Shown here: positions 1 to 39,456 of the stretch, in pieces
How the letters are laid out: each line of letters begins with the position of its first letter
Numbering within the stretch: position 1 is the first letter of the stretch
Assembly (NCBI GenBank): GCA_030594205.1
Contig: JAUVFR010000010.1
Location: forward strand, 1-39,456
Length of the DNA: 39,456 nt
Source: Methanobacteriota archaeon
GTDB taxonomy: Archaea; Thermoplasmatota; Thermoplasmata; RBG-16-68-12; JAJISG01
Reading direction: 5' to 3'
Position numbers and translations under genes: made by a program
Notes under the pieces: model-generated
Database searches by the model: none
Told to the model about the DNA's origin: nothing
Seen by the model: only the letters and a program-made list of their open reading frames with translations

Positions 1-4
1 CGCC

Positions 5-1006
5 ATGGCGGGGAAGGTCCTCCAGGACGTACCGACCCTGAGCTTCGCCAGCGGGCAGCGGTTCACCCCTGTGGGGGCCCTCAAGGCCGTGGCCGACTTC
101 CTGGGAGTAGAGGCCAGTTACCCCTGGCTCATGGGTATGAGCGGGGCATCCTTCCGCTCCTCGTGGTCGGACACGTGGGGCCTGGACATGACATACGCCG
201 CCCCGGAAGACCTCGTGAGCAACGGCGCCCAGGCCTTGGGCCTCCGGATGGAGAGTCACGTGAATCTCCCCCTGGAGGAGGCATGGGAGAAGCTCGTAGA
301 CCGACTGGACGCTTCCCTCCCGGTCCTGAGCTGCGGGCTTGCCGGGGCCCCCGAGTTCTGCATCGTTTACGGCTATCGAGAGGACCCGAAGCGCTTGCTC
401 GTCCGTAGCTACTTTGCCAGGGACGAAGGGGAGGTGCCCTTTCAACCATGGATCGGGTGGAACTATGTGGGCTACGGGCGAAACCCCCTGGTCCTCCCGG
501 AGAGGGGGGTGGAGGAGGCCCCCTCTCTCGAAGCGGCCCTTCAGAGGGCGCTCCGATTCTCCCGAGGGGAGGGTCCCCTGACCTCTCAGCTCGAAGCGAA
601 GGGCCTTCAGACGGGAATCGCCTCGTACCGAGCTTGGATTGAGGCCTTGCAGGAGGCCGAGGACGACTTGGAGGGCAAGGCGTTCAACATGGCCCTTAAC
701 CTGAACGCCCTCCTGGATGCCCGACGAACGGCAAGCGAGTTCACGCAAATCCTCGCCGCCATGAATGAGGCATGGCGGTCGAGTCTCGGGCGGGCGGCGG
801 ACCACTACCGGCATCAAGTCTCGGCCCTTGGGGAGGCCCGAAACATCCTGTATTTTCCGCGCGAGGCCCCCGAGGAGGCCGCCATGAGAGCCGCGGAGCA
901 ACTCGCGGACCCGGAGTTGCGGAATCGGTACGCAGATGTCCTTCGGGCCGCCCTCGAGGAGGAAAACCTCTCGTTGGAATGGATCGAGAGGGCCACCGAG
1001 GAGTAG
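5..1006 (+). CDS. BtrH/C39-like hypothetical protein
   Basis: A 333-residue protein with no signal peptide or membrane segment. The N-terminal part (about residues 20-165) resembles, by eye, the BtrH N-terminal / C39-like cysteine-peptidase fold: a conserved-looking MGMSGASFR stretch near residue 44 followed by a strand-rich segment with GLAGAPEFC and VYGY. The C-terminal half (about 170-333) is alpha-helical and looks like the DUF4872-type partner domain. BtrH is an acyl-transfer enzyme in butirosin synthesis; nothing here shows the substrate. The reading frame is open to the window edge, so the ATG at 5 is the first visible start and a longer N-terminus cannot be excluded. The gene is followed by a PadR-controlled pair with its own promoter. 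Family assignment is tentative. Confidence 0.6.
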   Translation: MAGKVLQDVPTLSFASGQRFTPVGALKAVADFLGVEASYPWLMGMSGASFRSSWSDTWGLDMTYAAPEDLVSNGAQALGLRMESHVNLPLEEAWEKLVDRLDASLPVLSCGLAGAPEFCIVYGYREDPKRLLVRSYFARDEGEVPFQPWIGWNYVGYGRNPLVLPERGVEEAPSLEAALQRALRFSRGEGPLTSQLEAKGLQTGIASYRAWIEALQEAEDDLEGKAFNMALNLNALLDARRTASEFTQILAAMNEAWRSSLGRAADHYRHQVSALGEARNILYFPREAPEEAAMRAAEQLADPELRNRYADVLRAALEEENLSLEWIERATEE

Positions 1007-1035
1007 TTTCCCTTCGCGAGAGTGGCGGAAGAAAT

Positions 1036-1069
1036 CTTATATATCGATACCGATATATCGATACCGATA
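1036..1069 (+). promoter_or_regulatory. TATA box overlapping tandem 14-bp operator
   Basis: A TATA-like CTTATATA (1036-1043) runs into two perfect head-to-tail copies of TATCGATACCGATA (1042-1055 and 1056-1069). Each copy begins with the self-complementary TATCGATA. The array ends 1 nt before the GTG at 1071. Since the second gene of the unit is a PadR repressor, autoregulation at these repeats is the simplest reading; this is inference. Confidence 0.65.
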
Positions 1070-1070
1070 G

Positions 1071-1271
1071 GTGATGACGATGGGTCGGTATCGAGGTGTT
1101 CAGGGCGTGATGTGCTTGTGCCCTCCGGGATCCGGCGGCTTCTCCCTCGGCATGGGGCCGGGGGACGAATTCGTCGACGACCTGGAGGAATATAAGGAGC
1201 GTTTGGAGCTGGAAATCCGTCACCTAGAGAAGCGGATCGCCAAGCTGAGGGAGGAGGCCTCTGCCGGGTAG
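1071..1271 (+). CDS. Small coiled-coil protein upstream of PadR regulator (DUF5320-like)
   Basis: A 66-residue protein. The first half is Gly/Pro/Cys-rich (CLCPPGSGGFSLGMGPGDEF) and the second half, from about residue 37, is a charged amphipathic helix with heptad-like spacing, ending in LEKRIAKLREEASAG. This Gly-rich head plus coiled-coil tail resembles the DUF5320 family of short proteins, often found beside metal or redox genes. The start could be GTG 1071, ATG 1074 or ATG 1080; all lie just after the operator repeats. It ends exactly one base before the PadR gene, so the two are almost certainly co-transcribed. The two N-terminal cysteines (CLC) could bind metal. Function is not known. 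Confidence 0.6.
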   Translation: MMTMGRYRGVQGVMCLCPPGSGGFSLGMGPGDEFVDDLEEYKERLELEIRHLEKRIAKLREEASAG

Positions 1272-1640
1272 ATGCCGGCCGCGCTATCCTGTTACTGCGG
1301 GCCCTTCCGCATCAGCTTGGTCCCCCGGGGCCTGTTGAAGCCCGTCATACTCCGCCTGCTCCGCGAGCGGCCGATGCACGGATTCGAAATCATGGAGGAG
1401 GTGACGGCTCGCACCGGGGGCATGTGGCGACCAGGCCCCGGGGCCGTGTATCCGGCCCTTCTCGCGCTGGAAGAGAAGGGCTACGTCACCGTGGGTGAGG
1501 AGGGAGAGCGCGCGAAAAAACCCTACACGATCACCGAAAAAGGCCGGGAAGCCGTCGCCGGTCTCGGCGGTGTCATGGAAGATTGGGAGACCTCCATGGA
1601 CACCCTCGGGAGCCTCCTTACGGTCCAGCTCCCGCGATAG
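1272..1640 (+). CDS. PadR-family transcriptional regulator
   Basis: A 122-residue winged-helix protein. The PadR hallmark is clear: LRERPMHGFEIMEEVTAR (helix 2 and recognition helix region) followed by WRPGPGAVYPALLALEEKGYV and the wing ending in KKPYTITEKGREAV. PadR proteins are dimeric repressors released by small ligands or stress signals. A CYCGPF motif before the domain supplies two cysteines that might sense metal or redox state. The ATG follows the upstream TAG with no gap. The tandem TATCGATACCGATA repeats upstream of the pair are the likely operator. The gene converges on the PEP carboxykinase gene with a 3-nt gap. Target genes beyond its own unit cannot be seen. Confidence 0.85.
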   Translation: MPAALSCYCGPFRISLVPRGLLKPVILRLLRERPMHGFEIMEEVTARTGGMWRPGPGAVYPALLALEEKGYVTVGEEGERAKKPYTITEKGREAVAGLGGVMEDWETSMDTLGSLLTVQLPR

Positions 1641-1643
1641 CCT

Positions 1644-3281
1644 TCAGAATTCCGCGCCTTTCACGATCTCGGGTCGCAGGCCAGGGAAGCCGTTGAGGTA
1701 TTCCCTTCGTTCCTTCCGCAGCGTCTCCACCATGGTCTGAATCTGTCCCTCGTCGTAGAAGCCGCTCAGATCGAACTTCGTCATGTCGACGCCTTCGACC
1801 TTCCCCGGGACCTGGAGGTCCCAATCGCGGTCCTTCTGCCAAGCGATGGTGTCTCGGGCGATTCCCCGGATGATGGCGGCCATTTCCGGAATCTCCACGC
1901 GAAGGACTTTCTGACTGACCACGCGCTTGCCGTCGTCCATGTGGACCACCTCGCCCACCCCTCCCGTGTTCAGGAGGAAGGGCTGTACCCGGTCGCCGGC
2001 GGCATTCAGGAACTGGAAGAAGCGGTTCCCCTCCTCGCTCTTGTTGCCGATGATGAAGGGATTCGTCCCGACCTGCCGGACGGACATGCCCGCTCGACGC
2101 GGGTCGCCTCCGGACGATTCGACAGACTCTCCCAGCATGAAGAAGGCGGCCGCCTGCTCCTTCGTCAGCTTCGCCGCAAGCGGCATGACCGTGTTTCGCC
2201 GGGTGATGAAGGCCACCAGGACCCCGTCCAGTTCCGTGGCGGGGGGAACATCAATGGGTCCCATGGAGTCCCCGAAGGCCGTGCGCTGCATGATGCCTCG
2301 CCCGTTCCCCGTGAGGGTCAGGTCCCCGAGGTCCACCACGGAGTCGTAATCCACCAGGACGTTCTCCAGGACCGCGTCGCCTTGGGTGATGGCATGATAG
2401 ATCAACGGCTGGGTGTCCGGGGTGAGCCCCTCCGTCTTCAGAAAGAACCCCTTCTCCGTTCCGAGGGCCGACCAGTCCTCCCGCAAGAAGACCACGTCGT
2501 CTTGGGCGATGGCGATCCCCTCCCCGTCCTCCGTGAGACCGTGGGTGTGCGCCGTGTGGGTGGTCTTGCCCGTCGCCGTCAGACCCAGAAAGAACATGCT
2601 GTACCGCCGAATGGCTCCGTCGGATCCCCGGGCCTTCAGGATCTTGGAGCCCGCGTGCATGCCGAGCATCCCCTGCCGCTTGGCGTGCCACATGCCGAGC
2701 CGGAGGAAGCCCTTCTTGATCTCGCCATAGTAATCGGAGCCGAGCACGTACGTGGTCGCAATCTCCGGGAAAACGAGAATCTGGCGGTCCTTTTCCTGCC
2801 ACTCAGGAAGGTCCACGAGGGTCATTTTGGGGCCGACCTCGCCCCCATCCGGATCGAAAAGGGCGAGATGGAAGAAGTAAGCCAGGCGGACGACCTCGGG
2901 GCGGTAGGATGAGAGGTAGAGCGTGCAAAGCGGAGAGAATTCGTCGTTCTGACCCATCCGGCGGACCGCACGGAGGAGGGGGGCCTTCTTGACATACGCC
3001 TCCACCAGCGCGACCATCTCGTCCAGCCCGTCAAGGATCTCCTCCTGTCGGGGATTGAGGGACTCTTGGAGGACTTCGGGGCCGCCGACATAGACCGTCA
3101 ACCCCGCGCTGCGACTCCGAACCACCGAGCTGTAGTTGTAGCTTCCTAGGTTGGTCTTGGTTCCGATGCCCTGGGCTTGGCTTCGGAGCTCCTCTCCACT
3201 CGGGGTGGTGACATTTGGACGATCCGCGAGGCCCTCAATGGTGGCGATCACGGAGGCCAGGACGTCCTGAAAACCGCCCAT
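1644..3281 (-). CDS. pckA: Phosphoenolpyruvate carboxykinase (ATP-type)
   Basis: Converts oxaloacetate and ATP to phosphoenolpyruvate, CO2 and ADP, the entry step of gluconeogenesis. The kinase-1a P-loop reads GLTATGKTTHT, followed by the kinase-2-like IAQDDVVF and an NTGGVGEVVH stretch near the C-terminus, with the conserved GRGIMQRTAFGDS block between. The open frame extends to 3482, but the added N-terminus is Arg-rich and unlike the family. A TATA-like CCTTAAGTAA lies at 3302-3310, placing an initiation site at about 3281; this ATG gives 545 residues, normal for the family, and would make the transcript leaderless. An ATG at 3287 is also possible. The gene ends 3 nt from the convergent PadR gene. 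Confidence 0.9.
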   Translation of the reverse strand: MGGFQDVLASVIATIEGLADRPNVTTPSGEELRSQAQGIGTKTNLGSYNYSSVVRSRSAGLTVYVGGPEVLQESLNPRQEEILDGLDEMVALVEAYVKKAPLLRAVRRMGQNDEFSPLCTLYLSSYRPEVVRLAYFFHLALFDPDGGEVGPKMTLVDLPEWQEKDRQILVFPEIATTYVLGSDYYGEIKKGFLRLGMWHAKRQGMLGMHAGSKILKARGSDGAIRRYSMFFLGLTATGKTTHTAHTHGLTEDGEGIAIAQDDVVFLREDWSALGTEKGFFLKTEGLTPDTQPLIYHAITQGDAVLENVLVDYDSVVDLGDLTLTGNGRGIMQRTAFGDSMGPIDVPPATELDGVLVAFITRRNTVMPLAAKLTKEQAAAFFMLGESVESSGGDPRRAGMSVRQVGTNPFIIGNKSEEGNRFFQFLNAAGDRVQPFLLNTGGVGEVVHMDDGKRVVSQKVLRVEIPEMAAIIRGIARDTIAWQKDRDWDLQVPGKVEGVDMTKFDLSGFYDEGQIQTMVETLRKERREYLNGFPGLRPEIVKGAEF

Positions 3282-3301
3282 GCACATTCTATGTGGGGGG
3301 T

Positions 3302-3310
3302 TACTTAAGG
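3302..3310 (-). promoter_or_regulatory. TATA box of the PEP carboxykinase gene
   Basis: On the minus strand this reads CTTAAGTAA, about 21-29 nt before the ATG at 3281. It supports a leaderless transcript and the short start. Confidence 0.55.
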
Positions 3311-3433
3311 GCTCTCCCCGGCCCAGCGCGCTCCCTTGCCGCACCGCTAAGCTTATGCTCGGGCCACGTTTGGAGCGGCCGTTGGCCCTCGACGAGGCCC
3401 ACCGACGGCCGCAGGAAATACGTTTCTCTCGGT

Positions 3434-4042
3434 TCAGGCGGTGGCATCCGCCGACGGGGCGGACCGCTGAAACGGCCTCCACAGACGACGGGTTCCCACC
3501 GCCAAGAGCACGGCGGCGGCCGGGAGCAAAAGAAGACCGAGCAACAGGAGGACCGGATTCAGGGACACGGTCACGGCCCCGGGGGACCCGGGATCCGTGT
3601 CCGTTGCCGCCTCCCCTGCCAGCTGGTCTAGCCGGTAATCCTGCTCAAAGCCGCCGAAGTAGGGATCTGCGGTCGCCGGCCCGGGAAGGGGAGTGAGGGC
3701 GGCGAAGGTCACGAGGATTGCCCCGAGAAGGAGCACGGCGGAGAGACCGAGCAGAATTACGATCTTCGTGTTCTCGGTGGGGTTCAGGAGATCGCGACCC
3801 TTCCACGAGAGACCGTAGTAGACGAAGCCGTGGTCATCAACCCGCTTGACTAGGTCTCCCTCCACGAGCTTCCGAAGGTGGCGATGGACGCCGGCCTTGT
3901 CGATGTCTAGGGCCTCCGCGACCTGCGTGACCGTTCGTCGCATCGGCTCGAGGTTGCGCATGATCTTAAGGCGCGTGTCGGAGGCAAGGGCGAGGAGTGC
4001 CTTCTTGTCGAGGGTGACTCGCATGGGCGATGTCTCGTTCAT
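3434..4042 (-). CDS. Membrane-anchored ArsR-like winged-helix regulator
   Basis: A 202-residue protein: an N-terminal winged helix (VTLDKKALLALASDTRLK, then recognition helix VTQVAEALDIDKAGVHRHLRKL and wing VYYGL), then two hydrophobic segments (TKIVILLGLSAVLLLGAIL and PVLLLLGLLLLPAAAVLLA) separated by an acidic loop of about 45 residues that should lie outside the cell. The DNA-binding domain tethered to two membrane spans suggests a one-component sensor. The frame is open to 4084, but a TATA box at 4061-4070 fits initiation at the ATG at 4042 (MNETSPMRV). The gene lies between the beta-propeller gene and pckA, all on the minus strand, with its own promoter. Targets are unknown. Confidence 0.8.
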   Translation of the reverse strand: MNETSPMRVTLDKKALLALASDTRLKIMRNLEPMRRTVTQVAEALDIDKAGVHRHLRKLVEGDLVKRVDDHGFVYYGLSWKGRDLLNPTENTKIVILLGLSAVLLLGAILVTFAALTPLPGPATADPYFGGFEQDYRLDQLAGEAATDTDPGSPGAVTVSLNPVLLLLGLLLLPAAAVLLAVGTRRLWRPFQRSAPSADATA

Positions 4043-4060
4043 GAGGTATCGCGGTCGGGG

Positions 4061-4070
4061 CATATATCTG
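4061..4070 (-). promoter_or_regulatory. TATA box of the membrane HTH gene
   Basis: Minus-strand CAGATATATG lies 19-28 nt before the ATG at 4042. It sits at the 3' edge of the beta-propeller gene, whose stop is at 4078. Confidence 0.55.
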
Positions 4071-4077
4071 GATGCCC

Positions 4078-5967
4078 TCAACACCAGCTGGTCCCCGATG
4101 GCTCCCCGTAGAGTAGAGAGGCCACCTCGGCGAAATCACCGAGGGAATGGGCTTTCAGGGTCGTGGGGGAGACCGTGTAGAGGTACGCACCAATGTATAG
4201 GGAACGGGTCACCCCGTAGGGACCGGATCCGTACCGGCACGCCTCCTGATCTGCCGGGAGGTGGGATATGCCAGCCCGGAGTTCGAAGCCGCGCTGGGGA
4301 TCAACGGAAAGGACGAGGGCGCCCTGCCAGGGTTCCGTGCCAGGCTCCCAGGGGGGTCGATCATCGGCCGCGTCGAGCCTTCCCACCAGGTGGACGGGGA
4401 GGACCACCAGCCCATCTTCCTCCATGTACAGGAAGGCCTTGTGGTCGTACAGGACGGGGGAGGAACTTCCCCGGTCCCCCGCCAGGTACTTCGCGACCTC
4501 CTTCGGCGCCGTGACGTCGCTGACGTCGAAGAGGGAAAGCTTCAGGCCTTGGAACCAGGCAAAGGTGCCGCTGGGGTCTTCGAGGGTATCCTTCCCCACT
4601 CCGAGGATGTGCGTCTCGTCGATGGGGTGGAGGTACTCGGAGAAACCGGGTATCTTCAGGTAGCCTAGCATCGAGGGCCGCAGCGGGTCGGAGAGATCCA
4701 GGACGAAGAAGGGGTCGACCTTCTGGAACGTCACCAGGTAGCCGAGGTCGCCGACGAAACGGGCGGAGTAGATGCTCTCGCCCGGCGCGAGGCCCTCGAG
4801 GGCGCCAACGACGCGGAGGTCCGGGTCGAGGATGTAGACGTTGTTCACGGGGTCGTCCCACCCGGTCGTGGTCGCCACGCGCAGATAGCTACGGTGTTCA
4901 TCCATGGAGAACTGGTTTAGGAGCCAACCCTCAACGTTCCCCCCGGCCGTCGGGGAGAGGTCCGTGCCTGCGACGGCAATTCGATAGATGGAGGTGAATC
5001 CCGTCTGCTGCACGACCAGATCGGGGATGGGGAAGGCCTGGCCGAGGGGGCCCCACTTTGCGAAAGTCACGTAGAGACTGCCGGGGGACATGTAGACCGT
5101 GGACGTGTAACCTGTGAGGAGCGAGAGGTAACCGACGGCTTTGGTCTCGACGTCGATGGCCACGACGTTCGTGAGCGAGCCTGCACCTGACGCCTCGGGG
5201 TCGTAGTAGATGCGACTTGCGTCGTAGGGCACGCACCGCCTGTCCATGCAGACCATCGGATACGAGGCCTCGTCGTCCTGGACCGAGACCGCCTGCTGAA
5301 GAACGAGGTAGACGACCGTCCCCTTCAAGCGGGAGGCGCTGTAGACTCCGGTGAACTCAAAGACATGGAGGCGCGTGGGTTCGGCGGGGTCGACCGTCGA
5401 GAAGAGCGAGACCAGAGTCCGGCCCTGGGCCATGGGCATCAGGTAATCGACGGCGGGCTGCATGTGGGGGGCATCGAGTCCTGCGTACAGACTCGAGATG
5501 ACCACCAGGATCCCTTCATGGAGGTAGAGACCGAGGACATGCACCTCGCCTTCGCGATCGCCTACTATCGCCTCACCGGATATGCGGGAAACGACCCCCA
5601 TCGAGGCCGGCGGATGCGCTCGGATGAGAACAACCTCCCCTCCCGAAGCGAGGTAGATGAGCTCGCCATCGGTCTTCAGTATGTCCGCCTCATCAACGCC
5701 CGCGACCTGCACGTTGGTTCCCGAGAAGCCCCCCGCGTCGAGCGCCTCAGCGGCCGTGGTGACGTCGTTGAAGGATCCTCCCAAGAGGAAACCCCCCGCC
5801 GCACTCGCATCGGCCTGTTGAAGGGCCACGAGATGTGCGTGGAAGGCGGCGCGGGACCGGAACGAATCGAGCCCAATGCCGTCGCTCACGGTCCCGAAGT
5901 ACGACACCGCGCCCCCGAGTACGAGCATGGAGACGAGAAGACTGACCAAGGCCGCCCTCACGGTCAT
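4078..5967 (-). CDS. Secreted C-terminal beta-propeller protein
   Basis: A protein of about 629 residues exported by an N-terminal hydrophobic segment (RAALVSLLVSMLVLGGAVSYF). It carries the hallmark of the archaeal/bacterial beta-propeller family (pfam09826): NVQVAGVDEADILKTDGELIY, followed by many blade-like repeats such as VFVLDLSDPLRP-type strands, LHPIDETHILGVG and LSLFDVSDVTAPKEV. Members are extracellular and often membrane-bound; ligands are generally unknown. Cysteines near MVCMDRRC and ACRYG may form disulfides. The frame also has a TTG at 5988, but the ATG at 5967 directly precedes the signal segment and is preferred. The gene lies just downstream of tRNA-Met, with a perfect inverted repeat between them. 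Confidence 0.8.
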   Translation of the reverse strand: MTVRAALVSLLVSMLVLGGAVSYFGTVSDGIGLDSFRSRAAFHAHLVALQQADASAAGGFLLGGSFNDVTTAAEALDAGGFSGTNVQVAGVDEADILKTDGELIYLASGGEVVLIRAHPPASMGVVSRISGEAIVGDREGEVHVLGLYLHEGILVVISSLYAGLDAPHMQPAVDYLMPMAQGRTLVSLFSTVDPAEPTRLHVFEFTGVYSASRLKGTVVYLVLQQAVSVQDDEASYPMVCMDRRCVPYDASRIYYDPEASGAGSLTNVVAIDVETKAVGYLSLLTGYTSTVYMSPGSLYVTFAKWGPLGQAFPIPDLVVQQTGFTSIYRIAVAGTDLSPTAGGNVEGWLLNQFSMDEHRSYLRVATTTGWDDPVNNVYILDPDLRVVGALEGLAPGESIYSARFVGDLGYLVTFQKVDPFFVLDLSDPLRPSMLGYLKIPGFSEYLHPIDETHILGVGKDTLEDPSGTFAWFQGLKLSLFDVSDVTAPKEVAKYLAGDRGSSSPVLYDHKAFLYMEEDGLVVLPVHLVGRLDAADDRPPWEPGTEPWQGALVLSVDPQRGFELRAGISHLPADQEACRYGSGPYGVTRSLYIGAYLYTVSPTTLKAHSLGDFAEVASLLYGEPSGTSWC

Positions 5968-6010
5968 GACCTGTCGCAGGCGGTTCAATGGCTATGAAAC
6001 CCCGTTTGGC

Positions 6011-6028
6011 GTTGACCAAAGGGTCAAC
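6011..6028. repeat. Inverted repeat GTTGACC-AAAG-GGTCAAC
   Basis: A perfect 7-bp inverted repeat with a 4-nt loop lies between the 3' end of tRNA-Met and the beta-propeller gene. It could be a hairpin in a tRNA trailer or an operator for the beta-propeller gene; the sequence alone does not decide. Confidence 0.5.
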
Positions 6029-6050
6029 AGAGGAGCGGCTGATTCGAGGA

Positions 6051-6155
6051 TGTCGGGGGCGGGGTTTGAACCCGCGACCTCCGGATTTCCCAGGAGTGCG
6101 CCGTGATTACGAGACCCTATGAGTCCGGCGCTCCACCAGGCTGAGCCACCCCGAC
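6051..6155 (-). tRNA. tRNA-Met(CAT), elongator type, with intron
   Basis: On the minus strand the acceptor stem GTCGGGG (6149-6155) pairs with CCCCGAC and is followed by discriminator A at 6051. The D stem GCTC/GAGC, anticodon stem CCGGA/TCCGG, and T arm GCGGG-TTCAAAC-CCCGC are all intact. The anticodon loop reads C-T-CAT-A then, after an interruption, A. The anticodon CAT is at 6119-6121. An intron of about 31 nt (6087-6117) sits after position 37, the canonical archaeal site. Elongator Met is the likeliest identity; the archaeal Ile2 tRNA also has CAT. The CCA end is not encoded. Confidence 0.9.
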
Positions 6156-6158
6156 GAG

Positions 6159-6175
6159 CGAGGCAATCTGCCTCG
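6159..6175. repeat. Inverted repeat CGAGGCA-ATC-TGCCTCG before tRNA-Met
   Basis: A perfect 7-bp inverted repeat with a 3-nt loop sits 3 nt upstream of the tRNA 5' end, between it and the TATA-like box. It may be an operator or a structured 5' leader removed by RNase P. Confidence 0.5.
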
Positions 6176-6185
6176 ATACATAAGC
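6175..6185 (-). promoter_or_regulatory. TATA-like box of tRNA-Met
   Basis: Minus-strand GCTTATGTATC lies about 20-30 nt before the tRNA 5' end at 6155, the expected archaeal spacing. Confidence 0.45.
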
Positions 6186-6233
6186 CTTCTTTGCGGGAAG
6201 GGGCGCCGAGCCTGTGCGCAGACCATCATCCTT

Positions 6234-6788
6234 ATGGCGAAACGAGGTCTTGGCAAAGGCCGGGTGAAGGGAGAGTCCCAGGACATTTGGCTTCGCCTCA
6301 TGGTGAACGGACGGCGCTGTGACGTCGTCGCGCCCGTCCAGAAGACCCTGCTGGAGGTCCTGCGCGAGGATCTGGGCCTAACGGGAACCAAGCACGGCTG
6401 CGAGCTTGGGGAGTGCGGCACATGCGGGATCCTTGTGAACGACCTCTTCGTTCTCTCCTGCCTCACGCTCCCCGTCGACATACAGGGGAAGGAGGTCACG
6501 ACCGTCGAGGGTCTCGCTCACAACGGGAAGCTCCACCCGCTGCAGCAGGCCTTCTCCGAACTCGGGGCGGCCCAGTGCGGGTACTGCACCCCGGGCTTCC
6601 TCATGGCGGCGAAGGCCCTCCTCGACACCGATCCGTCGCCGACCCGCGAGGCCATTCAAGACGGTCTGAGCGGAAACCTGTGTCGATGCACCGGGTACCT
6701 CAAGATCTTCGAGGCCGTGGAACTGGCGGCCGACCGGATGGGGGCGGAGAGAAGAAAGGCGGCGACCGCCCCCCAGGTGGCGCCATGA
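6234..6788 (+). CDS. hcrC: Molybdenum hydroxylase [2Fe-2S] subunit (4-hydroxybenzoyl-CoA reductase gamma-like)
   Basis: The 184-residue iron-sulfur subunit of a xanthine-oxidase-family enzyme. The plant-ferredoxin-type cluster ligands are Cys56, Cys61, Cys64 and Cys76 (CELGECGTC...C). The second, family-specific cluster in the helical C-terminal domain uses Cys115, Cys118, Cys150 and Cys152 (QCGYCTPG and NLCRCTGY). It passes electrons between the molybdenum site and the FAD subunit. The first 22 residues form an extension of KR-rich sequence; an internal ATG at 6300 would give the more usual N-terminus. It overlaps the next gene by 4 nt (ATGA), so the three subunit genes form one operon. Assignment to the Hcr type rests mainly on the FAD subunit. 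Confidence 0.85.
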   Translation: MAKRGLGKGRVKGESQDIWLRLMVNGRRCDVVAPVQKTLLEVLREDLGLTGTKHGCELGECGTCGILVNDLFVLSCLTLPVDIQGKEVTTVEGLAHNGKLHPLQQAFSELGAAQCGYCTPGFLMAAKALLDTDPSPTREAIQDGLSGNLCRCTGYLKIFEAVELAADRMGAERRKAATAPQVAP

Positions 6789-9181
6789 CGGACTTCTCGG
6801 TCATCGGCAAGCCGCGGGGCCGGGTGGACGGACCGGCGAAGGTGACCGGACAGGCCCAATTCGCGGACGACCTCCATCTCCCCGGGATGCTCTTCGCGAA
6901 GCTCCTTCGCAGTCCTGTGCCCCACGGTCGCATCAAGGCGCTGGACACCTCTCGAGCGGAAGCACTCTCAGGCGTCGTCGCGGTCCTGACGGGCAAGGAC
7001 CTTCCGGAGAAGTACGGCATCCTCCCGGTCAGTCAGGACGAGGAGGCCCTGTGTACGGAGAAGGTCCGGTATGTGGGGGACCCCATCGCCGCCGTGGCCG
7101 CCGTGGACGAGGACACGGCGGAGCGGGCGACGGAGCTCATTGCGTTGGAGCTCGAGGAATTGCCCTCGTACATGACCATCGAGGAGGCCCTGGAGAAAGA
7201 GGGGGAGCCCATCGAAACCCTCCGCTTCGGGCCCAACGTCCACAAGGCCGTTTCGTTGGAGTTCGGTGACGTGGAGTCGGCCTTTGCCAAGGCCGATCAC
7301 ACGCGGGAGGACCTCTTCTTCTACGAAGGGTCCACCCACCTCCCCATGGAGCAACACGCCGCGGTGGCGCGGTGGGAACCCGAGGGCAAGGTCACCCTCT
7401 GGTCGTCCACCCAGACTCCCCACTACGTGCATCGGGCCCTGGCCAAGGTGCTAGGCTTACCCATGAACCGCATCCGGGTCATCGCTACCCCGGTGGGCGG
7501 GGGGTTCGGAGGCAAGAGCGACCCGTTCAACCACGAGATCGTTGTGGCGAAGCTCGCGATAGTGACGGGGAAGCCGGTGAAGCTCACCCTCACCCGAGAG
7601 GAGGTCTTCTACGCCCACCGTGGCCGTCACCCGACCCTCATGTGGGTGAAGACGGGGGTCAGGAAGGACGGTGCCATCACCGCCATGCACTTTCGATCCT
7701 TCCTCGACGGGGGAGCCTATGGCAGCTATGGCGTCGTGAGCACGTACTACACCGGCGCCCTGCAGACCACGACCTACAAGATTCCCGCCTACAAGTTTGA
7801 GGGGACGCGGGTCTATACGAACAAACCGCCCTGCGGCCCGAAGCGGGGCCATGGCACCCCCCAGCCTCGTTTCGCCATCGAGGTCCACTTCGAACATCTG
7901 GCGCGGGAGCTGGGCATGGATCCCATCGACTTCCGGTTGAAGAACCTCGTGGAGCCTTTCACCTATACCGCCAACTGGCTCCGCATCACGAGTTGCGGGC
8001 TTCGGGAGTGCGTGGAGAAGGTGCTGGAGGCCTCCGGTTTCCGGGACAAGAGAGGCAAACTGCCCGAAGGCCGTGGCGTCGGCTTTGGCCTGAGCGCCTA
8101 CATGAGCGGAGCCAGCCTCCCTGTCTACTGGAACGACATGCCTCACTCGGAAGTCCAGCTGAAGGTGGATCGGAGCGGAACCGTCGCGCTGTTCTCCGGG
8201 GCTATCGACATCGGCCAGGGCTCGGACCAGGTCCTGGCGGCCACGACGGCGGAAGTCCTGGGGCTGGAGCCGGAGGATATCCATCTCATCACGGCGGACA
8301 CCGACCTCACCCCCATTGACCTGGGCAGTTACAGCAGCCGCGTCACCTTCATGGCGGGCAACGCCGCCATCCAGGCGGCGGAGAGGCTGCGAGACCAGAT
8401 CGCCGAGGCGATGGCCGCCAAGCTCGATGTCCCCACCGATCGCGTCGCCTTTCGCAACGGTCGTGTCATGGACGCCCAGCGACCGGAAGGGGGCGTGTCT
8501 TGGGAGGAGGCGTGCGCGGTCGCGGAGGCGGCCCAGGGGAACCTCATGTCTAGGGGCGCGTACAAGCCGCCGGAGCTGTCGGGACCCTACAAGGGATCCG
8601 GCGTGGGTCCGTCGCCCGCCTACAGCTACTCCGCGTGCGTGGCCGAGGTGACCGCCGACCCGGAATCCGGGGTCGTGGAGGTGGACAAGGTGTGGATCGC
8701 CCACGATGTCGGTCGGTCCCTGAATCCCACTCTCGTCCACGGCCAAGTCGAAGGAAGTGTCTACATGGGCCTCGGGGAGGTGCTCTTGGAGGAGCAGGTC
8801 TTCCGCCATGGGCTCCACAAGATCCCCTCCATGCTGGAATACAAAAGCCCCACCACGAAGGACATGCCGCCCATCGAGACCATCCTCGTGGAAACGGTGG
8901 ACCCCGAGGGGCCGTTCGGGGCCAAGGAGTGCGGCCAGGGTCCGCTTCTCCCCGTCATCCCCGCCGTGGCGAACGCCGTGGAGGACGCCATTGGTGCCCG
9001 TTTCCATGAGATTCCCATCACCCCGGAGAAGGTCCTGAGTGCGATGGACAAGGCCGCCCGGGGAGAGGAGCCCCTCATCGGCCCGACGAGTCTGCCGGAC
9101 TACCACCTCGGGGAGGTCCTCCGAGTGGACCCGCCGGACGGGAAGAAGGTCGAACTCTTTCCGATGCACGAGGAAACCTGA
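6785..9181 (+). CDS. hcrA: Molybdopterin-binding large subunit (4-hydroxybenzoyl-CoA reductase alpha-like)
   Basis: A 798-residue catalytic subunit of the xanthine oxidase family. The N-terminal a/b hammerhead domain starts GKPRGRVDGPAKVTGQAQFADDL. The molybdopterin motif VGGGFGGKSD lies near residue 240, and NKPPCGPKRGHGTPQPRFAIE matches the substrate/cofactor loop of aldehyde-oxidase and Hcr-type enzymes. It is not the AYRCSFR loop of aerobic CO dehydrogenase. The C-terminal active-site loop reads GAKECGQGP: where relatives usually have Glu after Gly, residue 718 is Gln, with Glu715 three residues before. The true start is the ATG at 6785, inside the stop of the upstream gene; the longer open frame from 6413 is out-of-phase overlap with that gene. 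Its stop overlaps the next start (TGATG). The likely role is reductive removal of a phenolic hydroxyl from an aromatic CoA thioester, or hydroxylation of a related substrate. Confidence 0.85.
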   Translation: MTDFSVIGKPRGRVDGPAKVTGQAQFADDLHLPGMLFAKLLRSPVPHGRIKALDTSRAEALSGVVAVLTGKDLPEKYGILPVSQDEEALCTEKVRYVGDPIAAVAAVDEDTAERATELIALELEELPSYMTIEEALEKEGEPIETLRFGPNVHKAVSLEFGDVESAFAKADHTREDLFFYEGSTHLPMEQHAAVARWEPEGKVTLWSSTQTPHYVHRALAKVLGLPMNRIRVIATPVGGGFGGKSDPFNHEIVVAKLAIVTGKPVKLTLTREEVFYAHRGRHPTLMWVKTGVRKDGAITAMHFRSFLDGGAYGSYGVVSTYYTGALQTTTYKIPAYKFEGTRVYTNKPPCGPKRGHGTPQPRFAIEVHFEHLARELGMDPIDFRLKNLVEPFTYTANWLRITSCGLRECVEKVLEASGFRDKRGKLPEGRGVGFGLSAYMSGASLPVYWNDMPHSEVQLKVDRSGTVALFSGAIDIGQGSDQVLAATTAEVLGLEPEDIHLITADTDLTPIDLGSYSSRVTFMAGNAAIQAAERLRDQIAEAMAAKLDVPTDRVAFRNGRVMDAQRPEGGVSWEEACAVAEAAQGNLMSRGAYKPPELSGPYKGSGVGPSPAYSYSACVAEVTADPESGVVEVDKVWIAHDVGRSLNPTLVHGQVEGSVYMGLGEVLLEEQVFRHGLHKIPSMLEYKSPTTKDMPPIETILVETVDPEGPFGAKECGQGPLLPVIPAVANAVEDAIGARFHEIPITPEKVLSAMDKAARGEEPLIGPTSLPDYHLGEVLRVDPPDGKKVELFPMHEET

Positions 9182-10197
9182 TGCTCCGCCTCCCGCCCTT
9201 CGCGTACGTCGCGCCCAGCTCGGTGGAAGAGGTCGTAGAGGCCCTCCACACACACGGACCGGACGCGATGATCGTGGCTGGGGGGACAGACCTTTACCCC
9301 AACATGAAACGGCGGCAGTTCGAGCCCAAGGTCCTGGTTGGGCTCGCGAACGTACCCGAGCTCCGCGCGATCAGGGGGACGCCCGAGGCGGGATTGACCG
9401 TCGGGGCAGGGGCCACTCTCAGGGAGGTCAGTGCCCACCCGGTCATCCAGGAGCACTATTACGCGGTCGCCAAGGCGGCGGGCCTCGTCTCCACGACCCC
9501 CCTCCGAAACATGGGGACCATCGGCGGCAACTTGTGCGTCGACCCCCGATGCAACTACTACGACATGCCCTTCCCGTGGCGGAAGGCCGTCGGCTTCTGT
9601 ATGAAGAAGGATGGAGACATCTGCCTGGTGGCCCCTGGGAGCCCCCGCTGCTGGGCCCTCTCCTCCTCGGACATCGCCCCCGTCTCCCTCGCCTTGGAGG
9701 CCAAGCTGCGGCTCATCGGCCCGCAAGGGACCCGCGCACTGGAGGCGAACGACTTCTACCGGGATGACGGAATCGAGTACCTCACGAAGGAGAGGGACGA
9801 GATCCTCACCGAGATTCAGCTCCCACCCGCAAAGGGACTCCGGACGACGTACTGGAAGCTGCGTCGACGGGGTTCCTTCGACTTCCCCATTCTCGGCGTG
9901 GCCGCGGCCTTGACGATGGACGATGGCACGGTCACGCGGGCCCGCCTCGCCCTGGGGGCCGTCGCGTCCCGGCCCGAGGAGGTCGTGGAGGCGCGGGAGT
10001 TCTTGGAGGGCAAGGAGCCCACCGAGGCCGATGTCCACGCGGTCGCAGAGGCCGCCTTTGAACTCGCGAAACCCCTGGACAACGCAGATGGCCACTTCTA
10101 CTGGCGGAAGCGCATGGTGCGACCTTACGTACAGGGAGCCCTGAAGGAGCTCCTGCGCATGGGACCGCCGGAGTCGTGGCCCCGGGAGTACAACTAG
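9181..10197 (+). CDS. hcrB: FAD subunit with extra [4Fe-4S] insert (4-hydroxybenzoyl-CoA reductase beta-like)
   Basis: A 338-residue FAD-binding subunit of the CoxM/HcrB family. The FAD motifs are AGGTDL (residues 33-38) and TPLRNMGTIGGNL (106-118). Between them and the C-terminal domain lies an insert with Cys124-x15-Cys140-x7-Cys148-x8-Cys157. This spacing matches the four ligands of the additional [4Fe-4S] cluster described in 4-hydroxybenzoyl-CoA reductase, and is absent from CO dehydrogenase and xanthine dehydrogenase FAD subunits. The insert is thought to let the enzyme run as a reductase with ferredoxin. The gene overlaps the large subunit by 1 nt. Its TAG stop lies within a CTAG palindrome that also gives the stop of the convergent eS1 gene. 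Confidence 0.85.
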   Translation: MLRLPPFAYVAPSSVEEVVEALHTHGPDAMIVAGGTDLYPNMKRRQFEPKVLVGLANVPELRAIRGTPEAGLTVGAGATLREVSAHPVIQEHYYAVAKAAGLVSTTPLRNMGTIGGNLCVDPRCNYYDMPFPWRKAVGFCMKKDGDICLVAPGSPRCWALSSSDIAPVSLALEAKLRLIGPQGTRALEANDFYRDDGIEYLTKERDEILTEIQLPPAKGLRTTYWKLRRRGSFDFPILGVAAALTMDDGTVTRARLALGAVASRPEEVVEAREFLEGKEPTEADVHAVAEAAFELAKPLDNADGHFYWRKRMVRPYVQGALKELLRMGPPESWPREYN

Positions 10198-10919
10198 GAC
10201 GCGGGAGTCGGCTGCTCGATCTCCGGTTCCTCTGCCGGAGGCTCCTCGGGCGGAGGCTCCTCGGGCGGAGGCTCCTCGGGCGGCTCCTCCTCAGGGGATT
10301 CGGCCGCCTCTGCCTCGGGCGTCTCGACGGCCGAGCTGCGAAGGAGTTCGCTCTTCCGAATCTCCACCCGGAAGATGGGCTGGATGGCCTTGCAGGCCGT
10401 GGAGATCTCCTTCGCCAGGTCACCGATGATCATGGCCTGCACGAAGTCCGCGAGGGCCATCTTCACCGCCTTCTCGTACACCACGCGGTGCATCACCTTC
10501 CGGATTGCCGCCTGCTTCGAGTTCTGGATTCGACGGTCCGTAATGGCCATGGGCTTGACTCGAAGGACGGCCCCGTCCTTCGTCTTCACGTCGAAGGTGC
10601 CGTCGATGCGCGAACGTTTTCGCCGGGTCAGGCGGCGAATGTAGTCCGAGGTCATGTCGTGGCCCACGTAGCGGGTGTTCACGTCGCTCCCATGAATCCC
10701 CTCGACGCGGAACTGAACCTTGATGTGCATCTTCCCGAAGTCTCCGGTGAGGTCGTGGACCGTCACCTCGATGACTCGGTCGCGAATCTTCTCATCGTCC
10801 TCCGCGGGGGTCTCCCCGAGGACGGCCCGGTTGAACATCTGGGGGGCGTGAAGGGTGTACCAGCTCTTCGCCTTCCAACGGTCCTTGACCCGCTTGGCAA
10901 CCCGATCGCGCTTGGCCAT
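10194..10919 (-). CDS. rps3ae: 30S ribosomal protein eS1 (S3Ae)
   Basis: A 241-residue small-subunit ribosomal protein of the archaeal/eukaryotic eS1 family. Conserved features are KRVKDRWKAKSWYTLHAP at the N-terminus, VHDLTGDFGKMHIKVQFRV, and KPMAITDRRIQNSKQAAIR. Residues up to about 200 form the family domain. The last roughly 45 residues are an unusual acidic, proline-rich tail made of EEPPPEEPPP-like repeats, encoded by three exact 15-bp repeats. A TATA box at 10944-10955 lies about 25-35 nt before the ATG, giving a short or absent leader. The gene stands alone, convergent with the Hcr operon and sharing its terminal CTAG. Confidence 0.95.
   Translation of the reverse strand: MAKRDRVAKRVKDRWKAKSWYTLHAPQMFNRAVLGETPAEDDEKIRDRVIEVTVHDLTGDFGKMHIKVQFRVEGIHGSDVNTRYVGHDMTSDYIRRLTRRKRSRIDGTFDVKTKDGAVLRVKPMAITDRRIQNSKQAAIRKVMHRVVYEKAVKMALADFVQAMIIGDLAKEISTACKAIQPIFRVEIRKSELLRSSAVETPEAEAAESPEEEPPEEPPPEEPPPEEPPAEEPEIEQPTPAS
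10236..10280 (+). repeat. Three 15-bp tandem repeats in the eS1 tail
   Basis: Three perfect copies of CGGAGGCTCCTCGGG (10236-10250, 10251-10265, 10266-10280) encode the Pro-Glu repeats of the eS1 tail. Such perfect in-frame repeats expand and contract easily. Confidence 0.9.
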
Positions 10920-10943
10920 AAGAGGCCGTTCTAGGGTACCCGG

Positions 10944-10955
10944 TTATTTATAAAT
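10944..10955 (-). promoter_or_regulatory. TATA box of the eS1 gene
   Basis: Minus-strand ATTTATAAATAA lies 25-36 nt before the ATG at 10919. The core TTTATAAA is self-complementary, so it might also serve the plus-strand small membrane protein at 11006, though that spacing is long. Confidence 0.6.
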
Positions 10956-11005
10956 GGTGACCCAGCACGCCGCCAACCCGGAGTCTCAAGTAGCGTCCCC
11001 CGCGT

Positions 11006-11275
11006 ATGTCATCATTGTCCGCCCGTTGGATCTGGTGGGAAACGATCGCCCTGTTGCTAGCCCTCATCCTCATCGAAATGGGACTCGTTCTCCTGGAGCT
11101 GCGAACGGCCATCGTCCAAGACTGGTTTGTGACATTGGCCCCCCTCCTCTGGATTAACGCATCCATTCTGGTCTTGTTCGTCTTCTTCCGACAGCTGGGA
11201 AGCACGGAGGTCGGTTCGCTGGGCCCTGGTTTAGCCCTTTCCGGGTCTCCAGGCCGCGAGCGCGCCCAGCCGTAA
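11006..11275 (+). CDS. Small two-span membrane protein
   Basis: An 89-residue protein with two hydrophobic segments, WWETIALLLALILIEMGLVL (about 10-29) and FVTLAPLLWINASILVLFVFF (about 41-61), then a polar Gly/Ser-rich tail. It has no family that I recognise. It lies between the eS1 promoter and the cupredoxin gene and has no clear Shine-Dalgarno sequence before the ATG. The strong membrane pattern in this frame supports a real gene, but the tail is low in conservation-like features. It may be an accessory to the copper cluster that follows. Confidence 0.5.
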   Translation: MSSLSARWIWWETIALLLALILIEMGLVLLELRTAIVQDWFVTLAPLLWINASILVLFVFFRQLGSTEVGSLGPGLALSGSPGRERAQP

Positions 11276-11330
11276 CCGGACGACCCACACGTTCTTATTT
11301 GGGGCCCTCTTCGGCTCGAATGGTGTTCAC

Positions 11331-11882
11331 GTGAAGAAAGGATATCTCGCCTTTGTCCTTCTCGCCACACTGGTCATGGCCTCGATTTCGCTGTGGGCGG
11401 TTCCCGCCCCAGGGGTCCGCGGCCAGGTCACACTGACCATTACGATGGCGGACGCCCTGACCTTTTCGCCAAATACCTTCTCTGCAGCACCCGGGGAATC
11501 GGTCAGCCTGACCATCATTAACGCGGGGGCTTTGCCCCACACCTTCACCCTGTTCGGCGAGGCGGACGCCTCCGTCCCAGTGTCCGATAACAGTGCCCTC
11601 CAGACGTATTACAATGACAACACGCCCCTCGTGGACGTGAGCCTCGACGGGGGGATACAGGACTCCGTCACCTTCACCGCTCCGACGGCAGAGGGGATCT
11701 ACACCATCGTGTGCATCGTTCCGGGCCATTCGGTGGGAGGCATGCATGGTCTGATGACGGTCACCTCCGCCCCGGACGCCGAACCGGCCCCCATCGATCC
11801 CCTCCTCATCGGCGTCGTGATCGCCGTCGTCGTCATTGTCATCGCCGTCGCGGCCGTGTTCATCCTCCGCCGAAGGAGCTAG
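11331..11882 (+). CDS. Membrane-anchored cupredoxin (plastocyanin/azurin-like)
   Basis: A 183-residue blue-copper protein on the outer face of the membrane. A signal segment (YLAFVLLATLVMASISLWAV) is followed by a cupredoxin domain with the expected type-1 copper ligands His70 (in ALPHTF), Cys128, His133 and Met138 (VCIVPGHSVGGM). A C-terminal helix (about 156-179, LLIGVVIAVVVIVIAVAAV) followed by RRRS anchors it. Such proteins carry electrons to heme-copper oxidases or deliver copper. The start is GTG at 11331, preceded by a TATA-like TTCTTATTT at 11292-11300. The following CtaG-like gene is in the same frame, separated only by this gene's TAG stop, which fits a shared copper/oxidase role. 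Confidence 0.85.
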   Translation: MKKGYLAFVLLATLVMASISLWAVPAPGVRGQVTLTITMADALTFSPNTFSAAPGESVSLTIINAGALPHTFTLFGEADASVPVSDNSALQTYYNDNTPLVDVSLDGGIQDSVTFTAPTAEGIYTIVCIVPGHSVGGMHGLMTVTSAPDAEPAPIDPLLIGVVIAVVVIVIAVAAVFILRRRS

Positions 11883-11945
11883 GTCTTCCCAGGGGCCGAT
11901 GGCACGGGCTCGAAGCGTCGGCAGACCCGACCGGAACGAGCGGGG

Positions 11946-13355
11946 CTGAGTCCCGCGTGGATCACCTTCCTCCTGACGTTCCTGACCTTCGCGTTTGCGG
12001 TCGGACTGATCGTCCTGTTTGGCGTGAACCTCCCCTTTGTCCTCAGCGAGGGAACTTTTGGGGAGGTCAGAATCCGAGTAGGTCCCCCTGGCTCGTCGTT
12101 CCTCCTTGAGACCTTCGTCCTCGTCCTCATCACCCCGGTCCTCGCGATCGAGGCCATCCCCATCGCGCTTCTCCTGCACGTCCTCGCCATCTCCGTCCTC
12201 TACGCCCTCGTACTGGAGCGAGTGCTTCGGGCCGGGAGGACCGCCCGATTCGCCGCCCTCATTGGCCTCGCGTTTGCCTTGACGGCGCCCTTCCCCGGGC
12301 TCTATCCATACCCCAACCCCGTCCCCTCCATCATCACCCTGGTCCCCGGATCCATGATCCCCGTCGTCTCCTTCTTCGCGTCTCCCCTGGTTCGGTACGG
12401 GTTCATCCTCGCCGCCTACGGGCTTCCGATTGTCGTCCTGATCCTGGTCCGGGAGCGCTCGCAGACACCGCGTAGGGCCCTAAGGAGACCGAGTCCGCTC
12501 CCCGCCTACCTCCTGCCGTCCTTGATGCTTGCCGGCCTATTCCTCGTGGTGGGCGGGACGGACACGCTGAAGGTCATCGGCCTCATCTGGAACTGGGCGC
12601 TCATGGTGACGGCCCTGCTTGTTTGGAGTCTGTACTATCGTCCCGCGTTGTCCTCCCTGCGGGTTCCCAGTGATCCGTCGGCCTTCGAGCGTCGTCTGAC
12701 TGCTTGGCGGCGCCCGCTCCTCGCCTTTGGCATCCTCACGATCGTCCTCCTTCTCCTCACGAGCCTTCCCCAGGTAGATGCGTTCGTGGAAGCCAGCGCC
12801 CTCGGACATCACGCCCAGCACGTGGCGCTCCTCTTTCTCGGTCTGCTCCTGGGCAGCCTGGTCCTCCAGCAAGCCCGCGCCCATCGTCGCGACAAGAACT
12901 GGACGGGGGAGGTGGCCCGGTTCATCTACGCCAGCAACGTCCTGCTCAACCCACGAGGGGCCGTGGGGATGACCTTCGCCGTGGCCGCGGTGGCCTTCTG
13001 GCACATCCCGTTCTTTTGGGACCTGGCCCTCATGAACGACCTCGTCCACGTGATGGAGCACTCCTTCCTGATCGCGGCGGGGAGTGCCGTGGCCTTCAGT
13101 CTCGGCCTCATGGGGCCAGGGGGAAAATACGCCTTCTTCGTTGGAGGGACGTTGGGGATGAGCCTCCTGGCCCTCACCCTGTGGTTCACGGCCGTTCCCG
13201 TCTACGCGACCTACCCGATGAGGGAGCTCTCCGTTCTGGGCATGGTCCACTTCGTCGTGGGTGCGCACCTGATGACCGTCGCCATCGGAATCACCGCGAC
13301 CGCCGTGCTGCGGATGAATCGCGGAGTCGGACCCGCGCCGAAGCCGCCCCCATGA
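11946..13355 (+). CDS. CtaG/DUF1404-like polytopic membrane protein
   Basis: A multi-span membrane protein of about 469 residues (443 from the first conventional start, GTG 12024). The C-terminal half has the CtaG/DUF1404-type motif: HHAQHVALLFLGLLLG, then AFWHIPFFWDLALMNDLVH and VMEHSFLIAAG, with histidines in membrane-facing positions. CtaG helps insert copper into cytochrome oxidase. The GTG at 12024 would cut off a strong in-frame membrane helix (AWITFLLTFLTFAFAVGLIV) encoded at 11958-12017. The only candidate start before that helix is CTG at 11946; alternatively the ATG at 11899 in another frame is joined by a missing or extra base. Its stop overlaps the ATG of the broken paralog by ATGA. 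Start position is uncertain. Confidence 0.7.
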   Translation: MSPAWITFLLTFLTFAFAVGLIVLFGVNLPFVLSEGTFGEVRIRVGPPGSSFLLETFVLVLITPVLAIEAIPIALLLHVLAISVLYALVLERVLRAGRTARFAALIGLAFALTAPFPGLYPYPNPVPSIITLVPGSMIPVVSFFASPLVRYGFILAAYGLPIVVLILVRERSQTPRRALRRPSPLPAYLLPSLMLAGLFLVVGGTDTLKVIGLIWNWALMVTALLVWSLYYRPALSSLRVPSDPSAFERRLTAWRRPLLAFGILTIVLLLLTSLPQVDAFVEASALGHHAQHVALLFLGLLLGSLVLQQARAHRRDKNWTGEVARFIYASNVLLNPRGAVGMTFAVAAVAFWHIPFFWDLALMNDLVHVMEHSFLIAAGSAVAFSLGLMGPGGKYAFFVGGTLGMSLLALTLWFTAVPVYATYPMRELSVLGMVHFVVGAHLMTVAIGITATAVLRMNRGVGPAPKPPP

Positions 13356-13990
13356 GATGTCAACGTGGAACGGTCGTACGGTTGCTGGGTCGCGTTGCTG
13401 GACTCGTGGCCGCTCTCCAGCCGCAATCCTTCTTCCCCCCTCGACCGACTCCTGGAGAGCCACGAGGGCCTTCACCATCTGCAGCATGGCCTCACCTTCG
13501 TCCTCGGTATCGGGGCCTGTGGTGGGCCACGTATCAGCTCGTGGCCATGACGGCGGTCCGAGGGTCCGGACAGGCCCAGGCGCTCGCCCGCGACCTCCTG
13601 ATTGTGAGTCGCCAGGCCACCCCGGACGGCTACGTGTCCCTCGGGGTGGCGGCCGGTTTCCTCATCGTCTGGCACATCCCGTTCTTCTTCAACCTCGCCG
13701 TGTTGGACGATACGTTCCACATCCTCGAGCACCTCTCCTTCATCATCGCGGGCGGTGGGGTCGGGTTCGGTCTCCCCCTGATGAGCAAGTGGACCCGTCT
13801 CGGTGGCCGTCCTCATCGCGGTGTTCTCGGGTCTCTTCCTCTCCGTCATCCTGGTAGTCTTCGAGCTGCACGTTTACGAGGTATGTCCCCCGGAACACGA
13901 GGTCACCTTGGCGTCGCGATGATCTACGCGATGATGCCGCTGATGCTCTATGCGGTCCGCCGCTTCCTGGTGGAACAAGTGAGTGAGGGG
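13352..13990 (+). pseudogene. Broken second CtaG/DUF1404-like gene
   Basis: A paralog of the preceding gene, readable only by moving between two frames. From the ATG at 13352 (overlapping the upstream stop) the pieces are: RLLGRVAGLVAALQPQSFFP; then about 13435-13515 LLESHEGLHHLQHGLTFVLG in another frame; then about 13520-13795 back in the first frame with FLIVWHIPFFFNLAVLDDTF and HILEHLSFIIAGG; then 13797-13910 VSVAVLIAVFSGLFLSVILV in the second frame; then MIYAMMPLMLYAVRRFLVE in the first. At least four shifts are needed, in order. The motif WHIPFF..L...D..H..EH matches its neighbour. Either this is a decaying duplicate or the region has clustered indel errors. The end is approximate. Confidence 0.65.
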
Positions 13991-14057
13991 GTCGTCGGAT
14001 CCCTCGGGTCGCACCGCGACCAAAATCCCCTTAAGCCAGGAGGAACTGATTGCGTCT

Positions 14058-14624
14058 GTGAGACGGGAAGGAGTCCTCGCACTGTTCATCGTGACTTCCT
14101 TCCTCCTCCTACCTGAGGCGATCGCGCACGGTCCCGCGGGGGAGTCGACGCACTTGGAGGGGTCCCTCAGCCTCGCACCAATCGGGACTGCGGGCAGTAC
14201 CTCTCTTCTCGCCCTCTCCAGTTTGGGAGAGGTGGAGGCAGGGGACGAGCTTCGCTATTTTTGGGAGGTCAATGAGGGCCAGGGGCCCGGCGTACGCTTC
14301 GATCTCCTGCAGGAGATGCCCGGTTCGACTGCGGAGCTTGTTTACAGCGCGACCGCCGCCACGGAGACCGAGACCTGGGTAATCCCGGCACCTGCAGAGT
14401 ATACGGCCTCCTGGGAGAACCCGAACAGCGAGGCGGTTACCCTCTCCTACATCTTCGCGGTACTCCCGCCGATAGGCACGCCCGTGGCATTCGATTGGCC
14501 CCTCTACGTTGGACTCGGCCTGGCCGGTGTGGTTTTTGCCGTTCTCTTCTTCTGGAGGGGCCGACGAAAGAAACCGGCCGGACGCACGCCGTCGGTTGAG
14601 GAGACCGGTTCGCGGGAGAAGTAG
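14058..14624 (+). CDS. Signal-peptide protein with C-terminal membrane anchor
   Basis: A 188-residue protein. An N-terminal signal segment (GVLALFIVTSFLLLPEAIAHG) precedes a beta-rich extracellular domain of about 130 residues (for example VEAGDELRYFWEVNEGQGPG and WENPNSEAVTLSYIF), then a C-terminal span (WPLYVGLGLAGVVFAVLFFW) and a basic tail RGRRKKPAG. The domain pattern recalls GOLD/emp24-like beta sandwiches, which I cannot confirm. The GTG at 14058 is preferred over the GTG at 13983 because it directly precedes the signal segment and is preceded by GGAGG at about 14039-14043. It is the last gene of the cupredoxin/CtaG run and converges on a glycosyltransferase gene with a 3-nt gap. Confidence 0.7.
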   Translation: MRREGVLALFIVTSFLLLPEAIAHGPAGESTHLEGSLSLAPIGTAGSTSLLALSSLGEVEAGDELRYFWEVNEGQGPGVRFDLLQEMPGSTAELVYSATAATETETWVIPAPAEYTASWENPNSEAVTLSYIFAVLPPIGTPVAFDWPLYVGLGLAGVVFAVLFFWRGRRKKPAGRTPSVEETGSREK

Positions 14625-14627
14625 TCC

Positions 14628-15785
14628 CTACCGCAGGGGCATCCCGTACATTCGACCCTTCCACGGGACGCCTCCCTTCCGGAGATGGCGACGCGCGGAG
14701 TCGATGAGAATCCCCATGACAACGACGGTGGCGACCGGGGCGAGGAACGCGTAAGCTACAGGGACCTTCATGAAGGCGTAGGCGAGGGCCACCCGCATCC
14801 AGATCAGATCCATCAACCCGACTCCCACCCGAAGGACCAGGGTGGGAACCTGGAGAAGGAACAGGACCAGGCCGGCGCTCAGGAGCAGGAGCGGCAGCAG
14901 CATCCCGAAGAACAGTCCTGCGGTGTTCAGGGCGATGCGCCTCACCTGGAAGTCCAATCCAGGAAATGCGTTCTTTGTGAAACCCTGCCAGATGGCGGCC
15001 AGACTGGTGTACATGCGAACGCGGAGGCGCTGGCGGCTGTCCGCCATACAAAGGCGTCGTCCGGCCTTCTTTACCAGCATGGCGAGGCGGTAATCCTCAT
15101 CCACGCGATCATAGACGGCGTCGTGGCCGCCAATCGCCTCGTAGGACGCCCGGGGGAAGAGCAGGTACTGGCCGTTCGCCACCGCCCACCGCTTGTCGGG
15201 TCGGTTCACCCACGCTCCTCGGTGGCTGATGCCGATGAGGAAAATCATGAACGGGAGGACCGTCCGCTCCCAAAACGACTCCGCGAGGAGGTGCGGATAG
15301 AGTGTCAGCAGGTCGAGATCCTCCGCGAGGACGTAGGCCACGGTCCTGCGGAGGAGCCCCGGGCCGTGGACCGTGTCGCCATCCGTGAAGAGGAGGACGT
15401 CGCCCCGGGCTTGTTCCGCCCCTTGCTTACACGCCCAATTCTTCCCGACCCATCCCTCAGGCAGGGGAGGCTCTTCGATAAGACGGATCCGATCGCGGTA
15501 TGTATCCAGGACCTCCCTCGTGCCATCGTCCGACCCCCCCTCGACCACTAGAATCTCCTGTCGGGGGTAATCCTGGGCCAAGAGGGAATCCAGACAGGCC
15601 CGAACCGTTGAGGCCTGGTTGCGCAAAGGAAGGATGCCGGACACGAGCGGCGGATCCTCCAGCACGGCCTGGCGAGGGAGTCGCGGGTACCCCACGAAGA
15701 GGGGGATCGAGGCGACGAGGAGGAAGGTCAGCACCGCGGCGTATCCCAGGAGAACCCAGTCGAAAACGGAGAGGCCGAACACCAT
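14628..15785 (-). CDS. Membrane glycosyltransferase, family 2
   Basis: A 385-residue inverting glycosyltransferase with a GT-A fold. One N-terminal span (FDWVLLGYAAVLTFLLVASIPL) is followed by the catalytic domain: SGILPLRNQASTVRACLDSLLAQDYP, EILVVEGGSDDGT, the nucleotide-sugar/metal motif FTDGDTVHG, and an acidic acceptor-side motif DRVDEDYRLAML. Three C-terminal spans follow from about residue 285. It probably adds a sugar to a lipid carrier or membrane lipid at the cytoplasmic face; the layout is like HpnI- and carotenoid-type transferases. It lies 24 nt downstream of the acyl-CoA synthetase gene on the same strand, with a possible TATA (TCGTAAAATG) in between. Confidence 0.85.
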   Translation of the reverse strand: MVFGLSVFDWVLLGYAAVLTFLLVASIPLFVGYPRLPRQAVLEDPPLVSGILPLRNQASTVRACLDSLLAQDYPRQEILVVEGGSDDGTREVLDTYRDRIRLIEEPPLPEGWVGKNWACKQGAEQARGDVLLFTDGDTVHGPGLLRRTVAYVLAEDLDLLTLYPHLLAESFWERTVLPFMIFLIGISHRGAWVNRPDKRWAVANGQYLLFPRASYEAIGGHDAVYDRVDEDYRLAMLVKKAGRRLCMADSRQRLRVRMYTSLAAIWQGFTKNAFPGLDFQVRRIALNTAGLFFGMLLPLLLLSAGLVLFLLQVPTLVLRVGVGLMDLIWMRVALAYAFMKVPVAYAFLAPVATVVVMGILIDSARRHLRKGGVPWKGRMYGMPLR

Positions 15786-15809
15786 GAAGGGGCATTTTAC
15801 GATCGTGCG

Positions 15810-17765
15810 TTACCTAAGGGCGCGCGGTCCGCCTGCCACGGGGATCTCTTGCAACGCCTCCGGGTTCTCCACGCTGGATAGGTCTCCCAACTCCTGGCCA
15901 AGGAATGTCGCCTTGATGAGACGCCGAACAATCTTCGCGCTCCGAGTCTTCGGGAGTGCGGAGACCGCGTAAACCTCCTGGGGCCGCATGGTCTTCCCCA
16001 ACTCACTCGCGACGTGCGCGATGAGCTCGTCTTCCAAGGTATCGCTCGCCTCCTGTCCGTCCGCGACGACGACGAAGGCCACGAGGGCCTCCCCCTTCAG
16101 TGGATCGGGCACCCCGATGACGGCCGCCTCCAAGACCGCCGGATGGCTGATGAGGGCGCCTTCGACCTCACTCGGACCAATGCGTTTCCCCGCCACGTTG
16201 ATGGTGTCGTCGGATCGTCCCTGAAGGAACCAGTATCCGTCTTCGTCGACGACCGCCCAGTCCCCGTGGTCCCACACGTCCTCGAACCGAGACCAGTATG
16301 TCTCGAGGTAGCGATCCGGATCCTTCCAGAGTCCCTTGGTCATGCTCGGGCAGGGACTCCGAGCCACCAGGTACCCCCTCTCTCCTCGGATCGAGCGCCC
16401 TTCCTCGTCCAGGACGTCGACATCCATGCCCAACGCGGGGCCCCGCCCCAGCGTCGTGGGCTTCAGCCCTACAATCGGGAGCGGGAAGAGGAAACATCCT
16501 AGGATTTCCGTCCCCCCGGAGATGTTGATGATGGGCGCGCGGCCGCCGCCAATCTTTTCGAAGAACCACATCCAAGACTCCTTGTCCCATGGCTCCCCGG
16601 TGCTCCCGAGAAGACGGAGGCTGGAGAGGTCGTGCTTCTCTACCCACCCCTCCCCGTACTTCATGAGCAGCCGGATCGCCGTCGGGCTGATGCCGAGCTG
16701 GGTGACGCGGTGGTCGTCCACCATTCGCCAGAGGCGGTCGGGCTTCGGGTAGTCCACCGTCCCCTCCATCATGACCATCGTCCCGCCGAGGGTGGAGACC
16801 CCGATGATCATCCAGGGCCCCATCATCCAGCCGATGTCCGTGACCCAGAAGAAGACGTCCCGGGGCTTCAAGTCGAAGCCGTATCCGATTTCCTTTGTGG
16901 CCTGCGCGATGGCGCCGATGTGGGTGTGGACGGCCCCCTTGGGCCGGCCCGTGGTCCCGCTTGTGTAGACAATCATAGAGTAGTGCTCGCTGTCCAGGGG
17001 TCGGGTCTCGAACTCCTCCGGCTGATCTCGGAGGAATTCCGACCACGATACATCCCGTTCTTCGTTCCAGGGGACAGGATGTCCGAGGTGTTCGAGGACG
17101 ATGAGACGCTCGATGTTGGGTGCGAGATCGGCGGCTCGGTCCGCCTCCTCCTTTAATCGGATGGTCTTGCCGCGGCGGTGGTAGCCGTCGGCCGTGAACA
17201 GTATCTTGGCCCCCGCGTCATCGAGCCGAATGGCCGTGGCCTTGGCGGCGAACCCGCTGAAGATGGGGACCGCGATGGCGCCCACCTTCCAGCAAGCGAA
17301 GAGCAGGCTAATGACCTCCGGGACCATTGGCATGTAGATACCAATCGTATCGCCTGGCTCCACCTCCGCGGAGACCAAGGCGTGGGCCAGGCGGTTCGCC
17401 TCAACGTAGTGGTCCCTGTAGGTGGTCCGGCGGCTGATGCCTTCGTCGCTCTCCCAGATGCACGCGGTCCGGTCCCGGGCGGGTCCCGTGGCGTGCCGAT
17501 CCAATCCGTTGTGGGCAAGGTTGATCTTGCCTCCCGGAAACCAACGCGCCCACGGTTTTCCCTCGCGCATGTCGAGGACCCGATCCGGGGGCTTGTACCA
17601 CTCGACACCGAGATCCTCCAAGGCAGCCTCCCAGAACCATTCGTTGTCCTCCACGCTCCTGCGGAGCAGTTCGTCGTGGCTTGCGAGACCGTGCTTGGCC
17701 ATGAAACGGGTGATGTTGGCCTCCTCCACGAAGGAGTCCGTGGGCTGCCACACGATGCCCTTCAA
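15810..17765 (-). CDS. Acetyl/acyl-CoA synthetase (AMP-forming)
   Basis: A 651-residue ANL-superfamily enzyme making an acyl-CoA from the acid, ATP and CoA by way of an acyl-AMP. Conserved elements in order: WFPGGKINLAHN-type N-terminal motif, P-loop YTSGTTGRPKGAVHTH, adenine motif ISGGTEILG, hinge WFLQGRSDDTINVAGKRIGP, and the C-terminal catalytic lysine region KTRSAKIVRR. The N-terminal domain is typical of acetyl-CoA synthetases. The open frame extends to 17993 but its extra N-terminus is Arg/Cys-rich. The TTG at 17765 is chosen because it sits just before the conserved KGIVWQPTDSF and has a strong GGAGGTG (17776-17782) 10 nt upstream. Exact acid substrate is unknown; acetate or propionate is likely. 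Confidence 0.85.
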   Translation of the reverse strand: MKGIVWQPTDSFVEEANITRFMAKHGLASHDELLRRSVEDNEWFWEAALEDLGVEWYKPPDRVLDMREGKPWARWFPGGKINLAHNGLDRHATGPARDRTACIWESDEGISRRTTYRDHYVEANRLAHALVSAEVEPGDTIGIYMPMVPEVISLLFACWKVGAIAVPIFSGFAAKATAIRLDDAGAKILFTADGYHRRGKTIRLKEEADRAADLAPNIERLIVLEHLGHPVPWNEERDVSWSEFLRDQPEEFETRPLDSEHYSMIVYTSGTTGRPKGAVHTHIGAIAQATKEIGYGFDLKPRDVFFWVTDIGWMMGPWMIIGVSTLGGTMVMMEGTVDYPKPDRLWRMVDDHRVTQLGISPTAIRLLMKYGEGWVEKHDLSSLRLLGSTGEPWDKESWMWFFEKIGGGRAPIINISGGTEILGCFLFPLPIVGLKPTTLGRGPALGMDVDVLDEEGRSIRGERGYLVARSPCPSMTKGLWKDPDRYLETYWSRFEDVWDHGDWAVVDEDGYWFLQGRSDDTINVAGKRIGPSEVEGALISHPAVLEAAVIGVPDPLKGEALVAFVVVADGQEASDTLEDELIAHVASELGKTMRPQEVYAVSALPKTRSAKIVRRLIKATFLGQELGDLSSVENPEALQEIPVAGGPRALR

Positions 17766-17775
17766 TCGGGTTCGC

Positions 17776-17782
17776 CACCTCC
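17776..17782 (-). promoter_or_regulatory. Shine-Dalgarno GGAGGTG fixing a TTG start
   Basis: Minus-strand GGAGGTG is a full match to the 16S 3' end complement and lies 10 nt before the TTG at 17765, deciding the start of the acyl-CoA synthetase. Confidence 0.7.
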
Positions 17783-17996
17783 GGAATTCCCGGCAGCCGA
17801 ATAAGGCTTTGGCGAGGCGCCGACCGGACTGGGCCAAGCAGCCTGGACTTCGACACCCGCAGGCCTTGTGCTTCGGTTGAACGGAGGCCCATCTTCCCGA
17901 CGGGCCAGCTCGCGGGGTGGGTTTCGCGAGCTCCCAGGACAGCGGCATCACCTGGTCCGCGAGCGACGGAAAGAGTAAGCACGAGCGCGCCAACTC

Positions 17997-18002
17997 TTTA
18001 TA
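17997..18002 (+). promoter_or_regulatory. TATA box of serS
   Basis: TTTATA lies 27-32 nt before the ATG of serS at 18029, consistent with a leaderless transcript. Confidence 0.65.
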
Positions 18003-18028
18003 CCGCCGGGTCGGCTCTCGATCCCCGA

Positions 18029-19303
18029 ATGCTGGATATCAACCTCATCCGCGAACACCCCGAGGTGGTGAGGGCCGACCTGGAGAAGCGGGGGGATGAG
18101 GAGAACCTGGCCCGGCTCGAGGAACTCCTCGGGTGGGATCGGGCCTGGCGCGAGACCAACACCCAGGTCAATGAACTCCGCCACCGGCGAAACGACCTGT
18201 CCCGACGGGTCGCGATGGCCCAGCGCGCGGGGGAGGAAGTCTCCGACCTTACCCGGGAGGCCTCGGACCTGGGGGGGCAGATCGAGAACCTGGAAGCGTC
18301 TCTGGATTCGGTCCGCTCCTCCATTGACACCGCCCTCATGCGGCTTCCCAACATTCTCGATCCCGACGTCCCCGTGGGGAAAGACGATACCGAGAATGTC
18401 GAGGTCCGCCGCTGGGGGGAGCCCCGCGAGGTCGACTTCGAGCTGCGCCCCCATGGGGAGCTGTTGGAGGCCTCCGGGTGGGGGGACTTCGAGCGGGGAC
18501 GGAAGGTGTCCGGCGCGGGTTTCGTGTTCCTGAGAGGGGACATGGTCCTCCTGGACCTCGCCCTACAGAAATTCGCCCTCGACTTTGTCGTGGAGCGGGG
18601 ATACATCCCCGTCTCGCCCCCCTTTCTGATTCGCCGGCGGCCCTACGAGGGGGTCGTGGACCTGGCGGACTTCGAGAACGTGATGTACAAGGTGGAGGGT
18701 GAGGACCTCTACCTCATCGCAACCTCGGAGCACCCCATCGCCGCCATGCACATGGATGAGGTGTTGGAGGAAGAGGCGCTCCCCCTGCGCTACGCCGGTC
18801 TCTCGACGAACTTTCGGAAGGAAATCGGGGCCCATGGGGTGGACACGAAAGGTCTCTTCCGAATGCACCAGTTCAACAAGGTGGAGCAGTTCATCTTCTC
18901 CCTGCCGGAGGACTCCAGGCAGTACCATGAGGAGCTGATTGGGAACGCCGAGGCGATTTTCCAGAAACTGGAAATCCCGCATCGAGTCGTGAACGTGTCC
19001 ACGGGGGACATTGGCACCGTGGCCGCGAAGAAGTACGATCTGGAGACGTGGTCGCCCCGCCAGGCGAAATATGTCGAAGTGGTCTCCTGTTCCAACGTGA
19101 CAGATTACCAAGCCCGCCGGTTGAACATCAAGGTCGGGAAGCGAGGCGGAGCAAAGCGCCTCGTTCACACGCTGAACAGCACGGCCATCGCCACCTCACG
19201 AGCCCTCGTGGCGGTCCTGGAGCACTATCAGAATGAGGACGGAACCGTGACCATTCCCCGAGTCCTCCGTTCCTACTTCGACGGGCGGGAGACCCTCGCC
19301 TAG
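18029..19303 (+). CDS. serS: Seryl-tRNA synthetase
   Basis: A 424-residue class II aminoacyl-tRNA synthetase charging tRNA-Ser. The N-terminal antiparallel coiled-coil arm (about 1-105) begins MLDINLIREHPEVVRADLEKR. The catalytic domain holds motif 2 (TSEHPIAAMHMDEVLEEE, then NFRKEIGAHGVDTKGLFRMHQF) and motif 3 (NSTAIATSRALVAVLEHYQ). It is the common SerRS type, not the rare methanogen type. Length is typical. The ATG is set by the TATA box at 17997-18002. It is divergent from the acyl-CoA synthetase gene and followed at 108 nt by a membrane protein gene. Confidence 0.95.
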   Translation: MLDINLIREHPEVVRADLEKRGDEENLARLEELLGWDRAWRETNTQVNELRHRRNDLSRRVAMAQRAGEEVSDLTREASDLGGQIENLEASLDSVRSSIDTALMRLPNILDPDVPVGKDDTENVEVRRWGEPREVDFELRPHGELLEASGWGDFERGRKVSGAGFVFLRGDMVLLDLALQKFALDFVVERGYIPVSPPFLIRRRPYEGVVDLADFENVMYKVEGEDLYLIATSEHPIAAMHMDEVLEEEALPLRYAGLSTNFRKEIGAHGVDTKGLFRMHQFNKVEQFIFSLPEDSRQYHEELIGNAEAIFQKLEIPHRVVNVSTGDIGTVAAKKYDLETWSPRQAKYVEVVSCSNVTDYQARRLNIKVGKRGGAKRLVHTLNSTAIATSRALVAVLEHYQNEDGTVTIPRVLRSYFDGRETLA

Positions 19304-19411
19304 GTCGGGCGCCGGGTCCCTCATACAACCTTGGAAATTCTCACGGCGCAAAACGGGCGCGGAAGTGTAAAGGCATAGAAGCGGCAGAAGCCCGGCCCGA
19401 GGTTTCCCTCG

Positions 19412-20776
19412 GTGAGCCCGACGCCTCGCCAGCTGAGTCACGAGTCAACAGAGCCCACGGTTCGCGTCCCTCCCAGGGGCAGTCGAATCCGCGATCTGAG
19501 TCTCGAAGGACCGGAAAGGGACCCGCAGCGGAAACCGGCGCTGCTCTCCAGGCTCGGCTTCGGTCGGTTGAGCGATGCCGCGCGGGCCGCATATCGATCG
19601 CTGCGGGACTCGCTCTGGGACTTTGGGCCGACCCGTACCCTCATATTGGCCGGTCTCGCGAACTTCTCCGTCGCGGTCATCTTGGCGGGCAGCGGCCTGG
19701 GAACGCTTGCGGCGCTCCCGGCGCTCATTGGGTTTGGCCTCTCCCTCGCAGCCCTCGTCTACGCGGGCCTCCCTCCCCTAGCCTCGCACCTCTCCAAGCT
19801 GGACCGGCCACGCTGGTTCGCCATGTGGGCCGTCCTCACAGTTCTCCTCGCTTTCCTGGGCTTCTCCTCGGCCGCCGTCATCGTGGTCGTCCTCTTCGTC
19901 GCTGGCTTCACGGCGACGCACGTGTTCTGGGACCTCCTGAATCGCATCCTCCTGGACCGTAAGCGCAAGGAGAGCCAGGGCGTCGCCCAAGCGACGGCAA
20001 ATCCGAATCCCTTCCTCCTCGTGTTCGCCGTCGTGGCAGCCTGGTCCGTGGTCGCGAGCCTCTTGATGGGGTACCTCCGACTCCACGAGCTCGGATCCCT
20101 GGGCATCTCCTTCCTGGCGGCCCACATCGGCCTGGTGGTGGGCCTCATCCCCCTTCAGGTCCACCTTCTACGGGAGGCCCGGAAACCCACCATCGCCCGA
20201 TGGTCCCTCTTTCGCCCCCGGCGCCTGATCCGAGACATCGTGTTCATGGCGGTCGCCGGGGCCGTGGTCGGGGCCGAGCTCTCCATCGCCTCGGGCAGCG
20301 GTGTGTTCTCCGGAATCCCTACCCTGGCCCTCGTCCTCGTCCTCTTCGGATACCTCGGGGTGGTGGCTCGCCAGCTGAGATCCCTTCGGGGAAAGACGAA
20401 GCCGTATCATCCCCTCATCCTCCCCGCGTTTGGCATGCTCCTCCTCTTCGCACCCATGGTGGTGCTCCTCTCGGGCCCCCCCGATGTCCTAACGCAACTC
20501 TACGGGGCCGCCCAGGCGGCGGGCATCCTCACGGGCGTTACCCTCATCACCCTCCGCGGCCTCTGGCACGAGAAGGCCGAGCGCCTCCAAGAGCGCCTCG
20601 AGGGCGCGATCCGGGAGCGCGTGACGCTGGAGAGGGCGGAGGCCGTCGTGCGAGACGGCTACGAGAGAATTCGCTCCCAGGCCGTCCGCAGAACCCGAGG
20701 GACGAGAGGGGAGACGGTCCTGGTGGAGGAGGAGGAAGAGGAGCCCTCCCACGGGGGCGGCTCCGGGTCGCCGTAA
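19412..20776 (+). CDS. Polytopic membrane protein of unknown function
   Basis: A 454-residue protein. A hydrophilic, Arg/Pro-rich N-terminus of about 70 residues precedes roughly ten hydrophobic segments, starting near LILAGLANFSVAVILAGSGL and ending near GAAQAAGILTGVTLITLRGL. A cytoplasmic C-terminal helix rich in Glu/Arg (EKAERLQERLEGAIRERVTLERAEAVV) and an acidic tail with six consecutive Glu follow. I do not recognise the family. The GTG at 19412 is the first start; an internal start closer to the first span cannot be ruled out. It lies between serS and purB on the same strand. Confidence 0.7.
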   Translation: MSPTPRQLSHESTEPTVRVPPRGSRIRDLSLEGPERDPQRKPALLSRLGFGRLSDAARAAYRSLRDSLWDFGPTRTLILAGLANFSVAVILAGSGLGTLAALPALIGFGLSLAALVYAGLPPLASHLSKLDRPRWFAMWAVLTVLLAFLGFSSAAVIVVVLFVAGFTATHVFWDLLNRILLDRKRKESQGVAQATANPNPFLLVFAVVAAWSVVASLLMGYLRLHELGSLGISFLAAHIGLVVGLIPLQVHLLREARKPTIARWSLFRPRRLIRDIVFMAVAGAVVGAELSIASGSGVFSGIPTLALVLVLFGYLGVVARQLRSLRGKTKPYHPLILPAFGMLLLFAPMVVLLSGPPDVLTQLYGAAQAAGILTGVTLITLRGLWHEKAERLQERLEGAIRERVTLERAEAVVRDGYERIRSQAVRRTRGTRGETVLVEEEEEEPSHGGGSGSP

Positions 20777-20886
20777 GGCCGTTTCGAGGCCCTTCTGGAC
20801 AGCCCCGAGAAGGCACCAATCCAGCCTCAAGAAACCCTTTATGGCCGGCGAACCATGGCTCACGGGGTGATGGACTGCTCTGTCCG

Positions 20887-22215
20887 TTGGACTTCCGGTA
20901 CGGTCGCCCGGAGATGAAGGTCATCTTTTCCGAAGAGAGGCGGCTCCAGCGGCTGCTCGAGGTCGAGGTCGCCCTAGCCGAGGCTCACATGACCCTCGGG
21001 AACATCCCACGCGATGCCGCCCAGGCGATCGCCTCGTCGGTCGAGGGGGGCCTCGTCAAGCCCGAGCGTGTCGCGGAACTCGAGGCGGAGATCAGACATG
21101 ACGTCATGGCGCTCGTCCTCGCCCTGAGCGAGGCCGCCGGGGACTACGGCCGGTTCGTCCACCTGGGCGCCACGAGCAGCGACATCACCGACACCGCAAC
21201 CGCCCTGCAATTCAAGGACGCCGTCCCCCTCATCGAGACGGGGCTGTTGCGACTCCAACAGGCCCTCGTGAATCTCGCGCAAGAACACAAGGGCACCGTC
21301 ATGGTGGGTCGGACCCACGGCCAGGCCGCGGTTCCCATCACCTTCGGCATGAAGATGGCCGTCTTCGCCCTGGAAGTACACCGCCACCTGGCGCGCCTTC
21401 GGGAGGCGACCCCCAGGATGCTCGTAGGGAAGATGTCGGGAGCGGTGGGAACCGGGGCCGGCTTCGGGGAGGCGGCGACGGAGCTGCAGGACCTGGTCAT
21501 GGCCATGCTCGGATTGACAGGAGAGGAAGCTTCGACCCAGATCGTCGGTCGCGACCGGTACGCGGAGTACGTGGCCGTCCTCGCGGGCATCGCGGCATCC
21601 CTCGAGCGGTTTGCCACGGAGGTCCGCAACCTCCAGCGGACGGAGATCGGGGAGGTGGCGGAGGCCTTCGGCGAGAAACAGGTGGGCAGCTCCACCATGG
21701 GGCAGAAGGAGAACCCCATCACCTCGGAGAACATCAGCGGCCTGGCCCGGATCATCCGCGGGTTCGTGGGACCGGCGTACGAGAACGTGGTCCTCTGGCA
21801 CGAGCGGGACCTCTCGAACTCCGCCTCGGAGCGGTTCATCCTTCCCCACGTGACGGTGTTGGTGGACGACATCCTCCACAAGGCGGCGGGCGTTTTCGAG
21901 ACCCTCCGAGTGCGCCCGGAGCGGATGGAAGAGAACATCCGCGCCACGGGCGGCCTCCTCATGACCGAGGCGGTCATGATGGCCCTCGCCCGCAAGGGCA
22001 TGGATCGTCAACAGGCCCACGAGCTCACCCGTCGCCTGTCGCAGGCGGCCAGAGCCGAGGCCCGACCGTTCCGAGAGGTCCTCCTGGAGGATGAGTCCGT
22101 CCTCTCCATGCTCGGGGAGGAGGGAATCGAGAAGGCCCTGGACCCCCGTAACTACCTGGGCGCGAGTGAGGCCATCGTCGAGCGTGTCGCGACCCTCAGC
22201 AAGGAAACGGCATGA
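20887..22215 (+). CDS. purB: Adenylosuccinate lyase
   Basis: A protein of about 442 residues that cleaves SAICAR and adenylosuccinate in purine synthesis. Fumarase-superfamily signatures are clear: HDVMALVLAL, the His-containing LGATSSDITDTATALQ and VGRTHGQAAVPITFG, and the signature loop GSSTMGQKENPI with catalytic Ser. The archaeal N-terminus usually reads HPIDYRYG; here CPLDFRYGRPEMK. No ATG or GTG precedes this. The TTG at 20887 gives MDFRYG; a CTG at 20875, 3 nt after a GGGGTGAT Shine-Dalgarno-like sequence (20864-20871), would keep the full motif. A TATA-like CCTTTATGG lies at 20837-20845. It overlaps the ligase gene by ATGA. Confidence 0.9.
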   Translation: MDFRYGRPEMKVIFSEERRLQRLLEVEVALAEAHMTLGNIPRDAAQAIASSVEGGLVKPERVAELEAEIRHDVMALVLALSEAAGDYGRFVHLGATSSDITDTATALQFKDAVPLIETGLLRLQQALVNLAQEHKGTVMVGRTHGQAAVPITFGMKMAVFALEVHRHLARLREATPRMLVGKMSGAVGTGAGFGEAATELQDLVMAMLGLTGEEASTQIVGRDRYAEYVAVLAGIAASLERFATEVRNLQRTEIGEVAEAFGEKQVGSSTMGQKENPITSENISGLARIIRGFVGPAYENVVLWHERDLSNSASERFILPHVTVLVDDILHKAAGVFETLRVRPERMEENIRATGGLLMTEAVMMALARKGMDRQQAHELTRRLSQAARAEARPFREVLLEDESVLSMLGEEGIEKALDPRNYLGASEAIVERVATLSKETA

Positions 22216-23957
22216 GGTTCGCCGACCTCGTGGAGGTCTACGAGCGACTCGAGGCCACCACCAAGCGCCTGGAGATGATTGGGGCCCTCACCGATCTCCT
22301 CCGCCGGGTCCCATCGAACGTGATCCGTCGCGTAGTCTACCTCACGCAGGGGGACCTGGCCCCCGGATTTCGGAACGTGAAGATGGGGTTGGCGGAGAAG
22401 ATGGTCATCCGGGCCCTCGCCTTCGCCACCGGTCTCCCCCGGGCCGACGTGGAGACCCGGTGGAAGGAGCTGGGGGACATGGGGACGGTGGCGGAGCGGG
22501 CCTTGGAGGCCAGGACGCAGCGGAAGCTGACCTCCGCGCCGTTGACCGTGGAGAAGGTGCACGACAACCTCCTGGGCATCGCCCAGGCCGCCGGCACCGG
22601 GTCCCAGGAGGAAAAGATCCGGCTTCTGGCCGACCTCCTCAACGACGCCACGCCCGTGGAGGCCCGCTACATCCTGCGGGTGGTCGTCGGCAAGATGCGG
22701 CTGGGGGTCGCGGACATGACCATCGTCGATGCCCTGGCGCGCGCCTTCGCAACGAAGGAAGACAAACCGGCGGTCGAGAGGGCCTACAACGTGTCCTCGG
22801 ACCTGGGAGGCGTGGCGGAGATCCTTGCGGAGTCCGGGCTGTCCGGGTTCCGGGACATCCATCTCCGCGTCGGGGTTCCCGTCCGTTCCATGCTCGCGGA
22901 GCGGCTGCCGAGTCTAGAGCAGGTCGTGGAGAAGCTCGGCCGCAGTGCCCTCGAGTTCAAGTACGACGGGCTTCGCATTCAGGCCCACATTGACCCTGAC
23001 GAGATCGTCCTGTACTCCCGACGCTTTGACGTCCTCACCTCCCAGTTTCCGGATGTCGTAGAGGGCTTACGCGACGCCTTTCGTGCCGAGAGTGCCATCC
23101 TGGATGGGGAGGCCGTACCCATCGACATGAACACAGGGGCCTTCCTCCCCTTCCAAGAGGTAGCGCATCGGCGCCGAAAGTACGGGGTCCAGGAGGCCAT
23201 CCAGCGGATCCCGGTGGCCCTCATGGCCTTCGACTGCCTGGCCTTGAATGGGGAGGATCTCTTGGAACGACCGTATACCGATCGGCGGGCCGCCCTGGAA
23301 CGGGCCCTCCGGGAGACGGAGAGGGTGCGACTCGCCGAGCAGATCGTCACGGACGACCTGGAGGAAGCGAGGCGGTTCTTCGAGAAGGTGATCGAGCAGG
23401 GGGGCGAGGGGCTGATGGCCAAGGGCTTGGCTTCGCCGTATGAGGCGGGGTCGCGGGGGTGGCAGTGGATCAAGTACAAACGGGACTACAAGGCGGAGCT
23501 CGCCGACACCGTGGACTTGGTGATCGTGGGGAGCTTCGCCGGCCGCGGGCGGCGCGCCGGCACCTACGGGGCCCTGCTGATGGCGGCGTACGACCCGGAA
23601 GACGACGCCTTCAAGACTGTCTGCAAACTCGGGAGCGGGTTCGACGACGCCACCCTCTTCGCCCTGCCGAAGCGGCTCCAGGACCTGCACCAGGACCAGA
23701 AGGACCCTCGCGTTGACTCGCAGCTGGAGGCGGACGACTGGTTTGAACCCGCCGTGGTGCTCGAGGTGCTGGGGGCCGAGATCACCCTCAGTCCGATGCA
23801 CACCGCGGGCTTCGGGGCCATCCGTCCAGACGCCGGCTTGGCGGTTCGGTTCCCCCGTTTCACGGGGCGGTGGCGGGACGACAAGGGACCACGGGAGGCG
23901 ACGTCCGTCGCCGAGATCATCTCCCTGTACAGGAGTCAGTTGAAGCAGATCTCCTAG
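22212..23957 (+). CDS. lig: ATP-dependent DNA ligase
   Basis: A 581-residue replicative DNA ligase sealing nicks, as in other archaea. An N-terminal DNA-binding domain (about 1-220) precedes the adenylation domain with motif I FKYDGLRIQAHI (nucleophile Lys250), motif III ILDGEAVPID, motif IIIa FQEVAHRRRKYG and motif IV GGEGLMAKGL, then motif V WQWIKYKRDY. A C-terminal OB-fold ends near LKQIS. Length is typical of archaeal Lig. Its ATG overlaps the purB stop by 4 nt, so the two are translationally coupled. Confidence 0.95.
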   Translation: MRFADLVEVYERLEATTKRLEMIGALTDLLRRVPSNVIRRVVYLTQGDLAPGFRNVKMGLAEKMVIRALAFATGLPRADVETRWKELGDMGTVAERALEARTQRKLTSAPLTVEKVHDNLLGIAQAAGTGSQEEKIRLLADLLNDATPVEARYILRVVVGKMRLGVADMTIVDALARAFATKEDKPAVERAYNVSSDLGGVAEILAESGLSGFRDIHLRVGVPVRSMLAERLPSLEQVVEKLGRSALEFKYDGLRIQAHIDPDEIVLYSRRFDVLTSQFPDVVEGLRDAFRAESAILDGEAVPIDMNTGAFLPFQEVAHRRRKYGVQEAIQRIPVALMAFDCLALNGEDLLERPYTDRRAALERALRETERVRLAEQIVTDDLEEARRFFEKVIEQGGEGLMAKGLASPYEAGSRGWQWIKYKRDYKAELADTVDLVIVGSFAGRGRRAGTYGALLMAAYDPEDDAFKTVCKLGSGFDDATLFALPKRLQDLHQDQKDPRVDSQLEADDWFEPAVVLEVLGAEITLSPMHTAGFGAIRPDAGLAVRFPRFTGRWRDDKGPREATSVAEIISLYRSQLKQIS

Positions 23958-24090
23958 CACGCCCCGGCCTTCAAGGGTCCCCTGCGACTCGTTATCAGAG
24001 ACCCCAACGGCGTCGAAAGATTGAATATGCGCACGAGGCAGAGTCTCCTATGCTCGGACCCGAGGGCGGTCCGAGAGAAGGTCGACCCGT

Positions 24091-25209
24091 ATGGTCTTCG
24101 GCATCCTCGCACAGCTCCCCCTCGCCACCTTCGTCGTCTGGGCGAGCATCGGCTTCTTCCAGCTGTACCGGAGGCGGATCCGGACCCTCACCGAGGTTGC
24201 GTTCGTTGTCGGGTCGTTTTCCTGGGCGGGGTACGCCCTCTCGGATTGGATTTTCTTCGGCGCCTCCGAGATGGGCGTCGCCTTCACCCTGGCCCAGATC
24301 TCCTTCAGCTTCGTCACGATGGCCGCGTTCCTGTTCTTTCTCTTCACCAAACTCTTCTTGACGCGCCCCCACTGGATCGATGCCCTCCTGGCCCTCCCGT
24401 TCCTCGGCGCGCTGGGCCTCGTCTGGGGCGGTATGGTCGTCGGGGTGGAGGGCGGGCTCCCCTGGGGCTGGAGCGCCATTCTGCACCCGGAGCTGTTCCT
24501 CCTATGGCTCGTCTACATCATCACCTTCGCGTCCGCGGGCATCTGGTACACGTACCGGACCTACCTAGTCGTTCGACAGAACAGCCAGTTCCTGGGTCGC
24601 GGGATGTTGGGCATCCTCAACTCCTATCTCGCCGCCCTCGTCCTGGGGTTCGGGACGAACGCGGTTTACCTCATGGCGGGTCTGGACCTCATGCCAATGT
24701 TCTCCACGACCCTCATCCTGCCGGGCATCGTCAGCCTCTACGTGCTGGTTCCCGTGACGCGGGATCGTATCTCCAGCGTCATGCGGAAGTGGAAGAGCAC
24801 CCGGTACAACGTGATGGGGGGCTACCTCATCTATGAGAACGGGACCCTCATCGCCTCCCGCACGAACTTTCAGGACAAGACCGTCGACGACGACATCTTC
24901 GGGGCCACGCTGGACGCCATCCAGACCTTCATGCGGACTTCGTTCCCCGCGCTCCTAGGGAAGTCGCTCCGCCGGATAGAACACGGAGACGTGAAGATCC
25001 TGGTCGAGCGGGGGCGGTATTGCTACCTGGCCACCATCATCGAGGGGGAGGACACCGACACCCTCTGGATCACGATGAAAGAGGCCGTGGAGCGATTCGA
25101 ACGAACGAACGAGCCGGTGCTCCCCGATTGGAGTGGACTCCTCCAAGACCTGGAGGACGTGGAGGCGACCCTGGAAGACCTCTTCGCCGGCAAGGCCGTC
25201 TTTGCGTGA
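24091..25209 (+). CDS. 7TM membrane protein with C-terminal cytoplasmic domain
   Basis: A 372-residue protein. Seven hydrophobic segments fill about residues 5-225 (for example FGILAQLPLATFVVWASIGFF and FVVGSFSWAGYALSDWIFFG), a layout like the 7TM sensor half of archaeal signalling proteins. The cytoplasmic C-terminal domain (about 245-372) starts YNVMGGYLIYENGTLIASRT and has an alternating strand/helix pattern that resembles roadblock/longin-type small domains; this is a guess. There is no kinase domain. The 133-nt gap before it holds a weak TATA (GAATATGC) at about 24024. It may signal with the DUF835 and KaiC-like proteins encoded nearby on the other strand. Confidence 0.7.
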   Translation: MVFGILAQLPLATFVVWASIGFFQLYRRRIRTLTEVAFVVGSFSWAGYALSDWIFFGASEMGVAFTLAQISFSFVTMAAFLFFLFTKLFLTRPHWIDALLALPFLGALGLVWGGMVVGVEGGLPWGWSAILHPELFLLWLVYIITFASAGIWYTYRTYLVVRQNSQFLGRGMLGILNSYLAALVLGFGTNAVYLMAGLDLMPMFSTTLILPGIVSLYVLVPVTRDRISSVMRKWKSTRYNVMGGYLIYENGTLIASRTNFQDKTVDDDIFGATLDAIQTFMRTSFPALLGKSLRRIEHGDVKILVERGRYCYLATIIEGEDTDTLWITMKEAVERFERTNEPVLPDWSGLLQDLEDVEATLEDLFAGKAVFA

Positions 25210-25347
25210 GCGCCTCGTGACCGCCGCGTCCGTAAGGCCAGAACCGCCCCTCCGGAGGGGAGCCCACGAACGACTCATCCAGCGGCCACGGGTTCGGATC
25301 GACCCGCCAGCTTCTCGCGCTTCGCGCGAACCCGACGCTCCCTCTCT

Positions 25348-25479
25348 TCATCCGTTAGCGGGAGGACGTAGGCCGTAAATCTCCTCCATTACGAGAAGGG
25401 TGGTGAGCCCGGCCCGACGGGTCAGGTAGGCCGCCGTCGCTCCGGCGGGTCCTGCACCGACTACGACGAGGTCGTACAT
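25348..25479 (-). pseudogene. N-terminal fragment of FAD-dependent oxidoreductase (geranylgeranyl-reductase-like)
   Basis: A 43-codon frame from ATG 25479 begins MYDLVVVGAGPAGATAAYLT, the classic dinucleotide-binding start of FAD oxidoreductases of the geranylgeranyl reductase/electron-transfer flavoprotein type, and continues to LLVMEEIYGLR before a TGA at 25348. Nothing in the next 140 nt continues the family, so the enzyme is cut off after its first beta-alpha-beta unit. A GAGGGGC Shine-Dalgarno-like sequence precedes the ATG, which lies 9 nt after the stop of the prenyltransferase-like gene on the same strand. A second frame across the break encodes a basic helix ending in RAKREKLAGR, perhaps the tail of another lost gene. 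A deletion remnant is the likeliest reading. Confidence 0.65.
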
Positions 25480-25488
25480 TCCTGCCCC

Positions 25489-26466
25489 TCAGTAGTAGAC
25501 CTGGTAGAGGCCGACGGGCGAGCCGAAGAGGAAGAGCTTCTTCGGCTGGCTACGGAGGAGAATCTGCTGGTTGAAGAGACGGAGCTCTCGCAGCTGGTAC
25601 CGCGCCTTGACCTCGTCCAAGTCCCCGTACATCTTGACCAGGCCCTCCCCTGAGTTGAAGACCTTGGCGAGGAGGGCAATGGCGGCCTGCGCCACGAGCT
25701 CGTCGAAGGACCAGTTGCTGAAAACCGTGCCGTTCTGGGAGTAGAGAAAGGCTGACTTCAGCATCTTGCCGGGGATCCAGCCCCCGCCCGAGAGGTTGAG
25801 CTTCGTATGCCGGATGCAGACGTCCACGTCGGGGAGGCCCTCGAGCTGCTCTCGCAATCCCTCCTGCTCGAGGACCTCTTCCACGTAGTCGATCAGGAGG
25901 AAGACCTCGAAGGAAGGCTTCTCCAGCAGCGGAAAGTTCTCGAGGAGGGCGTTGCGGAGCTCGTAGTCCGGCTTCATCCCGACCCACCGGACGTTGACGT
26001 GATGGGCGGCGGTGTACCGCGCCGCGACGCGCATCGCTTTGGCGATCACGGCGAGGATCCGATCCAGACCCTCCTCGCCCCGCTTCCGGTTGTACGCCGT
26101 ATGGCTCATCACGGCCGCGCGGCGTCCGCCGAGACCCTTGAGGGTGTGGATGAGGGCGAGGAGGTACAGACCGGCATCCATTCCTACGTCCACGTCGGAG
26201 CGGACCGTCAACGTGGAGCGCGTCCCGTCCGGGATGTCGTAGATCAGCAGGGATGGGAAGAGCTTCAGGGCCTCCTCGGAGGTGAGGTTCACGTCGAGGT
26301 GTTCCTCAATCCGGCCCCAGATCTCGTGAAACCGTCCAACGAGGTCCTCCGACGCCGGGAAGCCCTCAACTAGGTCGTAGGCGTCGAAGGTCCTCGCAAG
26401 GGCAGGGGGCGCAAAGGACCTCCTCAGTCGTTCCTGGAATTCAAGGTCGACCCGTTCCGTGGCCAT
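25489..26466 (-). CDS. Divergent cis-prenyltransferase-like protein (UppS family relative)
   Basis: A 325-residue soluble protein. Its landmarks follow the order and spacing of undecaprenyl-diphosphate synthase: LLIYDIPDGTRS (residues 73-84; Asp80 at the place of the catalytic Asp of the DGNRR motif), HTAYNRKRGEEGLDRI (122-137; compare FSTENWKR), WVGMKPDYELRNAL, and DVDVCIRHTKLNLSGG followed by an FLYSQNG..F region (compare IRTSGE..LS.F..WQ). If so, it builds a long-chain polyprenyl phosphate carrier in the membrane. Sequence is far from typical members and an 70-residue N-terminal extension is unusual, so this is a tentative assignment. The neighbouring geranylgeranyl-reductase-like fragment supports an isoprenoid link. 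Confidence 0.5.
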   Translation of the reverse strand: MATERVDLEFQERLRRSFAPPALARTFDAYDLVEGFPASEDLVGRFHEIWGRIEEHLDVNLTSEEALKLFPSLLIYDIPDGTRSTLTVRSDVDVGMDAGLYLLALIHTLKGLGGRRAAVMSHTAYNRKRGEEGLDRILAVIAKAMRVAARYTAAHHVNVRWVGMKPDYELRNALLENFPLLEKPSFEVFLLIDYVEEVLEQEGLREQLEGLPDVDVCIRHTKLNLSGGGWIPGKMLKSAFLYSQNGTVFSNWSFDELVAQAAIALLAKVFNSGEGLVKMYGDLDEVKARYQLRELRLFNQQILLRSQPKKLFLFGSPVGLYQVYY

Positions 26467-26499
26467 CGTTCCCCCCGTAGCCAGGTGCTCCCAAGCCTG

Positions 26500-26517
26500 A
26501 TTATCAAGACCGATAAT
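26500..26517. repeat. Inverted repeat ATTATC-N6-GATAAT
   Basis: A perfect 6-bp inverted repeat with a 6-nt spacer lies 34-51 nt before the ATG of the prenyltransferase-like gene, over the place where its TATA box would be expected. Confidence 0.4.
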
Positions 26518-26524
26518 TCGGGAG

Positions 26525-26534
26525 ACATATATAA
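26525..26534 (+). promoter_or_regulatory. TATA box beside the RHH operator
   Basis: ACATATATAA directly precedes the 21-bp palindrome. Read on the plus strand, the palindrome would cover the region just downstream of the box; the minus-strand reading could serve the divergent prenyltransferase-like gene. Confidence 0.5.
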
Positions 26535-26536
26535 CA

Positions 26537-26557
26537 GTTCCTACATAATGTAGGAAC
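26537..26557. promoter_or_regulatory. Perfect 21-bp palindromic operator
   Basis: Half-sites GTTCCTACAT and ATGTAGGAAC are exact reverse complements around a single A. The site lies in the divergent intergenic region between the prenyltransferase-like gene and the ribbon-helix-helix regulator gene. A related imperfect site occurs at 29363-29379 before the KaiC-like gene. The RHH protein is the obvious candidate binder. Confidence 0.7.
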
Positions 26558-26614
26558 GATATACAAAGGTATCAAGTTCCAAGGTGACCGACAGGAGTAG
26601 CAAAGGTAGATATA

Positions 26615-26848
26615 ATGACCCCCAAATACGCACGCCGAGGGAAGGCCTGGATGGCCGGCCGCCGGAAAGGGGAGAAGGCCCAGTTCAACATCCGGATGGA
26701 TGCCGAGCTTCTCCGCCGATACCGGGATTTCTGCGATCGCAACGGCCTGGATCCTCACGGCCAGATCATCAACTTCATGCGACGGCTCGTGGAATCTGAG
26801 TACGACTTCCAGGAGAAGCTCTGGGAGATCCTGCGGGAGCAGGAGTAA
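26615..26848 (+). CDS. Ribbon-helix-helix transcriptional regulator
   Basis: A 77-residue protein. After a basic N-terminus (KYARRGKAWMAGRRKGEK) comes the ribbon AQFNIRMDAELLRRYRDFC, then the second helix GLDPHGQIINFMRRLVESE, matching the RHH/CopG fold, which binds palindromes as dimers of dimers through the ribbon. A C-terminal acidic helix follows. The ATG at 26615 is preferred; an ATG at 26651 would drop the basic arm. The perfect palindrome at 26537-26557 lies in its promoter, suggesting autoregulation. It ends immediately at the stop of the convergent DUF835 gene (no gap). Confidence 0.8.
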   Translation: MTPKYARRGKAWMAGRRKGEKAQFNIRMDAELLRRYRDFCDRNGLDPHGQIINFMRRLVESEYDFQEKLWEILREQE

Positions 26849-28516
26849 CTAGGCCACCGTCGCGGAGAACCGCTTTTCGAGGGTTGAGAGCAGCAGCGGG
26901 GAGAGGGCTCCCTGCTCGACGCTCGCCACCACGAGGGCCCCGCGGCTCACGGCGGCGTCCACCACCTGCTTCGTGTACTCCAGGACCTCCAAGAAGCCCG
27001 CCTCTCCAATGAGGACCTCGAGCTCCCCGATGTACACGAGGGAATCCTCGCTCAGGGACCGGACCACGTCCCGGAGGATCTCCAAGGTGAGTCGGGTCGG
27101 ATTGTACGTGGGAAAGTCATCGTGGTGCTCGGGTGCGAGCCACAGGAAACCTGCGTCATCGAACCCGTAGGTCGCACGAAGCTTTTCGGGGAAGAGGGTC
27201 GAGACGACGGTCTTCCGGGCCGATCCGTTCTGCGCCAGAGCGCGCAAACAGGCCTCTCGATTGCCCTCCCACAACAGGCATCCCGGGGCCTTCCAGGACG
27301 GGCTGGCCTCGTTCCCGGTGTCCTCCCCCACCTGGACCTCGTCGAAGAGCCCCCGCAGGGTGGAGACCTGCGCGCCGTCCAGGGAGGAAGGATTCAGGCT
27401 GGCGAGGAGCGTGCAATCGTACTTGCTGGCCGCCGAGGCGATCCGAGAGAGGGTGCGCATGACGGCCGGGAATCCGTTGACCTGGGCCAGGTACTCCAGG
27501 TCGTCCATTAGAATCGCCGCGCGTCGGTTGTCGCGCATAAAACGGAGGAGGGTCTGGAGCACGTCCACCTCGAGGTGGCTGGGCTTCAGAGAGAGCTGGC
27601 CCTGCTGCGAGGAGAGCCACAAGAAGGGGGTCTTGTGCAGGGCGTAGGTCCGCGAAAGGAGCCGCGGTGGGAAGGCCGTGACACAGAGGCCCGGCACCTC
27701 CTGGGCCAAACCCCGAAACGCCTGAAAACTCGTCTCCCGCGATCGCTCCAGAACGATGTAGTTGCGTCCACGGGCCCACGCGAAGCCCCGTTCCGCCGAT
27801 CGGGTCTCCATCGCCGGTTCGATGGCCAGGAACCCGTAGCGGAAGATGGCGAAGGCCACGAGCGCCGAGAAGATCGTGGTGTAGGTGGTCCCGAGGCCGA
27901 GCCGGGTCGGCATGGAGAAGATGAAGGGGCCAAAAATCTCCGTGACCGTCCCCCCAATCACACCGATCCCGAATCCCGCAATGAGGAAGAGGTAGCGGCG
28001 GACCTCCCGCCGATCCGTTTCCTGCAGGTACGAACGGCCGAGGTAGATCCAGCCTGCCAGGATGATGAACACGTACAGGCTCGCGATGGGGAGGTTGAAG
28101 GCCCCGGGAAGGGCCGAGGGACCCATGGGCCCGGGCACCACGTCGGCGATGACGATGTCGCCCCCCCAGACGAGGGCGGCGAAGATGATGGGGGCCGCGT
28201 AGACGGCCAGCAATCCCCAAGGTCTGCTGAGGATGGGGTGAGGGCGGGGATACGCGAGCACGAAGTGGACGAGGAGGCCCGGGATGAACGAGACCGCCGT
28301 CTCTCCGAGACGGACGAGGAGAAACTGCTGGTCGTGGGGCCAGCCGGGGAAGGCCCGAAGGAGGACTTCGGTCAGGGACCACGTCGTGAAGACGACGAGC
28401 AGAAGGACGAACACCGTGGTCGTGTGGCCCCGTGGGCCCTTCCAGAGGAGGTAGACGACGAGAACGCTGTTGGCAATGAGGGCGCCCAGGGAGAGGAAGA
28501 GGAAGGGATTCACCAC
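26849..28516 (-). CDS. 7TM sensor with two DUF835 domains
   Basis: A 555-residue protein. The N-terminal half (about 1-240) has about eight hydrophobic segments (for example FLFLSLGALIANSVLVVYLL and FVLLLVVFTTWSLTEVLL), like the N-terminal 7TM sensor of some kinases. Two tandem DUF835 domains follow: first from about 250 (NYIVLERSRETSFQAF, then ILMDDLEYLAQVNGF), second from about 400 (PGCLLWEGNREACLRAL, then VYIGELEVLIGEAGF). DUF835 is an archaeal domain with RecA/KaiC-like traits, found in signalling proteins. It lies 21 nt after the KaiC-like ATPase gene on the same strand, so the two probably work together. Confidence 0.8.
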   Translation of the reverse strand: MVNPFLFLSLGALIANSVLVVYLLWKGPRGHTTTVFVLLLVVFTTWSLTEVLLRAFPGWPHDQQFLLVRLGETAVSFIPGLLVHFVLAYPRPHPILSRPWGLLAVYAAPIIFAALVWGGDIVIADVVPGPMGPSALPGAFNLPIASLYVFIILAGWIYLGRSYLQETDRREVRRYLFLIAGFGIGVIGGTVTEIFGPFIFSMPTRLGLGTTYTTIFSALVAFAIFRYGFLAIEPAMETRSAERGFAWARGRNYIVLERSRETSFQAFRGLAQEVPGLCVTAFPPRLLSRTYALHKTPFLWLSSQQGQLSLKPSHLEVDVLQTLLRFMRDNRRAAILMDDLEYLAQVNGFPAVMRTLSRIASAASKYDCTLLASLNPSSLDGAQVSTLRGLFDEVQVGEDTGNEASPSWKAPGCLLWEGNREACLRALAQNGSARKTVVSTLFPEKLRATYGFDDAGFLWLAPEHHDDFPTYNPTRLTLEILRDVVRSLSEDSLVYIGELEVLIGEAGFLEVLEYTKQVVDAAVSRGALVVASVEQGALSPLLLSTLEKRFSATVA

Positions 28517-28537
28517 GGGAGGCCCCTCCTCGCCCCC

Positions 28538-29248
28538 CTACTCCCCCACGATCTCGAACTGATCCTTGTCCACGATGAGCGGGTGGTGGTCGAGGTCGTG
28601 TTTCACCCCCCGTAGCTTGACCAGGGCGATGTAGCGCCGCACGCTCCGCGTGAGGCCCACCTCGACCTCCTTCATGTGGAGGTGGACGATGCCGTCGGCC
28701 AGGAACTCCACGATGTGGAAGGGACCGAAACTTCCGTCGCGAGGGGTCTCCCCGATGAGGAACGTCGTCGCCTCGAGTTCCCGAAGATCCTCGAAGAAGT
28801 CGAAGAGCTCGCGCCGGGGTTCCTGGACGTCCGTCAGGGCATACAGGGCATTCAGGGAGTCGAGGGCGAGCAACTCAATGCCCATCTCCTCCTTGTATCG
28901 GGCGAGCTGCGCGGCGAGCCCGGTGAACCAGTCTCGGGGGCCTTGGGTTTCCCGCAGCTCCCGTCGGAGCTGCCGTAGGTCGAGAATCCGGAGGGCGTCC
29001 GCCTTCTCTGGCTGGAGGCCGAGGCTCTGGGCCTGGTTCTGCAGGCTCTCGCGGCTCTGCTCGAGCGAAACGTAGAGCCCCTTGGCCCCGCGCTCGAGGG
29101 CTTCGTAGTACAGGATCCGGTAGGCGAAGCTGGACTTCAGACTGCCCGGAGGACCGGCCACGAGGACCAAGAACCCACTGGGAATCCCCCCTTCGAGCCT
29201 CTCGTCCAACCCCGTGACGCGGGTCTTGATGCGCGCAGGCTCTACCAG
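28538..29248 (-). CDS. KaiC-like RecA-superfamily ATPase with altered Walker A
   Basis: About 236 residues. The KaiC-type N-terminus ELVEPARIKTRVTGLDERLEGG is followed by a Walker A reading AGPPGSLKSS, with Leu where Gly normally precedes the Lys, then LYVSLEQSRESL (KaiC-like acidic pair position) and Walker B ELLALDSLNAL. The C-terminal part has strands ending in LDHHPLIVDKDQFEIVGE. It is probably a signalling ATPase that acts with the DUF835 sensor encoded 21 nt downstream. The first conventional start, TTG 29209, falls inside the conserved TGLDE motif; the conserved sequence extends to a CTG at 29246-29248, preceded by a GAGGGGGT Shine-Dalgarno-like run, which I take as the start. Confidence 0.75.
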   Translation of the reverse strand: MVEPARIKTRVTGLDERLEGGIPSGFLVLVAGPPGSLKSSFAYRILYYEALERGAKGLYVSLEQSRESLQNQAQSLGLQPEKADALRILDLRQLRRELRETQGPRDWFTGLAAQLARYKEEMGIELLALDSLNALYALTDVQEPRRELFDFFEDLRELEATTFLIGETPRDGSFGPFHIVEFLADGIVHLHMKEVEVGLTRSVRRYIALVKLRGVKHDLDHHPLIVDKDQFEIVGE

Positions 29249-29362
29249 TTCAGGACCCCCTCAAACAGCCAGTCAGGATAGCAGGGGGCGAAAAGCTGGG
29301 CTGCGCTATAAAAAGCCATCGAGGGGTTTTCCGGAGCCGGGGGGGGAATCGTCGAGGGAGTG

Positions 29363-29379
29363 TTCTACATACAGTAGGA
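29363..29379. promoter_or_regulatory. Imperfect palindrome related to the RHH operator
   Basis: TTCTAC-ATACA-GTAGGA. Its reverse complement (TCCTAC-N5-GTAGAA) aligns with the core of the 26537-26557 palindrome (TCCTAC-N5-GTAGGA), 13 of 17 bases identical. In the minus direction it sits directly after a TATA box, towards the KaiC-like gene. Confidence 0.6.
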
Positions 29380-29390
29380 TTTATATATTC
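29380..29390 (-). promoter_or_regulatory. TATA box between the operator and the purA leader
   Basis: TTTATATATTC reads as a TATA box on either strand. On the minus strand GAATATATAAA is followed at once by the operator and would serve the KaiC-like/DUF835 operon about 130 nt downstream; on the plus strand it would start a transcript near 29410. Confidence 0.5.
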
Positions 29391-29640
29391 TGTATACGTA
29401 GGGTGGGCTCCGAGGTGAGACCGTGGGACGGAGGAGCCGGGGGGGGAGCACGTCCACTCGTGCCTGCGGCCCACGGTCCCGATGCCGGCTGCCAGGAAAA
29501 CCTCGGGATGGAGGGCGCGCCCAGAGTGGGACCCCCAGGCATTGGACATCGACCCCCTTCAACGCCTGTCTGGCCTTCGCTCGGCGTGCCACCTGGCAGC
29601 CACTCTATTTTTCTTGTCCCTCCCCGCCGGACCGCAGGTG

Positions 29641-29648
29641 CTTTTAGC
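29641..29648 (+). promoter_or_regulatory. TATA-like box of purA
   Basis: CTTTTAGC lies 24-31 nt before the ATG at 29672, consistent with a leaderless purA transcript. Confidence 0.5.
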
Positions 29649-29671
29649 CCCTCGCCCATCCGCGCATAGCC

Positions 29672-30973
29672 ATGCCCGGAACCGTAGTGGTCGGGACCCA
29701 GTGGGGAGACGAAGGAAAAGGCAAGATCGTCGACTTCTGCGCCCAAGACGCGGATGTGGTGGTCCGGTTCAACGGCGGGTCCAACGCGGGCCACACCGTC
29801 GTGACGGGAGCGGAGGTCTTCCGCTTTCACCTGATTCCCAGCGGCATCCTCCGGCCAGAGACATTGAACCTGGTGGGCAACGGCGTGGTGGTGGATCCAG
29901 AGGTCCTCCTGGCCGAGATTGAGGAACTGAAGGAGCGGGGCCATCCGGTGGACAACCTGCGCGTCAGTGAGCGGGCGCATGTCGTGATGCCCTACCACAG
30001 GACCCTGGACGGGCTGGAGGAGGAGCTCAAGGGGGGTCTGAAGGCTGGCACCACCTTGCGGGGCATCGGCCCGACCTTCGAGGACAAGGCCGCGCGCATC
30101 GGCGTCCGTGTCGGGGACCTGCTCGACGAGGAGGCCCTGCGGGAGCGCCTCGCCACCCTGGTCCCCATGAAGGAGAGGATGATCGAGGCCTATGGGGGGC
30201 AGGCCGGCCTCTCGAAGGAGGCACTCTTCGAAACGGGGCGCGACTGGGGAGACCGGCTTCAGGCGTACGTGGCCGACACCTCCCTCCTCCTTGACCATGC
30301 GTTGAAACAGGGAAGGGAGGTCCTCTTCGAGGCGGCGCAGGGAACCCACCTCGACATCGACCACGGGATCTACCCCTTCGGCACCTCTTCGAACGCTGTC
30401 GTCGGATCGGCCTCGGTGGGCTCGGGAGTGGGGGTCCGCCACCTCAATCAGGTCATCGGGGTCGCGAAGGCTTTCACGAGTCGCGTCGGCACGGGCCCCT
30501 TTCCTTCAGAACTCGCGGGGGAGGAGGCATCCTATCTGCGCGACAAGTCCCTGGGCGAATACGGCACGACGACGGGACGGCCCCGCCGCATCGGCTGGTT
30601 GGACCTGGTCATGGTCCGGTTCGCGGCCCGGGTCAACTCGCTTGACTACCTGGCCGTGACGAAGCTCGATGTCCTGGGCGGACTCGACCCCCTCCGGATC
30701 TGTGTGGCCTACGAGCACGACGGGGAGACGCTTCGGGAGTTTCCCGCGAGCATGCGGGTGTTCGGCGCCTGTCGGCCGGTCTATGAAGAGCTCGCCGGAT
30801 GGGAGGATATCAGCGAGGATAGCTGGGTGGGAGCCGTTAAGAGGGGCTACGACGAGCTTCCAGGGGAGATGAGGGCCTACCTCGATCTCCTCTCCCACGA
30901 AACCGGGGTGCCCGTCGGTCTCGTCTCGGTGGGTCCCGCGCGGGAGGCCACGTTGGAGCTCCGAGGGACGTGA
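29672..30973 (+). CDS. purA: Adenylosuccinate synthetase
   Basis: A 433-residue enzyme joining IMP and aspartate with GTP, the first committed step to AMP; purB, the next step, is in the same window. Signatures: VGTQWGDEGKGKIVDF (P-loop with catalytic Asp), FNGGSNAGHTVV (catalytic His), GIGPTFEDKAARIGVR, the switch YGTTTGRPRRIGWLDLV, and the guanine-binding TKLDVLGG. Length is typical. A TATA-like box about 27 nt upstream fits a leaderless start at this ATG. The next gene starts 1 nt after its stop codon. Confidence 0.95.
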   Translation: MPGTVVVGTQWGDEGKGKIVDFCAQDADVVVRFNGGSNAGHTVVTGAEVFRFHLIPSGILRPETLNLVGNGVVVDPEVLLAEIEELKERGHPVDNLRVSERAHVVMPYHRTLDGLEEELKGGLKAGTTLRGIGPTFEDKAARIGVRVGDLLDEEALRERLATLVPMKERMIEAYGGQAGLSKEALFETGRDWGDRLQAYVADTSLLLDHALKQGREVLFEAAQGTHLDIDHGIYPFGTSSNAVVGSASVGSGVGVRHLNQVIGVAKAFTSRVGTGPFPSELAGEEASYLRDKSLGEYGTTTGRPRRIGWLDLVMVRFAARVNSLDYLAVTKLDVLGGLDPLRICVAYEHDGETLREFPASMRVFGACRPVYEELAGWEDISEDSWVGAVKRGYDELPGEMRAYLDLLSHETGVPVGLVSVGPAREATLELRGT

Positions 30974-30974
30974 G

Positions 30975-31808
30975 TTGCAGGTTAAAGGTCGCGGCGCGCT
31001 GCTGATCGTCCGGATCGCCGGCATCGGGGCCCTGCTCGCGTTTATGGCCCTCGCGTTGACCACGATGGCCCTCGTCATTCCAGGGAACCTGGAGATCCTC
31101 CCCCCAGAGCTCGACGCCACCAGCGCCCGATTCCAGGATGGCCGGGTGTACCTGGATACGACCCTGGGGGTGGGAAACAATGGCTACCACGACATCACGG
31201 ACCTGAGCCTTTTCGTCCAAGCCTCCGTGGCCGGTATCCAGGTCTCGGACTACCGGACACCCCCCGTCACGGTTTCCGTGGGCCAGAGGACGTTCATCAA
31301 CGTGAGCGTCCCGATGGATCTCGCCCCTCTGGCGAGTTCCGGGGCCTTGATCTTCCTGCCGGCCAACGTGGAGTTTACGGTCGGCGTGGCGGGAACCACC
31401 ACGCGGGGTTTCATCTCGTTCGGGGCCTCCTTCACCTTTCAGCAGCCCGTGGACCCCCTCATCCCGCAGGCCAACCTTGACCTGGCCAACGGAACCTTGG
31501 CGGTCAACGGAACGGCCTTTCAGTGGACGATGCCCTATACGGTCGAGACCGCCTCCTTCCTTCAGGGCAACACCACCATTCGGATCACGATTTTCAACGA
31601 GACCGGCGTCCTCGTGGGGAACACCACGGCGGTCGTTCCCCTCGGGACGTTGGTGAACGGAAACGCCACATTCCAAGTCACCGCGGCCATGGGGCTCGAC
31701 CTGGCGACGCGACCTCAGAACCTAACCGTGAGGCTGGAACTCGTCCTCCCCGGCGGGTTGGGGGTGACCGACGAGACGGTCGTGGCATGGGACCCGGGAG
31801 GGGGGTAA
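30975..31808 (+). CDS. Membrane-anchored extracellular beta-sandwich protein
   Basis: A 277-residue protein. An N-terminal helix (LIVRIAGIGALLAFMALALTTMALVI) anchors a long extracellular region made of strands, in two similar halves: about 45-165 and about 165-275. Each starts with an ANLDLANGTLAVN- or ARFQDGRVYLDTT-like strand, suggesting a tandem duplicated LEA/WHy-type or adhesin-like beta sandwich. It has many Asn-X-Ser/Thr sites (for example NVS, NTT, NET, NAT, NLT), fitting archaeal N-glycosylation. The TTG at 30975 directly follows purA. The next gene follows its stop with no gap, so they form one unit. Function is not known. Confidence 0.7.
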   Translation: MQVKGRGALLIVRIAGIGALLAFMALALTTMALVIPGNLEILPPELDATSARFQDGRVYLDTTLGVGNNGYHDITDLSLFVQASVAGIQVSDYRTPPVTVSVGQRTFINVSVPMDLAPLASSGALIFLPANVEFTVGVAGTTTRGFISFGASFTFQQPVDPLIPQANLDLANGTLAVNGTAFQWTMPYTVETASFLQGNTTIRITIFNETGVLVGNTTAVVPLGTLVNGNATFQVTAAMGLDLATRPQNLTVRLELVLPGGLGVTDETVVAWDPGGG

Positions 31809-32291
31809 GTGGAGTCTCGATACCACCCGGGACGTGCCGTGGTCTCGGCCATCGCGAACGCCATCCCGTTTGTCATCTTGCCCATCTTCGCCCTGCGGAC
31901 GCTGCCGAACCTCCTGGGTCCGTTCCTGCCGCCCGAGGTCTTGAGCGAAGTTCTCAGCCTGGAATCCATCATCCTTCCCTTGGGAATCGGCGTCACGATC
32001 CTCGCCGCCCTCACCGCCTTCTTCGGCAAGGGTCTCGCGGGCCGGGCCGCCTTTGGGACGGGAAGGCAGCTCGCCAAGCTGGCCTGGGTGTACTTCGTGT
32101 TCACCGGAGGCCTCATCAGCCTCAGCCTCCTGGGCGTGTCCCTCTTCCTCGATTTTCATCTGCTCCTCTACATCTTCTACGCCGCGGTCCTCCTCGGGGC
32201 CCTGTACTTCGTGGTGGAGTACTTCGTCTATCGGCGGGCGTATCGGATGGCCGCCTACCCGACGGACCACTACGCGGGCGGCCCCACCTAG
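31809..32291 (+). CDS. Four-span membrane protein
   Basis: A 160-residue protein with about four hydrophobic segments: AIANAIPFVILPIFALRTL, IILPLGIGVTILAALTAFF, LAWVYFVFTGGLISLSLLG and LLLYIFYAAVLLGALYFVVE. The GTG start immediately follows the TAA of the beta-sandwich protein, which points to joint function, perhaps as a membrane partner for it. I do not recognise the family. The TAG stop lies in a CTAG palindrome that also forms the stop of the convergent ttuA gene. Confidence 0.65.
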   Translation: MESRYHPGRAVVSAIANAIPFVILPIFALRTLPNLLGPFLPPEVLSEVLSLESIILPLGIGVTILAALTAFFGKGLAGRAAFGTGRQLAKLAWVYFVFTGGLISLSLLGVSLFLDFHLLLYIFYAAVLLGALYFVVEYFVYRRAYRMAAYPTDHYAGGPT

Positions 32292-33211
32292 GCGGTTGGA
32301 CGTGCCGTGAGGCGCCTCACGAATCGGCAGGACTGACAGAGGCGCGCGACCGTGGGCTCGTCGCATTCCGCGCACGGGGAGAGCGCCGCCGGTGGGTGCG
32401 CCTGTCGGAGCAGGTCCTTGAGCCCCTCGTAGCTCCTGAGGAGGGCGTGCCGTGTGCCGGGGCTATCCCGTTCCAGCGCGAAAAGGACCTCCCGGTAGCG
32501 GCTGCGGAGGCCCCGTTCGGCGTAGGGACAGGAGCCGTCGGAGAAGGGAATCTCCTTCAGGAGTGCGTACAGATAGACCTCCTTCTCTGGCACGGTCCGG
32601 AGGGGCTGGACTCGCGGGACTAGGCCCGGCTGTAGGTGGTCGTGGGGCCCCATCCGGGCGAGCTTCTCCAAATCCGCCCGACCCAGGTTCATCAGGACGC
32701 TCTGGGCGGTGTCGTCTAGGTTGAGACCCGTGGCCAGATAGTCGGCCTCCACCTCCCGGGCGAGGACGTTGAGGGCCTTGCGGCGAAAGACACCGCAGTA
32801 GGAACAAGGGATCGTCTCAGGATCCGTCGACACGACCGTGTCCATCTCCCATCCTACGAGATCTCGGTACGACAGGATGTGGTGTTCGAGACCCAATCGA
32901 TCACACAGCTCCCTCGCGGACTCCAGGCCCGGCGGCCGGTACCCCTGAATGCCTTCATCCACCGTGAGGGCCACTAGATCCACGTCCGGACGCCGGCCCA
33001 TGATTGCGTGAAGGAGGTAGGCGGCCACGCTGCTGTCTTTCCCCCCGGAGAGGGCGCATGCGACCCGGGTGGAGCCGTTCAAGTGAAGCTGGCGGCGGAC
33101 CTCCCGCTTGACCCGGTTCTCCACGAAGACGGCGAAGTGTTCGGGACACAAGTGGGCTCCGCTGTATCGGACGAGGGTGACCGCCTCCGCCCCGCAGCGA
33201 TCGCACCGCAC
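32288..33211 (-). CDS. ttuA: tRNA 2-thiolation ATPase, TtuA/Ncs6 family
   Basis: A 307-residue adenylating sulfur-transfer enzyme that thiolates tRNA uridine (position 54 or the wobble base). N-terminal zinc finger CDRCGAEA with CPEHF, PP-loop ALSGGKDSSVAAYLL, catalytic iron-sulfur ligands in IPCSYCGVFRRKAL with a third Cys in DGSCPYAERGL, and a C-terminal zinc finger CAECDEPT with CQSC. The start is GTG 33211, with a TATA box (GCTTTAAGC, 33234-33243) about 23-32 nt upstream, so the transcript is probably leaderless. Whether it modifies U54 (TtuA) or U34 (Ncs6) is not decidable by eye. It is divergent from the ATP-grasp gene. Confidence 0.85.
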   Translation of the reverse strand: MRCDRCGAEAVTLVRYSGAHLCPEHFAVFVENRVKREVRRQLHLNGSTRVACALSGGKDSSVAAYLLHAIMGRRPDVDLVALTVDEGIQGYRPPGLESARELCDRLGLEHHILSYRDLVGWEMDTVVSTDPETIPCSYCGVFRRKALNVLAREVEADYLATGLNLDDTAQSVLMNLGRADLEKLARMGPHDHLQPGLVPRVQPLRTVPEKEVYLYALLKEIPFSDGSCPYAERGLRSRYREVLFALERDSPGTRHALLRSYEGLKDLLRQAHPPAALSPCAECDEPTVARLCQSCRFVRRLTARPTA

Positions 33212-33233
33212 GCCTGGCCATCGGCGCTTCCTC

Positions 33234-33243
33234 GCTTAAAGCT
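33234..33243 (-). promoter_or_regulatory. TATA box of ttuA
   Basis: Minus-strand AGCTTTAAGC lies 23-32 nt before the GTG at 33211. Confidence 0.55.
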
Positions 33244-33335
33244 TCGAGGCTCGGGCGCGGGTGGCACGGCCTCCATGAGTGATAATCGCGTCGTCAAACC
33301 TTTTACGCCGGCGTCCCAAGGCGAGACGGCTGGAG

Positions 33336-35078
33336 ATGCAAGCGACCTCGCCATGGAGAAAGCACGCTCCTTTCGTCATCTTCATGGCCGCCCTCTTCCT
33401 CCTGGCCTACTACCTCGACCAGAATCTGAACGCCTTCCTCCCGGCCCTCCACTCGGCCCGCATCCTCATCCAACTCGCCCTCGCGGCCACCGTCATCGCC
33501 ATCCTGCGGAACGTGGTGGGCATCAAGGCCTTCGGGACCTTCGCCCCCGTGATCCTCGCGTTCAGCATGCTCTTCACGGGCCTCGTCGTGGGTCTCCTCC
33601 TCTTCGGGGCCATCATCCTGGTCATCATCCTCACGCGTGGCGCGATCCACGGTCAACGAATCCAGCAGAGCCATCGAGCGGCCATCATGGTCCTCATGGT
33701 AGCCCTCGTCGCCACCCTCCTCACCGCCTACGCCTCCCGCCTCGGCCGACCGGAGATCGCCTTCGTTCTCCTCTTCCCCGTGGTCATCACGTCGTGGGTC
33801 GCCGACCAGTTTCTCATGCGGGTCTCCAAAGTGGGCTGGGGAGCTCCGACCAAGGCCCTCCTCTGGACCCTCCTCCTCGTGGCGGTGGCCTACATGGTCA
33901 TCACCCAGGCCTGGCTGGTGGACCTGGTCATCACGGAGCCCATGAGCTGGCCCCTGCTGGTGCTCCTCAACTGGTCCCTGGGCACCCGAGTTAAGATGCG
34001 GCTCTCGGACCGGCTCCGGTTCTGGCCCCTCCGACGGATCGAGGACGTCCTCCTCCAGGGGGGCGTCTCCGCCACGGTCCTCACGATCACCCAACGGAAT
34101 CGGAAGTACGTGGACCGCTACAACCCTCCTGCGGTCATGGGGAGTCTGAACAAGGCCCGAGCGAAGGCCCTCCTCATGGCGGAAGGCATCCCTGTCCCCG
34201 AGAACTACGCCCTGATCTCCACGAAGCAGGGGATGGACGAGGCGGTGGAGGTCTTCCTGCGGACGCCGACGTTCGTCGTGAAGCCGGCCAGCGGTTACGG
34301 CGGGGAGGGCATCCTCGTGGTCCATGGACGGCAGGGGAAGCTCTTCACGACCTCGCAGGGCCTTCTCCGCCTGGACGACCTCGTGTCCCACCTCCGGAGC
34401 GTCCTCGAGGGCGACTTCAACTTCGAAAAGGGCGACGAGGTTCTGATCGAGGCCCTCCTAACACCCCACGAGTTCGTGAAGCCCTTGGCTCCGAAGGGCG
34501 TCCCGGATGTGCGCATCCTCTGCCTCCTGGGCTACCCGGTGATGGCCATGCTGCGTCTCCCGACCATCGAATCCCAGGGGAAGGCCAACCTGCACTTGGG
34601 CGCCGTGGGGGTCGGCGTCGAGCTCGCAACCGGTACCGTTCGCTACGGTACGTGGAAGGGGGAAATCGTGAGTCGCCATCCCGACACCGGGGCGCGGCTT
34701 ACCGGGTTTGAGGTGCCCTTCTGGGAACAGATCTTGGAGATCGCGTCCGAGGCCCAGCGGATCTCCGGCCTGGGCTTCGCGGGGGTCGACATCGTCCTCG
34801 ACGCGCACAGCGGGCCGCTCGTGCTGGAGGTTAACCGACGCCCGGGGCTGGAGATTCAGAAGGCCAACGGGGTGGGCCTCCTCCCGCGGCTCCAGGCGAT
34901 CGAAGCGCTGCCGCAGCGTCAGGGGTCGGCGCAGGTGCGTGTCCTCAAGGCCATGGAGCTCGACCGCGTTGGCTGGGTTCCCACCTCTGGACGACGCGCC
35001 CCAGAGTCGGAGGATGCCGAGACCGCCCCTGAGGCACCGGTTCCGACGGTCTCTCCCGCCGGGGGGTCCCGCCGGTGA
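33336..35078 (+). CDS. 7TM domain fused to ATP-grasp ligase
   Basis: A 580-residue membrane enzyme. Residues about 10-240 form seven spans (FVIFMAALFLLAYYLDQNLN, ILIQLALAATVIAIL, FGTFAPVILAFSMLFTGLVV and others), resembling the 7TM module usually fused to an inactive transglutaminase. The rest is an ATP-grasp domain of the RimK / sugar-transfer-associated type: KARAKALLMAEGIPVPENYAL, FVVKPASGYGGEGILVV (ATP lysine and glycine loop), FAGVDIVLDAHSGPLVLEVNRRPGLEIQKAN (metal-binding Glu and Asn, ligase C-terminus). ATP-grasp enzymes make amide bonds, typically adding amino acids to a carboxylate. An upstream GTG at 33279 is possible, but a TATA-like CCTTTTACG (33298-33306) favours ATG 33336. Its stop overlaps the protease start. 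Confidence 0.85.
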   Translation: MQATSPWRKHAPFVIFMAALFLLAYYLDQNLNAFLPALHSARILIQLALAATVIAILRNVVGIKAFGTFAPVILAFSMLFTGLVVGLLLFGAIILVIILTRGAIHGQRIQQSHRAAIMVLMVALVATLLTAYASRLGRPEIAFVLLFPVVITSWVADQFLMRVSKVGWGAPTKALLWTLLLVAVAYMVITQAWLVDLVITEPMSWPLLVLLNWSLGTRVKMRLSDRLRFWPLRRIEDVLLQGGVSATVLTITQRNRKYVDRYNPPAVMGSLNKARAKALLMAEGIPVPENYALISTKQGMDEAVEVFLRTPTFVVKPASGYGGEGILVVHGRQGKLFTTSQGLLRLDDLVSHLRSVLEGDFNFEKGDEVLIEALLTPHEFVKPLAPKGVPDVRILCLLGYPVMAMLRLPTIESQGKANLHLGAVGVGVELATGTVRYGTWKGEIVSRHPDTGARLTGFEVPFWEQILEIASEAQRISGLGFAGVDIVLDAHSGPLVLEVNRRPGLEIQKANGVGLLPRLQAIEALPQRQGSAQVRVLKAMELDRVGWVPTSGRRAPESEDAETAPEAPVPTVSPAGGSRR

Positions 35079-36187
35079 CGGACGGGGACGATGCGGCCCG
35101 CCGCATGCGCGGTCAGGTACGCAGGGAACGGGCGAAGAAGGCCCTGGTCATCGTAGCTTTCCTGCTGGCTGGTGCCACAGTTCTGGCTCTCCTTGGGGCC
35201 GCCGGCCTGGTGCGGCTCCCTCTGGACCGACCGAGCCTCTCCGATGACTACGCCTGGATCGCGGGCCTCACGGGGTCAGACCAGATGACGTCCCTGGGGT
35301 ACGACGGGAGCGGCGTGACCCTCTGCCTGGTGGACTCGGGAATCGATCTTCTGCACCCGGACCTGGCGCGTGCCCGTCTCGTCGCGTGGAATGACTTGGT
35401 GAATCGCGAGCCGCTCCCCTACGACGACAGTGGCCACGGGACCTCCATGGCGGGACTCATCGCCGGTCAAGGGAATGTACAGGGCCTCGCGTCGGGGGTC
35501 TCCCTCATCGTCGCAAAGGCCCTCCGCGCCGATGGGACAGGGAGTTCGGACACGATCGGGCGGGCCATCCGATACTGCATGGATCCCGATGGGGACGGAG
35601 ACCTGCGGGACGGGGCCGACATCATCTCCCTCTCTCTCGGTGCCCAGAAGACGCCGTTCGTCACCAACGCGGCCGCGCGGGCCGCGCGGAACGCCACGGA
35701 GGCGGGCATCTTCGTCGTCTCCTCGGCGGGCAACGATGGTCTCCGGGACGACGGCGACGTAGGAACCCCCGCCAACGAGGCCCTCGTCCTCGCCGTGGGT
35801 TCCGTGAATCGGGATCTCGTGATCGCCCCGTTCAGCTCAAAGGGGAACAACAGCGCGCTCCAAACGCCCTCCCGCGTGGACCCGCACCGGAAGCCGGAAT
35901 TCACCCTCCCGGGCGTCGGTCTATTCACCACGACCGGCGGCGCATCCTACACGGCCATGAGCGGAACGTCGGCCTCGGCGGCCCTTCTTTCGGGACTCAT
36001 TGCCCTCCTCCTTCAAGCCCATCCGGAGGTCAATAAGATCGGCCCCAGCGCCGTGCTGGCGATGAAGATGGCCCTGATGCGGACGGCAGCCCCCTATGCA
36101 GCGCAGGTCCTGCCGCACGATGACTACTACGGCTACGGGCTCCCGCATGTCTACGATGCCCATCTCCTCCTGAGCGCAGGCGGCTGA
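35075..36187 (+). CDS. Membrane-anchored subtilase (S8 serine protease)
   Basis: A 370-residue subtilisin-family protease. A basic N-terminus and one span (ALVIVAFLLAGATVLALLGA, about 23-45) place the catalytic domain outside the cell. The catalytic set is intact: Asp87 in LCLVDSGID, His121 in DSGHGTSMAG, oxyanion Asn210 in SSAGND, and Ser299 in SGTSASA. There is no long propeptide. An Asp-rich calcium-like loop, DPDGDGDLRDGAD, lies near residue 170. The GTG start overlaps the ATP-grasp stop by 4 nt (GTGA), so the ligase and protease are translationally coupled, which suggests opposing or sequential action on one peptide substrate. Confidence 0.9.
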   Translation: MTDGDDAARRMRGQVRRERAKKALVIVAFLLAGATVLALLGAAGLVRLPLDRPSLSDDYAWIAGLTGSDQMTSLGYDGSGVTLCLVDSGIDLLHPDLARARLVAWNDLVNREPLPYDDSGHGTSMAGLIAGQGNVQGLASGVSLIVAKALRADGTGSSDTIGRAIRYCMDPDGDGDLRDGADIISLSLGAQKTPFVTNAAARAARNATEAGIFVVSSAGNDGLRDDGDVGTPANEALVLAVGSVNRDLVIAPFSSKGNNSALQTPSRVDPHRKPEFTLPGVGLFTTTGGASYTAMSGTSASAALLSGLIALLLQAHPEVNKIGPSAVLAMKMALMRTAAPYAAQVLPHDDYYGYGLPHVYDAHLLLSAGG

Positions 36188-36259
36188 AATCTCGTTCTGG
36201 CTATCAAATCCGACAACGGGGGAGGAGGCTTTTTCCACCCTCCGAGGCGACGATGGGAC

Positions 36260-36265
36260 GAGGTG
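36260..36265 (+). promoter_or_regulatory. Shine-Dalgarno before a TTG start
   Basis: GAGGTG lies 7 nt before the TTG at 36273 and supports that start for the small membrane protein. Confidence 0.5.
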
Positions 36266-36272
36266 CGAACGG

Positions 36273-36620
36273 TTGGAAATTGCGGAAGTGGGCATCCTCC
36301 TCTGGGGGGTCACCCTGGGATGGTTCCTCATGTTCGCGATTCGGCGGTACAAGGTCCACTGGGGCGCCTTCGGGACCTTCCTCTCCGTGATGATGGGTTC
36401 CACCCTGGTGAAGTTCCTCTATGCGACCGAACTGCTTCCCTGGTATGGCATCGGCATCTTCATCGGGGTCTTTGGCAACATGATCGCCCGGTTCTCCGGG
36501 ACCGTGGTCGGAGGCCGCGCGGGCCAGGGACTCCTGGAGATCTCCGCCTTCTCCGTGAAACCGAAGGGGACCGAGTCAGATGACGTGGGCCGAGATCCAG
36601 AAGGCGAAGGCGCGGCATGA
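36273..36620 (+). CDS. Small three-span membrane protein
   Basis: A 115-residue protein with hydrophobic segments VGILLWGVTLGWFLMFAI, WGAFGTFLSVMMGSTLVKFL and YGIGIFIGVFGNMIARFSGT, the last Gly-rich, then a polar tail ending EGEGAA. TTG start with a good Shine-Dalgarno sequence. It overlaps the following trypsin-like protease gene by 41 nt in another frame, so they are likely coupled. Its small size and place between two proteases suggest an adaptor or a substrate; this is inference. The 85-nt gap before it contains a GGAGG/CCTCC-flanked T run that could be a weak hairpin. Confidence 0.65.
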   Translation: MEIAEVGILLWGVTLGWFLMFAIRRYKVHWGAFGTFLSVMMGSTLVKFLYATELLPWYGIGIFIGVFGNMIARFSGTVVGGRAGQGLLEISAFSVKPKGTESDDVGRDPEGEGAA

Positions 36621-37578
36621 GCGAAGGCTCCTCCGCAAGCGGAACGTCGTCGGCCTGGCGGTCGGGAGGAAGGTCATCGGGGGGGAGGAGACCGACGAGC
36701 TCTGCCTCGTCGTCCTCGTCCGGAAGAAGCTTCCTGAAGCAGAACTCCGGTCCCGCGAACGGATTCCGAAGCGGATCAACAACGTCACGACCGACGTCGT
36801 GGAGACCGGAGAGCTGGAGGCCCTCGGGCAGAGACTCCACGTGGTTCGGCGGCCCGCGGACCGGTGGCGTCCCGCGCCAGGCGGGGTGAGTCTCGCCCAC
36901 GCGGACGTGAGCGCGGGTACCCTAGGGTGCGTCGTCCGTCGCGACTCGGAGCCCTTCATCCTTTCGAACAGCCACATCCTAGCCGACTCCGGACGGGCCA
37001 CACCTGGGGATCCCATCCTCCAGCCGGCGCCCGAGGACGGAGGGCGGGATCCCGGGGACGTCATCGCCCAGCTCTCGGACTTCGTGCCGCTCCGTTGGCA
37101 GTTGCGGGGCCTTGGTCGCCTCCTTCGCCCTTTCTTCGCCCGGCGGAACCTGGTGGATTGCGCGCTGGCTCGACCGGTGGGTGATCGCGAACTCCGGGGG
37201 GACATCCTGCGCATTGGCCCCGTGGAGGGGGTCACTGCCGCTTCCATTGGCCTCGGCGTGCGGAAGAGCGGGAGGACGACAGGAGTGACGCGCGGTCGGG
37301 TGACACACTTGGATGCCACCGTCATGATTCAATACGGGGATCGACGGGAGGCCCTGTTCACGGATCAAATTCTTACCACGGCGATGTCGAAGGGCGGCGA
37401 TAGCGGGGCCCTCGTGGTCGACCACGCGCGCCGGGCGGTCGGCTTGCTCTTCGCCGGGAGCGAGCAGGTCACGGTCATGAACCGGATGGCGCATGTGCTC
37501 TCGGAGTTGCGAACCGAGATCGTTCCTGGCCGCTTTCCTCGATCGAGTCGTCTGCTCTCCACTTTCGGTCCTCTCTGA
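36580..37578 (+). CDS. Trypsin-fold serine protease (Nal1-like)
   Basis: A 332-residue protein with no signal peptide or span. An N-terminal helical/strand region (about 1-95) includes VVGLAVGRKVIGGEETDELCLVV, as in Nal1-type proteins that precede a chymotrypsin-like fold. The likely triad is His132 in FILSNSHILA, Asp183 in NLVDCALARP and Ser265 in SKGGDSGALVV. Length and layout match bacterial/archaeal Nal1-like trypsin-fold proteins. Without an export signal it is probably cytoplasmic, in contrast to the subtilase nearby. The ATG at 36580 lies within the previous gene. It is followed 44 nt later by rfcS with its own promoter. Confidence 0.75.
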   Translation: MTWAEIQKAKARHERRLLRKRNVVGLAVGRKVIGGEETDELCLVVLVRKKLPEAELRSRERIPKRINNVTTDVVETGELEALGQRLHVVRRPADRWRPAPGGVSLAHADVSAGTLGCVVRRDSEPFILSNSHILADSGRATPGDPILQPAPEDGGRDPGDVIAQLSDFVPLRWQLRGLGRLLRPFFARRNLVDCALARPVGDRELRGDILRIGPVEGVTAASIGLGVRKSGRTTGVTRGRVTHLDATVMIQYGDRREALFTDQILTTAMSKGGDSGALVVDHARRAVGLLFAGSEQVTVMNRMAHVLSELRTEIVPGRFPRSSRLLSTFGPL

Positions 37579-37585
37579 AAGAGGG

Positions 37586-37592
37586 TTTTTAA
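37586..37592 (+). promoter_or_regulatory. TATA box of rfcS
   Basis: TTTTTAA lies 31-37 nt before the ATG; a Shine-Dalgarno GGAGG at 37611-37615 lies 7 nt before the ATG. Confidence 0.55.
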
Positions 37593-37622
37593 CCCGCCCA
37601 TCCATCGTCCGGAGGAACCGGG

Positions 37623-39456
37623 ATGGAACAAGTCTGGGTGGAGAAGTACCGACCCAGGAGCCTGGGAGAGGTCATCAATCAGACCGACATCGTGCCCCGG
37701 CTCCAGGCCTACGTGAAGACCCGAAGCCTGCCCCACCTCATGTTCGCCGGGCCGGCCGGGACGGGGAAGACCACGTCGGCCATCGCCCTCGCCCGCGAGT
37801 TGTTCGGGGAGGACTGGCGGGGAAATTTCGCACAGACAAACGCCAGTGTGGCTCCTGAAACGCCATGCCTGGTGCGAATTCACGGACAGGTTGAACGAAC
37901 GACATTTGGAACCCTCGCCAGAGAGAATTTCAACCAGGGCGACGGGAAGTACGCGGAACTTAGAGACTTCGACGTCCTATCCGTGGACCAACGATATCGG
38001 GTCCGCTTCTTACCGGCGACCCTTCTCTCGCGCCATCCCTGTGATGAACTGATTACGGTACGCTACGAGGGGGGCCAGGTCCGGACAAGTCCGGCCCACT
38101 CAGTAATGGTCTTTGACCAGACTGGCGGCATGACCTCGAAGAGGGCGGACACGCTGCATCCAGGTGACCTTCTCATCGGGTTTGCGGATGACCTTGCGGG
38201 CTTCCCGCAGACGCTCCCTGTTCTGGAGTTCTCCAAAGTATGGGAACTCGGCCCTTATTTCAACCCACGGGCGAAGAGAAACTTTCGATTCTACGAGAAC
38301 CTGGCCCTGAATCACCGGCTGTCATGGCTCATGGGGCTCTATCTGGCAGAGGGCTGTTCGATCATGCACAAGGGCGATACCTCTGGGGGAATCATATTTA
38401 CCGTTGGCTACCCGGAAGAATTCTCCGTGGCCGAACGGGCTGCTCTCATCCTTAACAGCGAACTAGGCCTACGCCCTACCCTCCAAGTGGCCTCATCCGG
38501 ATTCGACAGGAACCGTTTCTCCTCCATGCAGGTCCGTGCGCTGAATACGCAGCTGGGCCGGTTTTTCCGCCATCACTTTTACAACAAGGGCCAGAGGAAG
38601 AACGCACGAGCCAAGCGCGTCCCGGCCTTCGTCTTTGCGGCCCAGCCCGAGATTCGCAAGAGCTTCCTCAAGGGTTACCTGGGGGACGCTTCAGGGGAAT
38701 GGGGCCGGTACGTGCGTTATTCCTCTCGGTCGCAAGATGGCTTGGTGGATGTCGCCTGGCTGGGCCGCGTATCGGGACTGCATTCCAGTACCTTTGAGGA
38801 AGAGTCGCGCCTCGTCTGGCCCCCGGAAGGACCTCGAGCCCACTACCTGCCTGATTTGGTCCCGTCCTCGCTCGTACACGAGCTCTTTCGCCGTCTGGGA
38901 ATGCAGGAGACGTATTTCCTCAGACATTCCCTCTACTCCAAGAAATCGAAGCGGATGTCGAGAAGTGCAGTTCTCAATAAGCTGGCTGATCTCAAACCAG
39001 TCCGATCTGAGGTCTTTGCTTCGCGCATCCTGCGAATCCTGAACTCGCCCCTCTATTCAGTACGAGTGAATGATGTCCGACGAGCGCGGTATGACGGCGA
39101 CGTCTACGACGTTACGGTACCAGGTAGTCAGACATTCTGGGGCGGCACGACGCCGGTTCTCCTTCACAATAGCGACGCGAGAGGCATCGACGTCATCCGG
39201 ACCACGGTCAAGAACCAGGCCCGCATGGCCCCCATCGGAGAGGGGGGCTTCAAGATCATCTTCCTGGACGAGGCAGACCACCTCACCAACGACGCCCAGG
39301 CGGCCCTCCGACGCACCATGGAGATGTACACTCGGACCGCCCGCTTCATCCTCTCGGTGAACTACTCCAGCCGCATCATCCCCCCGATCCAGAGCCGCAC
39401 CGCCGTGTTCCGCTTTCGTCCCCTAAAACCGGAGCACGTTCAGGAGTACATGAAGC
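37623..39456 (+). CDS. rfcS: Replication factor C small subunit, intein-containing, cut by window edge
   Basis: The clamp-loader small subunit, an AAA+ ATPase that loads PCNA. The N-extein (74 residues) starts [20 protein letters not shown] and has Walker [15 protein letters not shown]. After a 442-residue intein, the C-extein resumes with [18 protein letters not shown], Walker [14 protein letters not shown], sensor 1 [13 protein letters not shown] and the RFC-box region [15 protein letters not shown], still open at the window end. Splicing restores NA-SDARGID, the RFC NASDERGI motif. The whole frame from 37623 to 39456 has no stop codon. Start is set by TATA and GGAGG. Confidence 0.95.
37845..39170 (+). 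other. Intein with LAGLIDADG endonuclease domain inside rfcS
   Basis: A 442-residue self-splicing insertion with Ser at position 1 (block [13 protein letters not shown]). Block B reads [11 protein letters not shown] with the expected Thr and His; a hinge-like [11 protein letters not shown] follows. The endonuclease blocks are [11 protein letters not shown] (38325-38357) and [11 protein letters not shown] (38664-38696); the second is a poor match because the Asp is one place early. C-terminal blocks are [12 protein letters not shown] and TTPVLLHN, followed by Ser+1. It is visibly more A/T-rich and has more varied codons than the host gene, as expected of a mobile element. Confidence 0.9.

Follow-up and report, generated by a model that had tools for sequence, protein, structure and literature searches.

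Genes A and B, two neighbors in the window (the whole 39,456-nucleotide stretch of archaeal DNA that was analyzed), encode a membrane-embedded ATP-grasp ligase and a membrane-anchored subtilase, and we conclude with strong confidence that they form a true pair, a module separate from genes C and D downstream. That A and B are also paired in function is highly probable. The features on which this account draws are as follows:

33336..35078, + strand: gene A, 580 aa, in which a RimK-type ATP-grasp ligase is fused to a 7TM module (Pfam matches, structure model)
33351..34052, + strand: 7TM module inside gene A, residues about 6–239 (helices in the model; PF14402 at 41–232)
34074..34904, + strand: ATP-grasp ligase domain inside gene A, residues about 247–523, presumed cytoplasmic (PF14397 at 253–523)
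35075..36187, + strand: gene B, membrane-anchored S8 subtilase, triad D87/H121/S299, oxyanion N220 (PF00082, alignment)
36273..36620, + strand: gene C, small membrane protein, partner of gene D and outside the A-B system (C-D adjacency in 20 genomes)
36580..37578, + strand: gene D, trypsin-fold protease with a putative NAL1-like domain at the N terminus and the triad H132/D193/S275 (alignment, profile match)

Gene A is a single open reading frame, for which the ATG at 33336 is the best choice of start (the homologue at locus L007 starts there too), and both of its domains score above the Pfam cut-offs, PF14402 (7TM_transglut) with 67.3 bits against 25 and PF14397 (ATPgrasp_ST) with 216.5 bits against 31.4, which bears out the 7TM/ATP-grasp fusion reported in a preliminary description of this DNA. 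The match to TIGR02291 (alpha-L-glutamate ligase-like protein) reaches 278.2 bits, under the curated cut-off of 314.2, and that to TIGR00768 (RimK family) 49.4 bits, far under its cut-off of 143.4. A Pfam search found no match to the inactive transglutaminase domain PF14400 in gene A, nor in the fused protein of locus L017 (P0001) described below. In the structure model of gene A (pLDDT 89.5, pTM 0.85), the closest solved fold among the matches listed is that of the RimK poly-alpha-glutamate synthetases (best 5zct), with a TM-score to the target of about 0.5; every one of the best 50 matches to the whole-protein model is an ATP-grasp protein, and the 7TM fold is unmatched among them. The preliminary description had made its case depend on the ATP and metal residues of the ligase, and these are intact: K316, R393, D485, E498 and N500 are invariant in all 36 rows of the alignment (8 archaeal and 28 bacterial), so the gene A ligase is not a dead copy.

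The stop of gene A overlaps the start of gene B as GTGA at 35075–35078, just as first described. Gene B matches PF00082 with 156.7 bits (cut-off 21.8), and its Asp/His/Ser triad is invariant in 11/11 rows of the alignment; the three triad positions had been read correctly at the outset, but the oxyanion asparagine is N220 rather than N210. Gene B has a single membrane segment, N-terminal at residues 23–41, and the positive-inside rule places the catalytic domain, in all likelihood, outside the cell. Subtilases are usually broad in specificity. Like the PatA-type and mycosin subtilases, B belongs to the S8 family, whose members of those two types are linked to export systems; unlike them, it falls under both curated cut-offs (weakly for the PatA protease family, 29.9 bits against 421, and for the mycosin family, 116 bits against 279) and is associated with an ATP-grasp ligase.

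The window comes from a Thermoplasmatota MAG, and its relatives are MAGs of Ca. Thermoplasmatota and Euryarchaeota. Homologues of A, located by an alignment-based contig scan where a single-protein scan gave none, are present in 6 of the 400 genomes of the class and on two contigs from soil MAGs (L013 and L017, whose taxonomic labels may be wrong), which together make eight clade loci. The contig names of L013 and L017 point to the same soil series as genome G028, and the two may be misbinned. A B-family subtilase adjoins the A-type ligase or is fused to it in 8/8 of these loci, a small sample of loci that are not independent and whose genomes are all MAGs. The two genes are co-directional in three loci (the window, L007 and L013) and convergent, tail to tail, in four (L008, L009, L010 and L011). 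In the eighth, L017, A and B are one uninterrupted 964-aa open reading frame with the order 7TM-ligase-helix-subtilase, both active sites intact and PF14402, PF14397 and PF00082 all over cut-off; its hydrophobic helix, at residues 626–644 between ligase and subtilase, is preceded by basic residues, and the model of this triple fusion (pTM 0.48) is too weak for the domains to be placed. Separate trees of A and of B give the same groups (window and L007; L008 and L010; L009, L011, L013 and L017), and this congruence indicates that the pair was co-inherited through at least two changes of orientation with its adjacency kept. Across the order (37 genomes), strong homologues of B, scoring above 400 bits, are present in 6/6 A-carrying genomes and in 2/31 of those that lack A (hypergeometric p about 1e-5, uncorrected for relatedness).

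Two explanations would deny the pair or enlarge it. For the view that A and B are neighbors fortuitously or owing to the general packing of operons, with no joint action, one might point to the B-family subtilases found elsewhere: ftsZ is the neighbor of those in the two genomes without A and of a third, weaker copy (372 bits) in the genome of the window itself (the placement for G006 was read from the matching gene row rather than from the family scan). Set against eight loci out of eight, two orientations, one fusion and congruent trees, this account retains hardly any probability. The other explanation, a four-gene system in which ligase, subtilase, small membrane adaptor and trypsin-fold protease work jointly, draws on the co-directional and closely spaced arrangement of all four genes in the window and in L007, and corresponds to the preliminary description, which had made the trypsin-fold protease a part of the system and the small membrane protein its substrate or adaptor. 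Relatives, however, keep C and D apart from A and B. C and D are adjacent in 20 genomes, most of them without A; the sister family f5 keeps a block of purA, ttuA, one other gene, C, D and rfcS with no A-B inside; and in each of the four f5 genomes with both pairs (G005, G025, G028 and G032) A-B and C-D lie on different contigs. In the window's family A-B is located between ttuA and C, and the order A-B-C-D is found only in the window and in its single same-family genome, so the four-gene row is best read as a local juxtaposition. The linkage looked for in close relatives thus holds for the subtilase, while the trypsin-fold protease is scattered and unlinked, and conserved gene order extends to A-B but not to the row of four. 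As gene D, in addition, has no predicted membrane segment, we consider the four-gene explanation very improbable and judge that the ligase system does not include genes C and D.

As a module of their own, C and D overlap by 41 nt (36580–36620), in agreement with the overlap originally reported. Gene C is indeed a short membrane protein; two of the three spans attributed to it exceed the hydropathy threshold (residues 3–21 and 54–72), while the third, at about 31–50, is a hydrophobic stretch recognized by eye. It was also considered as a homologue of the 7TM module, with which it has an AFGTF motif in common, and was rejected (hhalign probability 2%, 25 columns). The trypsin-like triad of gene D is invariant across nine homologues, and here H132 had been assigned correctly whereas the Asp and Ser, given as D183 and S265, are in fact D193 and S275. 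The match of gene D to PF13365 (23.4 bits) is under the Pfam cut-off of 27.6; for NAL1_N, gene D alone stays under the Pfam cut-offs, and a nine-sequence profile matches the NARROW LEAF 1 structures at positions 21–136 with an E-value of 7e-12.

The closest known counterpart of A-B is bacterial. The RloABC system of Pseudomonas aeruginosa consists of a retropepsin (RloA), an inactive transglutaminase-7TM protein (RloB) and an ATP-grasp protein (RloC); an rloA triple mutant that grows poorly under hypoosmotic conditions is rescued when rloB or rloC is lost, and in vitro RloA cleaves glutamate chains of eight or more (PMC12239564). Such genetic evidence for a shared pathway of protease and ligase is known from P. 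aeruginosa only. A vesicle screen also picked up an inactive transglutaminase-7TM gene (PMC12096838). Taken together, the suppression by rloB and rloC, the cleavage by RloA and the vesicle screen fit a system in which RloB and RloC yield a product that RloA has to process. In bacteria, the RloB and RloC genes lie side by side and carry the domains of gene A, PF14402 and PF14397, in the same order and with identical ATP/metal residues, and in both systems the linked protease is predicted to act outside the cytoplasm. Archaeal A-B differs in that the 7TM module and the ligase are fused, without a transglutaminase domain, and in that a subtilase stands where Rlo has a retropepsin. Among the bacterial loci, 25 of the 73 have RloA immediately upstream, and no B-type subtilase is present in any of them (0/73); conversely, no retropepsin (PF05618) is present at the archaeal A loci, and the one weak match genome-wide is on another contig (G000:C16). 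Fusion also occurs on the bacterial side, where RloB and RloC of L028 are joined with the transglutaminase domain retained, PF14400 being present in both L028 and L050. The transglutaminase-like domain missing from the window clade may, in RloB, bind the substrate. With eight loci, two orientations, a triple fusion and ligase residues in common with RloC, the proposal that this is an archaeal variant of the ATP-grasp/7TM-inactive-transglutaminase/aspartyl-protease systems is upheld, as is its corollary that the 7TM module is fused to the ligase and a linked subtilase takes the place of the aspartyl protease.

The RimK/RimB system, in which ribosomal protein S6 is poly-glutamylated and a retropepsin accompanies the ligase, offers a more distant parallel. 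It resembles A-B in pairing a ligase with a protease, and among the matches listed no solved fold comes closer to the A ligase than RimK; RimK, which modifies a cytoplasmic protein, lacks a membrane module, whereas the ligase of A is fused to one.

Other archaea carry the same core with other partners. A phylum-wide search with PF14402 recovered the 7TM-ATP-grasp fusion in three more Thermoplasmatota genomes (L154, L155 and L156), in each of which a secreted alpha/alpha-toroid protein precedes it; in L154 and L155 a transglutaminase-core protein follows, with Ser at the position of the catalytic Cys according to a hand alignment, and the L156 contig ends inside this gene. These loci have the fusion in common with gene A, but toroid and separate transglutaminase-like flanks replace the adjacent subtilase, which none of the three has. 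A Halobacterium plasmid (L174) carries an unannotated 7TM-ligase fusion among transposases, with no protease recognized nearby. The fusion as such therefore does not require the subtilase. Standalone archaeal RloC-like ligases (L044, L168–L173) were considered as further A-B loci and set aside, as no B adjoins them. In the ligase tree the toroid-type fusions group with bacteria and the window type with the standalone archaeal ligases (94/91 support), which may reflect either more than one origin of the 7TM-ligase fusion or loss of the 7TM part in some lines.

How the pair might work can be sketched from these relationships. We give about an even chance to A-B being a two-gene, Rlo-like membrane system whose product is made inside, handled by the 7TM module and cut outside by B. 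The cytoplasmic ATP-grasp domain of A would use ATP to link amino acids by amide bonds, either to one another as a peptide chain or to a carrier, with glutamate as the most likely building block, going only by the relationship to RimK and RloC. The 7TM module would keep the product at the membrane and present it or pass it across, and B, with its one N-terminal helix as anchor and its catalytic domain predicted outside, would cut or trim it, a role perhaps akin to that of the secreted retropepsin RloA for RloB and RloC in Pseudomonas. Only tentatively do we suggest the more specific picture of a membrane-spanning writer-and-trimmer, with the ligase inside, the subtilase outside and both in a single chain in one lineage, that may build and cut an archaeal surface peptide or polyglutamate; the open literature searched yielded no comparable archaeal surface system. 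The removable peptide tag originally envisaged as the product is not supported.

Two other mechanisms deserve consideration. In peptide maturation, the ATP-grasp enzyme would modify a gene-encoded precursor in graspetide-like fashion, the 7TM module would export it and the subtilase would remove its leader in the manner of the PatA-type subtilases of cyanobactin systems. The joint occurrence of an ATP-grasp enzyme, an exporter-like membrane module and a subtilase speaks for such a pathway, as do the weak PatA-family match of B and the presence of PsnB among the fold matches of the gene A model, but among open reading frames above 60–70 aa no third gene is common to the co-directional, convergent and fused A-B loci, and the A ligase is much closer to RloC and RimK than to PsnB; we regard this mechanism as unlikely. 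Alternatively, B might regulate A by cleaving an extracytoplasmic 7TM loop or a bound partner, thereby switching the ligase under osmotic or envelope stress. Rlo in bacteria is responsive to hypoosmotic stress (PMC12239564), and the physical fusion in L017 and the GTGA overlap would suit a protease acting in cis; the 7TM loops, however, are short in the gene A model and leave few cleavage sites, and such regulation is, in our estimate, improbable.

Under the preferred reading of A-B as a system that makes a product inside and cuts it outside, the pair appears to be the bacterial Rlo stress system in rebuilt form. In bacteria that system influences tolerance of stress, biofilm and the response to antibiotics. 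A 7TM-ligase core whose outer partner differs from locus to locus (a subtilase, a Ser-for-Cys transglutaminase-like protein or none) shows which components stay constant and which are exchanged, and the archaeal loci suggest that the product is made inside and handled outside. The natural ligase-subtilase fusion, moreover, provides a single-gene construct for direct tests of synthesis, export and cleavage.

Fusion of a 7TM module to an ATP-grasp ligase, the architecture of gene A in the window, recurs in other archaeal settings, and a bacterial case joins RloB and RloC in a single ORF:

L154 4350-9813 and L155 6326-11972: conserved archaeal row of an alpha/alpha-toroid protein, a 7TM-ATP-grasp fusion and a transglutaminase-like protein
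L174 6842-8608 (CP007061.1, Halobacterium sp. DL1 plasmid): unannotated 7TM-ATP-grasp fusion ORF, 589 aa
L028 8948-11653 (Arenimonas daejeonensis): RloB-RloC fusion, one 902-aa ORF

The transglutaminase-like protein of the first two loci has Ser in place of the catalytic Cys, and transposases adjoin the plasmid ORF. Standalone RloC-like ligases from another Thermoplasmatota order (L168, L169, L171 and L173) adjoin a nucleoside phosphorylase-type gene, with a C25-family peptidase also close by in L168.

Subtilases of the gene B family occur in further loci:

L138 6409-7461 (G000:C14:28384-29448), also L136 and L137: B-family subtilase

A subtilase of this family adjoins ftsZ and proteasome genes in the window's own genome (G000) and in G010, and G006 has one in a comparable row of genes. 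The ligase is missing from both G006 and G010.

The pairing of small membrane protein C with protease D, which is similar to plant NARROW LEAF 1, is conserved in archaea, and the two genes lie between ttuA and rfcS (window 36273-37578; L139, L141, L142 and L145). D has paralogues at other places in several genomes.

Window 37623-39455: rfcS

Only the first 97 aa of this rfcS match relatives; more than 500 further aa follow, an arrangement that looks like an intein. A second rfcS start, 95% identical, lies on another contig of the same assembly (L147, G000:C4) in an uninterrupted 319-aa gene.
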